Source of the DNA: Deltaproteobacteria bacterium RBG_13_43_22 | Lineage (GTDB): Bacteria; Desulfobacterota; RBG-13-43-22 | Direction of reading: 5' to 3' | NCBI GenBank assembly: GCA_001797675.1 | Contig: MGQB01000001.1 | Coordinates: 1-64,000 of the forward strand | Length of the DNA: 64,000 nt | In this document: positions 1-64,000 of the stretch, piece after piece | Numbering within the stretch: position 1 is the stretch's first letter | How the letters are laid out: every line of letters begins with the position of its first letter | Position numbers and translations under genes: made by a program | Notes under the pieces: generated by a model | The model's database searches: none | Told to the model about the DNA's origin: nothing | The model's input: the letters and a program-made list of their open reading frames with translations, nothing else

Positions 1-1
1 A

Positions 2-84
2 TACCCTGCAAGAAAAAATTTACCCTTTCTTGCTTACGGTGAACCTTTTTCTCTTGACCGTGGCCTTTTAATGGGTGACCCCTT
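2..84 (+). repeat. Dispersed repeat family A, copy 1
   Basis: taccctgcaagaaaaa...ctcttgaccgtggccttttaatgggtgacccctt; near-identical to 1927-2009; inverted copy at 63175-63254. Confidence 0.85.
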
Positions 85-344
85 AACTACTCCGAACTTT
101 CTTTTTAAAGCACTTTGAGCTTTGAGCTGATTTTTTCCCCTCACACCTCTCGTCTTATGCCACACGCCTATTTTTCTCTTGACTTTCTCCATTTTTCCCT
201 TTATTTACTTATAATTATCTTTGGTCTATTTGTTTTGAGCCTTCTGCCTTGAACTTTCAGTTCTGAGATTTGGGCCTCAAACCTTGAACTTAGAACCTTG
301 AACTTATTTCCCTTTCAGCTTTCAGCATTAAGATCTTATTCCCC

Positions 345-379
345 CTTTGAGCTTTCAGCTTTCAGCTTTGAGCTTTGAG
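345..379. repeat. Heptanucleotide tandem repeat (CTTTSAG)x5
   Basis: ctttgag ctttcag ctttcag ctttgag ctttgag. Confidence 0.9.
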
Positions 380-387
380 CTGCCCAA

Positions 388-500
388 ATTTGTGAAGTTA
401 ACATTTCCTTGCTTTCGAAGTAAGATTACCGGTTAAACGACCGGTTGAAGTGATAGCTGAACAGATATTCCTTTTTTCGAACGGCTAAGATTTTTTATTT
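388..500 (+). repeat. Dispersed repeat family B, copy 1 (divergent 3' end)
   Basis: tttgtgaagttaacatttccttgctttcgaagtaag...ccggttgaagtgatagctgaacag...cattttttcgaac-type core. Confidence 0.65.
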
Positions 501-650
501 CAGAAGTTTAAAAACTGGAGGTCACAAATTGTGACCTCCAGTTCATCCAATTGAGGCGGAACCACCTTATTTCTTTAAGGAGCCAATTTGACACCTTAAA
601 GAAAGGGATGATACTTCCCGTATTCTATGGTCTTTTAAAAAGGAGATGCG

Positions 651-1289
651 ATGGCATCAGAAACTCAGGTACTTGAGGCTTTCGTCAAAGAAGCCTTGCC
701 TCACTCTTCCAAGGAAGAAATTGAAAAGGTATTGATAGAGGCAGGCTGGACATCCGAACAGGCAACGGGTGCATTAAAGGTTTTCTCTGATGTAAAATTT
801 CCGATCCCAGTGCCAAGGCCCCGACCGTCCCTCTCGGCAAGGGAAGCATTTCTGTATCTGGTCATGTTCAGTACCCTTTATCTCAGCGCCTACCATTTGG
901 GTAATCTGTTTTTCCTTTTCATCGACAAAGCATTCCCTGACCCGGTCTTTATATTGACCAGACTTCGACTTATGGACCGAATGCGGTGGGCGATTTCCTC
1001 CCTGATTATCGCCTTTCCCATTTTCATGTTGGTTTCAAAGTATATCAGGAAGCAGCTTTTCCAAGATCCCATCAAGCGGCTTTCTCCCGTTCGCCGCTGG
1101 CTGACCTATCTCACCCTGTTCATTGCGGCAGGGGCCTTAATCGGTGATCTTACGACTCTGATTTATAACGTCCTTGGCGGAGACCTTACGGTCCGCTTTC
1201 TGCTCAAGATCGTTGTCGTGGCGGTCATCGCAGGAACGATTTTCAGCTATTATTTATGGGACTTGAGACGCGAGGAAATCGAAAAATGA
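651..1289 (+). CDS. Multi-pass membrane protein, DUF5671-like, with short UBA-like N-terminal helical region
   Basis: ORF with SD (aaaaaggag) upstream; N-term ETQVLEAFVKEALPHSSKEEIEKVLIEAGWTSEQA then hydrophobic segments typical of DUF5671. Confidence 0.7.
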   Translation: MASETQVLEAFVKEALPHSSKEEIEKVLIEAGWTSEQATGALKVFSDVKFPIPVPRPRPSLSAREAFLYLVMFSTLYLSAYHLGNLFFLFIDKAFPDPVFILTRLRLMDRMRWAISSLIIAFPIFMLVSKYIRKQLFQDPIKRLSPVRRWLTYLTLFIAAGALIGDLTTLIYNVLGGDLTVRFLLKIVVVAVIAGTIFSYYLWDLRREEIEK

Positions 1290-1723
1290 AAAAACTAAGC
1301 GGGGTCACATATCTGGCTATTATATCCACCGTCGTCGTCGTGCTTGCGGTGGTTGCAGCTATCATCATAATGGATCCTCCCGGCTTGCAGCGAAAGCGCA
1401 GAATAGATACACACCGTGTTGACAATCTTAAAAATATTTCAAGTTCGATCGATTCCTATTGGGAAAGGAAGAAATCGTTACCCCCAAACCTGGCCGCCTT
1501 GGACATGGAACCCGGCCTAAAGATCCCATTGAAGGACCCGGAAACAGGCATCCCTTATGTCTATGAGGTTACGAGTAAAGATTCCTATCGACTTTGCGCT
1601 GTGTTCTCGGTCGATTCGTCGGATGAGGCACAGGAGTATCGTTCTTCACGCAAATGGTCGCATGGTCCCGGAAGGCATTGTTTTGATCTAAAACCTCCAA
1701 TTAAGTCAGCGGAACAAAGTTAA
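1286..1723 (+). CDS. Hypothetical protein with one N-terminal TM helix
   Basis: ATG at 1286 overlaps the upstream TGA (ATGA, 1286-1289), suggesting translational coupling; single N-terminal hydrophobic segment. Confidence 0.65.
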   Translation: MKKLSGVTYLAIISTVVVVLAVVAAIIIMDPPGLQRKRRIDTHRVDNLKNISSSIDSYWERKKSLPPNLAALDMEPGLKIPLKDPETGIPYVYEVTSKDSYRLCAVFSVDSSDEAQEYRSSRKWSHGPGRHCFDLKPPIKSAEQS

Positions 1724-1754
1724 GGATTAACCAGAAATAGGTTCCTGGGCCTGA

Positions 1755-1872
1755 TTGCCGGTTGAAGTGATAGCTTAACAGACAGCGCATTTTTCGAACA
1801 GTCAAGCATTTAGTCTTTTGCAAAAATATGTTTGATTGAATAAAATTGGAGAAAGAGTCAAGAGCAGACTTG
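1755..1872 (+). repeat. Dispersed repeat family B, copy 2
   Basis: Contains tgaataaaattggagaaagagtcaagagcagacttg (1837-1872), identical to 59645-59680. Confidence 0.8.
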
Positions 1873-1926
1873 AAATTTTAACAACGGTGAAGACGTTGAA
1901 AACCAGGAGCAGTTCTAACACGTTCG

Positions 1927-2009
1927 TACCCTGCAAGAAAAAAATTACTCTTTCTTGCGTACGGAGATCCCTTTTCTCTTGACCGTGGCCTTTTAATGGG
2001 TGACCCCTT
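1927..2009 (+). repeat. Dispersed repeat family A, copy 2
   Basis: 83-nt match to 2-84, ending about 90 nt before the conflict operon. Confidence 0.85.
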
Positions 2010-2099
2010 TATGACAGTGTAAAAGATTCAGTTTGGCCTTATGGAAAATTCGGGCTGGTGATTGAAAATAGGGTTACATCCTACTTGGAGGAGTAAAAC

Positions 2100-4736
2100 A
2101 TGGCGGCAAAAACCGATTCGAGAAGAATTGTTTTAGTTACCGGTGATTTGACCATGGATTGGAACATTGCCCATCTCCGGCGTGTAGAATTTGATAGTCA
2201 TACCTGGAATCCGGATGATTGGACACGTGCCTGCTGGCAGCCAGGAGGTGCAGCGCTCCTTGGGGATTTGATCGAAGAGGTCACCCTTCAGATGCGACAG
2301 AATGAAGGGGAGAAATATAAGGTAAATAGAATCCAGGAGTTGGATCAATCCATCACAACGTGCGATAAACGATTTCATCACTCCTATGCACTTTGGTCTC
2401 TTTTCAAATACAGCAAAAAAGCAAGTAAGGACAATCTCACCTGGCGTGTCTCTGAATTTATTGGGATGGACCGCAGTAATGACGGTTGGACTGAGATTAT
2501 TAAACAACAGTTGCAAGATGTTCCCAATCCTGAGTTGATAGTTCTCGATGATGCCGCCCTCGGTTTCCGTGATCATCCCGAACTCTGGTCCGGGCTTCTT
2601 AAAAAAGGAAAAAAGCAACCTTGGATTCTTCTCAAGATGTCGCGACCGATAGCTCAAGGTCAACTATTCGAGCATCTGCACCAGAAATGGGCAGAACGAC
2701 TGATCGTCGTTATGGGAGTGAATGATCTGAGGCGAACTGAGGTACAAATCAGTCGAGCACTATCTTGGGAACGAACCGCTCAGGATCTCGTTTGGGAGCT
2801 TGTCCATAATCCGCGCGTGAATGCTCTATCAGATTGTGCCCATGTGATCATTCCGTTTGATACAGCAGGCGCTCTTCTTCTATCCCGGAAAAAAGCCGAA
2901 TTGTTTTATGACACCCATACACTCGAAGGCATGTGGGCTCAGGATTATCCAGGGGGCATGATTGGTTACAATTCATGTCTTATGGCAAGTATAGCACGTC
3001 AACTGATGCGCTCTCAGGTAAAGCCGGATATCCATGCCGGTATTCAATCCGGATTGTCTGCCATGCGAAAACTTCATCAAGAGGGATATGGCGATAGAAC
3101 CTTAATAACATCCGATGTCCAACTTTCATTTCCTGTCAAGTTCATTGCCGCTGAGGTGATGAAAGATGCAAAGCTGTTTGCAATGGCGGATGTTCAAGAT
3201 CCGGTTTACTTCCTCAAACTCTCGCCGACGGAATTTGCTGGCAAACCACAAACCAATACATGGACGATTCTCCAGGATAAATATTCAGATTTTCTCAATC
3301 AGTTAGCGCAGCAAATTGTGCTGGAAGGGCCGGATTCCGCTATGCATGATGTTCCCTTGGGGAAATTCCGCCACCTCCTGACAGCAGACCGTCGTGAAAT
3401 CGAAAACTTCCGCAGCATCAGCAGTGTGATTGGTGAGTATTGCAGTCAAAGTCACCAGAAACATCCGCTCTCCATTGCTGTTTTCGGGGCACCCGGATCA
3501 GGAAAATCATTCGGCATCACGGAGATAGCCGAATCGTTATCTCCGGATTTAATCAAGAAAATGGAATTCAACCTGTCTCAATTGAGCGATGTGGAAGCGC
3601 TTCATGACGCCTTGCATCAGGTTCGGGATGTTGGCTTATCCGGAAAAATTCCGCTCGTATTTTGGGATGAATTTGACACCGCTCTGGAGAACCAACCCCT
3701 GGGCTGGCTGCGTCATTTCCTTGCGCCCATGCAAGACGGTGCTTTTCAACAGGGACAGATCACCCATTCCATTGGTTCGGCGATTTTCATTTTTGCCGGT
3801 GGTACCAGCGAGAGCATGGAGGCATTCGGAAAAGGGATAGACAGTAAAATATTCCGGGACATCAAAGGTCCCGATTTTATGAGCCGCTTGAAAGGCTTTG
3901 TCAATATTTTGGGACCGAATCCAATCGGCGGCGACATTTCAACCGATCCGCATTTTGTCATACGCCGGGCCATACTCCTGCGTTCTCTTCTTATCCGCTC
4001 GTGCCCGCGATTGTTAGAGAAAAAGGATGGAAAAGAATCGTTGAATATCGATTCCGGCGTCCTTTTGGCATTTCTTGCCATCAGCAAATACAAACACGGT
4101 GTACGCTCAATGGAATCTTTACTAGCTATGAGCCAGTTGTCGGGTAAGAATCGCTTGGAACGGTCGTGTCTCCCCTCCGAGGCACAGCTAAACCTGCACG
4201 TCAATGGTTTAGAGTTTCAATCCCTCGTTCAGCAAATAATTCTCACTCCCGAGATATTGGAGAAGCTCGCCGAATCCGCTCATCAAGCTTATTGTGATGG
4301 TAAGAAAAGAGATGGTTGGCGCTACGGGGAAGAAAAGAGCGAAGGGAAAAAGATCCATCCGTTGCTTGTGCCCTATGATGATCTCCCGGAATGGGCTAAG
4401 GAGTCGAATCGGGTCAATGTGCGAACAATTCCACAAAAGCTTTCTGCTGCCGGATATATCATGATTCCTTCGCGAAGCAACCAGCCGGCATTGGAATTTC
4501 CGGGAGACGATCTGGAAAAACTCGCACGATTGGAACACGACATCTTTGTGAAGGAAAAACTCGATGCAGGATTCAAGCTCGGAAAGCCGACAAAAGATGA
4601 TCCTTATCGTAATGAGTACCTTGTCGAATGGGAGCAATTACCTGATGGGATAAAGCAAATCGACCATGATATGGTGAGAGGAATTCCCCGTATCCTCTCC
4701 AATGCTGGTTATGCTATTGAAAAGACGAGTAAATAA
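2100..4736 (+). CDS. AAA+ ATPase with two C-terminal RyR (ryanodine-receptor) domains and a PfkB/ribokinase-like N-terminal region
   Basis: SD ggaggag; Walker A GAPGSGKS, Walker B LVFWDEFD; C-term DGWRYGEEKSEGKKIHPLLVPYDDLPEWAKESNRVNVRTIPQKLSAAGY and a second degenerate copy match RyR repeats; N-term VLVTGDLTMDW...PGGAALLGDLIE is PfkB-like. Confidence 0.75.
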   Translation: MAAKTDSRRIVLVTGDLTMDWNIAHLRRVEFDSHTWNPDDWTRACWQPGGAALLGDLIEEVTLQMRQNEGEKYKVNRIQELDQSITTCDKRFHHSYALWSLFKYSKKASKDNLTWRVSEFIGMDRSNDGWTEIIKQQLQDVPNPELIVLDDAALGFRDHPELWSGLLKKGKKQPWILLKMSRPIAQGQLFEHLHQKWAERLIVVMGVNDLRRTEVQISRALSWERTAQDLVWELVHNPRVNALSDCAHVIIPFDTAGALLLSRKKAELFYDTHTLEGMWAQDYPGGMIGYNSCLMASIARQLMRSQVKPDIHAGIQSGLSAMRKLHQEGYGDRTLITSDVQLSFPVKFIAAEVMKDAKLFAMADVQDPVYFLKLSPTEFAGKPQTNTWTILQDKYSDFLNQLAQQIVLEGPDSAMHDVPLGKFRHLLTADRREIENFRSISSVIGEYCSQSHQKHPLSIAVFGAPGSGKSFGITEIAESLSPDLIKKMEFNLSQLSDVEALHDALHQVRDVGLSGKIPLVFWDEFDTALENQPLGWLRHFLAPMQDGAFQQGQITHSIGSAIFIFAGGTSESMEAFGKGIDSKIFRDIKGPDFMSRLKGFVNILGPNPIGGDISTDPHFVIRRAILLRSLLIRSCPRLLEKKDGKESLNIDSGVLLAFLAISKYKHGVRSMESLLAMSQLSGKNRLERSCLPSEAQLNLHVNGLEFQSLVQQIILTPEILEKLAESAHQAYCDGKKRDGWRYGEEKSEGKKIHPLLVPYDDLPEWAKESNRVNVRTIPQKLSAAGYIMIPSRSNQPALEFPGDDLEKLARLEHDIFVKEKLDAGFKLGKPTKDDPYRNEYLVEWEQLPDGIKQIDHDMVRGIPRILSNAGYAIEKTSK

Positions 4737-4757
4737 TAAAGCGAAGGCGCTGGACCC

Positions 4758-5411
4758 ATGAATTCTTCAAAAAGTCCTTTTCGAATCCGGCTCGGAGTCA
4801 CCGGGCACCGGGCAATAAATGATCCGGAGAACATTGCCCTTAAGGTAAAAGAGATATTACGTTCTGAAATATATGAGCTTCTGGAAAATGAAATTTCTCA
4901 AGAAAAAACAAATCCGGTGGCGTTGATGTTTACCGTTGTGACTCCCCTCGCCGAGGGTGCAGATCGTCTAATCGCGAAGGAGGTCTTAAAGTTCCCTGAA
5001 TCGGATATCGAGGTTGTTCTGCCCTTTGCGAAGGATGACTACATGCAGGATTTCGAAACCGAGGAATCGCGACAGGAATTCGAAGAACTCTACCAAAAAT
5101 CACAAAAGCCGATCGTGTTAAAAAACAACCTATCAGCGGGAGCGTTCTCGACAATTGAGCGAACCGAAGCTCGCAATAAAGCTTACGAAGATGCGGGGCG
5201 ATATGTGGTAACCCATTGTGACATATTGATTGCTCTATGGGATGGTCGTCCATCTCGGGGCAGAGGAGGAACCGCCGAGATTGTTGCCTATGCGCGCGAA
5301 GAAAAGCGTCCTTTGATTATTATCTCGACCGAGAATCTTGAACATATTGTGATCGGAAAAGGAAGGAAAATTAACGAATTGACTTCCTTTAATTTCGAGC
5401 CACGGAAGTAA
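4758..5411 (+). CDS. SLOG/LOG-like Rossmann-fold protein (putative nucleotide-ligand sensor or processing enzyme)
   Basis: N-term RLGVTGHR, ...VVTPLAEGADRLIAKEVL..., ...ALWDGRPSRGRGGTAEIVAYA; starts 21 nt after the RyR-ATPase gene. Confidence 0.75.
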   Translation: MNSSKSPFRIRLGVTGHRAINDPENIALKVKEILRSEIYELLENEISQEKTNPVALMFTVVTPLAEGADRLIAKEVLKFPESDIEVVLPFAKDDYMQDFETEESRQEFEELYQKSQKPIVLKNNLSAGAFSTIERTEARNKAYEDAGRYVVTHCDILIALWDGRPSRGRGGTAEIVAYAREEKRPLIIISTENLEHIVIGKGRKINELTSFNFEPRK

Positions 5412-5527
5412 TCATATGACCCACTCAAAGGATACTTTACGCTACCGTTGGAAAACCCTCCGCATTTTCATTTCTAAATATTTCTCGCGATATGCACATA
5501 AATGATTATAAATTTAAAGGCGATTTA

Positions 5528-8500
5528 ATGGAAAAGACAAAAATATCAGTAGAATGGCAAAAAGTGCATATCTTCATCTCTTCCACGTTCAACGATATGC
5601 ACGCAGAGAGAGACTATCTGGTTAAGAAGGTATTTCCAAAACTGCAGGACTGGTGTGAGAAACGCAAAATACGCATGGTGGATATCGATCTCAGATGGGG
5701 TGTATCGGAAACTGATACCATGAACAAAAAAGTAGTAAGCACATGCTTAAGGAATATAGATAAATGTAGGCCATTCTTTATTTGCCTTTTAGGACAAAGA
5801 CGCGGATGGGTGCCGAAAAGAGATGACATTTCCGACGATACATTTAAAGATTTTCCGGAAATCAAAAACTATGCAGACAATGCATCAGTTACGGAAATGG
5901 AAATTCTTCATGCATTAATAGATCCGCTGCATAAAACAAGGTCGTGTCTTCAGGAAGAATCTGGTGAGTATTACGATCCGGTAAAACACGCCTTTTTTTA
6001 TCTTCGCGATCCTTCATACCTCGATTTTTTGCCTTCAACGCCAGACTTGTTGCGCAAAGCATATACCAATGAGTTAGATGAGTTAATAGAGGATATATCC
6101 CGGCAGACCGCAGATAATGAGCTTAAAACCTGGCGGGAGAAAAAAATACCAGCAACAAACCGTCCCGTACGTAACTATAATGTCAAATGGAATTCCGAGG
6201 CACAAACACCTGAGCTTCGTACTCCTTTAACTAGTTCTTCCGATGAGCCTAAATCGAAAGTTTCGGCCAAGTGGAGGCGGTTATGGAAATTGGCAGGGAT
6301 TGACTTAGAGGACAGGGATATTTCAATACCCGAAGGCTTGCGGGAGAAAGCAGAAAAATTCAACACAACGTTCACAAAAGGAAGACTCGGTGAATTCAAG
6401 GCTGAAAACAAAGAGCTTAGTGATATTATTTTTTCTGATCTAACAGAAGCCATCCGAGAGCGGTTTTATGATCATATAGATATAGTAGAAGCTGAATCAG
6501 TAGATGAAACTGATTTACAGAAAGAGATCGACCAGCAGGAGCAATTTGTAGCTCTGAACAGTGTCGGGTTCATTCAACGCACAGGTGACTTCGACCAGTT
6601 AGATGCATATGCTGCTGATAACTCTCAAAAGCTTTTTGTGCTCACCGCTCCGGCAGGTATGGGAAAATCCATGTTCCTTGCAAAGTGGGTTGACAGGTAC
6701 AGGACAAAAGTCAATTCGGAATCTAATGAAAGCATACATTTCCGGTTTATTGGACAAAGTGACAAATCCACCGCGTTCTATAATATATGGTACTCGCTTC
6801 TCGAAGAAATAAAGGAGCATACGGGAAAACTTGAAGATGAGATTATAAAGGATGAACAGGGTAATGAAGACAGATTGGAAGCAATCCCTACCGATCCAGT
6901 CGAACTCCACAATTCACTTTATGACATACTCAGAAAGATCGGCACAAGAGGGAAAACCATAATAGTGCTTGATGCCCTTAATCAGCTTGAGACCGGACTT
7001 AAAGATCTAAACTGGCTACAGAGCGAATTGCCCGAAGGCATCAATATGATTGTGAGCTTCAAACGCGGCACTGAAGACACGGACGCAGAAAAACTATATG
7101 GAATATTGAAAGATAGTGCAGTGATTTCGGAAATAAAGCCGTTTGAAAGTACCGATGACCGAAAAAAGCTCATCGATGAATATCTCATGCAATATCTTAA
7201 AGAACTGGATCAAAAGCATATTAATGCATTACTGGAAATAGAAGCTTCAAAGAATCCGCTTTTCTTAAAGATTGTACTTAATGAGCTCCGCATTTTCGGT
7301 GCTTTCTTAAATATCAAAGATAAGATCCGCAATGATTTCGGAAATGATCCGCTATCCGCTTTTGAAGGAGTGCTGAAGAGACTTGAGAATGATCCGGCAT
7401 ATTCGTCAATTCCTCCAAAGATTTCTGTGCCATTAATCTTCGGTCTTCTTGCAAATTCCCGCTATGGCCTTTCAGCAGATGAACTGGTTCATATGCTTCT
7501 TGACACTCTCGGATATGAGAGGAAGGATGAAAATCTTAATCAAATAAAAGAAACCGTGTATCTCAATCTCCGCCAGATAAGGCCATATCTTTCGAGGAAA
7601 GAAGGCAGATATGATTTTTTCTATGAAAGTTTTAAAATTGCCGCTCTCAAGAGGTATGCAAATGAAAAATCAAATTATCAAATAAGTGGTTTAATGCAAG
7701 GGAAAGTACAATCCGATATAAATGCGGAAATTGTTACTTTAAAAATCAAAGACTGGCATAAAATACTTGCTGATTATTTTTACAAGCTTCCATTATGGGT
7801 GAAAAAGAATTCAAATAATGGCGGACAAAACCAAGAGCAGGAAAGCAGCCGGGAGGCTGATTATAATGATGATCCCAATAAACGCAAGGTGTCAGAACTG
7901 CCGTACCACCTTACAATGGCTGAGGATTGGGGTAGTGTTGAAGAAACGTTGTGCAATTTGTGGTTTGTAGAAGCAAAGGTGAGGGCTGGGATGGTTTTTG
8001 AGTTGCAACAGGATTATGCCGATGCACTCCGCCGGTTTCCAGAGATGCAGGAAAAGAAAAGGAAGGAGGAGGAGCAACAAAATAAAATCAAGAAATATAC
8101 TGATGAATTGATTGCCTATTCCAAAGCATGGAGTGAACGCCGCCGCCAATTGGCACTTGGCAAAGCAATAATCGAAGTAGAACCGCAACATCCGGAGCCC
8201 CCACCCTCCTGCCGGATGTGGACTCAGGACGAGATCGATTTGGAATGTCAGCGCATCATTGAAAATCCCACTCCTCTTGACACACTGTCCATCTTTAATG
8301 GATTTGTGATCTCACAGTGCCATACGCTGATTGAGAATGGTAGTGGTAGATGGCGGGGATTCGTCCTACAACATGCTTTAAACTATAGCCCCGCCGGGGC
8401 CGTTCACGACGCTGCCGCTTTGATCCTACCGACCCTTCAAAGGCCGTATTTTTCACGCCGCTGGTCAATCGATGAGCGTACCAATCCCATTCCAGCTCTT

Positions 8501-10678
8501 CTGCGTACCTTGAAACAAGAGTGGGGTGCCATGTGCGTGCGCGTGACTCCTGACGGACGATATGCAGTATCGGGCAGTGATCATGGTATGTTGAACGTCT
8601 GGAGCCTTGAGAGCGGTCAAAGCCTGCGGATCTTGAAAGGGCACACTGGTTCAATTTCTAGCGTGAGCTTGACGCCTGATGGAAAGCGTGCTGTCTCAGG
8701 GAGTTGGGACAAGTCGCTGCGCGTGTGGGATCTGCAGGACGGGCTATGTTTGTTTACCCTGGAAGGGCACACTGATTACTTTACTAGCGTGAGTTTGACG
8801 CCTGATGGACGACGCGCTGTGTCCGTGAGTAAAGACAAAACGTTACGGGTATGGGATTTGGAGAGTGGTAAGTGTCTTAAGTGTCTGTGGAAATCGGGAA
8901 ACAATCAATACTTGTCGCCATTCTTAAGGGTTGCAGTGACACCGGATGGTCGGCGTGCTGTGTCGTGCGATATAGACATGAGGGTGCTGGTATGGAACCT
9001 AGAGAGTGGACTATGCCAGCGTTTTTTGGAAGGGGCATTGCTAGCCAACCTAGCACCTGATGGGCGGCGTGCCGTGTTGGCGGATCGGGACGGCACGCTA
9101 TATGTGGGGGATCTGGAAAGCGGTCAGCGCCTTCGGATCTTGGCATGGCCGCCCGATTTCGACATATTTAAAGATGGATATATGATGTCGGATGGTCGTT
9201 TTGCGGTCTCAGCGAATGTGGGCAAACCGCTTCAAGTGTGGGACCCGGAAACGGGCCAATCTCTGCGGACCCTGGAAGCGTACAGTTCTCGGGTCACGGA
9301 GGTGAGTTTGACTCTGGACTGCCGGTGCGCTGTATCGGGGAGTTGGGATGGCACTTTGCGAGTATGGAATATAGAGAACGGACAAGGACAGCAGCACGTG
9401 GAACGACACATGGGCGACGTGAATTGTGTGAGCGTGACGCCTGATGGTCGGCGAGCTGTTTCAGCTAGTGATGACGGCACATTGCGCGTATGGGACACGG
9501 TGAGTAGCCAATGTCTGCGGATCTTGAGCGGCCACGCCAATAGGGTTAACTGTGTAAGCGTGACGCCTGACGGAAAGCATGCTGTATCAGGGAGCTGGGA
9601 CATGACGCTGCGAGTGTGGGATCTGGAAAGTGGTCAGTGCCTACGAATCTTAGAAGGACATACTGACGTGGTCAATTGTGTGAGTGTGACCTCGGACGGA
9701 TTACACGCTGTCTCGACTACTGGCCGTGGACTCGACCCAACCAACCTTGACAACACGCTACGGGTGTGGAACTTGGAGAGCGGGCAATGTTTGCGAACCT
9801 TGAATGCAGAGAAGCCAGGCGGCATCCATAGCTTGAGCGTGATACCTGGCTCAATGCGCGTGGTGTTAGGTATTGGTGACGGGAGTCTGATGTTATGGGA
9901 CCTGGAGAGCGGGGAATGCCGAAGGACCTCGGAAGCACATAAAGGGATGATGAGTAGTGTGAGTGTAACACAGGATGGGTGGTACGTAGTATCGGGAGGT
10001 TGGGATAAAACGATGCGCGTCTGGAGCACTGAGAGCGGTATCCGCCTGCAGACCTTGAAAGGGAACACTGGTAAAATTTCTAGCGTGAGCGTGACTCCAG
10101 ATGGAACGCGCGCTGTGTCAGGGAGCTGGGACAGTACGATCTGGACGTGGGACCTGGATCTTAAGAATATGTTTCCAGAGCTTCTATCCTACTTTCTTGC
10201 TCCCGCCCCGATTCTTTCTGTTGCCATATCTCCTTCGGGGTCTTTGGTTGTGTGCGGAACAAGCGCTGGTGAAGTATTATTCATGGAACTGCGTGGCATC
10301 AAGTTCGGTACAAATATTGAACCCCAACCTATTCTTTCTCAGGATGAAGGGTTAAGAGGTGCGCTTGCAGCTAACATAGAGAAATCCATAAAAACTAGGA
10401 TTCATGAGGAGGATCGAAAAGTTGAAAACGGACAAGAGAAATCGCAATCTTCTATCTTATGCCCACATTGTGGCGGATCGGCCCACAAAAATAGCATGAC
10501 TGGTGCATGGCTGGGTTTTTTATCGATGCTCATTGTATCCATCCTGTTACCGTTACATAGCCTTTGGTGGTTATTCCTTTCAATTCCAATGGGGTTTTTA
10601 GCAATATTTGTTTGTATTCCGCATTTATTTACACCCTACCATTGTAAATCATGCGGTAGTGTGTCTAAGATGAAGTAG
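5528..10678 (+). CDS. DUF4062 - NACHT/STAND NTPase - about 14 WD40 repeats - zinc-ribbon/2-TM C-terminus
   Basis: ORF 5492-10678; start at 5528 (MEKTKISVEWQ) preferred; IFISSTFNDMHAERDYLVKKVFPKL (DUF4062), Walker A TAPAGMGKSMFL, Walker B KTIIVLDALNQL, WD blades ending LRVWDLESGQCL, C-term CPHCGG-(TM)2-CKSCG. Confidence 0.85.
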   Translation: MEKTKISVEWQKVHIFISSTFNDMHAERDYLVKKVFPKLQDWCEKRKIRMVDIDLRWGVSETDTMNKKVVSTCLRNIDKCRPFFICLLGQRRGWVPKRDDISDDTFKDFPEIKNYADNASVTEMEILHALIDPLHKTRSCLQEESGEYYDPVKHAFFYLRDPSYLDFLPSTPDLLRKAYTNELDELIEDISRQTADNELKTWREKKIPATNRPVRNYNVKWNSEAQTPELRTPLTSSSDEPKSKVSAKWRRLWKLAGIDLEDRDISIPEGLREKAEKFNTTFTKGRLGEFKAENKELSDIIFSDLTEAIRERFYDHIDIVEAESVDETDLQKEIDQQEQFVALNSVGFIQRTGDFDQLDAYAADNSQKLFVLTAPAGMGKSMFLAKWVDRYRTKVNSESNESIHFRFIGQSDKSTAFYNIWYSLLEEIKEHTGKLEDEIIKDEQGNEDRLEAIPTDPVELHNSLYDILRKIGTRGKTIIVLDALNQLETGLKDLNWLQSELPEGINMIVSFKRGTEDTDAEKLYGILKDSAVISEIKPFESTDDRKKLIDEYLMQYLKELDQKHINALLEIEASKNPLFLKIVLNELRIFGAFLNIKDKIRNDFGNDPLSAFEGVLKRLENDPAYSSIPPKISVPLIFGLLANSRYGLSADELVHMLLDTLGYERKDENLNQIKETVYLNLRQIRPYLSRKEGRYDFFYESFKIAALKRYANEKSNYQISGLMQGKVQSDINAEIVTLKIKDWHKILADYFYKLPLWVKKNSNNGGQNQEQESSREADYNDDPNKRKVSELPYHLTMAEDWGSVEETLCNLWFVEAKVRAGMVFELQQDYADALRRFPEMQEKKRKEEEQQNKIKKYTDELIAYSKAWSERRRQLALGKAIIEVEPQHPEPPPSCRMWTQDEIDLECQRIIENPTPLDTLSIFNGFVISQCHTLIENGSGRWRGFVLQHALNYSPAGAVHDAAALILPTLQRPYFSRRWSIDERTNPIPALLRTLKQEWGAMCVRVTPDGRYAVSGSDHGMLNVWSLESGQSLRILKGHTGSISSVSLTPDGKRAVSGSWDKSLRVWDLQDGLCLFTLEGHTDYFTSVSLTPDGRRAVSVSKDKTLRVWDLESGKCLKCLWKSGNNQYLSPFLRVAVTPDGRRAVSCDIDMRVLVWNLESGLCQRFLEGALLANLAPDGRRAVLADRDGTLYVGDLESGQRLRILAWPPDFDIFKDGYMMSDGRFAVSANVGKPLQVWDPETGQSLRTLEAYSSRVTEVSLTLDCRCAVSGSWDGTLRVWNIENGQGQQHVERHMGDVNCVSVTPDGRRAVSASDDGTLRVWDTVSSQCLRILSGHANRVNCVSVTPDGKHAVSGSWDMTLRVWDLESGQCLRILEGHTDVVNCVSVTSDGLHAVSTTGRGLDPTNLDNTLRVWNLESGQCLRTLNAEKPGGIHSLSVIPGSMRVVLGIGDGSLMLWDLESGECRRTSEAHKGMMSSVSVTQDGWYVVSGGWDKTMRVWSTESGIRLQTLKGNTGKISSVSVTPDGTRAVSGSWDSTIWTWDLDLKNMFPELLSYFLAPAPILSVAISPSGSLVVCGTSAGEVLFMELRGIKFGTNIEPQPILSQDEGLRGALAANIEKSIKTRIHEEDRKVENGQEKSQSSILCPHCGGSAHKNSMTGAWLGFLSMLIVSILLPLHSLWWLFLSIPMGFLAIFVCIPHLFTPYHCKSCGSVSKMK

Positions 10679-10804
10679 GCCCCGGGTCAAATCTTAAATA
10701 TGGACAAACTCCAAGAATCGTTCCTGTCTTGGATATTATTTCCAAATCTTCCATAAAAATATCTGGCCATAGGAAAGATCATTCTTCCCAAAACTGGGAA
10801 ACCA

Positions 10805-11738
10805 TTGGGGTCAGGTCTATTTTCTTGACATTAAGGTTCCAGGCTGTTAAGGGTTACTTATGGCCCGTCCTTTACGCATAGAGTTTCCCGGTGCGGTTTA
10901 TCATATCACCAGTCGAGGGAATGACCGCAAAGAGATTTTTGAGGATGATTTGGATCGGAAGGCCTTTCTCGAAATCCTTTACCGTGTCTGCACCCGCTAT
11001 CACTGGCTTTGTCATGCCTTTTGCCTGATGGATAATCATTATCACCTGCTGATCGAAACACCGGAAGGAAACCTTTCCATAGGAATGAGACAGTTAAACG
11101 GTGTTTATACCCAGGCCTTCAATAGGGTTCATGGTAGGGTTGGACATTTGTTTCAAGGTCGATTTAAGGGGATTGTGGTGCAGAAGGACAGTCATCTTCT
11201 TGAGGCATCCCGTTATATTGTTATCAACCCGATACGGGCCAAGCTCGTCAAAAATCCCAATCAGTGGATATGGAGCAGTTATTCGGCAACGGCCGGGCAG
11301 GGAAGTTCTCCCCCCTTTCTTACCGTAGATTGGGTTTTGGGGCAACTTGCGTCCGAAAGAAAGATCGCAGAAAGAATCTATCGCGAGTTTGTAAGGGCAG
11401 GAATACGAGCAGAATCCATTTGGAAGGATTTGAGAGGTCAAAGCATTCTGGGGGAGGATGATTTTGTGGTAGGAATGAGGAGCCATATTGCGGGTAAAGA
11501 ACACATCCCCGAGATATCAAAAAGGCAACGCTTCATAAACAGGCCCATCCTGACAAAGATTTTTACCACCGAGGTGCTTCAAAGCAAAGAAGCGAGAGAT
11601 GAACGAATTATTGAGGCGGTGGAGAGATACGGATATTCCCAGAAACAAATCGCTGATCATTTAGGGCTTCATTTTGCCTCGATAAGCCGAATTATACGAA
11701 AAAAAGAAACAATGTTAAGAATATAGACCTGACCCCAA
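10805..11738. mobile_element. RAYT unit bounded by perfect 16-bp inverted repeats
   Basis: TTGGGGTCAGGTCTAT (10805-10820) and ATAGACCTGACCCCAA (11723-11738) are exact reverse complements flanking the RAYT gene. Confidence 0.8.
10860..11726 (+). CDS. REP-associated tyrosine transposase (RAYT, Y1_Tnp family) with C-terminal HTH
   Basis: MARPLRIEFPGAVYHITSRGNDRKEIF, CLMDNHYHLLIETPEGNLS (HUH-type motif plus Tyr), C-term YGYSQKQIADHLGLHFASISRIIRK HTH. Confidence 0.93.
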   Translation: MARPLRIEFPGAVYHITSRGNDRKEIFEDDLDRKAFLEILYRVCTRYHWLCHAFCLMDNHYHLLIETPEGNLSIGMRQLNGVYTQAFNRVHGRVGHLFQGRFKGIVVQKDSHLLEASRYIVINPIRAKLVKNPNQWIWSSYSATAGQGSSPPFLTVDWVLGQLASERKIAERIYREFVRAGIRAESIWKDLRGQSILGEDDFVVGMRSHIAGKEHIPEISKRQRFINRPILTKIFTTEVLQSKEARDERIIEAVERYGYSQKQIADHLGLHFASISRIIRKKETMLRI

Positions 11739-11787
11739 CGAACACTTATTTCCCGGAAAACAGTAAATACGGAATATACAATATTTC

Positions 11788-11816
11788 TTGACAAAAGCAA
11801 TTTATCCGAATAAATT
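11788..11816 (+). promoter_or_regulatory. Sigma70-type promoter with palindromic operator-like sequence
   Basis: TTGACA (11788-11793), 17-nt spacer, TAAATT (11811-11816); inverted arms AGCAATTTA/TAAATTGCT at 11796-11804/11811-11819. Confidence 0.65.
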
Positions 11817-11825
11817 GCTCTTACT

Positions 11826-12965
11826 ATGAAAATTAAAAAAAGACTTTTGGACCTCAACTTGCCGCCCGGGAAATCCGCTTTCCTATGGGGCCCACGCAAA
11901 GTCGGGAAAACCTATTGGATTTCCCATACCTTGTCAGGCGTTGAGATTATCGATTTATTGAAAACCGACGTTTTAGCGGAATATATCACCCGCCCGGCGC
12001 TTTTGCGGGAACGCTACCAAAATCACAAAGGTCTCATAGTCATTGACGAAATTCAAAAAATCCCTCCTCTTCTCGATGAAGTCCATTGGCTTATTGAAAA
12101 TAGAAATTTATCGTTTATATTAACCGGCTCCAGTGCCCGAAAATTGCGCCGGGGACATGCCAACCTGTTGGGCGGCCGGGCCTGGCGAAGGACTATGACC
12201 CCCCTTTCCTATGAGGAAGTAACCGGTTTTAGTCTGGAACGAATTATGGTTTCCGGGCTGCTCCCGCCCCACTTTCTCTCCCCTGATCCCATCGAAGAAA
12301 TACGCTCTTATGTTGCCGATTACCTTAAGGAGGAAATTGTTGCTGAAGCCCTGACTCAAAATATTCCTGCCTTTAATGAATTTTTAAGGGTGGCGGCGAT
12401 TACTTCCAGCGAGTTGATCAATTATGTGAACATCGCCAGGGAAACAGGGGTTTCCCATAGAGTTGTTCGTACTTATTTTGATATTCTGGAAGATACTTAT
12501 CTGGGTTTTAGGATTCCTCCTTGGAAGAAGTCGCAAAACCGGCGCATGATCACTACCGAAAAATTTTATTTATTCGATGTGGGTATAGCCAATTATTTGG
12601 CCAGACATCAACCTAAAATCGGAAGCCCTGAATTCGGCAAGGCCTTCGAACACTATATTTTGATGGAATTAAAAGCCTACCAAGCCTATCGCAATCCCGA
12701 AATGGCCATAACCTTCTGGCGGACATCAACCGGACGTGAAGTGGACTTCATTCTTAACGACAAGGCACTGGCACTGGAAGTAAAGGGTTCATCCCGCATT
12801 CACGAAAGCGATATCGGTTCTTTGCAGGCCCTGTTAGATGACGGACCGGTTAAAAAATGTTGTTTGGTTTGCCTGGAAAAGCAGCCGCGCCATTTGACAA
12901 AAAAGGTCGAATCGATCCCCTGGCAAATGTTCGTCGAACGGTTATGGAACGGTGAATTTGAATAA
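11826..12965 (+). CDS. AAA_14 / DUF4143-type ATPase
   Basis: GPRKVGKTYWI Walker A, LIVIDEIQKIPPLLDEVHWLIE, SFILTGSSARKL, C-term FEHYILMELKAYQAYR...FWRTSTGREVDFIL. Confidence 0.92.
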   Translation: MKIKKRLLDLNLPPGKSAFLWGPRKVGKTYWISHTLSGVEIIDLLKTDVLAEYITRPALLRERYQNHKGLIVIDEIQKIPPLLDEVHWLIENRNLSFILTGSSARKLRRGHANLLGGRAWRRTMTPLSYEEVTGFSLERIMVSGLLPPHFLSPDPIEEIRSYVADYLKEEIVAEALTQNIPAFNEFLRVAAITSSELINYVNIARETGVSHRVVRTYFDILEDTYLGFRIPPWKKSQNRRMITTEKFYLFDVGIANYLARHQPKIGSPEFGKAFEHYILMELKAYQAYRNPEMAITFWRTSTGREVDFILNDKALALEVKGSSRIHESDIGSLQALLDDGPVKKCCLVCLEKQPRHLTKKVESIPWQMFVERLWNGEFE

Positions 12966-13072
12966 ACATGGCGGTCTTTCCCGCATCCACTTTTATTACT
13001 TCCCCTTTTCAGCTCAGGTTTAATTACAAAACCCAACACTTCAGCTCGGACTTTTTCCCTTAACCACAGGTT

Positions 13073-13732
13073 TTAAGAGGGGAGATTTTCTTTTTCCACT
13101 TTACGCTTAAGTACCCCCAGGGATTTTACTCGAGGCAGTTCCAGAAAACGTCCCGAGGCCAGGGCCTTTTGGTAAACCTGAAAAGGGGCTTGTCCCCCTT
13201 TTTGGGGATCTTCGAAAATATCATGAATGAGCAAAAAGCCTTCAGGCAGGATATGTTTGGCCCAGTTTTGGTAATCTTTATAGGCCGATTCAAAGGAGTG
13301 CCCGCCGTCAATAAAAACCAGGCTGAGCGGCGTAGACCACCTCCGGGCAGCCAGGGCGGAACTGCAGACCATTGGAACGATGGTTTCTTCCAACCCGGCT
13401 TTTTCAATGGTTTTTCTAAAGAAAGGGAAGGTATCTATGCGGCCGCTAACCGAATCGAGCAATTCAGGATCGAAATATTCTTGGCCGGGCTGCTGTTCTT
13501 CGGAACCCCTGTGGTGGTCGATGGAAAAAAGGACTCCCTGGCGGGCCTTGCATCCCAGACCCAGATAGATGCTGGATTTACCGCAATAACTGCCGATTTC
13601 CAGACAGGGACCCCGGCGAGCGGCCTCCTTGGCCGTATGGTAGAGGAACAGCCCTTCTTCCTCGTCCAGAAATCCTTTGACCTCCTGAATTAATTCAAAA
13701 GGAAGATCTTCTTTAGGCATTATAATGGACAT
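13073..13732 (-). CDS. Class I SAM-dependent methyltransferase (Methyltransf_24-like)
   Basis: GPCLEIGSYCGKSSIYLGLG motif I, LVFIDGGHSFESAYKDY; start at MSIIMPKED rather than the ORF-track start, which runs into a palindrome-rich repeat. Confidence 0.8.
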   Translation of the reverse strand: MSIIMPKEDLPFELIQEVKGFLDEEEGLFLYHTAKEAARRGPCLEIGSYCGKSSIYLGLGCKARQGVLFSIDHHRGSEEQQPGQEYFDPELLDSVSGRIDTFPFFRKTIEKAGLEETIVPMVCSSALAARRWSTPLSLVFIDGGHSFESAYKDYQNWAKHILPEGFLLIHDIFEDPQKGGQAPFQVYQKALASGRFLELPRVKSLGVLKRKVEKENLPS

Positions 13733-13770
13733 GTAAAAGTTATAAAATGGGACGGCAAAGTAAAAAGCTC

Positions 13771-13895
13771 TCCCGCCAAAGGCGGGACTAGGCGCGCAAA
13801 TCCTGAGGAATGAGGCGTACAGTGAAGTACGCTGCAATAAGCCTGCCCCGCTGAAAAGCGGGGAAGGATGTAGCGCAATCCCGCGAAGCGCGGGA
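13771..13895. repeat. Cluster of three REP-like palindromes
   Basis: tcccgccaaaggcggga (13771-13787), ccccgctgaaaagcgggg (13846-13863), tcccgcgaagcgcggga (13879-13895). Confidence 0.8.
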
Positions 13896-13922
13896 CAGAT
13901 GGACTTTTTAAGAAGCCGTTAT

Positions 13923-14324
13923 TTATGCCTCGTAGAAATAATCAATCTCCAATTGCTCGCTGGCAGATTTTCCTTTTCCGATGATGATGGCAGAGGTCAG
14001 CCAGCGATAGCGCTCATTTCCGGTCACCATTTTTACATAGGTATCCTTGATTTCTCCATCACGGTGGTATCCGGCAATCACAACACTGATATTCACGCCG
14101 TCATGGGTAACTATGGCAGCCCTGATACTGATCTCGGCAACGCCATCCGATCGGCTGAGGATGTAATCGACCCCCCGCATTTTCCCTGACAATACCCCTC
14201 CGGAAAGGTCTCCTTCGAAATAAGCATCAAATCTCTTTCCGACAGGCGTATTCCCAAAATAAATCAGTTCGGTCACCTTTCCCTTGAAAGACGACAGCAG
14301 TTCCAAACGATTGATTGAAAACAC
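13923..14324 (-). CDS. DUF3237 family protein
   Basis: Preferred GTG start at 14324, 8 nt after strong SD aaaaggagga; FGNTPVGKRFDAYFEGDLSGGVLSGKMRGVDYILSRSDG... Confidence 0.75.
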   Translation of the reverse strand: MFSINRLELLSSFKGKVTELIYFGNTPVGKRFDAYFEGDLSGGVLSGKMRGVDYILSRSDGVAEISIRAAIVTHDGVNISVVIAGYHRDGEIKDTYVKMVTGNERYRWLTSAIIIGKGKSASEQLEIDYFYEA

Positions 14325-14440
14325 GATCCATTCCTCCTTTTGAAGCTCCCTGCACCAAAGTGCAGTCTCGCAGGGCGGGATTCCAGGCAAGATAAATTTC
14401 AATTATTGAAATTTGCCCGCTTATCCCGCTGAAGACGGGA

Positions 14441-16069
14441 TCAGGCCGTTGGGGTGACGGGGATGCGCTCGCTTTCCATGTTCAGGTAATCCAACCAAGT
14501 CCAACAAACCAACCCATTCTGTGTAGAACAGATCAGATTGCCTTGACCGACCGCAAAACTTAAAGCCTTATGAACTTGATCCCTCCCGGAATCGGTTGAG
14601 TTCCATACCCGGTCAACCAGCCTGTCCAGCGAATCTTCTTCGGAAACAAAGCGGTCGGTTCTTGGCCATGTCCCCTTTTCTTCAACAGCCCTGCTCATCA
14701 TCAGGTCATTGATCACGGCAATATGTTCCAATTTGGTCAGCTCCCAGGCCTCTGATTCGGCAACTTCTCCCTTTTCCCTGCGTTGCTTAATCAGGCCAAG
14801 CCGATCCAGGTATTTCTTTTCCCAGGAAATAACCAACTCATCCAGCATTTTCTTGGTTACCGAAGGGGTCTCAACGATAGCCCTATTGGCATGATATTGG
14901 GACCAGTCATGGGTTAGTATACTCAGGCCGAGGGCATCCATTTTTTCTCGAATCTCTGTTCCTGGAAAAGGGGCTAAAAGATGAAAGCCGGATGATCCTC
15001 CAATACTACCGATTTTTTCACCAAAATCAACCGTCTGCCTCAAAGTCTCCGGTGTTTCACCGGGAAGGCCCAGGATAAAGGTAAAATGGGCCTCTACCCC
15101 CACCTCCCGGCAGAGGTTGGCAGCCTCAAGCACCTGTTCGAGGTCGATCTTTTTCTTGAGAGTTTTTAAGATATCCGGATTGCCGGTTTCCACTCCGAAA
15201 CTTACCGCATAACATCCAGCCTTCTTCATCTCTATCAAGAGTTCTCTGGAGATGGTATCGACCCGTGAAAAAGAGGTCCAATTTGCCTTCAGTTTACGCT
15301 TTCGTATTTCATGACAGACCGCCAGACAGTGGTCCTTGCTGGCCGTAAAGAGATCGTCGACGATGTTGATTTGTTGAAAGTTCAATCCGCAAAGATATTC
15401 CAACTCATCTACAACCTTCTTGGGATTTCGATAACGGACTCGTGCTCCGACCATCTTTCTTCCCACACAAAAGATGCATTGAAAGGGACAACCCCGGCTC
15501 GTGGTCATCGTAATGGGCATACCAAGGGCCCGGTATCGGCCCAATGGAAAATAATGCCTCGCCGGCACAGGCAGGGAATCCAATTCGAGGGTCGGTTCCC
15601 GGGGTCCCGTTCTGACGACTTCCGGGCCTTGGCGATAAACGATTCCCTTGATCCTGCTCCAATCTCTGCCTTGCTCCGTTTCCCTAACCAAATCAACGGC
15701 GGTGTGTTCGCCTTCTCCCAGGACAACGAAATCCAATTCAGGCAGGCTATTCATAGCCCCTTCGGCCCAAAAGGTGACATGCGGACCGCCCATAACCGTC
15801 AGGATGTCGGGATTGAGGGCTTTGACCGCCTGAATGATTTGAGCTGCGCTGTCATAGGTCATGGTAACGGAAGTGGCGCCTACCAAGTTAGGCCGGAAAT
15901 CCCGCAGGACCGATTCCAGAATCTTTTTACTGAAGGGAAATACGGTAAAATCAATCACCCTGGTCTCAATCCCCGCCTCCTCAAGTGCTCCGGCCAGGAA
16001 TGCCAGTCCTAAAGAAGGGGAAGGGTTTTCGGATATCGGGCAATAGGGATTAATCAGCAGAAAGCGCAT
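14441..16069 (-). CDS. B12-binding domain radical SAM protein
   Basis: N-term LLINPYCPISENPSPSLGLAFLAGALEEAG, radical-SAM motif TSRGCPFQCIFCVG. Confidence 0.93.
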   Translation of the reverse strand: MRFLLINPYCPISENPSPSLGLAFLAGALEEAGIETRVIDFTVFPFSKKILESVLRDFRPNLVGATSVTMTYDSAAQIIQAVKALNPDILTVMGGPHVTFWAEGAMNSLPELDFVVLGEGEHTAVDLVRETEQGRDWSRIKGIVYRQGPEVVRTGPREPTLELDSLPVPARHYFPLGRYRALGMPITMTTSRGCPFQCIFCVGRKMVGARVRYRNPKKVVDELEYLCGLNFQQINIVDDLFTASKDHCLAVCHEIRKRKLKANWTSFSRVDTISRELLIEMKKAGCYAVSFGVETGNPDILKTLKKKIDLEQVLEAANLCREVGVEAHFTFILGLPGETPETLRQTVDFGEKIGSIGGSSGFHLLAPFPGTEIREKMDALGLSILTHDWSQYHANRAIVETPSVTKKMLDELVISWEKKYLDRLGLIKQRREKGEVAESEAWELTKLEHIAVINDLMMSRAVEEKGTWPRTDRFVSEEDSLDRLVDRVWNSTDSGRDQVHKALSFAVGQGNLICSTQNGLVCWTWLDYLNMESERIPVTPTA

Positions 16070-16174
16070 TGATTTCCTCTATATTTCGGCTTTGGTGGGC
16101 GTATCAACCAAATTTGAAGAAAATAAGAAAGGCTCTTATATTGTGAAATGGTTTCGGGGTCAATATCCAATGTC

Positions 16175-16864
16175 TCAGGCCCGTTGAGAAGTTCGTGAAC
16201 GACTCTCAATGGACAGCCCGCGCAGAATAAAATGGACGACCGTATCAATTACTTCATCCTGCTTAATGTTTGACAGACTCCATTCCCTAAGGGCCGGAAG
16301 GGCTGTCAATAGAAGGATCAAATCGGCCGTGGCTGTAGGATTTTTCATCTGGATCCGTCCTTTTTGTTGCCCTTTCAATAAAGACTGGGTCAATCTTTCT
16401 ACATAGGTTCTGTCGATTTCCCGCATCTGCAAATGAACATCCTTGCGTTTGGACCAGGATTCCCGATAGAGAAGCTGAACCGCTTTGGACATCTTGTACA
16501 TTTGCCGCATGCTGCTCCGCAACCTTGCCTCAAGATCTTCAGGATTGGCTTCCCAGGTTTCTTTTTCGTCCCCTCCGATACTTAAACGAAAACGTTCGAC
16601 CACATCCTTATAAACCAGAACCAGGATATCGTCCTTGCTCCGGACATAATCATATAAGCTGCCCATGGTCAGACCGGAGGCCCGGGAAATTTCCCGCATG
16701 GTGGTTTGATCAAAACCTTTTTCAAAAAAAAGTCGGGAAGCGGCGTCGATGATCTGTTTGCGGCGTTTTGAAATCAGATCCTTGTTTTTAATGTTGCTCT
16801 GAACTTCCACCATTTTTCCTTCCGAGCGCTCGTTCACTTTACATGGGTTTTTATCACACCCCAA
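16175..16864 (-). CDS. TetR/AcrR family transcriptional regulator
   Basis: RKQIIDAASRLFFEKGFDQTTMREISRASGLTMGSLYDYVRSKDDIL. Confidence 0.93.
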   Translation of the reverse strand: MGCDKNPCKVNERSEGKMVEVQSNIKNKDLISKRRKQIIDAASRLFFEKGFDQTTMREISRASGLTMGSLYDYVRSKDDILVLVYKDVVERFRLSIGGDEKETWEANPEDLEARLRSSMRQMYKMSKAVQLLYRESWSKRKDVHLQMREIDRTYVERLTQSLLKGQQKGRIQMKNPTATADLILLLTALPALREWSLSNIKQDEVIDTVVHFILRGLSIESRSRTSQRA

Positions 16865-16913
16865 GCTGAGAAGTCAAGGGAAAATTTAATGCCGCGTTCG
16901 GTTGGAAGGGTCT

Positions 16914-17513
16914 TTAAAACCTATTTTTCACCCGGAATCGGGCTGCCTTGATTATGGTCTCCAGGGCCTCTACCGAGAAGGAGATTTCCTGATTGACCAT
17001 AACGAAATCACAGTGTTTTACCGCCTGAAGTTCGGTTTCCGCGTTCTTCAGGCGGATCTGGATTTTAGTCCGTGATTCCGTTTCCCGGTGGATTAAACGT
17101 TTTTTGAGTTCTTGTTTGGAAGGAGGCAGGATAAAGATGATTAAGGCCTGGGGAATTCTCTTTTTGACCTTTCGGGCCCCTTGAATATCGATATCCAAAA
17201 GGACATCCGATCCTTTATGCAGCCATCGTTTAATCGGCAACCAAGGGGTTCCATAATATTCGTTGTGAACCTTAGCCCACTCCAGAAAACCGTCGGCCTT
17301 GATCTTGTGTTCAAATTGCTTTTTAGAAACAAACCGGTAATCCTGATCCATGATTTCACCTGGTCGTTGAGATCGGGTGGTCCAGGAAACGGAAAACCGG
17401 AGGCCGGGGATTTTTTTTTGAAGGGCCTCCCTGAGGGTGGTTTTTCCCACTCCGGAAGGCCCGGAGAGGATGAAAAGATTTCCCGACTTTTTATTTGGAA
17501 TGATTGGGTTCAT
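16914..17513 (-). CDS. gmk: Guanylate kinase
   Basis: [45 protein letters not shown]. Confidence 0.95.
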
Positions 17514-17769
17514 CCTCTTTCCCTGTCCCATCGGAACCGAACCTTTGGGCAATGGTCTCGGCCAGAATAGGCGAGAGGATCACATGGTTGCTGTCGGTCA
17601 AAATGATGGACCGGGTCTTCCGGCCCTGGGTGGCATCGATCAGTCGTTTGCCGTCCCGCGCCTCCTCCCTTAATCGTTTCATCGGAGAAGAGGTGGAGGT
17701 TAAAATGGCCACAACCCGCTCCGAGACAACCGAGTTTCCAAAACCGATGTTCAGCAACTTTGGGTCCAT
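17491..17769 (-). CDS. DUF370 / RemA-like regulatory protein
   Basis: [66 protein letters not shown]; overlaps gmk start, usual yicC-remA-gmk order. Confidence 0.92.
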
Positions 17770-17899
17770 ATGGGCTCCTTGATGGTTAGCTTTCAGCAGA
17801 AGCAACGACCAGCAATTGGGATTTTCGAGGGCGACCCTTATTATCGGAGGCCCAATTCCAATTTACCACCTTTATTTACTGATCGCTGACGGCTATTTT

Positions 17900-18781
17900 C
17901 TATTCTATATTTTGAACCTGTTCCCGCAATTTTTCCAACTCGGATTTGATCGACACGACTTGATAGGCAATCTCACTATCCATACTTTTTGATCCAATGG
18001 TGTTGGTCTCCCGATTCATTTCCTGAAGGAGGAACTCCATTTTTTTCCCTATGGCTTGGGGTTCCTTAAAAAGGGCTTCCATTTGTTTCAGATGACTCCC
18101 CAGGCGGATCAGTTCTTCCGAAATATCCGCCCGGTCGGCCATTACCGCCACCTCCTGGGCCAAGCGGATGGGATCCACATCCACCTCTTTGGATATTTTT
18201 TTAATGCGTTCTTTCAAACGAACCTGGTAGGCTTCGATGACTTGAGGGATTTTTTTAGAGATCCGGTTGACTCCTTTCCGGATTATTTGCAGGCGTTTCA
18301 ATAAATCCCGGCCTAAATTGCGCCCTTCCTCGGACCGCATTTTTTGCAAGGCGTTAAAAGTTTTTTTCAAAGGAGGGACCAATTTTTGCCAAAGCACTTC
18401 TTCGGGGAAGGTGCTTTCCTGATAGACGACCAGGTCTTTTAAGGAGAGGAGGTCGCTCAGCTCTAAAGGACCGGGGATATTTAATCTTTTTTTCAATTCG
18501 GTCAATAAGCCGAAATAGGTCATGGCCATGGGCCAATTAACGGCTATGTTTCCATTTCGGAGTTTTTCCTGGGAGGACAATTGGATGGCCAACTCCACCC
18601 GTCCCCGAAAGATTCGAGAAGCAATATACGATTTGATCCGATCTTCCAGGGGGAGAAAGGCATTGTTCAGCCGCATATTGATGTCCAAAAAGCGGTTGTT
18701 ATAGGTGCGTACGGCAATGGTTATTTGAACGCTTTTATCCGAAAACACCGTTTGGGCAAAACCGGTCATGCTTTTAATCAT
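17900..18781 (-). CDS. YicC family endoribonuclease
   Basis: MIKSMTGFAQ... and C-term LEFLLQEMNRETNTIGSKSMDSEIAYQVVSIKSELEKLREQVQNIE. Confidence 0.95.
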   Translation of the reverse strand: MIKSMTGFAQTVFSDKSVQITIAVRTYNNRFLDINMRLNNAFLPLEDRIKSYIASRIFRGRVELAIQLSSQEKLRNGNIAVNWPMAMTYFGLLTELKKRLNIPGPLELSDLLSLKDLVVYQESTFPEEVLWQKLVPPLKKTFNALQKMRSEEGRNLGRDLLKRLQIIRKGVNRISKKIPQVIEAYQVRLKERIKKISKEVDVDPIRLAQEVAVMADRADISEELIRLGSHLKQMEALFKEPQAIGKKMEFLLQEMNRETNTIGSKSMDSEIAYQVVSIKSELEKLREQVQNIE

Positions 18782-18792
18782 AATTTTCCTTA

Positions 18793-19338
18793 TTATTTTT
18801 CAATCTGCAATCCGTAATCCGCAATTTCTCTAAGGTATTTCTCCCTTATTTTATTAAACATCCATATCGCCTGTTCATCCCGATAATCCGGATAAGTCCA
18901 GGCCAGCGGCCGATAACTTCCTTTATAGAAAATAAGGGTCAGATCCCCAAAGATCCCTTTTCCCAAATAGATCCGATGACTATAATTTTTCCCAGTGGAC
19001 AGGACGAGTCTCTCGGCCGTTATCAGCCCCGGGTCGAGGTTCAACTGCCGCTTCTCATCGTGGGTCCACTCCTTTTCTATTTCCAGGGCCTGCCATTTAA
19101 TATCAGCCAAGCGGTCCTGAGGGACTAAATCTCTGAAAAAAGCCCATCGACGGTATAAGAGTCGGCCCATTTCTTGTTCATAATAATGGGTATATTCGAA
19201 GGGCTTCACCATGGAAAGAAAATCAATGGCTCCCCAGGTTTTTTCCATGGCCGTCCAGCCGGATCGAATGGCTGTTTTATCTTTATAGATCAGGCTGATG
19301 CCCAGTTTAGCCGGTAAGGGTTCCTTGGGTTTACTCAA
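18793..19338 (-). CDS. DUF4416 family protein
   Basis: KLGISLIYKDKTAIRSGWTAMEKTWGAIDFLS...YTHYYEQEMG; 8-nt overlap with upstream dehydrogenase gene. Confidence 0.85.
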   Translation of the reverse strand: MSKPKEPLPAKLGISLIYKDKTAIRSGWTAMEKTWGAIDFLSMVKPFEYTHYYEQEMGRLLYRRWAFFRDLVPQDRLADIKWQALEIEKEWTHDEKRQLNLDPGLITAERLVLSTGKNYSHRIYLGKGIFGDLTLIFYKGSYRPLAWTYPDYRDEQAIWMFNKIREKYLREIADYGLQIEK

Positions 19339-20641
19339 CAGCAGGTCTACCTACACAGTAATATTTTATCCCCAGTTGATGCATTTTGTCCGGCTCATAC
19401 ATATTTTTTAAATCGATTACCAGTGGACGCTTCAACAGGGATTTCATTTTGTCCCAGTCGATGGTTCGAAAGGGGTTCCATTCGGTAGCCAGGATCAAGG
19501 CATCGGCACCCTGACCGACGTCGTACAGATTCTCTTGAAATAAAACTTTCTTTAATATTTTGCGCCCTTCTTCCATACCGGCCGGATCAAAGGCTTTGAT
19601 TTTTGCCCCCAGAGATTCCAGTTTTTTGATGATGAACAGGGCCGGGGCCTCCCGAATGTCGCTGGTATTGGGCTTAAAAGTGATACCCAAAAACCCCAGG
19701 GTTTTCCCCTTGACCGGGCCGACGGCATTAAGGATCTTTTCGACCATCCTTTTCTTTTGGCGATGATTGACCCGAATCACCGACTTGACGATTTCAAAAT
19801 CGTAGCCCAGGGAGTCAGCCAGTTGAGCCAGAGCAGCGGTGTCTTTGGGAAAACAGGAACCGCCGAATCCGGGGCCGGGATGCAAAAATTTCGAACCGAT
19901 CCGTTGATCCAACCCCATCCCCTTGGCCACGAGGTGCACATCGGCCCCCACTTTGTCGCAAAGATTGGCCATTTCATTGATGAAAGATATCTTGGTGGCC
20001 AGGAAGGCATTGGAGGCATATTTAATCATCTCGGCCGTTTCCACCGTGGTGATGACAAAAGGGGTTTCGATCAGGTACAAGGGGGAGTAAAGGTCTTTCA
20101 TGATGGCCACGGCTTGATCACTGGCGGTCCCGATCACCACCCGGTTGGGTCTCAAAAAATCTTCAATGGCCGACCCTTCCCTGAGAAATTCAGGATTGGA
20201 AACGATATCAAAGGAAAATTTTTCTTTTTGATGCTTACGGATTATATCATGAATGATTTTCCCGGTTCCCACCGGGACGGTACTCTTGGTCACTACCAGT
20301 TTATAACCGTCCATGGTGCGGCCGATGGCCTGGGCCACTTCTTTGACATACCGCAAATCCGCTTTCCCCTGCGGATCAGGAGGGGTCCCTACAGCGATAA
20401 GAATGACCAGGGAATGCTTGACCCCCTCTTCCAGATTATCGGTAAAAGAAAGCCGGTTTTCTTTTACGTTTTTATTAACCATTTCTTCCAGGCCAGGCTC
20501 GTATATGGGGATCTTTCCCTGTTTGAGACGACTAATCTTTTCCTGGTCATTGTCCACACAGATGACCCGGATCCCGAATTCGGCAAAACAGGCCCCGGTA
20601 ACCAGTCCCACATAGCCGACACCGATAACGCAAATGTTCAC
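19331..20641 (-). CDS. UDP-glucose/GDP-mannose dehydrogenase family protein (UDP-glucose 6-dehydrogenase)
   Basis: MNICVIGVGYVGLVTGACFAEFG, VSNPEFLREGSAIEDF, GPGFGGSCFPKD. Confidence 0.96.
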   Translation of the reverse strand: MNICVIGVGYVGLVTGACFAEFGIRVICVDNDQEKISRLKQGKIPIYEPGLEEMVNKNVKENRLSFTDNLEEGVKHSLVILIAVGTPPDPQGKADLRYVKEVAQAIGRTMDGYKLVVTKSTVPVGTGKIIHDIIRKHQKEKFSFDIVSNPEFLREGSAIEDFLRPNRVVIGTASDQAVAIMKDLYSPLYLIETPFVITTVETAEMIKYASNAFLATKISFINEMANLCDKVGADVHLVAKGMGLDQRIGSKFLHPGPGFGGSCFPKDTAALAQLADSLGYDFEIVKSVIRVNHRQKKRMVEKILNAVGPVKGKTLGFLGITFKPNTSDIREAPALFIIKKLESLGAKIKAFDPAGMEEGRKILKKVLFQENLYDVGQGADALILATEWNPFRTIDWDKMKSLLKRPLVIDLKNMYEPDKMHQLGIKYYCVGRPAVE

Positions 20642-20735
20642 TCTGGACGTACCTCCTCCCGCTGGCTTTAAGTTCGTCTTTCCTTAATACCAGATTAAAA
20701 ATGCGTTGTCATCCAAATCCCTCACTCCTCACTCC

Positions 20736-21710
20736 CTATCTAACGCCCTTTGTTTTTTTCATCATTTTAATCGTTGTTTTTAATCCTTGACGAAATCCAG
20801 TCTCCGGTTGAAAGCCCAAGAGTTTTCGGGCCTTTCGAATGTCCGCTTTCGAGTGCCGGATGTCGCCTAGTCTGGCCGGCTCAAAAACCGGCCCTTGGTC
20901 GGATCGGAGGATTTTTTTTAAGTGCTCCAACAACTGCAAAAGGGTGTACGAACGTCCTGAGGCTATATTAAATACCTCCCCTTCAATCCCGGTTTGGAGA
21001 CAGGCCTTAAGATTGGCTTGCACCACATCACCCACATAGACGAAATCCCTGGATTGTTTTCCATCCCCATAGATAACCGGAGGGGTGTCTTGGAGGAGGC
21101 GCTCAATAAACTTGGGGATTACCGCAGCATATTCCGAATTGGGATCCTGTCTCGGTCCGAAGACATTGAAATATCGTAAGGCAACGGCCGGCAGGTCATA
21201 TACCTTTGAAAAGAGACGGCAGTAATACTCTCCGACCAGTTTGCTCAGGGCATAAGGAGAAAGAGGGTTGGGGGTTAAAGGTTCTTTTTTGGGTTTCAAA
21301 GAATCCTTTTCATTCGGACTGTCTCCGTAAATAGCCGTGGAGCTGGCCAGAACCAGTCGTTTGATGCCGGCCCTTTTACCAGCCGATAAAATATTCAAGG
21401 TCCCCCCGATATTGATCTCCTGAGTCGTTTCGGGGTCGTTTACGGATTTCGGGACGGAGACCTGGGCCGCTTCATGGAAAACAAAATCCATACCGGAGAC
21501 CGCTTGATCACAGGCCTTCCGGTTACGAATATCCCCCTCGATAATTTCCAGATTCTGCGGGGCGATCATTTGGATGACTTTAATATTTTCCCTTCGACCG
21601 GTTGAAAAGTTATCCAGGATCCGCACCCGGTGCCCTGCTTTCAAAAGGGTCTCTGCTAAATGGGACCCAATAAAACCGGCCCCGCCGGTAATTAAATAAT
21701 TGGCCATCAA
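20736..21710 (-). CDS. NAD-dependent sugar-nucleotide epimerase (UDP-glucose 4-epimerase-like)
   Basis: YLITGGAGFIGSHLAETLL, YALSKLVGEYY, VALRYFNVFGPRQDPNSEYAAVIP. Confidence 0.94.
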   Translation of the reverse strand: MMANYLITGGAGFIGSHLAETLLKAGHRVRILDNFSTGRRENIKVIQMIAPQNLEIIEGDIRNRKACDQAVSGMDFVFHEAAQVSVPKSVNDPETTQEINIGGTLNILSAGKRAGIKRLVLASSTAIYGDSPNEKDSLKPKKEPLTPNPLSPYALSKLVGEYYCRLFSKVYDLPAVALRYFNVFGPRQDPNSEYAAVIPKFIERLLQDTPPVIYGDGKQSRDFVYVGDVVQANLKACLQTGIEGEVFNIASGRSYTLLQLLEHLKKILRSDQGPVFEPARLGDIRHSKADIRKARKLLGFQPETGFRQGLKTTIKMMKKTKGVR

Positions 21711-21854
21711 TCATTCCTTAGTGAGTTTTACGATCAGAGAAACCATTCAATATCCGAGGTTGTCCTTTTTGCAGAAAGCTCAAGGCTGAAAGGAAAAGCA
21801 TTTTTTGATTATGTTCTTACTTTTGAACTTTCAGCTTTGAACATGGAACGGTTT

Positions 21855-22859
21855 TTATTTTTTTACCGCCTCCATCAAGACCTTTACCAGTTCGTCGGCC
21901 CGAACGGCTGCGGTCCCCACCTCTCCCACGACAAGGCCGGCGGCAAAATTGGCCGTTTTACAGGCCTGAATCATATGCATGCCCGAAACCAGAGAAAGGA
22001 TTAAAGTGGCGATTACCGTATCCCCGGCCCCGGTTACATCAAATACCTTTTGGGCTACAGTGGGAATATGTTCTATTTTTTTATTCTTTAAAAAAAGGGT
22101 CATGCCTTCTTGTCCCCGGGTAATCAAAACCGATTCACATTTTATCCTTTTCAAAAGGAGCGTTCCCGCCCAAAGGAGATCTTCCGGAGAATCGATCTTT
22201 TTTCCCACAGCCGATTCGGCTTCGAGATGGTTGGGGGTAATCATAGTAACCCGATCATACCAGCGGATGTTATCAGGTTTTGGATCCACTAAAATAGGGA
22301 TGGGATTTTTCCCTATGATCTTTTTTAATCCGGTCATCAGTTCCTGAGAAATCACCCCTTTCCCATAGTCGGAGACGATGATCCCCTGAATCTGGGTAAT
22401 GTTTTTTTTGATGATATTCAAAATGGTTTTTAAGGTTTCCGGTAGAATTGGAGTGGCTTTCTCCCGGTCAACCCGCACAACCTGCTGGTGATGGGCAATG
22501 ATCCGGGTCTTGATGGCGGTAGGTCTTCCTTCTTCAACCACGATTCCCTCGGTAGTAGTCCCCAAGGATTGGAGCTTCCGGAGCAGTCTACGTCCCATTC
22601 CATCAGGACCGATGACCCCGGTCAATAAAACCTGGCCCTTAAGCCCCAATAAATTATTGATCACATTGGCCGCTCCCCCCAATAAAAAAGTCTCTTTCTC
22701 CACCTTGACAATTGGAACCGGGGCCTCGGGGGAGATACGGGAAACTTCTCCCCAAAGGAATTCATCCATCATGATGTCGCCGATAACCAATACCTTGTAA
22801 TTGGGAAACGTCCGGATCGCCCTGATCATTTCCTGAACTTCAGAACCGGGTAAGATCAT
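21855..22859 (-). CDS. rfaE1: D-glycero-beta-D-manno-heptose-7-phosphate kinase
   Basis: VLVIGDIMMDEFLWGEVSRISPEAPVPIV, GGAANVINNL, VTGAGDTVIA. Confidence 0.92.
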   Translation of the reverse strand: MILPGSEVQEMIRAIRTFPNYKVLVIGDIMMDEFLWGEVSRISPEAPVPIVKVEKETFLLGGAANVINNLLGLKGQVLLTGVIGPDGMGRRLLRKLQSLGTTTEGIVVEEGRPTAIKTRIIAHHQQVVRVDREKATPILPETLKTILNIIKKNITQIQGIIVSDYGKGVISQELMTGLKKIIGKNPIPILVDPKPDNIRWYDRVTMITPNHLEAESAVGKKIDSPEDLLWAGTLLLKRIKCESVLITRGQEGMTLFLKNKKIEHIPTVAQKVFDVTGAGDTVIATLILSLVSGMHMIQACKTANFAAGLVVGEVGTAAVRADELVKVLMEAVKK

Positions 22860-22930
22860 AGGAACCTCTTTATGTATTAGTTTCTCTTATGTCCGTCTGA
22901 TGCGGGTGCTAAGAAACATGAAAATTATTC

Positions 22931-23022
22931 TAAGGATTCAAGAGGCCCAGGGGTCAAGGACCGCAGGGCGGAGTGAAAGGCATTGAAATTAAAACCCTCG
23001 AACCCTGGAATCCTTGAATCCT
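22931..23022. repeat. Intergenic repeat family D, copy 1
   Basis: taaggattcaagaggccc...ggtcaaggaccgcagggcggagtgaaaggcattgaaattaaaaccctcgaaccctggaatccttgaatccta; shares a long block with 28081-28186. Confidence 0.8.
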
Positions 23023-23037
23023 ATTTTCGTTTTTACT

Positions 23038-24078
23038 TTATCCCTTTTGCCGAACCTTGGCAATACTTCGGCGATAAGGGGCTTTCAGTAACCCCTTTTC
23101 CGTAATAATGCCGGCAATAAAAGAATGGGGGGTTACATCAAAGGCCGGGTTGAGGACCGAGACTCCCGGTGGCGCTATCCTCTTGCCGCCTATATGGGTC
23201 ACTTCCTTTTCGTTTCGTTCTTCTATGGGAATGTCTTCCCCGGTTTTAATCTGATGGTCAATGGTGGAACAGGGGGCGGCCACATAAAAAGGGATGCCGT
23301 GCTCCTTGGCTGATATGGCCACTGAATAGGTCCCAATTTTATTGGCGGTATCCCCATTGGCGGCGATCCGGTCGGCCCCGACAATGACCACATCAATCAA
23401 TCCCTTCTTCATCAGGTACCCGGCCATATTATCGGTGATCAGAGTCACCGGTATATGATCCCTGACCAGTTCCCAGGCCGTCAATCGAGCCCCCTGCAGA
23501 AAAGGACGGGTTTCATCGGCAATGACCTGGACCTGTTTTCCGGCTTCTTTGGCCGCCCGGATGACACCCAAGGCGGTCCCGTACCCGCCGGTGGCCAGGG
23601 CCCCGGCGTTGCAATGGGTCAAGACCGTGGCCCGGTCTTTAATCACCTTTTGCCCTATGAAACCAAGGCGCTTATTGATGGCGATGTCCTCGGAAAGGAT
23701 GGACCGGGCCTCTTGAATCAAGGTCTTTTTAAGGGTTTCTGTTTTTTTAATCGAGCTCTTCTCAACCAGATTCTGCATTCTTTTAAGGGCCCAAGATAGA
23801 TTGACGGCCGTGGGTCTGGCCCGCCCGATCTCTTCACAGATTTTATTAAACCGGACCTTGAAATCATCCAGGTTCCGAGTTTCTATGGACTTGGCGCCCA
23901 GCGCTGCGCCCATAGCGGCGGCAATACCGATAGCCGGGGCCCCGCGGATGACCATTTCTTTTATGGCCTTAATGACCTGGCGATAGTCGGAACAGACAAA
24001 ATAGATTTCCTTTTCAGGCAGTTTCCGCTGATCGATCATGATCACACGGTCGTTTTTCCATTCAATGGTTTTGATCAT
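23038..24078 (-). CDS. mtnA: S-methyl-5-thioribose-1-phosphate isomerase
   Basis: VIRGAPAIGIAAAMGAAL, THCNAGALATGGYGTALGVI, GADRIAANGDTANKIGTY. Confidence 0.95.
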   Translation of the reverse strand: MIKTIEWKNDRVIMIDQRKLPEKEIYFVCSDYRQVIKAIKEMVIRGAPAIGIAAAMGAALGAKSIETRNLDDFKVRFNKICEEIGRARPTAVNLSWALKRMQNLVEKSSIKKTETLKKTLIQEARSILSEDIAINKRLGFIGQKVIKDRATVLTHCNAGALATGGYGTALGVIRAAKEAGKQVQVIADETRPFLQGARLTAWELVRDHIPVTLITDNMAGYLMKKGLIDVVIVGADRIAANGDTANKIGTYSVAISAKEHGIPFYVAAPCSTIDHQIKTGEDIPIEERNEKEVTHIGGKRIAPPGVSVLNPAFDVTPHSFIAGIITEKGLLKAPYRRSIAKVRQKG

Positions 24079-24091
24079 AAAAATCCTTTTA

Positions 24092-24164
24092 GGGTTCGGG
24101 GGGTCAAGGGGTCAAGGATTCAGGTGAAGGTGTGGAAGTTAAAATCCTTGAATCCTCGAATCCT
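24092..24164. repeat. Intergenic repeat family D, copy 2 (shorter)
   Basis: ggggtcaaggattcaggtgaaggtgtggaagttaaaatccttgaatcctcgaatcct. Confidence 0.6.
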
Positions 24165-24173
24165 GTTCTCGAA

Positions 24174-25613
24174 CTAACCGGATGGGTCCAGTTTCTGCCG
24201 TAATATCTCATTAACGATTTTCGGATTGGCCTTGCCCTGGGTCTTTTTCATGACTTCACCGACAAAATACCCGAAGAGTTTGGTCTTCCCTTCTTGATAA
24301 CCCGCAATCTTATCCGGATTATTTTTCAGTACTTCTTCAATAACGACCTGGATCTGAGCGGCATCGGTCATCTGGACCAAGCCCCTGTCCCGGACTATGG
24401 TTTTGGGAGGTTTCCCCGTTTCAAACATCTCTTCAAAAACCGCTTTGGCCATCTTACCGCTGATCGCCCCTTCCCGGATCAGGTCCAAAAGGGCTGCCAG
24501 GTCTTGGGCGGAAACCGGGCATTGTTCGATTTCCTTTTCTGCTCTTTTCAGTTCCCTGATCAATTCCACCATGATCCAGTTACTAACGGTTTTGGGTTGG
24601 GGATGAATGCGAACGCATTCTTCAAAGTAATTGGCCAGGGCCTTGGAAGAGGTCAGGAGCTGTGCATCGTATTCCGGAAGTTCATATTGGCTGATAAATC
24701 GTTGTCTTCTGATTTCCGGCAGCTCTGGAAGACTTTCCCGAACCGAGGCGATCCATTCCTGGTTAATTTCCAGAGGAATCAAGTCCGGGTCCGGGAAATA
24801 GCGGTAGTCGTGGGCCTCTTCCTTGCCTCTCATAGACAGGGTTACCCCCCGGGCGGCATCCCAGAGCCGGGTTTCCTGAATGACTTCTCCCCTATCTTCC
24901 AGGACGGCCCGTTGCCGTCTGATTTCAAATTCCAGGGCTTTTTCCACGTGTTTAAAAGAGTTCATGTTTTTCAACTCGGTCTTGGTCCCAAGTCCGGTGG
25001 AACCTTTCGGACGCAGAGAGATGTTGGCATCACAGCGAAAACTGCCTTCTTCCATATTCCCGTCGCAGATATCCAGGTAACGTAATATCTCTCGTAACCG
25101 CCTCAGATATTCACCGGCCTCTTCCGGGGTCCGCAGATCCGGCTCGCTGACGATCTCCATCAAAGGCACGCCGGTCCGGTTGAAATCCACATAACTGACC
25201 GGGCGAGCTTCGTCATGAATGAGTTTTCCGGCGTCTTCTTCGATATGAATCCGGGTTATGCCGATCCTTTTAGCCTGGCCGTTACCTTCAATATCGATCC
25301 ACCCTTTTTCGGCCAGGGGCAATTCGAATTGAGAGATCTGGTATCCCTTCGGCAGGTCGGGATAAAAATAATTTTTTCGGGCCGAAAGGCTGTAAAGGGC
25401 AATGGCACAATGGGTAGCCAGGGCCATGCGCAGGGTATAATCGACCACTTTTTTATTGAGGACCGGCAAAGAACCGGGCAGACCCAGACACACCGGGCAG
25501 GTATGGGTATTGGGTTCCCCACCGAACCGGGTTGAACACCCGCAAAATATTTTACTCTCGGTCAACAACTGAGCATGGATTTCCAAGCCAATAACCGCTT
25601 CCCACTCAGACAT
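24174..25613 (-). CDS. gatB: Asp-tRNA(Asn)/Glu-tRNA(Gln) amidotransferase subunit B
   Basis: [58 protein letters not shown]-like motif. Confidence 0.97.
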
Positions 25614-25654
25614 TTTTTCCCCTTAATTGCAAAAATAGGATTCAAAAGAAAAAC

Positions 25655-25696
25655 AGGCAATAGGCGCGAGGCAATAGGCAAAAGGCAAAAGGCAAT
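25655..25696. repeat. Heptanucleotide tandem repeat (AGGCAAW-like)x6
   Basis: aggcaat aggcgcg aggcaat aggcaaa aggcaaa aggcaat. Confidence 0.9.
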
Positions 25697-25762
25697 GAAG
25701 AATCAGGAAAATCATATAACCTATGACCCATAGCCCCTTGCTATAGCCTGCCTGTATCCTTT

Positions 25763-28030
25763 TTAACTTATGGGTTCCCCTTTTGTCAAGAAACAGCTTC
25801 CAATCAGGATGGCCGATGAAAAATTGATCAGAAAGAGAAAAAACAGGGTCCAGGCCAGGCCCCAGACAGGCAGTAAGAAAAAGGGGATAGTCATACAAGC
25901 CAAAGAGGCCCCCAATAAGTCCAGGCCGTATACGTGCCCGGCGGTTCGGCCGATTCCTTTCCCAAGAGCAAAATAGGTTCTGGAACAAAGGCAATAGACG
26001 GCCCCGCAAAGTCCACCGGAAAAAATCATAAAACCATAAAAAATGGTTTTCAGAATCCCTTCCGGTATTCCTCCCATCCATTTGCCCGTTCCCAGGAGCA
26101 TTAGGAAAAAGACAGAGAATAAAACCTGAAGGCTCCCGATGCTCAGGCGAGCAGGAGGAAGGCCCTCTTCAATATAAAACACAACCAAGGCCCCTCCGGC
26201 CATTCCCAACATAAAAAAAGCGATCAACAACCCTATTTCCAGATAGAGATAACCCATGGCGATTTGGAAAAGGAACAAGATTATCATCTCCAAGGCCATA
26301 CCGGAAAACCCGGTAATCCCGATGGCCGTTAAAACAGGAAGACCCGGCCTGAATCTTGAGAAAAGCCGGATCCAAACCAAAAAAGAGAACAACAAGATCA
26401 GGAAAATACCCATCCAAACAACCATAGGGATCGCTTTAATTTCCTGAAAGAAAGCGGCCGGCCGGGGATGTTGATGGGCCAGTTCAAAAAGGGTCTGATT
26501 AAAAAAACCTTCCGGTCTTAGGTCCTGATTGGCCTTTTCAGGAAAACCTTGGTTTAGGACGGTTTCAAAATAATTTCTCCGCCAGGGAGACAAGGTTGTT
26601 TCTAGGTGCATCGCATTTAAATATTGAAGGTTAACGGCCCTGTCTTTTAAACGGCGGATGATTACCTCCGGGAGAATTCCCGGATCGGTTTCATCCCTAA
26701 AACCCAGAAGATAGATTTCCTCGCCGGGGAATATACCCGTTGTCGGAAAAGTCTTTTGCAGGGTAGAGTAAAGGCATTTCAGCGTTTGAGATTGGCTGAT
26801 CCCTATCATGTCCGCGGTCCCGCCGAGTATTAAAGTCAATAGGCCTTTGGGCATCAAATGATTCCTGGCTATTTGAAAGAACTCCCGGCTGTAAAAGCGG
26901 TTAAGCTGGAGGGTAGCCGGACCGGGCAGGTCGAGCAGAATCAGATCATATTTTTTTAAACTTTTTCTGAGGATATGCCGGCCGTCCCCAAAAAGAAGAT
27001 GGACCTTGGGGTTTGACCAAAGGAACGGGGTTATCTCAGGCAGGAAATGACCCACCTCTTTGACCCAAAGGCGATCCATTTCCACATAATCGATCCTTTG
27101 GATCGTCGGATGTTTCAATATTTCCCTTAAGGTCCCGGACAGACCCCCTCCAATGACTAAAATGGTTTTGGGGTAGGGGTGTATCAGGAGAGGGAGATGG
27201 GTTTTCTCCTCGGCTCTTCTCGGATCAGGGGAACTGAATTGAAAAACCCCGTTCATAAAGAAATTAAGCTGCCCGGCCTTCTCTGCCAGGGCCACACTTC
27301 CCAACGGGGTTTCCCGGACCTTTTTAAGGACAAAGGGCCGCCATTGAACAGCCCGGCTCACTTGATTTAACGTCTTTCCGAAACCCAGGGCTAAGATTAA
27401 AAAAATAAGGGCTGGGATGAGGGCAATGAAAGCGTTCCTGCCCTTGATTTTCCTTTCCGGATGCACCCCCAGAATCCAAAAAGAGCAGACGGCAAGGCCT
27501 GAACCGATCCATAAGGCCAGCTCGATCCCATCGACCCAGGTAATCAAAAAAAGGCCCAAACTCCCTCCGGCAGCCGCCCCCAGGGCCTCAACCCAATAGA
27601 CAAACCGGATGGATTGCAAGGAAGAGGAAGAACGCTTGGCCAAATTCCCAAAGAAGGGGAAGAGGATTCCTGAAATGAAACAAAAAGGAAACAGGGTTAT
27701 TATGGTTATCAAGGCCCCGCCTGAAAGGGAGATCATTTCTCCCCAGGAATAACCCAGCCAGGAAGGAGTCCATCTCAAAATCCCGATAGAGCCCGGAAGC
27801 AGGATGGCCAAGCTTATTGGGAGAAAACCATAAAACTTTTTTCCCGGACCGGTACGAAAGAGCCGTCCCCCGGCCAAACTTCCCAGCCCGGTTCCCACCA
27901 GCCAGACCATCAGCATGCCGCCCAGGGCCAATTCATTGCCATGGAATAAAACCAGAAACTCCCTAAAGAAGAGGACCTGTGCCTGGAGGATCAAAAGGCC
28001 TGTGAAAAAAATGGGACCCAATAAACGCAT
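25763..28030 (-). CDS. Polytopic membrane protein with fused spermidine-synthase-like domain
   Basis: N- and C-terminal TM blocks around PKTILVIGGGLSGTLREILKHPTIQRIDYVEMDRLWVKEV...LLFGDGRHILRKSLKKYDLILLDLPGPATLQLNRFYSREFF. Confidence 0.88.
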   Translation of the reverse strand: MRLLGPIFFTGLLILQAQVLFFREFLVLFHGNELALGGMLMVWLVGTGLGSLAGGRLFRTGPGKKFYGFLPISLAILLPGSIGILRWTPSWLGYSWGEMISLSGGALITIITLFPFCFISGILFPFFGNLAKRSSSSLQSIRFVYWVEALGAAAGGSLGLFLITWVDGIELALWIGSGLAVCSFWILGVHPERKIKGRNAFIALIPALIFLILALGFGKTLNQVSRAVQWRPFVLKKVRETPLGSVALAEKAGQLNFFMNGVFQFSSPDPRRAEEKTHLPLLIHPYPKTILVIGGGLSGTLREILKHPTIQRIDYVEMDRLWVKEVGHFLPEITPFLWSNPKVHLLFGDGRHILRKSLKKYDLILLDLPGPATLQLNRFYSREFFQIARNHLMPKGLLTLILGGTADMIGISQSQTLKCLYSTLQKTFPTTGIFPGEEIYLLGFRDETDPGILPEVIIRRLKDRAVNLQYLNAMHLETTLSPWRRNYFETVLNQGFPEKANQDLRPEGFFNQTLFELAHQHPRPAAFFQEIKAIPMVVWMGIFLILLFSFLVWIRLFSRFRPGLPVLTAIGITGFSGMALEMIILFLFQIAMGYLYLEIGLLIAFFMLGMAGGALVVFYIEEGLPPARLSIGSLQVLFSVFFLMLLGTGKWMGGIPEGILKTIFYGFMIFSGGLCGAVYCLCSRTYFALGKGIGRTAGHVYGLDLLGASLACMTIPFFLLPVWGLAWTLFFLFLINFSSAILIGSCFLTKGEPIS

Positions 28031-28080
28031 CTTAAAACCTCAGGCCTGTTTGGGCGGGCGTCTGGGAACATTCTATCCAT

Positions 28081-28186
28081 TTAAGGATTCAAGGGGCCAA
28101 AAGGGGTCCAGGACCGCAGGGCGGAGTGAAAGGCGTGGAAATTAAAACCTTCGAACGTTCGAACCCATGAATCCTTGTACCCTAAA
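28081..28186. repeat. Intergenic repeat family D, copy 3
   Basis: ttaaggattcaaggggcc...aggaccgcagggcggagtgaaaggcgtggaaattaaaaccttcgaac...gaatcctt. Confidence 0.8.
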
Positions 28187-28313
28187 TTTCCTATCAAGTA
28201 TAGAGAATCCTTTAATTCATAGCAAGAGCCGTTTTTATTTTCTATTTGACCTTGATGGGTCATTTAAGTATAACACATGAGGAGCAGTCTAATAAAAAAT
28301 AAGGAGGCCGACT

Positions 28314-28907
28314 ATGAACATCGTTCAAAGGGTAAAAGACATTATCGTGAAACCAACGGAAACCTGGGCTGAAATTAAAACGGAACAGGTGACTATCAAA
28401 GAGCTCTATACCTCTTACGCCGTTATACTGGCCGCTATTCCCCCCCTGGCCTCCTTTATCGGCATGTCTTTGCTGGGTTATTCCTGGTTCAGGTTTTCTT
28501 ACCGGATCTCCTTCGGATGGGGGATCAGCCATGCCGTAGTCTCCTATGTGTTATCCCTGGTAGGTCTCTATGTGGTGGCCCTGATTATCGATGCCCTGGC
28601 CCCCAGTTTCGGTTCTCAAAAAAATCAGATTAATGCCATGAAGGTGGCTGTTTTTTCCTGGACCCCTTCCTGGATAGCCGGCATCCTGATGATCATCCCG
28701 GTCCTATCGCCCATTGCCATGCTCCTGTCTCTTTACAGCCTTTATCTTTTCTATTTGGGATTGCCTGTTTTAATGGAGACACCCAAGGACAAGGCCGTGG
28801 GGTATTGTCTCGTCACGATCGTGGTCAGCATCCTGGTTTTCATTATCATCGGCGTAATTTCCAGCGCCTTATTCGGCTTTGGTGGAATGGGCCTGAGGAT
28901 GATGTAG
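28314..28907 (+). CDS. Yip1-family membrane protein
   Basis: N-term RVKDIIVKPTETWAEIKTE then about 5 TM helices; SD aaggagg. Confidence 0.82.
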   Translation: MNIVQRVKDIIVKPTETWAEIKTEQVTIKELYTSYAVILAAIPPLASFIGMSLLGYSWFRFSYRISFGWGISHAVVSYVLSLVGLYVVALIIDALAPSFGSQKNQINAMKVAVFSWTPSWIAGILMIIPVLSPIAMLLSLYSLYLFYLGLPVLMETPKDKAVGYCLVTIVVSILVFIIIGVISSALFGFGGMGLRMM

Positions 28908-29046
28908 CGTTCGCAATCCTCCGGAAGATTTGGCGGCCGAGGCTCGAAAATTTTTTTAACGCTTATACTCGCTTTATTTACCATCAAACATGAAAATGGG
29001 TTTCGTAGAACGTTAAACGGTATTTTCGTATTTCGGAGGGGAAATT

Positions 29047-29433
29047 ATGAAAATCTTGATTGCCAGAAGGTTGGTTTTTTATTTTCTTTTCCTGACGGTT
29101 TTTGTTGCCGCCCAAACCGGCTGGGCCGACAAATCGGCGGTTACCATTTCAGCCCCGGAGACGGCGGCGAAGGGTTCGGAAGTTTCGGTCAAACTGACCA
29201 TAACTCATAGCGCTAACAGTTATTTTCATTATACCAACTGGGTAACGCTTAAAGTCAACGGGAAAGAATTTTCCCGCTGGGATTTTACACGGGACAAACG
29301 GCCGGAGGAGGCTGTTTTTAGTCGAGAGGTCAAGATCCCGGTCAATGAGCCGGTTGAACTGGTGGCTGAGGCCAACTGCAATATACACGGCAATAAAGGC
29401 CCGGCCAAATGGAAAATAACGGTTAAAGAATAG
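29047..29433 (+). CDS. Exported desulfoferrodoxin/superoxide-reductase-like domain protein
   Basis: Signal peptide, then KLTITHSANSYFHYTNWVTLKVNG...ANCNIHGNKGPAKWKITV resembling the SOR Fe(His)4Cys centre. Confidence 0.72.
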   Translation: MKILIARRLVFYFLFLTVFVAAQTGWADKSAVTISAPETAAKGSEVSVKLTITHSANSYFHYTNWVTLKVNGKEFSRWDFTRDKRPEEAVFSREVKIPVNEPVELVAEANCNIHGNKGPAKWKITVKE

Positions 29434-29448
29434 CCAGAAGGAGGCGGT

Positions 29449-29631
29449 ATGGTTATTGGAGGCATATCTTTCATATTGATCTTGGGGATCATCAATTTCC
29501 TGCTCCTTCTTTTTCAGTTGGCCACAGGTCTTCACTGGATCAAGGTACGTTTTGGAGTCCATAAGAAGACCGGAATACTGTTGTTCGTTTTTGCCGCCAT
29601 TCATGGACTATTGGGTTTATTAGCCGATTGA
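29449..29631 (+). CDS. Small membrane protein with two TM helices and several His residues
   Basis: SD agaaggaggcgg; ORF of 60 aa immediately downstream of the SOR-like gene. Confidence 0.55.
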   Translation: MVIGGISFILILGIINFLLLLFQLATGLHWIKVRFGVHKKTGILLFVFAAIHGLLGLLAD

Positions 29632-29650
29632 CATACGAAGTGTGAATCAA

Positions 29651-29706
29651 GATGCACGATCCATGATGCAGGATAGAGGATGCCAGATGTAAGACACAAG
29701 ATAAAA
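29651..29706. repeat. Degenerate heptanucleotide repeat (GAT/GAC-initiated)x8
   Basis: gatgcac gatccat gatgcag gatagag gatgcca gatgtaa gacacaa gataaaa. Confidence 0.75.
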
Positions 29707-30429
29707 TCATCATAGATCCGGTGTCCGTCATTCTGTATCATGGATTCTGCATCCTGATCAGACATCAGCCTCCTGACTTGTGAAATTTTTCAAGTTCATT
29801 TTAAAAATACCCTCCTCCACAGCCTCTGTACCGGCCTGATTATTATCGGCTTTATCGCGGCCGTTCAGATTTTTTGACTCCTCCGGACCGTGATTCATAC
29901 CTGCTATGCGAAAGTGGATACCTCTGCCATAGTCAGTTTTGGGGCCGCCCTTTTCCCGGTCTACCGGGATGTAACCGGCCGCATCGAATATGGTTTGAGA
30001 GAAATTGATTAACCAATAGCAAAATTGATTTAAGAAAACGGAATCCCCGGCAAAGCCCTTCCGATTTTTATCTTTACAATTTGTAAAAATATTCGACAGA
30101 CGAGGGACCTGACGGGGGAATGGGTATTTTTTAATAAAAAATTATATAATATTTATAGTAGGTTATTTTAAGTGGGACCATTTCTTCCCTTGGCTCGTCA
30201 TTTGCAAGTGTATTTTTTAACCAGGAGTAAGAAGTCGGAAGATAAGAGGTAGGGGGCGAGCCCTTTGAAAAATGTTCAATCTTAGTCAAGGTCAAGGAAG
30301 GCGAAAATTTCAACCGTAGGAATATATTGAATATTTCGAGGATTGGAATTTGAGTCTGACACAGAGATTGGGCAAAAGGGGGCATTTTTCAGAGGTCTCA
30401 AGACAGGAAAGAAAAGAGGAGGAGGTATC

Positions 30430-31122
30430 ATGGCAGGCACCCAATCTCAACCGGTAAATATGTTAGCCGTATTGATAAACGATGCCGTTAAAGGCAAAAA
30501 GGTGACCCTGAGGACAAAATTCATAGGAGAGGTTCTCAGGGTACAACGAGAAGGCCGACCTACTGATGCCATCATTTTATCCGTGGAATACAGCGGTAAG
30601 GATGACGGCAAGCCGTTTAAACTCAAAAAAAATTATTTGTTTGCCGATGACTCGGTGCAACATCCCCTGGAATGTCTTCTGATTGCCAACAACCGATTGA
30701 AGATGGACTATCATAGGCTTAAAAAGGCGGGTATTCCCGTAAAAGAAGATTTTTTTACGTTTGAAAATTCCTTTAAAAATCTGCCTGAATATATTTCTAA
30801 GAAAAGAACTCCTTTAAGGCTTCAGGACTTCATCCATCTCTGCCGTGCGGGAGTGCCGGTTTCCGTTCAACTGATCCTCAAGTTCCCGGATCTCACTCTA
30901 AAACAGGATGGAATTGAAAAAAAAGGGTATGCGTGTGTGGCGGAATTTACCTTTAAAACAAAAGACGGTGGGACAAGGGTTGAAAAACTCTACGGATTCG
31001 GATCTCACGAAGATACAAAAGGCTATCAGGCAGAATTAAGGACCGTGGCCACCAAGCGTTTGGAAAGGGATTGTGAACGGTTAAGACGTGCGGGTATGAA
31101 GGTTGAAAAGTTGAGGTTTTAG
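30430..31122 (+). CDS. Hypothetical soluble protein with internal tandem duplication
   Basis: Start ATG 30430 after aggaggagg; repeated C-terminal motif RLKMDYHRLKKAGIPV / RLERDCERLRRAGMKV. Confidence 0.75.
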   Translation: MAGTQSQPVNMLAVLINDAVKGKKVTLRTKFIGEVLRVQREGRPTDAIILSVEYSGKDDGKPFKLKKNYLFADDSVQHPLECLLIANNRLKMDYHRLKKAGIPVKEDFFTFENSFKNLPEYISKKRTPLRLQDFIHLCRAGVPVSVQLILKFPDLTLKQDGIEKKGYACVAEFTFKTKDGGTRVEKLYGFGSHEDTKGYQAELRTVATKRLERDCERLRRAGMKVEKLRF

Positions 31123-31218
31123 GTTCGGGTTACGGCTTGATGGGCTGGCATCTCCCTCGGTTCCAGGATGCTGCAACCTCGAGAATAACGGCGGGTATGA
31201 ATATGTAAATCAAAACGT

Positions 31219-32949
31219 TTATCCATTTTCAGAGGGCCTTTTGATGTCAACCACCTCTGCTTGAAAAATATCGATCAGGTCTTTGACCTGGGGCTGTATC
31301 AGGGCTTCCTTGACGGAGAGCCTTTTTTGCCGGTCCTGGTCAAGGGCCCCGGCCCGCCGGCCTTTTGATTTTTCTTTTCCTTGGCCGATAAATAGAACTT
31401 TGAGCTTTCGTTTAAAGAAGTCCTGGCAAAGAATTTCCAATTTCTTTTTATTACCGTTGCCTTCCAGCAGTTCCATATGAAAGGCCTTGTCTTTAAAATC
31501 CCATTCCAGGGTATTCTCGTCCACAAACCTGACCTCTCCATGGGCCAAATAAGCGGCTAAGGGGAGATGATGCTGACGAATAAATTCCAGCAGATCTTCC
31601 TTGGAAAACGTTTCAGTCCCCTTCAAATCGGGAGGACCGGTGGGATTTCCCGAATCAGGTTCCGGGGCGGTTTTTTTTTCAAGAACTTTTTCGTCCGGTT
31701 TTTCTGTCCGGGGTTGACCGGAATAGTCCGGTTGGGCCTCTTTCAATGGTTGGATTTTTTTTGGAGGCGTCTCCTTAAAGACCATTGAATTTTCCCGGGA
31801 AGGCAAACCCTGTTCCTGGATCCGGTCCAGTTTTTCAAGGATGGCCTCGATGGGAATAATTTCCCGGAGCCGGGCCATCCTCAGTAAAATCATCTCCAGG
31901 GCCAGACGGGGTTGAGGGGCCCTTCGCAACTCCGTTTCGGATTGTACTAAAAAATGTAATCCATCCTGAAGGAAGTCCAAGGAAACCTCCCGGACCTTTT
32001 CTTTGATCTCAGGGATCTCTTCTAAAGGCATATCCACCAAAGGGGCTTGGTCGTGCCCCATCCTAATCAAAAGAAGGTTCCTAAAATGATCGATCAGGTC
32101 CTTTAAAAATTGTTTCAGGTCATAACCGAATTCATAGACTTCTCCAATCAGTTCCAAAAGTCTTTTGACCTGGTTTTCCAATAGGGCCCAGCCGACCTCA
32201 AATACAATCCGGCGATCAACAAAACCGAGGATTTCCTGGACCTGGACTTCGGTAATTTTTTCCGAGGAAAATGAAAGGATTTGATCCAAAATACTCAAGG
32301 AGTCCCGGACGCTCCCCTCAGACTGCCGGGCGATTAAACGTAAGGCCCCTTCTTCAACGGCAACCTTTTCGGCCTGGGCCAGGGAGTTGAGGTACCCGAC
32401 GATTGAATCCAGAGAAACCCTTCGGAAGTTAAAAGACTGGCAGCGGGAATAAATGGTCAAGGGGACCTTGTTGAGTTCGGTGGTGGCAAAGATAAACAGG
32501 GCGTGTTTGGGAGGCTCTTCCAGGGTCTTGAGCAGGGCGTTAAAGGCCTCACCGGTCAGCATGTGGACTTCATCAATAATATATATTTTATACCGCCCCT
32601 GGGCCGGTAAATATTTTATGTTTTCTCTCAACTCCCGGATATCGTCAATCCCGCGGTTGGAGGCCCCGTCGATCTCCTGTACGTCCAGACTGATCCCCTG
32701 GGTGATTTCCCGGCAGGGAGTACATTGGTTGCAGGGAACCGGGGTGGGCCCCTCCTGGCAATTCAGAGCCTTGGCCAGTATCCGGGCCACCGTGGTCTTG
32801 CCCACTCCCCGCGGGCCGCTGAACAGGTAGGCATGGGCCACCCGCCCGGACTTAATGGCGTTTTGCAGGGTCCGGGTTACATGGTCCTGGCCCAGGACTT
32901 CTTCAAAAACCTGGGGCCGGCATTTGCGGGCTAAGACGAGATAGGACAT
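31219..32949 (-). CDS. dnaX: DNA polymerase III subunit gamma/tau
   Basis: MSYLVLARKCRPQVFEEVLGQDHVTRTLQNAI, GPRGVGKTTVARILAKALNC, YIIDEVHMLTGEAFNALLKTLEEPP. Confidence 0.97.
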   Translation of the reverse strand: MSYLVLARKCRPQVFEEVLGQDHVTRTLQNAIKSGRVAHAYLFSGPRGVGKTTVARILAKALNCQEGPTPVPCNQCTPCREITQGISLDVQEIDGASNRGIDDIRELRENIKYLPAQGRYKIYIIDEVHMLTGEAFNALLKTLEEPPKHALFIFATTELNKVPLTIYSRCQSFNFRRVSLDSIVGYLNSLAQAEKVAVEEGALRLIARQSEGSVRDSLSILDQILSFSSEKITEVQVQEILGFVDRRIVFEVGWALLENQVKRLLELIGEVYEFGYDLKQFLKDLIDHFRNLLLIRMGHDQAPLVDMPLEEIPEIKEKVREVSLDFLQDGLHFLVQSETELRRAPQPRLALEMILLRMARLREIIPIEAILEKLDRIQEQGLPSRENSMVFKETPPKKIQPLKEAQPDYSGQPRTEKPDEKVLEKKTAPEPDSGNPTGPPDLKGTETFSKEDLLEFIRQHHLPLAAYLAHGEVRFVDENTLEWDFKDKAFHMELLEGNGNKKKLEILCQDFFKRKLKVLFIGQGKEKSKGRRAGALDQDRQKRLSVKEALIQPQVKDLIDIFQAEVVDIKRPSENG

Positions 32950-33067
32950 AAAAAAACCAGGGTTAAGGCGAAAGGTTTAAGGTGTAAGGTGCAATGATTA
33001 CGTTAAAGAACAAACAACTCCATTCCGCAATCCGAAATCCAAAATCCGAAATTGAAATAGAAGATGG

Positions 33068-33158
33068 CGGAGAGAGAGGGATTCGAACCCTCGGTACACC
33101 TTTTGGGCGTACACACGATTTCCAGTCGTGCCCCTTCAGCCAGCTCGGGCATCTCTCC
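33068..33158 (-). tRNA. tRNA-Ser (anticodon GGA)
   Basis: Reverse complement GGAGAGAUGCCCGAGC...CUGGAAA anticodon loop...long variable arm UGUACGCCCAAAAGGUGUACC, GGUUCGAAUCC T-loop, UCUCUCC acceptor. Confidence 0.95.
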
Positions 33159-33353
33159 GTTTAGTATGGAAATACCGTTCGTCGTTAAGTCCCGCAAAGC
33201 GGGATTCGTCGAAACTTATTTTCATGTTTGATGACCCTCAAGGATATGAGGGTTTAATTTGCAATAACGGTAATGGTTTTTAGCATTCTTCCCGGTCGTT
33301 AGTCAAGATTTATTATCCGGAAGAATGGTCAATCCATTAAGGATGTCGGCTTT

Positions 33354-33989
33354 TTAAATCCATTGCAGAAAGGCCCCGAAGATGAGCAATGCCGCCAGAT
33401 CAACGCCCAGGATAGTCCCTACGGTCAAAACCTTTTTCCGAACCGAATCCATATCGTGGACCCAAAAAGAGACCAGAAAAAAGGGTAAATAACCAATCAG
33501 GAAAATCAGCCAAGGGGCTTTGGCACCCCACCAGGCATAATCCCAGGTCAGGGCCCCTACACGATTGAGCAGAACTTCCACAAAGACGCAAAAGACTGAA
33601 TTGATCACAGCCAGCAGGAGCCGGTTGGGGATACCCATGATCCGCAGTTTTTTGTCCGCAGGCAGCAATTTTCCGAAGCTGATCCCGGCCACGGCGAACA
33701 TAAAGCATATTTCAATGTTAAGCCCGATCAGGATTAAATAAGCCGTCTTCCCCGGGGCACCCCAAACCGGGGCATAAGCATTGAAGTGAAAGATCAGCCC
33801 ATTCCAGATCTCGTTGAACCAGTCCATTCCCCAGAAGGCCAGTCCGGCGAAGAGGAGATTCCAATTTTTTCGCTCGATCTCGACGGCATAGACATAGACC
33901 ACCAGGGCAAAGAGGGTGATCACATACCATTGAAACAAATTGCCGTCCCGCAAAATCTTCGATGCTTCCAAGGCTGCAGCAGTAGTCAT
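33354..33989 (-). CDS. Multi-pass membrane protein of unknown function
   Basis: Six or more hydrophobic segments; stop in accessory segment between two tRNA-Ser genes. Confidence 0.7.
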   Translation of the reverse strand: MTTAAALEASKILRDGNLFQWYVITLFALVVYVYAVEIERKNWNLLFAGLAFWGMDWFNEIWNGLIFHFNAYAPVWGAPGKTAYLILIGLNIEICFMFAVAGISFGKLLPADKKLRIMGIPNRLLLAVINSVFCVFVEVLLNRVGALTWDYAWWGAKAPWLIFLIGYLPFFLVSFWVHDMDSVRKKVLTVGTILGVDLAALLIFGAFLQWI

Positions 33990-34023
33990 AGTCCCTCCTA
34001 TTTCTATATGATCTTTGTACAGG

Positions 34024-34689
34024 TTAAGACATGTATTCCCGAACCCGACTCCAATTCACTTCAGCATTCCGACAGTTCATATTTTTCAGCAGCACCCCCT
34101 GTACTACAAATTTAGGACGTCTTGAATCGATGGAATAGCCACTATGGCCAATGGTGTATTTGGCAAGCAGACGGTGGCGGAAATACCAGAGACAAACCAC
34201 TCCCAATACCGCAGAGGGAGCGTGTTCCTTGATTTTAGCCAGCATAAATTGATCACTGGGAACAATTCCTTCTTTGTGTATTAGCCGGGAACTCGGCACC
34301 ACATACACCGCCTTATAGCCAAGCTCAAGAGCCTCTTTGCGTAATTGTCCAAGCTCGCAGTCCGGGCAAATCTCCTGACACACATAACCAAGGTCTGTAT
34401 CTAAATGGGCGGGACAATCCAGAGGGCGAAGGCAAAGGGGAAGAAAAAGCAGACGGTTTTGATAGGGAGTGGCGGCAAAGGCCTTCCGAAAATATTTATT
34501 ACCAGCTTTTACCAAACTGTAATCCAGTTTTAGGCCAACCTTTATTAAAAGGAACCCCATCGTCCTGTTTAAACCCCGAATAATGATAAGGCTGAGCTTG
34601 GGCATATAAAGCCGGCCGAACAAAAACGGCCCTGCAAGAAGCATTATCATCACCAAGCAACCAAACAGTAATAAAGATATCCAAAACAT
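34024..34689 (-). CDS. DUF116-like protein
   Basis: N-terminal TM region, Cys-rich LFLPLCLRPLDCPAHLDTDLGYVCQEICPDCELGQLRKEALELGYKAVYVVPSSRLI. Confidence 0.8.
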   Translation of the reverse strand: MFWISLLLFGCLVMIMLLAGPFLFGRLYMPKLSLIIIRGLNRTMGFLLIKVGLKLDYSLVKAGNKYFRKAFAATPYQNRLLFLPLCLRPLDCPAHLDTDLGYVCQEICPDCELGQLRKEALELGYKAVYVVPSSRLIHKEGIVPSDQFMLAKIKEHAPSAVLGVVCLWYFRHRLLAKYTIGHSGYSIDSRRPKFVVQGVLLKNMNCRNAEVNWSRVREYMS

Positions 34690-34883
34690 AACAATATAAT
34701 TAAGTGGTGTTCTTGATAGGTGTATAAAAAAGGGTTAATTGGTAAAAGAATACTGGAGAATATCGGCAATGCCGTCAATCTTCTAACTGGTTATCACCGC
34801 AAATCGAAAAAGTACCCCCTTCCGTTCAACAATATGGTCACTGGCATGGCGCACCGTATTGCCTCGGCTGGTGGAGTTTCTTG

Positions 34884-35123
34884 TTATGTGGTCTTTTCGT
34901 AATGCGAAGCATATCCATCAACAACCTCTCGAATCATTTTCTGATAGGAAGTCTTATGTTTCTTCGCCTGTATCTTGAAAAAATCGATGCTCGACTTTTT
35001 TAAAGAGATGGTAACTTTAAGATGGTCTTCTTTCAATATCAATTGATCCGGGGGAGGAAGGAAATCTCTTACGACCCTCAGTTCCCCCATCGGTTCATTA
35101 GTATATTTTGTTTTCGATTTCAT
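34884..35123 (-). CDS. BrnA/CopG-like antitoxin
   Basis: MKSKTKYTNEPMGELRVVRDFLPPPDQLILKEDHLKVTISLKKSSIDFFKIQAKKHKTSYQKMIREVVDGYASHY; overlaps upstream toxin gene. Confidence 0.82.
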   Translation of the reverse strand: MKSKTKYTNEPMGELRVVRDFLPPPDQLILKEDHLKVTISLKKSSIDFFKIQAKKHKTSYQKMIREVVDGYASHYEKTT

Positions 35124-35412
35124 AAATATTCCTCCCTTTTCTCCAGTAACCTGCGCCATAGATGCGAATGACATTGCCCCGGTAGGTAAATCTAACTGTC
35201 ATAATGCCGTCGCCCACACTTCCAATACAATAATAACGATCTTCCTCCGAACTGTGAGAAACGTCTTCTGCGATAACGCGATGGGGATCGAGGAATGCCT
35301 GCTGGGCGGTTGTAAACGAGACACCATGCTTTGCTTGGTTTTCTTTGTCTTTGTCATCATCCCATTCAAATCTTGTTTTTCCCACATACATATGTCTAAC
35401 ATTCTCAGGCAT
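35098..35412 (-). CDS. brnT: BrnT-family toxin
   Basis: FEWDDDKDKENQAKHGVSFTTAQQAFLDPHRVIAEDVSHSSEEDRYYCIGSVGDGIMTVRFTYRGNVIRIYGAGYWRKGR; start uncertain (35412 or 35391). Confidence 0.88.
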   Translation of the reverse strand: MPENVRHMYVGKTRFEWDDDKDKENQAKHGVSFTTAQQAFLDPHRVIAEDVSHSSEEDRYYCIGSVGDGIMTVRFTYRGNVIRIYGAGYWRKGRNIYEIENKIY

Positions 35413-35508
35413 AAATAGCAATATTAAAATATGGATGTTTTTATGGGTCGATGTCCTACGGTATAACAATGTTTTTAAGTAGTTTTCTTTGAATGTATAT
35501 GCAAGAAG

Positions 35509-35979
35509 TTAAATTTTGATTTCTTTATCTGAAGTGACTTGTCTTTTCAGCAGAAGGTCCTGTAATTTTTGAATCCGTACGTACCACAGAGAGAATCCAA
35601 AGAATGCTAAAAACGAACCCAAGCTTGTTCCTATAATCCCAAGGATTCGGTTTTGAGAAATATACTTTGAAGTAAGCTCGATATCCTGCACCTTAACCAT
35701 AAGCTCAATATTTTTGATTTGTTGTTGATTAGTTTTACGATAAAAATCTATAAGCTCGGCCATTGTCTTGTTTTTATTTTTCTCAAAAAGATTGATTTCC
35801 TTTTTTAGTAACTCTACCTCCCGATTAAGAATCTTCTGGTCGCCATTAAGAGAGACAATCCGATGTTGAAGTTGTTCGATTTGTATTATTGGATAACTTA
35901 CTGAAATAATTATAATAACTACCAAAGCGAGAGACATAAACTTATACAAATTATCGGTTGGCAGAAGTGGGAGATTCAT
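35509..35979 (-). CDS. Hypothetical membrane-anchored coiled-coil protein
   Basis: N- and C-terminal TM segments flanking a coiled-coil; AT-rich context. Confidence 0.6.
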   Translation of the reverse strand: MNLPLLPTDNLYKFMSLALVVIIIISVSYPIIQIEQLQHRIVSLNGDQKILNREVELLKKEINLFEKNKNKTMAELIDFYRKTNQQQIKNIELMVKVQDIELTSKYISQNRILGIIGTSLGSFLAFFGFSLWYVRIQKLQDLLLKRQVTSDKEIKI

Positions 35980-36148
35980 TAGAGTGTATGAATCCTTTAA
36001 ATATTATGGCTAATCTTAGAACGCACTAAAGGAAAGGTATGAGCCATTTTAAAAATTATTTACCACAAGATCAGTTAGTTATAATGGCCTAAAAGTGGTT
36101 GCCTGGTCGGTTTTGGCCCATATGTAAATAATAAAATCCATAAGTTAA

Positions 36149-36242
<94 letters not shown>

Positions 36243-36278
36243 GTAATAAATATTCTTTGCCAGGATTAAAAGGATTGT

Positions 36279-36737
36279 TCACAAAACACCATTGCCGCGA
36301 TGGACTCTAAAAAATTTTTGGATCAGCTCCCGGCACTCCTCTTCCAAGACCCCCGGCACCACTTCAAATCGATGATTCAATCGCTGATCCTTGGAAACAT
36401 CATATATAGAACCCAAAACACCGGCCTTGAGATCGGCCGCTCCAAAAACCACCCGTTCCACCCGGGCTTGAATTATAGCCCCGGCGCACATCAGACAGGG
36501 TTCAATGGTAACATACAACGTCGTTCCCGGCAGCCGAAAATTATTTAAGACCCGGGCGGCTTTTCGTAAAACCAAGATCTCGGCATGGGCCGTAGGGTCA
36601 TTATTTTGCCTGGTCCGATTATGATCTACGGCAAGAACCTCCCCCGCAGAAGAAATTAAAACCGCTCCAATGGGGACTTCGTCTTCAAGATAGGCTTTTT
36701 CGGCTTTCCTTAAAGCCAAGGTCATTAATTCATCCAA
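36279..36737 (-). CDS. tadA: tRNA-specific adenosine deaminase
   Basis: EVPIGAVLI, PTAHAEILVLRKAA, TLYVTIEPCLMCAGAIIQARVERVVFGA. Confidence 0.95.
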   Translation of the reverse strand: MDELMTLALRKAEKAYLEDEVPIGAVLISSAGEVLAVDHNRTRQNNDPTAHAEILVLRKAARVLNNFRLPGTTLYVTIEPCLMCAGAIIQARVERVVFGAADLKAGVLGSIYDVSKDQRLNHRFEVVPGVLEEECRELIQKFFRVHRGNGVL

Positions 36738-36816
36738 CCGGGATATGGCTCGATCCTCCTTAAATTATTTTTAAATAGTTGATGAACTTATGTCAAGGTA
36801 ATTCCAGTTTATTTAA

Positions 36817-37518
36817 TTACTTCGAAGAGATTGAAGAAGGAGCCTGAAAGGAGAGGGGCAGTGGGCGCGCCAATTTAAAAACCAGTTCCGATCCGGTTTT
36901 TATGAATAAATCCTCTTTTCCGGTCACATAGGCCATAACCGCCCCAACCCCTCCTCCGAAGCCTAACCCTAATAAGGCCCCTGGAATTTGTCCCAGAAGA
37001 TTGCCCAAACCGGCCCCTACGATAGCTCCAACGCCGATCAGACCGAGATTACGCAATGAATGGGCCCGACCGGTCTTGCGGAAAGGTTCGGTTTCCAGTG
37101 GATAAATCTTTTCATCGGGCATCATTATCCGGACCAGTCGGAGTTCAATCAAGGCCCTGCCGGCAAAATGTCCGGATTCAACGGACCGGGAAATTACCCC
37201 GATCAGGGGAATTCCCTCAGAGACCAAGGTCTGGCTCCCAACCCGAATAGGTTCTTTGAGGGTGGCGAAAAAAGACTGTCCGCTCCGATGGGTTGCGATT
37301 CGAATGGATTGATTCAATTGAACTTTGACTGGAGTTCCGACAGGCACAACCACTTGAATGTTATCGGAAGCCCCAGGAGCGGATTTCTGAATTTGGGTTT
37401 TTGGAGGATTTTCACCCTGTTTGGTTCCCATGGCCTGAAGGGGTGGAGCCTGCACCCCCAAGATCCAAAAACCTAAAAGGATGAAGAACAACCCCCCTTT
37501 TTTATTTATAGGCTTCAT
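36817..37518 (-). CDS. Exported hypothetical protein with glycine-zipper segment
   Basis: Signal peptide, GLIGVGAIVGAGLGNLLGQIPGALLGLGFGGGVGAVMAYVTG. Confidence 0.7.
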   Translation of the reverse strand: MKPINKKGGLFFILLGFWILGVQAPPLQAMGTKQGENPPKTQIQKSAPGASDNIQVVVPVGTPVKVQLNQSIRIATHRSGQSFFATLKEPIRVGSQTLVSEGIPLIGVISRSVESGHFAGRALIELRLVRIMMPDEKIYPLETEPFRKTGRAHSLRNLGLIGVGAIVGAGLGNLLGQIPGALLGLGFGGGVGAVMAYVTGKEDLFIKTGSELVFKLARPLPLSFQAPSSISSK

Positions 37519-37783
37519 GACAGATTTTTTTAAGCCTTTTCATTTCCTCAATCCGTTCCAATAGACCCGCCCTATCCCCCTGCTCTATTTCTTTCCTCAT
37601 CCGCTGGACCAAATCAAGAAATGGTTTTATCCTTTCAGGAGGAAGTTTCTTGGTTTCCTGAGTAAATTCCCGGCAGCCTTGTTCAAAGATGGAAAAAATT
37701 TCCTTTGGATCTCCTTTCCCTTTTTCCAGGGCTACCTTTAAATCGGAAAAACTCTGGGCCATCTTTTTTTTGGATTCCAACAT
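37502..37783 (-). CDS. Small hypothetical protein
   Basis: ORF preceded by purine-rich SD, overlaps downstream gene start by 17 nt. Confidence 0.6.
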   Translation of the reverse strand: MLESKKKMAQSFSDLKVALEKGKGDPKEIFSIFEQGCREFTQETKKLPPERIKPFLDLVQRMRKEIEQGDRAGLLERIEEMKRLKKICHEAYK

Positions 37784-37942
37784 AATCGTTCCCCCTTATC
37801 TTTTTCCAGTCGTTCAAGGCCCGCTATTTATTTAAGGTTCCAGGAAAAACTCCCAACCGCGCACCGCTTACCGTTTCCCTCTTGGAATCCTCAAACCTAT
37901 TTTCGTCATTTTTATATCTGTGCCCCTATAGCGGTCCGGTAA

Positions 37943-38368
37943 TTAAAAGACATGACTCAGATAAATAATCAGGAAAAATCCTACGGATACAATGGAAAGT
38001 GTCAGCAAGATATCCAGGATCAAAGAAGGCTGATAGGTGTCTTCATCAATCTGTTTTTCTACTTTTTTATAACGGATAAAGGCCAATAATCCCATCATGG
38101 CCCCGAGACCGATAAGAATCACTCCAATGATGGAAGAGTACCCTGGGCTTGCCGGGATAGAAGAAAGGGGAGACGGTTCTCTCTCTGCGGTCCGGGATAA
38201 ATATTGGTCCATCTGTCTCACAAAGAGGGCGAACTTTTCCACCACAAAACCAAAGGCCATGATACCGATACTGGTTCTGATCCAGGCCAGAAAGGTCCTT
38301 TCATTGGCCATATGGACCCGGCGGTTTTGAACCCGGCCCGATGGATTTTTTTTCGTTTCGTCGGCCAT
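37943..38368 (-). CDS. DUF202 (YidH-like) membrane protein
   Basis: NRRVHMANERTFLAWIRTSIGIMAFGFVVEKFALF. Confidence 0.9.
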   Translation of the reverse strand: MADETKKNPSGRVQNRRVHMANERTFLAWIRTSIGIMAFGFVVEKFALFVRQMDQYLSRTAEREPSPLSSIPASPGYSSIIGVILIGLGAMMGLLAFIRYKKVEKQIDEDTYQPSLILDILLTLSIVSVGFFLIIYLSHVF

Positions 38369-38525
38369 GGTAGGAACCCTTTCCCACAATACTGATAAAA
38401 TCATGTTTGTCTTATATATTAACGACGAACAGGAGAAAGTCAATCAGGAAAGGCCGGGCGGTTTTTTAAATCGTTTTAGATTGGGCTAAACAACGGATTT
38501 AAGGGTGATAGGTATGGATAATTCT

Positions 38526-39095
38526 TCAAGACGAGCAGGGGGAAAGAAAATGGATAAGCTGATTAATACTCCCTTTTACCCGTGGAGAAAGGCCTTGCCC
38601 GAAGTTCAGGGTTTCCGGCTGGATGGCCAGAACCAGGGTCTTACAATCATTTTCTCCCCAAAGCTGAAGAAGACTTCTCAGGGGTAAACGATGGGTTGAG
38701 AAAAGGAAGGATTCCGGCAATGTCTGGGCCTCAAGGACGGCAACACTCCCCGGGTCTGTCTGCAAGGCCACGGCATCGACCACGATAATGACTTCCGGAT
38801 GGAGTTCGAGAACCCTGATGAACCAATCCTCCGGATTTTCTCCTGCATCTATAAAAAATCGTTGACCCCTTATCTGGTCCGGCGTTTCATCCTCTTCCCA
38901 TTTTTCCTTAAGCCGAGTAACCAGTTCAGGCCCTGCCCCGTCATCTCCCCGGAGACGATTCCCTATTCCCAGGGTGACCACCCGGCCCGGATAGGAAGGA
39001 TGAAGAAAGGCCTTCAAAGATTGCAAGTCTGCTCCAGGATTGATCTCCAATTTTCTCCCGCCAGAGAGAAAGTTTGATTTTTGATATCTAATCAC
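38526..39095 (-). CDS. Hydrogenase maturation protease (HycI/HyaD-like)
   Basis: TLGIGNRLRGDDGAGPELVTRL, FIDAGENPEDW, FSTHRLPLRSLLQLWG. Confidence 0.9.
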   Translation of the reverse strand: MIRYQKSNFLSGGRKLEINPGADLQSLKAFLHPSYPGRVVTLGIGNRLRGDDGAGPELVTRLKEKWEEDETPDQIRGQRFFIDAGENPEDWFIRVLELHPEVIIVVDAVALQTDPGSVAVLEAQTLPESFLFSTHRLPLRSLLQLWGENDCKTLVLAIQPETLNFGQGLSPRVKGSINQLIHFLSPCSS

Positions 39096-39106
39096 CCTGA
39101 TATTTC

Positions 39107-40027
39107 CTACTCCTTCAGTTTAGAAGGCAAACCAGGACTGGTAGTGGAAAGTCCGTGGAGAACAAGGAGCTTGGAAAAAGTCAGGTAATCTTCAGTGGAA
39201 GCTAAATCAAACCTTGAAATCCTTAACCGTTCGAGAATAAATCGATGGGCCGGGATCTCGGGATTCAATTTCAACAGGGCGGTTTTTACCTTTTCGACCA
39301 AGACCGGATCCGTCTTGGGGTATTTCACCAAACAATGAGTGGGGTGGTAAGGGGTTGAGGCGATGACCTTCACCTCCGTCATGCTCCCTTTGGCCCGGAC
39401 CATGGCCTGGAGCACATCTTCACGGATAAATCCAACCTCTGCCCTGCCCGAAGTGACTTTTTCCAATATTTTTTCCTGGGTATCCCCAAATTGAAAGATC
39501 AGATCTTTTTCCGGATCCAGTCCGGAGTCTTTAAGAAGCATGAACTGGGCTAAAAATCCTCCCAATGACTGCCGATTGGAGACCAGGATTTTTTTGCCGA
39601 TCAAATCGCCGGGGGATTTGATCGGACTTTTCCCCTGACAAATAATCACTCCCCGGTATTCCGTCCGGCCATCCAGGGAGACGGTTTTTAAGATGGGGAC
39701 GGCCCCGTATCTCTCCGCTAAAAATACATAAAAGTAAGGGTTTTGAAAGGAAAAAGCCACTTTTACCGTTTCTACTGTTTTAAGAAACTCATCGAGATTG
39801 GAAGGAGCTCCGACGGGCTCGATTTTCCACCCCGTTTGTTCCGTTAAGTAATCGGTTAAAAATAAAAACCGGGCTTCCGTCATGGAAAGGGAAAAGGGAG
39901 CCGGAGCAATGAGTATTTTGGCCTCTCCCTGGAAGGGTTTGTTCTGGTTGCAACTCATTCCCAGCCCAAGTAAAAAAAGGATAAAACACCCGGTTGCCCA
40001 ACAAGAAAGGATTCTATTTTTGCACAT
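39107..40027 (-). CDS. PhnD-like periplasmic substrate-binding lipoprotein
   Basis: Lipobox LGMSC, ILIAPAPFSLSMTEARFLFLTDYLTEQTGW, GRTEYRGVIICQGKSPIKSPGDLIGKKILV. Confidence 0.85.
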   Translation of the reverse strand: MCKNRILSCWATGCFILFLLGLGMSCNQNKPFQGEAKILIAPAPFSLSMTEARFLFLTDYLTEQTGWKIEPVGAPSNLDEFLKTVETVKVAFSFQNPYFYVFLAERYGAVPILKTVSLDGRTEYRGVIICQGKSPIKSPGDLIGKKILVSNRQSLGGFLAQFMLLKDSGLDPEKDLIFQFGDTQEKILEKVTSGRAEVGFIREDVLQAMVRAKGSMTEVKVIASTPYHPTHCLVKYPKTDPVLVEKVKTALLKLNPEIPAHRFILERLRISRFDLASTEDYLTFSKLLVLHGLSTTSPGLPSKLKE

Positions 40028-40526
40028 GGGTCATTTCTCCTTGTTCGATTTTTTGCAGAATCTTTTCCGGATGGACCTGGGAAGAAATAATGGGAGCTAC
40101 TTTTTTGGAGGCCAGCCCCAAAGCGACTGCTACCCCATAGAGAATCGCCTCGGGCCTGGGTGGGCATCCTGGAATGTAAAAGTCAACCGGGATGACCTTG
40201 TTCAAGCCCCCCAGGGTGGCATAACTGTCAAACCACAACCCTCCTCCTGAAGGGCAGCTGCCGATGGCAAATACCAATTTGGGGCTTGGAACGGCCTCAT
40301 AAAGCCTGCGTAAAGCCGGGGCAACCTGCCGGGTCACCGGTCCTGAAACCAGCAGTACATCGGCGTGACGGGGAGAACCAACCAGCTTGATTCCAAAACG
40401 TTCCGCATCATAATAAGGGGTCAAGACATTGATAACCTCGATATCGCATCCATTACAGGCACCCGTATTGGCATGGTACACCCAGAGTGATTTAAGGAAG
40501 GCCTTATCCAATAGTTTTTTAAACAT
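40014..40526 (-). CDS. Group-4 [NiFe]-hydrogenase small subunit (NuoB/HyfI-like)
   Basis: NTGACNGCDIEVINVLTPYYDAERFGIKLVGSPRHADVLLVSGPVTRQ, AIGSCPSGGG, PGCPPRPEAIL. Confidence 0.94.
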   Translation of the reverse strand: MFKKLLDKAFLKSLWVYHANTGACNGCDIEVINVLTPYYDAERFGIKLVGSPRHADVLLVSGPVTRQVAPALRRLYEAVPSPKLVFAIGSCPSGGGLWFDSYATLGGLNKVIPVDFYIPGCPPRPEAILYGVAVALGLASKKVAPIISSQVHPEKILQKIEQGEMTHVQK

Positions 40527-40536
40527 AGAACCCCCT

Positions 40537-42027
40537 TCAGGGCATGGGCATCATGGCAAAGACCGCCTTGGTAGCCTCATGCAAGACCGGATAAATCACC
40601 TGGGGATAAATCCCAATCAGGATGCAGAGGACAGCCAGGAGAATTTCCCCTCCCCACATGGCGATAGGAACCTCTCGGATCTTTATCTTTATCAGGTTTT
40701 CAGGCAGGGTCCCCATGAAAATACGAGCGGTCGCCTGGATAAAGGCTGCCAGGGTCAGAATGGACACCACTATGGCAATAATGGTAGCCCACAAGTGACC
40801 GGCTTTCATTCCAGCCAAAAATATAGTAAATTCACTCACAAATCCGTTGAATAGGGGAACGCCGCTCAAGGCCAGGGCAGCTATATAAAAGGTAAAGGCC
40901 GTTACAGGCATTAATTTCCCCAAACCTCCGAGGTCGCTCATCTTCCGGTAGCGGGTGGAATAAATTATCCCCCCGAGGGACAAAAAGGCCAGGGCCTTCA
41001 TCAGGGAATGGTTGATCAAATGGAATATGGCCCCGTAGATCCCCAAGTAATTACCCAGGCCCAGACCCATGAATATATATCCCATACTGACCACGGAGCA
41101 AAAGGCCAAAAATCGTTTGGTGTCATCCTGGAGGAACATCATCACAATGCCCACAATCATGGTCATTACCCCGAGAATGAGGACCAGAATGCTGATGATG
41201 GAATGAAAAGAATAGAAGATAAGAACCGTTCTAATGACCGCATAAAGCCCCACCTTGATCATGATACCGGAGAGCAGGGCGCTGACCGGGGTAGGGGCTT
41301 CGGCATGGGCATCCGGCAACCAGGTGTGAAAGGGAACAATGCCCGCCTTGGTTCCAAAACCGGCCAACATAAGAATGACCGCCAGCAGGGCAATGCTCTG
41401 GGGTATCTTGCCGGCCACCTTGGCAATTTCGGTAATTTTAAGCGGAGACAGTCCTGAGGCAATATGGGGGGAAGATCCGGCATAGAGGAGAACGCAACCA
41501 AATAGGGCAAAGGTAATCCCTACGGTCAGAAGCATGGCGTATTTATAACCCGCCTCCAGGGCCTCCCGGGACCAGTTGAAGGATACCAGGATTATTGAAG
41601 CCAGGGTGGTGGCTTCGATGATTACCCAGAGAAGATAAATATCGTTGGTGGTGGTGGCCCAGAGCATGGAGGCCAAAAAGAGCATCAACCAAGCATAGTA
41701 AGAATGTATTTTATTAGATGGGATAACTCCCTCGGCCACTTCTTTCCGCATGTAAGGGATGGAATAAATAACGACTATAAACCCGAGAAAACCCACCAGT
41801 CCGACCATCAGTCCCCCTAAGGCATCAACCCTGAATTCTTCATGGAAAAAAGAAAGAATTCTACCTCGGGTGGTGTAATAGAAAATCCAACCGGAGAGAC
41901 CGAAGGTGATAGCCGACCCTAAAAGAGCCGGCCCTTCAGCCGAAAGAAAGGACTTTTTCCCAAAAATAAAGATCAAAATCCCGGTCAAGGTGGGGGCCAG
42001 TAAAAGATATAGGATCTCCCTGTCCAT
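40537..42027 (-). CDS. Proton-conducting membrane subunit (HyfF/NuoN-like)
   Basis: GFGTKAGIVPFHTWLPDAHAEAPTPVSALLSGIMIKVGLYAVIR. Confidence 0.95.
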   Translation of the reverse strand: MDREILYLLLAPTLTGILIFIFGKKSFLSAEGPALLGSAITFGLSGWIFYYTTRGRILSFFHEEFRVDALGGLMVGLVGFLGFIVVIYSIPYMRKEVAEGVIPSNKIHSYYAWLMLFLASMLWATTTNDIYLLWVIIEATTLASIILVSFNWSREALEAGYKYAMLLTVGITFALFGCVLLYAGSSPHIASGLSPLKITEIAKVAGKIPQSIALLAVILMLAGFGTKAGIVPFHTWLPDAHAEAPTPVSALLSGIMIKVGLYAVIRTVLIFYSFHSIISILVLILGVMTMIVGIVMMFLQDDTKRFLAFCSVVSMGYIFMGLGLGNYLGIYGAIFHLINHSLMKALAFLSLGGIIYSTRYRKMSDLGGLGKLMPVTAFTFYIAALALSGVPLFNGFVSEFTIFLAGMKAGHLWATIIAIVVSILTLAAFIQATARIFMGTLPENLIKIKIREVPIAMWGGEILLAVLCILIGIYPQVIYPVLHEATKAVFAMMPMP

Positions 42028-42053
42028 ATTTGATATTCCTCAATCTGAATTTC

Positions 42054-42719
42054 CTACCATCGAAGTCCTTTAAGGTTGAATGTATCAGTGGATCCGAATT
42101 TCTGGTAAACCCCCTGGATAATATAGAGCAAGAGATAGACCGCGATGACCACATCGGTGACGATCCCGATAATGCCGGTTTCTTCAAGCAGGGGGACCAG
42201 GCTGACCAGTGATAGGTGAACCCCGTTTTGCAAAATAATAAGCCCTAGAACGGTTTTGATGGCATCTCGCCGGACCAGGATGCAATACAGGCCCATGATA
42301 AAAAGAGCCAGACTTACCGCCAGATTGGTCCGAAAAGGCTCCTGGGTGGCCAGGGGGGTGGGGGCGATGAAATCAACGTAACGGTGAGTAACGCGGTATA
42401 AAATAACCACGATCAAGGTAATGAAGATGATGGATCCAAAATATCCGATCACGGGAGGAACTTCCAGGGCCCCGGTCCGGCGGATGGTTCGCAAAAGCAG
42501 AAAGGGGATAATAATCACTTTGGTAATAAAGACGGTTAAGGCCCAGGAATAGAGTCCGGGATTTTGGCCGGCGAAAATCACAATCAGACTGCACATCAGA
42601 AGGGCCTGGAGGATATTAACGTAGGTCGCGTAGCGAAGGTTTTTTATCTCGATGATGAGGTAGGCAGTGATAATCAGCGAAAGACTCAAAGCGGAGATAA
42701 GTTTAGCCAAAGGTTCCAT
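42054..42719 (-). CDS. Hydrogenase-4 component E-like (HyfE) membrane subunit
   Basis: About 6 TM helices; C-terminal NuoK-like segment GLIILQNGVHLSLVSLVPLLEETGIIGIVTDVVIAVYLL. Confidence 0.88.
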   Translation of the reverse strand: MEPLAKLISALSLSLIITAYLIIEIKNLRYATYVNILQALLMCSLIVIFAGQNPGLYSWALTVFITKVIIIPFLLLRTIRRTGALEVPPVIGYFGSIIFITLIVVILYRVTHRYVDFIAPTPLATQEPFRTNLAVSLALFIMGLYCILVRRDAIKTVLGLIILQNGVHLSLVSLVPLLEETGIIGIVTDVVIAVYLLLYIIQGVYQKFGSTDTFNLKGLRW

Positions 42720-42761
42720 CTTTTCCTGTCCGTTTCTACCTTTTGAGGTTTATGGCCCAAT

Positions 42762-43208
42762 TTATGATAAATCCCCTGGTTGAAATCCGGTCACCATCAT
42801 TCTATCGAGAATGGTTTTGGGCTTAAAGCACCGGCCGCATCGGCCGCAGGTTCCCATATAAATTTCGGACCGGATGTAAAGGTCATTCAAATCATTGGTC
42901 GCCAACTGGTATTCCCGGGTCATGGTAACAGCCCCCTCCGGGCAGACCTCAGCACACCGGCCGCAGTAGGTACAACGACTCAGGAAATATTCGAGGATGC
43001 GGGTATGGTCGGTATCAGTGATTTTGATCGAACGGGGTGGACATACATTGGCACATCCACCGCACCCGATACACTTCTCCACGTCCACGGCAATCTTGCC
43101 CCGATACCCATCCTGAGGGGGATTCGGCTCCGGACCTAAAGGAAAGGGGGCGGTCACTCTCCCGGCTTTAAAACAGAGTATGACTTCCTTTATTTTGCTT
43201 TTGAACAT
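42762..43208 (-). CDS. 4Fe-4S ferredoxin subunit (HyfH/NuoI-like)
   Basis: CIGCGGCANVCPPRSI and CTYCGRCAEVCPEGAV; start MFKSKIKEV. Confidence 0.94.
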   Translation of the reverse strand: MFKSKIKEVILCFKAGRVTAPFPLGPEPNPPQDGYRGKIAVDVEKCIGCGGCANVCPPRSIKITDTDHTRILEYFLSRCTYCGRCAEVCPEGAVTMTREYQLATNDLNDLYIRSEIYMGTCGRCGRCFKPKTILDRMMVTGFQPGDLS

Positions 43209-43222
43209 CTGAACACCTCTCT

Positions 43223-44128
43223 TTAAACTCCGATCAAAGCAAAAGCTATGGCCAGAGTTACGACCACCCAAATTCCCACAAAATAGCTTATAGCCTGATC
43301 CACACGGAGGCGTGGGTTGACCGCATCAATCAGCCCTACCAGTAGAAGGACCATAAAAACTTTTACTAAATGAGTCATGAGATCAAGAGGGATAAATCCG
43401 GTTTTCGGCCAAGGGATAAAAACTTCCAAAAAGAGCGAGGCCAAGATCACTTGCTTGGCGAAATAACTCCACTTGTAAAGGGCCAGTTTGGATCCCGGGG
43501 CCTCCATAAAAGGACCTCCCATGATCTCCTGATCCGCCTCCGGAATGTCAAAAGGGATTTTGCCGACTAGAACCTGAATGCTCAGAAAGAAGGGGATGGC
43601 CGCAACCATCATGGACAGATTGGGGCCGGCTTCCCGATACCAGGCCGAGATTCTTCCCAAGTCAAAGGATTTGGCATGAATCACCCCGACGATCAAACTG
43701 GCCAGAACAATGATCTCGACCATCAGGGTCAGCATCATCTCCCGGCCCATCCCAATAACCCCATAAGGACTTCCCGTAACCGATCCTCCCAGCATGACCC
43801 CCACCGAGGCCAGGGTGAGAAAATAAACCAGAACAATCAGGTCACCGGCAAAACCAAAGGGAGGAGCCGTACCCATAGGGGTGAATAGGGCGGCTACCAA
43901 AACGCTCCCGAAGGTAATGATAGGGGCCAGAGAAAAAAGAGGGTTTTGGCTCGCCTGAAGGTTTTCTTTGCCTAATAATTTTAAAAGATCCCAAAAAGGC
44001 TGTTTGATAGGAGGACCCTTTCGGGATTGAACGATTGCCCTGAGTTTCCTTAAGAAACCCTCAAAAAAGGGGGCAACCAGGATTACCAGCAGTAAATTGA
44101 CCAAGGCTACCAAGAGGGTTTTGACCAT
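43223..44128 (-). CDS. NuoH/HyfC-like membrane subunit
   Basis: RKLRAIVQSRKGPPIKQPFWDLLKLLGKE, IPFDIPEADQEIMGGPFMEAPGSKLALYKW. Confidence 0.95.
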   Translation of the reverse strand: MVKTLLVALVNLLLVILVAPFFEGFLRKLRAIVQSRKGPPIKQPFWDLLKLLGKENLQASQNPLFSLAPIITFGSVLVAALFTPMGTAPPFGFAGDLIVLVYFLTLASVGVMLGGSVTGSPYGVIGMGREMMLTLMVEIIVLASLIVGVIHAKSFDLGRISAWYREAGPNLSMMVAAIPFFLSIQVLVGKIPFDIPEADQEIMGGPFMEAPGSKLALYKWSYFAKQVILASLFLEVFIPWPKTGFIPLDLMTHLVKVFMVLLLVGLIDAVNPRLRVDQAISYFVGIWVVVTLAIAFALIGV

Positions 44129-44130
44129 CT

Positions 44131-45816
44131 TTATCTATCCCTTTTATCCCGACTTAGTTGGATTAGCTCGTCATAAGTATAAATCCGAATCTTACCGCTA
44201 TGACGATCCACCACTTCCAAGCGTTCTGTACAGGAGAAGCAGGGATCGTAACTGGCAATGGCGATAGGGACATCGGCCAGCTCGAGGCCCTGGATCATTA
44301 CCGGGATGGATTCGAGATTCATATAGGTTGGAGCCCTTACCTTCCAGCGGTAGGGACGGTTATCCTCACCGGTGAGCACATAATGCATTGATTCTCCACG
44401 CGGGGCTTCGACTACCCGGATTCCCTCCAGCCCAGGGGGGATTTCCTCAGGGATATCCGCCATAATCGGGCCCTCCGGAAGTTCCTGGATCCCCTGACGG
44501 ACCAGGCGGATAGAATCCAGGGTCTCTTCGAGTCGAACGATGGTGCGGGCCAGGATATCCCCATCTTCCTGAACTTTTTTTTTCGGAACCAGATCACCAT
44601 AAGCCGCATAGGGATGGTCAACCCGGGAATCGATGGGGACTCCCGATCCTCGGGCCGTGGGTCCGGTTACACAGTAGCTTATGGCATCCTCCTGTTTGAG
44701 CACCCCAACCCCTTTGAGACGCATCATCAGGGGGGTATCTCCGACGATGGCCTCGATCAGCTTTAACCATTCTTTCTCCAGGCGATTGACGACTTCTAAA
44801 ATTTTTGGTTTCATTTCCGGGGTAATATCGCGGCGGACACCCCCGATCAGATTCATGCCATAGGTTTTCCGGTTTCCGGTTATCTGCTCACAGAGCCACA
44901 TTACGGGTTCCCTCATTCGCCAGGTCTGCATGAGAACCGTGTCAAATCCCAAAACATGTCCCCCAATCCCCAGCCAGAGGGGATGGGATTGGATGCGTTC
45001 CAACTCCAGAAGGATACTCCGGATATACCGAGCCCGGAGAGGAACATCAATTCCAGCAGCTTCTTCAACGGCCTCACAGTAACACGTACTGTGAATATAC
45101 CCACAAATTCCTCAAATCCGCTCGGCGATGAAGGGGATTTGATTATAGGTCAGGACCGAATCGGCAATTTTCTCGATTCCCCGGTGGTTATAAAAGCCAC
45201 GATAATCACACCCCACCACCGTTTCCCCTTCCACGAAGACCCGGAAGGCCGCCGGCTCCTCCAAAACCGGGAAGAAGGGGCCGATGGGGATTACCGTGGC
45301 CTTGGCCGGCGGATCAAGGGGCTTTGGAGCTTTCCCCTCGACCGGTTCGGGACGAAAATTATAGACAAAATCCTTCCGAAGCGGGTGAAGGTTTTCCGGC
45401 CAGTCATCCGGAAGAGCCAAACGGCGGGGATCCCCATGACCCTCGAACTTGATTCCAAGGAGGTCTTGAATTTCCCGTTCCGCCCAATTCGCCCCAGGAA
45501 TAATGGAGGTAATCGAATCGATCGTCGGCTGGTCTGCTTTTATGGAAGACTGGAGCAGGATAAAGAGTTGGTCCGAATCAAGGGAAAAAATATGAGTGGT
45601 TTGAAAATCTCCATGCGTAGGGCGCCGATCCACGCCGACGATGGTATTAAAACGAGCCCCCAAGCCGCGGAAAATAGTTTCGGCCAGGGGTCGAATGGAT
45701 TCCCGGCGGATGGTTAAATAAACTTTCTTAGGGACCGGCTCATGCGAGGAGAGGATCTCCGTTGGAAATTTTGCCCTTAAATTGACCATTAATTTTTCGC
45801 CATTCTCAAAGGCCAT
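44131..45816 (-). CDS. Group-4 [NiFe]-hydrogenase large subunit (HycE/HyfG-like, NuoC-NuoD fusion), predicted selenoprotein read through TGA at 45112-45114
   Basis: Track ORFs 45112-45816 and 44131-45003 are in the same frame with only one in-frame TGA between them; conceptual translation ...[66 protein letters not shown]...YDPCFSCTERLEVVD; L1 first Cys replaced by TGA, L2 intact. Confidence 0.9.
45073..45095 (-). promoter_or_regulatory. Predicted bacterial SECIS hairpin in coding sequence
   Basis: RNA UUCACAGUA-CGUGU-UACUGUGAG: 9-bp stem (8 WC + 1 GU), 5-nt loop with G at second position, loop begins 25 nt after the UGA. Confidence 0.78.
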
Positions 45817-45898
45817 TTCTTTCTCCTTATCATCCTTAAAGATTAAGATTGAAAATTTTGCCTAAGGGAAATCCCCTTTAGAGGGATCCACCTTCCCA

Positions 45899-47923
45899 TT
45901 AAAAAAGCCAGATAAGTATGGCCACCACCAATATTAAAATTCCGACCATCTGATAAAGCAAATAAACCTGCGGAGTCCCCACATGCGTATGCCGGAACTT
46001 CTGAAAGAAACGAAGCACCAGGTCCACCGAGGGATAGTAAAGGACCTCATCTAAATCCAATCCTTTATAAATTTTATGGGGACGTTTAATTTTTGCCGAA
46101 GGCGGTTCAGGATAAACCAATCCTTCGAAATGAGAGACCAAGGGAACATAATAATTTTCCGCGCGGAGCCTGACTTCCTCCGTTTCATAGATCTCCCCGC
46201 AGGTCCACAGGGGAACCGCCCGCTTAACCGGTTTTCCGATCCTGGATATCCAGTAGGCCAGGAGGAAGCAACCGGTCAAGAGGAATAGACCAAGAATGGG
46301 GAGCCAGGCGCCGATTATGGTCCCGGCGAGATGAGGGGTCAGACCCAGGATGGAATTGCCAAAAGTGTCAGTCAGGGTCGGAAAACCGGTTCCATAGACT
46401 GAGCCGATTAACGAAGGATAAATCATTTTAATCGGTATCCAGGGAAAGAGACCGAAAAGAAGACAGGAAAGGGCCAGGATGATTTGAGGAAGTTGCATGG
46501 AAAAAGGGACATCGACACCAGGCGGGAGACTCTTGGCCAGAGTTTTGTCCATTTCCCCGCCAAAGGCGGAGCTGAAAAATTTTAAAAGGGAGGCCAGGGT
46601 AACCGAACTGATAAAAACGGCCACCATTCCGAAAAGAATGAATACAGGGATTTGAACTCCTCCCAGGATGGTTGCCTGATAAATGAGCCATTTACTAATA
46701 AAACCATTAAAGGGGGGAATGCCGGCAATCGAGAAGGAGGCCATGAGGGTGGTCCAGGCCGTCAGGGGCATGGCAAAATAAAGCCCACCGAGGTTGTTTA
46801 AATCCCGGGTCCCGGTTTTATAAAGGATGGAACCCGCATTTAAGAAGAGGAGCCCTTTAAAAAGGGCATGGTTGAATAAATGAAATATACCGCCCAAGGT
46901 AGCGATGATAGAAAGGGATGGGTTGGTTTTAAGGAAAACCAAACCTGTTCCGATGCCTAAAAGAATATACCCAATTTGGCCGATGGAATGAAAAGCCAAT
47001 AATCGCTTGGAATCATGCTGAAGAAGGGCCGAGATGGTCCCCATGAATATGGAGACGGCCCCGAGGGCCCCGATGACGATCCCGAAGACCCAGGAATAGG
47101 TTGACAGAGGCAGGAGGAAGAAAAAGAAACGGACGATGCCATAGATCCCCATTTTGATCATCACCCCGGAGAGCATGGCCGATACCCCGGAGGGGGCGGC
47201 TGGATGCGCATCGGGCAGCCAGGTTCCAACCGGAAACATTCCAGCCTTGGTTCCAAAACCTAAAAGGAATAGGGCCAGAATAATATAGAGCTTAACCGGA
47301 CTGGTGTCCATCATTCCACCCATGGCCTCTCCCAGACGAGAAAAGGAAAATGATCCCACCTCGACTTGAAGGATAATCGCCCCGATGAACATGGCGGCAG
47401 TCCCGATATGGGTCATAATAAAGTATTTGAGTCCGGCCCTGAGGTTAACAGGATCTTCCTTTTCGTAAGTCACTAAAAAGTAAGAGGAAAGGGTCATGAA
47501 TTCCCAACTGACAAAAAAGAAGAACCAATCGGTCAGGCAAACCACCCCGATCATGCCCACTACAAAAAAAATTAAACAATGGTAAAAGCGGGCCAGTGAC
47601 TGGGTGGCATAGTGTTCCATATAGCGATAGGAATAGAGGGTGGCTAAAAAAGAGATCCCTCCGATCAGGAGTAAAAAGAAGGCGCTCAAATAATCCACAC
47701 TTACCGAGAAATCGGCCCCCAGAGAGGTGATGGAGAAAAGAGGCTCGGGGAGAGTCTGAGGCCCCAAAGTCAAGACCCGATAGGCAACATAAAAAATGAT
47801 CCCGGTAATCACCCCTACCGTGGTAACCCCAATGAGTCCGCAGATCCGGCGGGACCGGGCGAACAGGGCAATAAGTATTATCCCCGACAAAACGGTGAGG
47901 ATCAATGCGTTCAAGATCGGCAC
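45899..47923 (-). CDS. Proton-translocating membrane subunit (HyfB/NuoL-like)
   Basis: GFGTKAGMFPVGTWLPDAHPAAPSGVSAMLSGVMIKMGIYGIVRF; GTG start at 47923 preceded by AGAGAGGTGG preferred over ORF-track start. Confidence 0.93.
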   Translation of the reverse strand: MPILNALILTVLSGIILIALFARSRRICGLIGVTTVGVITGIIFYVAYRVLTLGPQTLPEPLFSITSLGADFSVSVDYLSAFFLLLIGGISFLATLYSYRYMEHYATQSLARFYHCLIFFVVGMIGVVCLTDWFFFFVSWEFMTLSSYFLVTYEKEDPVNLRAGLKYFIMTHIGTAAMFIGAIILQVEVGSFSFSRLGEAMGGMMDTSPVKLYIILALFLLGFGTKAGMFPVGTWLPDAHPAAPSGVSAMLSGVMIKMGIYGIVRFFFFLLPLSTYSWVFGIVIGALGAVSIFMGTISALLQHDSKRLLAFHSIGQIGYILLGIGTGLVFLKTNPSLSIIATLGGIFHLFNHALFKGLLFLNAGSILYKTGTRDLNNLGGLYFAMPLTAWTTLMASFSIAGIPPFNGFISKWLIYQATILGGVQIPVFILFGMVAVFISSVTLASLLKFFSSAFGGEMDKTLAKSLPPGVDVPFSMQLPQIILALSCLLFGLFPWIPIKMIYPSLIGSVYGTGFPTLTDTFGNSILGLTPHLAGTIIGAWLPILGLFLLTGCFLLAYWISRIGKPVKRAVPLWTCGEIYETEEVRLRAENYYVPLVSHFEGLVYPEPPSAKIKRPHKIYKGLDLDEVLYYPSVDLVLRFFQKFRHTHVGTPQVYLLYQMVGILILVVAILIWLF

Positions 47924-47940
47924 GATGTCCACCTCTCTTT

Positions 47941-48771
47941 TTAGACTACTTTCTCCGGTAGTTTCATCATTTCTTGATAGGAAAACACCGGTCCATCCAG
48001 ACAAATATATTTATGACCGATGGCACAATGTCCGCATTTCCCGATCCCACATTTCATATATCGCTCCAAGGTGGAGATGATATTTCCGGGGCTGAAACCC
48101 AGATGGATCAGCTCTTGAATGACAAACTGGATCATGATGGGAGGGCCGCAGACAAAAACCACCGTATTTTCTTCTTTAATTTCAGCCTTGGGGAACAGGG
48201 TAGTCACCACCCCAACCTCTCCGACCCAGGTTGCATCACCCACATCCACGGTCATCATGAACCTTAAGTCTTTCATTTTTTCCCACTCCAGCAAGCGGTC
48301 CTTATAAACGAGATCGGCAGGGGTGCGGGCCCCGTAAAGAATCTGAATGTCCTGGAACTCCGATCGCGCATCGAGCATAGGCTCAATAAGGGACCTGAGG
48401 GGGGGGAGCCCGATGCCTCCCCCAATAAAGAGAATATTTTTCCCTTTGACCTCATCGAAAGGAAACCCGTTTCCAAAGGGGCCGCGAATACCGACCCACT
48501 CTCCAATCTTGAGCTGGTGAAGGGCTTCGGTTACGGAACCTACCGCACGAACCGTAATCCGGAAGGTTAACGGGTGATTCGGATTGGAGGCCAGGCCAAA
48601 AGGGGCTTCCCCCACTCCCAAGACCGCGGCTTCAATAAATTGTCCGGGTCTGAATCGGAAACCCTCTTTGGCCGAGGACTCTACAAATTCCAGCTCAAAA
48701 CTCTTGGTATCGTAGGTCTCCGTTTGAATACCGACAATGCGAACAAAACGGGGAAGATAATTATTATCCAT
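47941..48771 (-). CDS. FAD/NAD(P)-binding oxidoreductase (sulfhydrogenase gamma / AsrB / PyrK-like)
   Basis: RFRPGQFIEAAVLGVGEAPFGLAS, NILFIGGGIGLPPLRSLIEP, C-term YMKCGIGKCGHCAIGHKYICLDGPVFSYQE (2Fe-2S). Confidence 0.94.
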   Translation of the reverse strand: MDNNYLPRFVRIVGIQTETYDTKSFELEFVESSAKEGFRFRPGQFIEAAVLGVGEAPFGLASNPNHPLTFRITVRAVGSVTEALHQLKIGEWVGIRGPFGNGFPFDEVKGKNILFIGGGIGLPPLRSLIEPMLDARSEFQDIQILYGARTPADLVYKDRLLEWEKMKDLRFMMTVDVGDATWVGEVGVVTTLFPKAEIKEENTVVFVCGPPIMIQFVIQELIHLGFSPGNIISTLERYMKCGIGKCGHCAIGHKYICLDGPVFSYQEMMKLPEKVV

Positions 48772-48807
48772 AAGTAAATCTTCTTACCCTTCTTTAGGAT
48801 GTTACTT

Positions 48808-49881
48808 TTATTTAAAATACTTTGCCTCCTGGGCCTTCCGAATTCTTTCGACCACCAGGGGCATAGTGACTTCTCCCGGACAGGCGGTGATGCACCGTCC
48901 ACAGCCCACACAGCCGATTCTTCCATCCTTTTTCAGGTATTGATAACTCAATTTATGAAAAAATCTCCTTTTGAACCGCTCCCCTTTCTCTTCCCGGGGA
49001 TTGTGTCCGGAAACCTCCCTGGTAAAGCCGGCATACCCGCAAGAATCCCAATAACGGTAATGGTATCCTTTCCCGTCATTGGCCAAGTAACCGACCCCAA
49101 AACAACTGCAGCAGGGACAGACAAAGCTGCAACCCCCATCATCAAAACACCGCTCTCCCAGTTCCGTCCAAAGTTCGGGAGGAATTCCGTTAGAAGTTAT
49201 CCTGCGGATAGCCGTGCTCATGTATGAGGTAGGTGCCGGTAAAAACTTCTTTTGGGATTCTTCTTCCAGATGAAACCGGATTTCTTCCATGCCGGCCTCC
49301 GGGGGGAAAAAGATATCAGGCCTCATATCGATTAGTTCTTTTCCCTGGGTACTGTTACATTCCACCAAATAACCATCCTGGAAAGAAATGAGTTGGATAT
49401 CAAAATTCTGGCTTTCAGACCCAAGGAAAGGGCCACCCTGACAACAGATACAAAAACAATTTTTTGCCGGTTGATTGCAGGCAATGGTGACCAGGGTTAC
49501 CTTGTTTCTCCTCCGGGAGTAATAAAAATCATTGAAATTTTCTTGAAAAAACTGGTCCAACCAAAAAATACCCTGGGTATCACAGGATCTTATGCCTAAG
49601 ATCACCAAACCCCTCTTGGGCCCCTCCGGTACTTCCACCTTCGTTTCCTCCCCTTTGCCGGAGTAGGAAAACAAGATTTCCGACTGGGGGAAAACAATAT
49701 CTTTGGGAGGGAGATAAGGAAGGACCGCAGTTCCCCCCAGCAGGTCCATTTCAGGGGCCTCATCCACGGGGGAAAAAAATATTTCCTCCTCGATTCGGGA
49801 AGGGACAAACACCTGACAACGGTCGATCATTGAATCAATCCAGCGATTCAGATCGGCTTTCCGAAGACTGTATTTTTCCAT
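48808..49881 (-). CDS. 4Fe-4S dicluster protein (sulfhydrogenase beta / AsrA-like)
   Basis: LGIRSCDTQGIFWLDQFF, GCSFVCPCCSCFGVGY, GRIGCVGCGRCITACPGEV. Confidence 0.93.
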   Translation of the reverse strand: MEKYSLRKADLNRWIDSMIDRCQVFVPSRIEEEIFFSPVDEAPEMDLLGGTAVLPYLPPKDIVFPQSEILFSYSGKGEETKVEVPEGPKRGLVILGIRSCDTQGIFWLDQFFQENFNDFYYSRRRNKVTLVTIACNQPAKNCFCICCQGGPFLGSESQNFDIQLISFQDGYLVECNSTQGKELIDMRPDIFFPPEAGMEEIRFHLEEESQKKFLPAPTSYMSTAIRRITSNGIPPELWTELGERCFDDGGCSFVCPCCSCFGVGYLANDGKGYHYRYWDSCGYAGFTREVSGHNPREEKGERFKRRFFHKLSYQYLKKDGRIGCVGCGRCITACPGEVTMPLVVERIRKAQEAKYFK

Positions 49882-49882
49882 C

Positions 49883-51640
49883 TCAAACCTTTTTCAAAGT
49901 TACCTCGAGATCTGGGCAATAGGAATAATTAGCTATATGATCGAATTTCCTTTTTCCAGCCAGGTTTTCTATCACCGTGGAAAAATGCATGGGCAACACC
50001 AGGGTTCTTGAAGGAAGACTTTCATCTATTTCCACGGCCAGTTGAGCCTCTCCATGGTCGGAGCAAACCTTGATTTTTTCTCCGGGACGAATCCTGAGTT
50101 CCCTGACGTCCTGGCGATTCATTCTCAGGGCCATTCGATCTTCCGGGTATTCGATCCGTAACAAAGGAGATTCCAATATCATTTGGTTTCGGCTCCAGGC
50201 ATATAGGGTATTGGGAATGAACAGGTGATATTTTCCCGGTGCTTGAGGGCCTTCCCGTGTTTCAAATGGAATCGACGGTATGACCGGGTGCTTTAGAGTG
50301 GACAGGACTATTCCCTGAGGTGAATCCAATTCTGATTCGGAATGGATATTTTGGTATTGAGGGATGACCAGGCTGATTTCTTTTCTCATTTCTTTATCCG
50401 AGTGAGCAGGCAGGGAACTCCCCAACTTTCGTGTCAATGAACTGAGCAGATAGGAGAGTGGACGACTTTCTCCTCCCGTGTTTAAAACAGGACGAAGTTT
50501 TTGGACCCGGCCTTCGCAATTGGTCAAGGTCCCTGTGCTTTCGGCAAGAAGGGGGATAGGAAAGGCGCCATGAGCGATCTGTACCGTATCGGTGAGGAAA
50601 CGATCAGCCACCAATAAAAAATCAAGTTTTTTCAGTTTTTCCATCAGGGAGAATGACGGAAGATGGGTGAGCAGGTCATCCCCAAAAACAAGAAGACCCT
50701 TGATTACGTTGGAAAGATCCAACATCTCCAGAAGGGTTAATCCTCCGTTATTGGGTCTTATGCCCATGTCCCAAGCCCCCCGAAAATTAGGGGAACGGCT
50801 CAGAGGGATCATCATGGGGATCGGATGAGGGTCGGCCTGGTCTTGAGACATAAAACTGAGGAGGCTCAGCAGACTGGAGGCCGTTTTTATTTGATCGGCT
50901 ATAAATACGATAGCTGATCCTGGCTGGGCAAGGAGCCGGGGAATTTGTTCAGCGACGTCCTTTTTTTCTTTCAAAATCTGAGCAAGTTGTTCTTCCGGAA
51001 AAGGTAAAAAGGTATTATAAAAATGTTCTGCCCTTAAACAGACGGGATCAGCCAGGATGAGTTTGGACCCTTGCTGATAGGCCTGAATCATTCGGGCACC
51101 TACCGGTGAGAAATCTCGCAGACTCTCTCGACCGAGTACTAAAATGGCCGGGCTTTCTCGTAAAGATTGTATAGAAGCCAAAGACCCCAGGGCGCCGGAC
51201 CAGGTTTCGTTTAAGGCGGTTAAGGCCGCTGCCCCACTGAATCGGTAACTTCCGTCCAGGTTATTGCTTTTGAGCACCTGACGGCAAAAGAGAGAGACCC
51301 GATAATTATCTTCATTGGTCAACCAGGGGGACCCAACAACCCCGATAGCTTGAGGACCATAGCGACTTAAAATATAAGAGATCTTTTCTTTGCTTATCTG
51401 GAGGGCTTCATCCCAACCCACCTCTTCCAACTTTGATCCCTTTCGGACCAGAGGATGAGAAAGTCGGTTTTCGCTTCTTAAATTTTGATATCGGTTCCAC
51501 CCTCGTTTGCAAAGACGTCCCTCATTGACGGGATGCCGGGTGTTGGGGAGAATACCGACCGCTTCTTCTCCATTCAGGCGGACGAACATCCCACAACCCG
51601 TATTACAAAAGCTGCAGATAGTGGAAATATTTTTTATCAC
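49883..51640 (-). CDS. Molybdopterin-oxidoreductase-fold protein (FdhA/NuoG-like)
   Basis: ICSFCNTGCGMFVRLNG...GRLCKRGWN 4Fe-4S motif, VGWDEALQISKEKI, C-terminal moco-dinucleotide-like domain. Confidence 0.88.
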   Translation of the reverse strand: MIKNISTICSFCNTGCGMFVRLNGEEAVGILPNTRHPVNEGRLCKRGWNRYQNLRSENRLSHPLVRKGSKLEEVGWDEALQISKEKISYILSRYGPQAIGVVGSPWLTNEDNYRVSLFCRQVLKSNNLDGSYRFSGAAALTALNETWSGALGSLASIQSLRESPAILVLGRESLRDFSPVGARMIQAYQQGSKLILADPVCLRAEHFYNTFLPFPEEQLAQILKEKKDVAEQIPRLLAQPGSAIVFIADQIKTASSLLSLLSFMSQDQADPHPIPMMIPLSRSPNFRGAWDMGIRPNNGGLTLLEMLDLSNVIKGLLVFGDDLLTHLPSFSLMEKLKKLDFLLVADRFLTDTVQIAHGAFPIPLLAESTGTLTNCEGRVQKLRPVLNTGGESRPLSYLLSSLTRKLGSSLPAHSDKEMRKEISLVIPQYQNIHSESELDSPQGIVLSTLKHPVIPSIPFETREGPQAPGKYHLFIPNTLYAWSRNQMILESPLLRIEYPEDRMALRMNRQDVRELRIRPGEKIKVCSDHGEAQLAVEIDESLPSRTLVLPMHFSTVIENLAGKRKFDHIANYSYCPDLEVTLKKV

Positions 51641-51770
51641 TTTTAAAATCCTTTTTATTCAGGATTAAATCTGAAAACTTATCCTATCTGAATCTTGCCT
51701 TAGTCCTCTGTCGGAATCATTCCATCAGGGGCCTATGTATTGCTCCATTGATTTCATGTCCCCTTTCGGT

Positions 51771-52277
51771 TTAGGAAATTCCTCCTTTCTCCTTCATCCT
51801 GATGGTAGTAAGAAGCTTTTGTACTTTGAACCGATTCATACGTCCGAATACGGAATCTTCAATCACCATGATCGGTGACATAGCACAGGAGCCGAAACAA
51901 ACAACCGTTTCAAGAGTAAACAACTTGTCCTTGGTGGTCTGTCCCGGAGTCACTACCAGTTGATTTTGAACGTCCTCTAAAACCCGATCGGATCCATGGA
52001 CGTGACAGGAGGTTCCACAACAGACTCGGATAAGATATTTCCCCGTCGGTTGGAATCGGAACTGGGAATAAAAAGTGGCGGTACCAATGATCTCGGCCGT
52101 CGATATTTTCATCAAACGGGCTATTGCGGGAAAAGCCGGTTCAGGCAGAAAACCCCAAACCCGCTGGACAGCCTGAAGCATAGGAATGAGTCCATCCGAT
52201 TTGATACTAAAACCCTCGAGGATTTCCGTTATTCGATCTTCTATTTTCAGGGTATCTTGAACAGTGACCTGATCCAT
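51771..52277 (-). CDS. NuoE/HydC-like [2Fe-2S] thioredoxin-fold subunit
   Basis: MLQAVQRVWGFLPEPAFPAIARLMKISTAEIIGTATFYSQFRFQPTGKYLIRVCCGTSCHVHGSDRVLE...CFGSCAMSPIMVI. Confidence 0.95.
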   Translation of the reverse strand: MDQVTVQDTLKIEDRITEILEGFSIKSDGLIPMLQAVQRVWGFLPEPAFPAIARLMKISTAEIIGTATFYSQFRFQPTGKYLIRVCCGTSCHVHGSDRVLEDVQNQLVVTPGQTTKDKLFTLETVVCFGSCAMSPIMVIEDSVFGRMNRFKVQKLLTTIRMKEKGGIS

Positions 52278-52774
52278 AGAACCTATCCTTTCTTAGGTCT
52301 TATGCCCGGGTGAAAGCGCCAGGCTTTTTAAAATGAAAAAATTGTTTATTTCAGCATTTCCACTTCAAATCTCCAAGTCCAATCCATTTTCCCTCAATTA
52401 TCGCCGACTGTTTTGAACTCCAGGACTTTTTCCAGGCCCTCGATTTCAGAAAAGAGTAGGTTCGGCCTGCGAATGTAAGCCGCCATTAATTCGAAAAAGT
52501 TAGTATTTTTCAGGTTATTCTGGCCCTCTTTTTGCTTTAAATGAATAATGTTGCAAGAGGAATACCAAATCGTGGCAATGGACCTTTTTGAATATTTTAT
52601 GTGTTTTTTCAGTATATTATAATTCATAGGGCTAACCATTTGAGGGATTTTGGTGTGTAAAATCGTATAAAATTTTATAGGGGCTTAAACCTTTAGAGAT
52701 CATTTTAAGAATTTTTTTATTAAGTTATGGGTGTATAATGAAATATACAATCAAGAGGGGAAAGAGGGTGTTCC

Positions 52775-54007
52775 ATGGGCCAGGGCATAGACTTTGAGAG
52801 CTGTTACAACGTCCTTCGCTATATCAGCGCCTCTTTAAATTCCAATGCCCAAGTGAAGCATGTATTGCATACGGTGGTCAAGAAATCTACCGAATTGCTT
52901 AACTCAAAAGGAGCCCTGATCCGAATCTTTAACCTGGAAACCCAGGAAATGGAGTTAGGGGCTGCCTACGGTTTAGGGGATCATTATCTTTCCAAGGGAC
53001 CTGTCTCAAGTCATATAGTCATTACTGATTTATGCCGGCAGAATAAAGCCATTATCATCCGTGATATTTTAAATGACCCCCGGGTTCAATACCCGAAAGA
53101 GGCCTGGGCAGAAGGCATTCGGATGATTCTCGATTTGCCGATTTACCTCGGGAGTGATATTGTTGGCATCCTGCGTATCTTTTTTGATGAACCGAGGGAA
53201 TTTTCCGGGGAAGAGCTCAATTATCTCATCCTCATCGCCGAGCGGGGTGCGGCCGTCATCCAAAAAGCCCAACTTATGGAAATGCAGCAGTCCCGATATG
53301 ACCAACTGGTCCTGCAGACCGAAAAATTATCGGCCTTGGGCCGAATGGCTGCCGGCGTTGCTCACGAGATCAACAATCCCTTGGCCGGCATCCTGCTGTA
53401 TAGTACCAATATCCTCAAAAAATCCCCCAAGAAAGGACCGATTAAAGAAGGATTGGAGATTATCATACAAGAAGCGTTAAGATGTAAGACCATCATCCAG
53501 GACCTTTTGGAATTTTCTCGTGAAAGTGAACCCAAGATGGTCTTGGCCAATGTGAACCACGTAATTGAAAAGGTTCTCCATATCCTGGATAATGAGTTCA
53601 AACTCCGGCGCATACAATTAGACAAACATCTTTCCAAGCAAGTGCCGAACATCTTCCTGGACGAGAACCAGATTCAACAGGTTTTCATTAATTTATTGCT
53701 TAACGCCATTCAGGCCATAGACGGAAAAGGAACCATTACGATTACAAGCCACCTGACCACGGACCGAAAGCGCATCAAGGTAGAGGTATCCGACAGCGGA
53801 TGCGGAATCCCCGTAGAACATAAGCCTAAGATCTTTGAGCCCTTTTTCTCAACTAAGGCCAAGGGAACCGGTCTGGGACTGTGGGTTACCTTTGCCATCA
53901 TACAAAAACACAGGGGGGATCTTTATGTCATCAGTGAACCCGGGCAAGGTGCCCAGTTTGTAGTAGAGTTCCCTGTTTTCGGCACACTTTCTCTTAAGAA
54001 CTATTAA
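52775..54007 (+). CDS. GAF-domain sensor histidine kinase (NtrB-like)
   Basis: GAF-like N-term; LSALGRMAAGVAHEINNPLAGIL H-box; LLNAIQAIDGKGTI and GCGIP...FEPFFSTKAKGTGLGLW. Confidence 0.94.
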   Translation: MGQGIDFESCYNVLRYISASLNSNAQVKHVLHTVVKKSTELLNSKGALIRIFNLETQEMELGAAYGLGDHYLSKGPVSSHIVITDLCRQNKAIIIRDILNDPRVQYPKEAWAEGIRMILDLPIYLGSDIVGILRIFFDEPREFSGEELNYLILIAERGAAVIQKAQLMEMQQSRYDQLVLQTEKLSALGRMAAGVAHEINNPLAGILLYSTNILKKSPKKGPIKEGLEIIIQEALRCKTIIQDLLEFSRESEPKMVLANVNHVIEKVLHILDNEFKLRRIQLDKHLSKQVPNIFLDENQIQQVFINLLLNAIQAIDGKGTITITSHLTTDRKRIKVEVSDSGCGIPVEHKPKIFEPFFSTKAKGTGLGLWVTFAIIQKHRGDLYVISEPGQGAQFVVEFPVFGTLSLKNY

Positions 54008-54080
54008 GAGAAAGCGACTCTCTTCGGCTGAGGCCGATGGTTTTCAACCAGTCCTCCTGAGGGACGTTCAATGGATTAAG

Positions 54081-55511
54081 ATGGCACCGGTTAAAATTTT
54101 AGTGATTGATGATGAGGTTGTGATTTGCAAAGCCTGCAGTCTTGTGCTCTCCGACAAAGATCATCAGGTGAATTTTCGAACGACGGGCAAAGCCGGGCTG
54201 GATGAAATCCGGGAAGATGGCTACGATTTGATTCTCTTAGACATAAGGCTGCCTGACCTGGATGGTATGGAGATTCTCAAAATCATCCATGCGACCAAGC
54301 CGACCCTTCAAGTAGTGGTCATGACAGGCCATTCAACTATTCAAAACGCAGTAGAAGCCATGAAATTGGGGGCCTTTGATTATCTGACCAAACCTTTTAC
54401 CGATGACCAGCTGATGATGGCGGCCAAGAATGCCGTGGAGAAAAAACGCCTGGTGGAGGAGAATTTATCCCTTCGGAAAGAACTTTTCAATCGGTTCAGT
54501 TTTGAAAACATTGTCGGGGAAGATCCGAAAATCATTCGGGTCTTCAAGCAAATCGAAAAGGTGGCTCCTACCGAGAGCACCGTGCTTCTTTACGGAGAGA
54601 GTGGAACCGGAAAAGAACTATTTGCCGGAGCTATTCATACCCATAGTCGAAGGGCTTTCCGGCAAATCATACCTGTGGACTGCAGTGCCCTTTCACCCAA
54701 CCTTCTGGAAAGCGAACTTTTCGGTCATGTTAAAGGGGCTTTTACCGGAGCCATTCGCGACAAGGAAGGCCTCTTTGAAGTGGCCAACGGCGGGACTCTT
54801 TTTATGGATGATGTGACCAATCTGGATCTCGAAATTCAAGCCAAACTGTTGCGGGTTCTGGAGAGTGGTGAATTTAAACCGGTAGGGACAAGCCGTTTTA
54901 AAAAAACCGACATCCGAATTATTGCCGCCACCAACCGGGACCTCAAAAAAATGGTGGAAGAGGGAAAGTTCAGAGAGGATCTCTATTACCGTTTGAACGT
55001 ATTTCCCATTGATATTCCCCCCCTTCGGGAAAGAAAAGGGGATATCCCCGAGCTTGCTTACTACTTCCTAAAACTGTTTTCCCGAAAGACCGGGAAACGG
55101 ATCGAGGGATTCTCTGATGAAGTCCTGGAAGCTTTGATTCATTACGAATGGCCGGGCAATGTACGGCAACTGAAAAACGTCATTGAGCGTCTGGTCATTA
55201 TGACCGAGGACAGCACGCTGGACTCACTCTATCTTTTGGATCATCTGGAGTTTAAGCAGCCCTGGAAGGGAAACCCCATCCCCGAAACGTTGCAAGAATT
55301 AAAAGCCGTCAAGAAGCATTTTTTAGAGCAGGTCATAGGTCCCGTCGAAAAGGCCTTTCTTCTCAACGCCCTCAGGAACTCCAAGGGCAATATCACCCAG
55401 GCGGCCTGGAGGGTAGGTATGCAACGATCTAATTTTTGTGTTCTTTTAAAAAAACACCACCTTTCGCCAGATCACCTTAATAATGAAACTGGAGGAAAAA
55501 ACGTCGAATGA
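54081..55511 (+). CDS. Sigma-54-dependent response regulator (NtrC family)
   Basis: Receiver ILVIDDEVVICKACS...LILLDIRLPDLDG; GESGTGKELFAGAIHTHSRR; GAFTGA; C-term Fis-type HTH. Confidence 0.97.
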   Translation: MAPVKILVIDDEVVICKACSLVLSDKDHQVNFRTTGKAGLDEIREDGYDLILLDIRLPDLDGMEILKIIHATKPTLQVVVMTGHSTIQNAVEAMKLGAFDYLTKPFTDDQLMMAAKNAVEKKRLVEENLSLRKELFNRFSFENIVGEDPKIIRVFKQIEKVAPTESTVLLYGESGTGKELFAGAIHTHSRRAFRQIIPVDCSALSPNLLESELFGHVKGAFTGAIRDKEGLFEVANGGTLFMDDVTNLDLEIQAKLLRVLESGEFKPVGTSRFKKTDIRIIAATNRDLKKMVEEGKFREDLYYRLNVFPIDIPPLRERKGDIPELAYYFLKLFSRKTGKRIEGFSDEVLEALIHYEWPGNVRQLKNVIERLVIMTEDSTLDSLYLLDHLEFKQPWKGNPIPETLQELKAVKKHFLEQVIGPVEKAFLLNALRNSKGNITQAAWRVGMQRSNFCVLLKKHHLSPDHLNNETGGKNVE

Positions 55512-55542
55512 CCAAAGGATTCCCGGGGCTGGATAACTTCAA

Positions 55543-56727
55543 TTAAGACCGGTCAAGCAATTCTTCAAATAATTTCAGGTGCGCCCGGGCGGCGGCTTGA
55601 AAAGTTAATTGGGCGGCATAAGGCGGTCCGGCTTTTCCCAGGCGGTCTCGCAATTCCTGGTCCTCCATCAGTTGTTCCAAGGCCTGGGCCAAGTGGTGCG
55701 GGGTATTCTCTTTCAGGATAATCCCTTTATCTTTAACTAACTCCGGCATGGCTCCTAAGGGACTGCAGATTACCGGCCTACCGGCCATCATCCCTTCCAG
55801 CAAGGTGATCCCCCAGCCTTCTTCCTCCAAAGATGCCAAAACCACGATATCGGAAGCCGCATAATAAAAGGGAAGTCGGTCCCTGGAAACCAGCCCGTCA
55901 TATCGGAAATGATTTTCCAATTCATGGGCTTGAACGTATTGCTGGACCTGGTGCTGGGTCTGGTGGTCGGTAACACCCGTGGCCAGGACCAACAGGGAGG
56001 GGAATTTATTTTTTATTAGATTAACGGCCTTCAGGACATTCATAATCCCTTTATTCAACCGCAACGGGCTGGTGTAGATGACCAAGCGGCCGGAGAGACC
56101 CAATTCTTCTTTGGCTTCTTCCGGGGAAAGTTGCGGCCAATCTGCCCGATCGGCTCCGACGGGAATAACCTTAACCTTATTTTGGGGAAATCCCCTGGCA
56201 ATCAACTTCTGTTGCCAGAATTCCGAGACGGTGATCACATAAAAGCGTTTGGCCAAATGGTCCCCTATGGAATGATAAAGGGTCTGGAAGGGTTTTCGAT
56301 AAGTATCGGGATGAATCAGAAATTGATGGTAGGGGACCTGTCTGAATAAATGGAAAAGGGCCGCTACGGAAACCCGCGGGGCAAAAGGACCTTTTCGACA
56401 GAGATGGTTGACGATATTGGAAGGTCCGCCCACGGAATAAAGAATATCATAAGGCTCCTGAACCAGTTGCTTAAGTTCCGATACTGCGGCCCATCTGGAC
56501 TTCATAAAAGCTTTCAGTTGATTTCCCTGGGGCCTTTGGCCAAAGGAAAAATCAACGGGCTTGGCAATGAGGCGGAGATTGGAAGCCCAGGGAATATCCT
56601 TAGGAGGAACCAGGGTGATCAGGGTTACCTCCGCCCCCAAAGCGGACAATTCTTCAGCCACCCGGGCGATGTACCAATTACCGCCGGTGGCCAGGCCCAA
56701 GCGGTCTCCGATAAAAGCAACTTTCAT
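55543..56727 (-). CDS. Glycosyltransferase family 4 protein
   Basis: IYTSPLRLNKGIMNVLKAV...ASDIVVLASLEEEGWGITLLEGMMAGRPVICSPLGAMPELV. Confidence 0.92.
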   Translation of the reverse strand: MKVAFIGDRLGLATGGNWYIARVAEELSALGAEVTLITLVPPKDIPWASNLRLIAKPVDFSFGQRPQGNQLKAFMKSRWAAVSELKQLVQEPYDILYSVGGPSNIVNHLCRKGPFAPRVSVAALFHLFRQVPYHQFLIHPDTYRKPFQTLYHSIGDHLAKRFYVITVSEFWQQKLIARGFPQNKVKVIPVGADRADWPQLSPEEAKEELGLSGRLVIYTSPLRLNKGIMNVLKAVNLIKNKFPSLLVLATGVTDHQTQHQVQQYVQAHELENHFRYDGLVSRDRLPFYYAASDIVVLASLEEEGWGITLLEGMMAGRPVICSPLGAMPELVKDKGIILKENTPHHLAQALEQLMEDQELRDRLGKAGPPYAAQLTFQAAARAHLKLFEELLDRS

Positions 56728-56787
56728 AACCTAATGGTCCAAGGTTCAAGGTTCAAGGTTATAAGTAAATCGATAATGTCCGCTCCT

Positions 56788-57972
56788 TCAGTCTTCAGTC
56801 TTCGGTCTTCGGTCTTGCATTTCCGTTATTTTCTCAAACACCTCTAAAGTAATTTTTGCCGAAGTTTCCCAGGAAAATTTCTTGGCCTGCTCAAATCCGG
56901 CCATCCTCAATTTTTCCCTCAACCCGGGCTCACGCACCAGGCGAAGCATGGCTCCCTGCAGGTCTTCGAAACGATTCGGGTCAATCAATAAGGCTGCATC
57001 ACCCACAACTTCCGGCATGGAACTCAACCGGGAGGTGATCACCGGGCACCCACACTGCATGGCCTCCAGCAAGGGCATCCCGAACCCTTCATACCAGCTC
57101 GGATAGACCAGAAAATCTGCGGCGTTGTAAAAAAAGACCCTTTCCGGGTCTGATATATAGCCAACCCATCGGACTCGCTCTTTAAGCTTGGGACTTTCCA
57201 TTTCCTTAAAAATGGGTTCCCATTTCCAGCCCTTTTGCCCGACCAGGATCAGGTCATGGGGGATTTGATCCATTATTCCGGCAAAGGCTTTAAGCAAAAT
57301 CGGGATGTTCTTTCGCGGTTCCAGGGTCCCCAGAAACAGAATAAAGGGCCTTCTAATGTTATGGGCCGGCCAAAGGGATTTTTCCGCCTCTTGGGGGTTC
57401 ATGGATTGAAAAGCTTCCTCGGCCCCATGATAAACCACGGTGATCTTTTCCTCTGGAACCTTAAAGAGTGTCATCAGATCCTGCCGGGTGGATTGGGAAA
57501 CGGCAATAAGATGACCATATCGCCGCAACATGGCCGGGTAAACCAGACGGTCTAGGATTTTTTGCACAGTATTGAAAGCGAAAAAATGGGGGAAAAAGTA
57601 TCGGGTCAAATCATGCACGACCATGACCGAAGCCACCCCTTTGGGGATTCGAACCGGACCGTAAAGCCCGGGAGAAAACACCAGATCAAATTGAGATAAA
57701 AACTTCGGAACAACCTGAAGATTCCAACGGCTGACCCGGACCGGGGGCCGGGGAAGATCGAGGATGAGTTGTTCAAACTGTTTTTTAAAGGGCGTTTGCC
57801 CCCGGCGGTGATCGATCAGTATATAGCGATGCTCCGGGGCCTGTTGTTTCATGGCCGGAAGGACCTGATGGAGGTAATGATCCATTCCCGCCTTCTGTTC
57901 GCTGATCCCCCCGTAAATAATCCCTATTCTTAACGATCGGGCCGCCATAATAGTCTGGAAGCATAAACACAT
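56788..57972 (-). CDS. Glycosyltransferase family 4 protein
   Basis: PFILFLGTLEPRKNIPILLKAF...FLVYPSWYEGFGMPLLEAMQCGCPVITSRLSSMPEVVGDAALLIDP. Confidence 0.94.
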   Translation of the reverse strand: MCLCFQTIMAARSLRIGIIYGGISEQKAGMDHYLHQVLPAMKQQAPEHRYILIDHRRGQTPFKKQFEQLILDLPRPPVRVSRWNLQVVPKFLSQFDLVFSPGLYGPVRIPKGVASVMVVHDLTRYFFPHFFAFNTVQKILDRLVYPAMLRRYGHLIAVSQSTRQDLMTLFKVPEEKITVVYHGAEEAFQSMNPQEAEKSLWPAHNIRRPFILFLGTLEPRKNIPILLKAFAGIMDQIPHDLILVGQKGWKWEPIFKEMESPKLKERVRWVGYISDPERVFFYNAADFLVYPSWYEGFGMPLLEAMQCGCPVITSRLSSMPEVVGDAALLIDPNRFEDLQGAMLRLVREPGLREKLRMAGFEQAKKFSWETSAKITLEVFEKITEMQDRRPKTED

Positions 57973-58142
57973 AGACCGAAAAAGTCAATTTCCTTTCCTC
58001 AACCCGACTTCATTAATAACTAAGGCGAATACTCCTTAATTTCGAACTCCCTTCTCTCCGGCCTGGAAGCGGGGTCTTAGGCCTTTCTGGGCCGGAGCCC
58101 GAACTCCCCACTCCGGACTTTTTTGCCTCCAGCAAAAAACCC

Positions 58143-58170
58143 TTGACTTCCCCCCTTTTCCTCTTAATCT
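58143..58170 (+). promoter_or_regulatory. Putative sigma70 promoter
   Basis: TTGACT (58143-58148), 16-nt spacer, TAATCT (58165-58170); similar sequence repeated at 59386. Confidence 0.4.
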
Positions 58171-58372
58171 ATGAAAGGTTGAATTTGAACAGCGAGCGCA
58201 TTCCGGTCAGGCCAAAGGCCTGACTTAAAGGTTAGCGCGCGAACTTCAAAAATAGACATCTACCTTGCATGGAATCCCGCTTTTAGCGGGACTGCACCAT
58301 GGTGCGGAAGCATTCCCGCGCATTTGGTGCAGGGAGCTTCAATTTCGTTTATTCCTTGAAAAGGAGGATACC

Positions 58373-59389
58373 ATGACCATCGGATGGGCAATGATCGGCA
58401 CAGGGAGGGTCCACAGGCAGATGGCCAAGGCTATCAAGGCGGCTAAAGATACTGAATTGATTGCGGTGCTTAGTAGAGACCGTGCCAGGGCTGATACCTT
58501 TGTGGAAAAATATGGCATTGCAAAGACTTATGATTCGCTGGATGAGATGCTGCAAGATCCAAAGATAGAGGTCGTCTACATCGCCAGTCCCAATGGTCTT
58601 CATGCCCGGCAGACGATCAGAGTTGCCGAGTCGAAAAAGCACGTATTTTGTGAAAAACCCATGGCCCCTACACCAAAAGAATGCCGCTCCATGATAGAGA
58701 GCTGTAAGGCCCATGGTGTCAAGCTGGGGATCGGCCTGCAATTCCGTCAGCACCCGGCTCACATCAAAATGCGTGAAATGGTGGCTTCAGGAGAACTTGG
58801 CCGGCTGGTTTTCGCCAGTGCTCAAGTAGAAATCCTGGCCACGTGGGTACCGGGCTGGTATTATGATCCGGAGCTCTCCGGGGGGGGCGTCATGTATATG
58901 GTGGGAGTGCACCGTTTAGATCTCTTACGCTTTATCCTGGGGTGTGAAGTGGAAGAAGTCAGCGCCTTTATTGGCGAACAACCTCCGGATCGACCCTTTG
59001 AAGACACGGTGGCGGCCGTCTTAAGGTTCACCAATCAGGCCTATGGAACCATTCACTTTAGTATGAATATCCCCCAGGGAACCAGTCATTTGGAAGTGCA
59101 TGGCTCCCAGGCCTCGCTCTTCGCCATAGACACTACGAGCCAGTGGTGGGGTGGAGGTGGGGGAGAGCTGCTTATGAAAAGTGACAAAATCACGACCAGG
59201 TTCGAATTCCAGAAGACGGATCTGTATAAGGACGAGATCGAGGATTTTAACCGATGTATTAGAGAGAATCGAGAGCCCATGGCCACAGGGATGGATGGCC
59301 TGCGGAACGCGGAGATTTCTGTGGCCATGTTCGAGTCCGGTCGCCAGGGGAAGAAAATAAGCATAGAGTCTCCAGCAAAAAGCTCTTGA
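58373..59389 (+). CDS. Gfo/Idh/MocA family oxidoreductase
   Basis: IGWAMIGTGRVHRQMAKAIKAA, VVYIASPNGLHARQTIRVAESKKHVFCEKPMAPT; SD aaaggagg before ATG 58373. Confidence 0.95.
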   Translation: MTIGWAMIGTGRVHRQMAKAIKAAKDTELIAVLSRDRARADTFVEKYGIAKTYDSLDEMLQDPKIEVVYIASPNGLHARQTIRVAESKKHVFCEKPMAPTPKECRSMIESCKAHGVKLGIGLQFRQHPAHIKMREMVASGELGRLVFASAQVEILATWVPGWYYDPELSGGGVMYMVGVHRLDLLRFILGCEVEEVSAFIGEQPPDRPFEDTVAAVLRFTNQAYGTIHFSMNIPQGTSHLEVHGSQASLFAIDTTSQWWGGGGGELLMKSDKITTRFEFQKTDLYKDEIEDFNRCIRENREPMATGMDGLRNAEISVAMFESGRQGKKISIESPAKSS

Positions 59390-59511
59390 CTTCTCCCCTT
59401 TATTATTTTTATATTATCTGTGTGTCTTCAGTTTTGAACTTTTAAATGGAAGTTTTTTCGTCGAATAACGAACGCTGAACGCTTTTTTCTTAACTCCTTT
59501 TAGCTACTTAT

Positions 59512-59680
59512 CTTTGTGAAGGTTGCATTTCCTTACTTGTCGAAGTAAGCCCCCCCGGCTGGCAGGCTGGCTGAAGTGATAGCAGAGCAGTCATTCAATT
59601 TTTCGAACCGTCAAGAATTTAGTCTTTTTTAAAATATATTTAGGTGAATAAAATTGGAGAAAGAGTCAAGAGCAGACTTG
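59512..59680 (+). repeat. Dispersed repeat family B, copy 3
   Basis: gtgaaggttgcatttccttacttgtcgaagtaag...ctgaagtgatagcagagcag...exact 36-nt 3' match to copy 2. Confidence 0.8.
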
Positions 59681-59960
59681 CCCCCTTTTTTAGACCCCTT
59701 TTTCTATCGGCCCGATTATAGCCCGTGTGGGGCACTTAAGTTGGCGCTTCTTTCACGAGGCGTAACGATGGTTCATTTTTTGATTTTAAAACTCATTCAT
59801 CCAGTGAAAGGAGGTGATTTATTAGGCCATATGACGACCTGTTTGATTTCATCTAAGGTCGCTATACGGCGTGGTTTGTGGGACCGACACAGGTCCTTCC
59901 TGGTTCATTGAACATGGTCTGGTTTTAATAAATTATCCATTATCAGAGGAGGTACGAAAA

Positions 59961-61034
59961 ATGAAAAAACAGCTAAAGACTTTGATCGGAATAGGAACTG
60001 CTTTTTTATTCATTTTTTCAATTATGATGGTTCTTTCTGCTGCGTCAAGGGCTGAACTGCCCAAGGTTATGACCATCACATGCTACCCCATCGGGTCGAG
60101 TGGAACCATTCTGGCGACAGCGTTCAGCGACACTATCGAAAAGAAAACCGGCATCCGTTGTCGCCCCACCCCGGCTGATGCAGACATGGCAAGACTTCTG
60201 CCCGTAAGGAATGGCGAAGCCCAGGCAACGATTGTCACCGCCTCGACCACTTACCAAGCCAGTAATGGCCTGGAGGATTTTTCCGGTAAAATGTGGGGTC
60301 CCCAGCGGCTCCGATATGTGTTTGGCGGAAATGTCATCCAACACGGGATAGGGGTAAAAGCCAACTCCGGGATCAAGACCTGGGCCGACCTTAAGGGAAA
60401 ACGGGTGGCCGTCGGCGCCGGCGTTGGAAAATTGTCCACGCCCGGTTTTCTCGCCTACGGCGGTTTGAGCATGAAAGATGTGGTAGCGGTGCCGGCCGGC
60501 GGGTATATGCACGGCATCAAGACCGTTATGGCCGGAGGCGCGGACGCCTGTCATCTGTGTCCTTCGAGCCCCATATCCAAAGAGTGGGAATCCAATCCTT
60601 ACGGGCTGCGATACATGCCCATGAGCAAAGACGACAAAGCGGCGTGGGACCGGATGAGAAAATTCGCCTCGTTCATGGCTTCGCCCATCTGGACGACCAC
60701 CGGCGGCCTGGGAGAAGGCGGCCCCAAGTGGCTGGCGTATTACCCCTACACCATGTCCGCATACGACACGACGCCGGAAGATCAGATATACACCATCGTA
60801 AAGGTTATGGTGGAAGGCCGGGATTTGTACAAGAATGTCAAAAAGCCCGAATCCGAGCAATGGACTATAGAGGCCTCCCTGGATCTGGAAAAGCCGGTTT
60901 ATATTCCGTTTCATCCCGGTTTTATCAAATATGCCAAGGAAAAGGGGTTGTGGAAGGCCGAGCATGAGGCCTTTCAGGTCCAGATGCTGAAAGAGGAAGA
61001 AGAACGAATCAAAGCATGGAAAGCCACAAAGTAA
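59961..61034 (+). CDS. TAXI-family TRAP transporter solute-binding protein
   Basis: Signal peptide; ITCYPIGSSGTILATAFSDTIEKKTGIRCRPTPA; SD agaggaggt before ATG 59961. Confidence 0.9.
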   Translation: MKKQLKTLIGIGTAFLFIFSIMMVLSAASRAELPKVMTITCYPIGSSGTILATAFSDTIEKKTGIRCRPTPADADMARLLPVRNGEAQATIVTASTTYQASNGLEDFSGKMWGPQRLRYVFGGNVIQHGIGVKANSGIKTWADLKGKRVAVGAGVGKLSTPGFLAYGGLSMKDVVAVPAGGYMHGIKTVMAGGADACHLCPSSPISKEWESNPYGLRYMPMSKDDKAAWDRMRKFASFMASPIWTTTGGLGEGGPKWLAYYPYTMSAYDTTPEDQIYTIVKVMVEGRDLYKNVKKPESEQWTIEASLDLEKPVYIPFHPGFIKYAKEKGLWKAEHEAFQVQMLKEEEERIKAWKATK

Positions 61035-61049
61035 GGGCAGAGGTCAGCA

Positions 61050-62999
61050 ATGGAAAATTCCAATAACAGGCCTGCGCTCGAAAACCCGGAGATCAGCCGG
61101 TACCGGGAAATGTCTCCATTTGCCCGTTGGATCGGCATCTTGTTCGTCTTTGCCGGAGTTTTGGTGACCATTATCTACCTGTTTTCCATCGGCGTTACCC
61201 TCTGGGGAGAATTTGTGATCCAGACCGCATATCTTCACCTGATTCTGGCCCTATTTCTACCGCCGGTCTTTTTGTATTTTCCGGCGAATGCCAGGGCAAA
61301 GCAGAAGGTGCCATGGTATGACTATGCGCTGGCCGCTGTATGTTTTATAGCGCCGTTTTATTATTTTCTCCATGGTATGGACATCATGTACGAAAGCTGG
61401 GAGGTTTCCCCGCCGACCTTGGCATACTATTTTGGGATCATTTTTTGGGCGCTGGTGCTTGAATCGGTCCGAAGAAGTGTCGGATGGGTCCTATTTGTCC
61501 TGGTTTTGGCGTTTTCCCTCTACCCTCTATTCGCCGAGAACATGCCGAGTCTTTTCTTTGCCAAAAGCTTCGGTTTCTATCGCACCGTCGGTTATCACGC
61601 CATGGGACCGGAAGGGATGATCGGGCTCCCCACCCGGGTTCTGGGAACGCTGTTTGCCGGATTCTTGTTTTTCGGCGTGGCGCTCACCGCAACGGGCGCG
61701 GCCAAATTTTTCCTCGACACATCCCTTGCACTTTTAGGAACGGTAAGGGGCGGAACCGCGAAGGTCGCCGTTATCAGCAGTGCCATGGTCGGTTCCATCA
61801 GCGGCAGCGTGATCACCAATGTCATCACAACCGGATCTTTCACCATTCCGGCCATGAAACGCGCGGGTTACCCCAATCATTACGCAGGGGCCATCGAAAC
61901 CTGCGCATCCACCGGCGGGGTGCTGATGCCGCCCATCATGGGGGCCGCCGCCTTTGTCATGGCCTCGATTTTGGAGATACCGTATTCCCATGTGGTGTTG
62001 GCGGCCATCATCCCTTCCCTGCTCTACTATTTCGGTCTGTTTGTGCAGGTGGACGGTTACGCCGCCAAAACCGGCCTAAAAGGATTGCCCCGGGATGAGC
62101 TCCCGTCTTTCTGGCAGGCGCTTAATAAAGGATGGTTTTATATGTTTGCGTTTGTCATTTTAATATATTTTCTCTTTTTTAAGCGGCTTGAGGCCCAGGC
62201 GCCGTTTATAGCCTCGGTGGCCCTTTTGATGCTTTCACAGATTCGAAAGGAGACCCGATTCAATTGGCGCACGTTTGTCGATTTTCTGGAAAAGACATCC
62301 CGCGTGATATCCGAGATCGCCGGTATTTTGGCCGCCATTGGTCTGCTGATCGGATCGCTGCTCTTGACCGGAATGGCTCAGACCCTGTCGTCGAGCCTCA
62401 TCGAGCTGGCGCGGGGGAATCTGTATCTGCTCGTGGCCTTCGGCGCCATCGCCAGCTTCATTCTCGGTATGGGGCTGACCATAACCGCCTGTTATCTGCT
62501 GCTCGCGGTCCTTCTGGCCCCGGCCCTTGAGCAGTTGGGGCTGTATATTGTGGGCGTTCATCTGTTTTTGATGTACTGCGGAATGCTGTCGTTTATCACC
62601 CCGCCGGTGGCCATCGCCGCTTATGCGGCGGCGTCGCTTGCGGGAGCGTCTCCGATGAAGACCGGATTCCAGGCGTGTCGAATGGGCATCATCTTGTTTG
62701 TCTTGCCGTTCTTTTTTGTTTTCAACCCCGCCTTTGTGCTCCATGGCTCCACTACCGAGATAATTAACGTCGTGGGCACCGGATTTCTCGGCGTTGCCCT
62801 ATTATCCTCGGGCGTAGAAGGGTACCTTGTGATCGTCGGCCTGTTGCACGGCATCAGAAGACTGTTGTGCATTGCGGCAGGGGTGCTTCTGTTGATGCCG
62901 GGCATGACGACCAACATTGTAGGAGTTATTCTGGCTTTGATCGTCATTATGGGAAAGTTTTTTACCAAAACACCGGAATCAATCGAAGTGGAGACATAA
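61050..62999 (+). CDS. TRAP transporter fused permease (4TM+12TM)
   Basis: Multi-TM; SSAMVGSISGSVITNVITTGSFTIPAMKRAGY, GAIETCASTGGVLMPPIMGAAAFVMA. Confidence 0.95.
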   Translation: MENSNNRPALENPEISRYREMSPFARWIGILFVFAGVLVTIIYLFSIGVTLWGEFVIQTAYLHLILALFLPPVFLYFPANARAKQKVPWYDYALAAVCFIAPFYYFLHGMDIMYESWEVSPPTLAYYFGIIFWALVLESVRRSVGWVLFVLVLAFSLYPLFAENMPSLFFAKSFGFYRTVGYHAMGPEGMIGLPTRVLGTLFAGFLFFGVALTATGAAKFFLDTSLALLGTVRGGTAKVAVISSAMVGSISGSVITNVITTGSFTIPAMKRAGYPNHYAGAIETCASTGGVLMPPIMGAAAFVMASILEIPYSHVVLAAIIPSLLYYFGLFVQVDGYAAKTGLKGLPRDELPSFWQALNKGWFYMFAFVILIYFLFFKRLEAQAPFIASVALLMLSQIRKETRFNWRTFVDFLEKTSRVISEIAGILAAIGLLIGSLLLTGMAQTLSSSLIELARGNLYLLVAFGAIASFILGMGLTITACYLLLAVLLAPALEQLGLYIVGVHLFLMYCGMLSFITPPVAIAAYAAASLAGASPMKTGFQACRMGIILFVLPFFFVFNPAFVLHGSTTEIINVVGTGFLGVALLSSGVEGYLVIVGLLHGIRRLLCIAAGVLLLMPGMTTNIVGVILALIVIMGKFFTKTPESIEVET

Positions 63000-63020
63000 C
63001 CCTGGTCGACTAAACAGTTT

Positions 63021-63056
63021 ACGGGAAGGACATGTTACGGGTCCTTCCCGTTTTTT
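63021..63056 (+). terminator. Rho-independent terminator downstream of TRAP permease
   Basis: Perfect 11-bp stem ACGGGAAGGAC...GTCCTTCCCGT followed by TTTTTC. Confidence 0.93.
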
Positions 63057-63174
63057 CTTTTCCTCTCTTTTTCCAATCTTTTTTGACATTGCGACCGCTA
63101 TCCGTCAGGTACAACAACCTGAGATTCCGGGGACACATGAAATGGACAAGGGGAAAAAGGGGTCAAATTGAGTG

Positions 63175-63254
63175 AAGGGGTTACCCAATAAAAGGCCACT
63201 GTCAAGAGGAAAAGGTTGCCCGTTGCAAGAAAGTGCAATTTTTTTTTTGCAGAA
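63175..63254 (-). repeat. Dispersed repeat family A, inverted copy 3
   Basis: aaggggttacccaataaaaggccactgtcaagaggaaaaggtt...gcaagaaagtgcaa...ttgcag matches reverse complement of 2-84. Confidence 0.75.
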
Positions 63255-63931
63255 CATGGTCGTGTTTGAACGGCCTCGAGGTTTGCAACGTCTTTACCCC
63301 TGCGGTGTATTTCAGATAGGGCAGATTGCTGGCGTCGTCCTGTTGCCGCATTTGAACATTTTGCTGCATCCGTCTCTATAACTAAATTTTAGAGCGTCCC
63401 TACTATTTCATTTTACATTTCATTGAGCACTAAGAAAGGCACTAAGAAAGGCAGGGTTCTGAAACGGATCCTGCTTTTCTTACTTTTCCACCGGAAATCA
63501 TCAAATAGGATTTTCAGCTTTCTTCCCCTTGCCTTCCTTCTTGTTTTTCCTCTTGACCGTGCCTTTTCCGTTCCTAATACTCTTTCCAGCCAAAAGGAAA
63601 TTCTTATCAAATAGATTATTCAGATTCCCAGCTTCCTTTCTATGAGGAAGCCGTTGATCAGGATTTCGGGGATTCCGCAGATCCCTCGGCTGTTTGAGAT
63701 AATATCAGACCCGAAATGGAAAAGTCTTTTTAAATTTCAGGGGATGGGCTTTCCTTGTCGTCTTTTTCGACCATTTAAAGGTTAATCTTTCGCCTCTTCC
63801 CCCCATTGCCGTTTGAAGGTGCTCTATTTCCCCTTGTTTTCCGTCCTTTTTTCTCCTTGACCCTGTCTTTTGCTCATTTTATACTCTACCCACCCAAAAG
63901 CAACTTCTTATCAAAAAGGAGTGCCTTGGTC

Positions 63932-64000
63932 ATGAAGAACCATCATAAAGGTATTGATCGACGAGATTTTCTGAAATTGGCGGCCCTGGGCACGGTCTCC
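63932..64000 (+). CDS. N-terminus of a Tat-exported protein, truncated by window edge
   Basis: ATG 63932 after aaaaaggag: MKNHHKGIDRRDFLKLAALGTVS, twin-arginine signal RRDFLKLAA; absent from the ORF track because of truncation. Confidence 0.78.
   Translation, partial: MKNHHKGIDRRDFLKLAALGTVS

What the first reader, a model, noticed from the sequence alone, without database searches (positions are those of the whole stretch)
2100..4736. Unusual PfkB-like + AAA+ + tandem RyR architecture
N-terminal VLVTGDLTMDWNIAHL...QPGGAALLGDLIEE resembles the opening of PfkB/ribokinase folds, and GMIGYNSCLMASIARQL occupies the place of the catalytic GAGD motif but lacks its Asp. This suggests a non-catalytic nucleotide/nucleoside-binding domain. 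It is followed by AAA+ (GAPGSGKS, LVFWDEFD) and two RyR copies (about 4260-4480 and 4515-4730), the second degenerate. RyR domains are best known from animal Ca2+ channels; their bacterial ligand is unclear.
Basis: partly seen in the sequence, partly recalled or inferred. Interest (0 to 1): 0.66.

Follow-up and report, generated by a model that had tools for sequence, protein, structure and literature searches.

The report
Ribokinase-AAA-RyR gene in NAD-signalling operon
This bacterial gene fuses a sugar-kinase-like domain that has lost its catalytic residue, an ATP-driven motor and two copies of a domain known from animal calcium channels; it belongs to a widespread, apparently undescribed gene set built around NAD-derived signal molecules, most likely an anti-virus alarm system.

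Summary
ORF 2100-4736 (878 aa) is a ribokinase-fold domain, an AAA+ ATPase and two RyR domains. AlphaFold2 of residues 1-452 (pLDDT 92) matches only PfkB/ribokinase kinases among the best 50 PDB hits, and the catalytic Asp is missing in about 95% of the family. Both RyR copies pass Pfam's cut-off.

The architecture is not a local oddity. Sixty-six relatives occur in about ten phyla, and the gene belongs to a module. In the window it is first in a tight run with a SLOG protein (gap 22 bp; folds like YpsA and the 3'cADPR-binding ThsA SLOG) and a DUF4062-NACHT-WD40 protein. DUF4062 was shown in 2026 to be a TIR-like NADase. Of 67 loci, 39 carry SLOG fused or adjacent, 24 carry TIR or DUF4062, and 18 carry a 2TM-TrkA channel-like protein (usually with its own RyR pair) or a SLATT protein; 50 carry at least one. 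Phage RyR domains bind or cleave 2'/3'cADPR (2026 preprint). The family's second RyR keeps that enzyme's H/W/H/D set in 32 of 42 copies; the window's own copy has lost W and H.

Best reading: regulator of an NAD+/ADP-ribose-signal immune module. Anatomy and association are shown; ligand and function are inferred.

The parts
2100..4736 (+). 878-aa ribokinase-like + AAA+ + RyR-RyR protein (the finding)
2100..3455 (+). N-terminal ribokinase/PfkB-fold domain (aa 1-452 modelled)
   Evidence: AF2 pLDDT 92.4; Foldseek PDB top 50 all ribokinase-type kinases
2142..2162 (+). GDLTMDW, counterpart of the first ribokinase substrate motif; G15, D16, D20 (nearly) invariant in the family
2244..2261 (+). GGAALL, counterpart of the ribokinase GG motif; G49, G50 (nearly) invariant
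2952..2978 (+). GGMIGYNSC at the place of the catalytic GAGD; Asp absent in about 95% of the family
3297..4244 (+). AAA+ ATPase domain, divergent clade below all Pfam cut-offs; Walker A 3486-3509, Walker B 3654-3677, conserved K-x-PDF-x-SRL 3864-3890
4251..4460 (+). RyR domain 1; key residues H-Y-H-N (RyDEP H75/W78/H100/D117 positions)
4515..4724 (+). RyR domain 2; key residues H-F-N-D, so lacking the adenine Trp and phosphate His kept by most relatives
4758..5411 (+). SLOG-fold protein, 217 aa, 22 bp downstream
   Evidence: AF2 pLDDT 87.3; Foldseek: YpsA 2nx2 E 4e-8, BcThsA SLOG with 3'cADPR 7uxs E 3e-4; homologues fused or adjacent in 39/67 loci
5492..10678 (+). DUF4062-NACHT/STAND-WD40 protein, 1728 aa
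5570..5833 (+). core of the DUF4062 (TIR-like NADase) domain; SVTEME glutamates just after it (aa 135/137, nt 5894-5902) align with the SVTEME motif of human TEP1
   Evidence: PMC13174449
6617..7024 (+). NACHT/STAND P-loop NTPase (NPHP3_N-like)
8492..10276 (+). WD40 repeats

Best explanation
The gene encodes the regulator/receptor of a modular NAD+/ADP-ribose-signal immune system. Shown: three domains (ribokinase fold without its catalytic Asp, AAA+ ATPase, two RyR) and recurrent clustering with SLOG, TIR or DUF4062 NADase-type proteins, and TrkA-RyR or SLATT membrane proteins. Inferred: on infection the NACHT-WD40 part of the third gene oligomerises and its DUF4062 head cleaves NAD+. The resulting ADP-ribose-type molecule is read by SLOG and by the RyR pair. 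The AAA+ motor, with the pseudokinase as a second ligand or trigger sensor, couples that reading to switching the response. In loci with a TrkA-RyR or SLATT protein the effector is probably a membrane channel; in the window the NADase itself is the likely effector and the RyR protein sets its threshold or resets it. The first RyR (Asn at the catalytic acid) looks binding-only; the second keeps the cADPR-glycosidase residues in most relatives and could degrade the signal there. In the window it has lost two of them, so it is probably at most a weak binder.
For: Ribokinase fold. No catalytic Asp. RyR identity. RyR residues: read against PMC13232231. SLOG fold nearest YpsA and cADPR-binding ThsA. 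DUF4062 in the window gene; TEP1 match E 3e-24 with the motif of its catalytic region kept; DUF4062 as an antiphage NADase: PMC13174449. Co-occurrence. SLOG fused in place of RyR in 14 members and in addition to RyR in L022 and L037. TIR/DUF4062 genes concentrate near the family gene: 13 within 500 bp in about 61 kb of available flank against 1 at 8-9 kb in about 50 kb. The genome has one DUF4062 and no RyR elsewhere. Replication outside the search that yielded the 66 loci: SLOG-SLATT next to L074, TIR next to L076, TrkA-RyR in the same genome as L092.
Against: No ligand, enzyme activity or phage phenotype was tested. Association is not universal: 17 of 67 loci show none of the partners within 6 kb, several of them not cut short by contig ends. 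A RyR-less paralogue with the same ribokinase-AAA backbone occurs beside other gene types, so the backbone is not intrinsically immune. TEP1 and KpSwz make linear ADPR, not cADPR, and phage RyR homologues with conserved residues mostly bind without cleaving (PMC13174449, PMC13232231). The window's RyR2 lacks two ligand residues. PADLOC finds no known defence system.
Confidence: 0.5

Rival explanations
1. A stress or metabolic regulator rather than an immune device: the ribokinase-AAA protein senses a nucleoside or sugar metabolite and remodels a partner, and SLOG/RyR track NAD(P) or ADP-ribose state.
For: A RyR-less ribokinase-AAA paralogue is spread through the same phylum, mostly one per genome, e.g. 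next to a hydrogenase-type subunit or a sensor kinase. A Streptomyces plasmid copy has no obvious defence neighbour.
Against: Patchy distribution (matches in 25 of 297 phylum genomes, most of them the paralogue), spread across about ten phyla, and partners typical of conflict systems (TIR, DUF4062, NACHT-WD40, SLATT).
Confidence: 0.22
2. The RyR protein is mainly a signal-degrading off-switch (host-side counterpart of phage RyDEP): RyR2 cleaves 2'/3'cADPR and the AAA+ part only assembles it.
For: H/W/H/D in 32 of 42 RyR2 copies, against Asn at the Asp position in 42 of 44 RyR1 copies and in all 13 first channel RyR copies.
Against: The window copy has lost W and H; phage homologues with conserved residues mostly bind without cleaving (PMC13232231).
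Confidence: 0.18
3. A fortuitous neighbourhood: the gene acts alone and neighbours change because it sits in defence islands.
For: 17 of 67 loci have none of the partners; the third gene varies widely.
Against: 22-bp spacing in the window and 4-25 bp or overlapping spacing to SLOG in many loci; SLOG fused into the same protein in 16 loci; RyR shared by the regulator and the channel-like protein.
Confidence: 0.1

Closest known systems
Thoeris (ThsB TIR / ThsA SIR2-SLOG)
   Same: SLOG protein of the same fold as the cADPR-binding ThsA SLOG; NADase-type partner; NAD+-derived signal logic inferred
   Different: SLOG stands alone or is fused to the ribokinase-AAA protein, not to SIR2; DUF4062-NACHT-WD40 in place of ThsB; AAA+ pseudokinase-RyR protein added
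Swarozyc (DUF4062 antiphage NADase, PMC13174449)
   Same: DUF4062 TIR-like domain with the conserved glutamate motif
   Different: NACHT-WD40 instead of the portal-binding helix-turn-helix/winged domain; three genes instead of one
Phage RyDEP and RyR-domain sponges (PMC13232231)
   Same: PF02026 domain with the same ligand residues at the same spacing (+3, +25, +42)
   Different: Tandem and fused to AAA+ and pseudokinase, encoded in host genomes; here RyR1 lacks the catalytic Asp and RyR2 lacks W and H
Animal ryanodine receptor R12 tandem
   Same: Two RyR repeats in a row; phmmer E about 1e-25
   Different: Different protein; the tree gives no repeat-for-repeat kinship and is poorly resolved
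PfkB/ribokinase sugar and nucleoside kinases
   Same: Fold; N-terminal GD..D and GG motifs
   Different: Catalytic GAGD Asp lost; roughly 100 residues larger than the matched kinases; no Pfam match
Bacterial TIR/SLOG/SLATT nucleotide-activated effector networks (Burroughs et al. 2015, recalled; paper not held)
   Same: SLOG, TIR and SLATT combinations, predicted nucleotide-gated membrane effectors
   Different: Whether that paper describes the ribokinase-AAA-RyR protein could not be checked

Membership tests
PfkB/ribokinase superfamily (fold) | ribokinase-like fold | tested here: met
PfkB/ribokinase superfamily (active kinase) | catalytic Asp of the GAGD motif | tested here: not met
   Y 44, N 6, T 4, D 3; window Y290
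PfkB Pfam family PF00294 | sequence above curated cut-off | tested here: not met
   no member matches
AAA+ ATPase | Walker A and Walker B | tested here: met
   GxPGxGKS and VFWDEFD (nearly) invariant
AAA+ ATPase | assignment to a named Pfam AAA family | tested here: not met
   best matches all below the curated cut-offs
RyR domain (PF02026) | score above curated cut-off | tested here: met
   both copies
RyDEP-type cADPR glycosidase | H75/W78/H100/D117 set | tested here: not met
   window RyR1 HYHN, RyR2 HFND; met in RyR2 of 32/42 members
RyDEP-type cADPR glycosidase | cleavage of 2'/3'cADPR | not testable with these tools
   needs biochemistry
SLOG (partner gene) | SLOG Rossmannoid fold | tested here: met
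   YpsA, ThsA SLOG, LOG and MoCo carrier proteins
DUF4062 TIR-like NADase (third gene) | domain above cut-off and conserved Glu motif | tested here: met
DUF4062 TIR-like NADase (third gene) | NAD+ hydrolysis | not testable with these tools
   needs biochemistry
Thoeris | ThsB TIR protein plus ThsA effector in one operon | tested here: not met
   no TIR_2 in the operon; SLOG without SIR2
Swarozyc | DUF4062 with helix-turn-helix/winged auxiliary domain | tested here: not met
   NACHT and WD40 instead

The most novel reading that the evidence does not exclude
A previously unnamed, cross-phylum immune signalling system in which a ribokinase-fold pseudoenzyme on an AAA+ motor carries paired RyR domains that read, and in many members erase, a TIR/DUF4062-made ADP-ribose signal, with RyR-gated ion channels as effectors: a bacterial precedent for nucleotide-gated RyR channels.
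Probability: 0.35. Interest if true: 0.85.

Novelty: new variant of a known kind. Interest (0 to 1): 0.64.

Why it matters
RyR domains are known from animal calcium channels, and only in 2026 was a ligand class (cADPR isomers) shown for phage versions. Here host RyR domains recur with SLOG, NADase-type and RyR-bearing TrkA channel-like genes, which makes 'what do bacterial RyR domains sense, and do they gate channels?' directly testable. The ribokinase-AAA backbone appears in no Pfam, NCBIfam or PADLOC family tried and could be a general switch onto which RyR or SLOG receptors are swapped.

Tried and rejected
Calcium signalling: rejected, since only the domain name suggests it. Active sugar or nucleoside kinase: rejected, as the catalytic Asp is absent family-wide. 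Origin of the animal R12 tandem from this bacterial tandem: tried with a tree of 98 RyR domains; animal repeats fall loosely with stand-alone bacterial RyR domains, most forks are unresolved, no repeat-for-repeat match, so not claimed. Profile-profile proof of PfkB homology: weak, so structure carries that claim. AAA clade by profile search of the PDB: only weak matches to many AAA+ groups. Burroughs 2015 (NAR) is not held, so prior mention of this architecture cannot be excluded. PADLOC and NCBIfam: nothing useful for the gene.

Full report
OBSERVATION. ORF 2100-4736 is intact and has full-length relatives. RyR (PF02026) is present at 4251-4460 and 4515-4724, both above the curated cut-off and the only two in the 3.2-Mb genome. 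phmmer against the PDB finds animal ryanodine receptors at E about 1e-21 with the whole protein and 1e-25 with the tandem alone. Walker A and B are intact and (nearly) invariant in 31 aligned relatives, but no Pfam AAA family reaches its cut-off.

N-TERMINAL DOMAIN. No Pfam family matches the window's domain, and none of the 60 aligned members matches PfkB. AlphaFold2 on alignment A1 gives pLDDT 92.4 and pTM 0.93. All of the best 50 PDB matches are ribokinase/PfkB-type kinases (HldA, 1-phosphofructokinase, tagatose-6-phosphate kinase, ketohexokinase, pseudouridine kinase; best E 7e-11, probability 1.00, TM-score about 0.5-0.6 by target). The substrate-side motifs GD(x)3D and GG are kept (G15, D16, D20, G49, G50), but the position aligned to the GAGD Asp is Tyr in 44 rows and Asp in only 3. 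Alternative registers place Asn291 or Ser292 there; none is Asp in the window. It is therefore a ribokinase-fold pseudoenzyme by sequence; its ligand is unknown.

FAMILY. A scan of 84,980 species genomes returned 66 loci from Chloroflexota, Acidobacteriota, Planctomycetota, Armatimonadota, Actinomycetota, Bacillota, Bacteroidota, Ignavibacteriales, Poribacteria, an archaeal MAG and others (MAG labels may include binning errors). Plasmid copies exist in Methylobacterium (gene annotated 'RyR domain-containing protein', near a SIR2 protein) and Streptomyces. In a draw of 297 genomes of the window's phylum 25 matched, most being a RyR-less paralogue of about 750-800 aa with the same ribokinase-AAA backbone (hhalign probability 94%, E 2e-7). 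Same-genus genome G009 holds a copy only 36% identical, and the window's RyR domains group with those of Planctomycetota and Bacillota MAGs; both suggest horizontal transfer.

NEIGHBOURS. In the window a 217-aa protein follows after 22 bp. Its model (pLDDT 87) matches YpsA (E 4e-8) and then the BcThsA SLOG domain solved with 3'cADPR. The third gene, 81 bp on, is DUF4062-NACHT-WD40. Its DUF4062 part matches the solved TEP1 domain at E 3e-24, including SVTEME in the region of the catalytic Glu. DUF4062 domains are TIR-like NADases, antiphage in bacteria (Swarozyc) and active in TEP1 (PMC13174449). It is the only DUF4062 in this genome. Across 67 loci: SLOG fused or adjacent 39, TIR or DUF4062 within 6 kb 24 (HMM score over 30; 25 at the looser threshold), 2TM-TrkA (usually with RyR) or SLATT 18, any of these 50, all three classes 8. 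Where RyR is missing SLOG is often fused in its place; two members carry both. Other third genes include RelA/SpoT-TPR-LSDAT, sigma-54-activator-type and HEAT proteins. Independent cases from phylum genomes repeat the pattern.

RYR RESIDUES. In phage RyDEP, H75 and D117 are the catalytic pair for 2'/3'cADPR cleavage, W78 braces adenine and H100 holds phosphates; other phage RyR domains are cADPR sponges (PMC13232231). The spacing +3/+25/+42 fits the family's canonical RyR2 without gaps. RyR1: His 42/44, aromatic 43/44, His100 33/44, Asn instead of Asp in 42/44. RyR2: His 42/42, Trp 41/42, Asp 40/42, complete set 32/42. Channel RyR copies: first copy Asn 13/13, second copy Asn 9 and Asp 4. Window: RyR1 H-Y-H-N, RyR2 H-F-N-D. 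Mapping uses spacing and alignment, not the RyDEP sequence itself, which was not retrieved.

MECHANISM. Shown: domains, conserved and lost residues, gene association. Following from published families: DUF4062 as NADase, SLOG and RyR as ADPR/cADPR binders. Inferred: NACHT-WD40 as infection sensor, RyR/SLOG as signal readers, AAA+ as switch, pseudokinase as second sensor, membrane proteins as effectors, RyR2 as eraser in intact members.

NOVELTY. The DUF4062 preprint mentions none of RyR, SLOG, PfkB or AAA, and the sections of the RyDEP preprint that were read do not describe this combination. Full-text searches found no description, and no library tried names the ribokinase-AAA backbone. Burroughs et al. 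2015 could not be read, so 'new variant of a known kind' (NAD+-derived nucleotide immune signalling) is the safe filing.

Noticed in passing
L078-L091 (e.g. L088:157-2430): RyR-less ribokinase-AAA paralogue of about 750-800 aa in many genomes of the window's phylum, mostly one per genome; in L078 it lies next to a hydrogenase-type small subunit, in L088 next to a sensor histidine kinase.
   Followed up: partly
L025:12285-14117 and homologues in L009, L011, L012, L015, L016, L022, L024, L028, L032, L035, L044, L063: Proteins with about two transmembrane segments, TrkA_N and two RyR domains; the L025 copy shows no canonical TVGYGD filter. Candidate RyR-gated channels.
   Followed up: partly
L033:11650-13683 and L004:11679-13715: RelA/SpoT domain fused to TPR and an LSDAT (TRPM-type SLOG) domain, directly downstream of the family gene; a possible alarmone synthase with a SLOG sensor.
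   Followed up: no
L046:3092-3391, L048:2255-2602, L075:1167-1502, L040:11704-12159: Small stand-alone RyR genes (99-151 aa) beside the family gene; those of L046 and L048 group loosely with the animal repeats in the tree.
   Followed up: partly
window 10860-12965: A Y1/IS200-like transposase-family gene with HTH and an AAA_14-DUF4143 gene follow the operon on the same strand, then genes such as yicC, gmk, UDP-glucose dehydrogenase and an HldA-like PfkB kinase on the other strand: the operon looks like an inserted island.
   Followed up: no
L069:1326-7574: SIR2-family gene of about 6.2 kb on the same Methylobacterium plasmid as a RyR-bearing family member.
   Followed up: no
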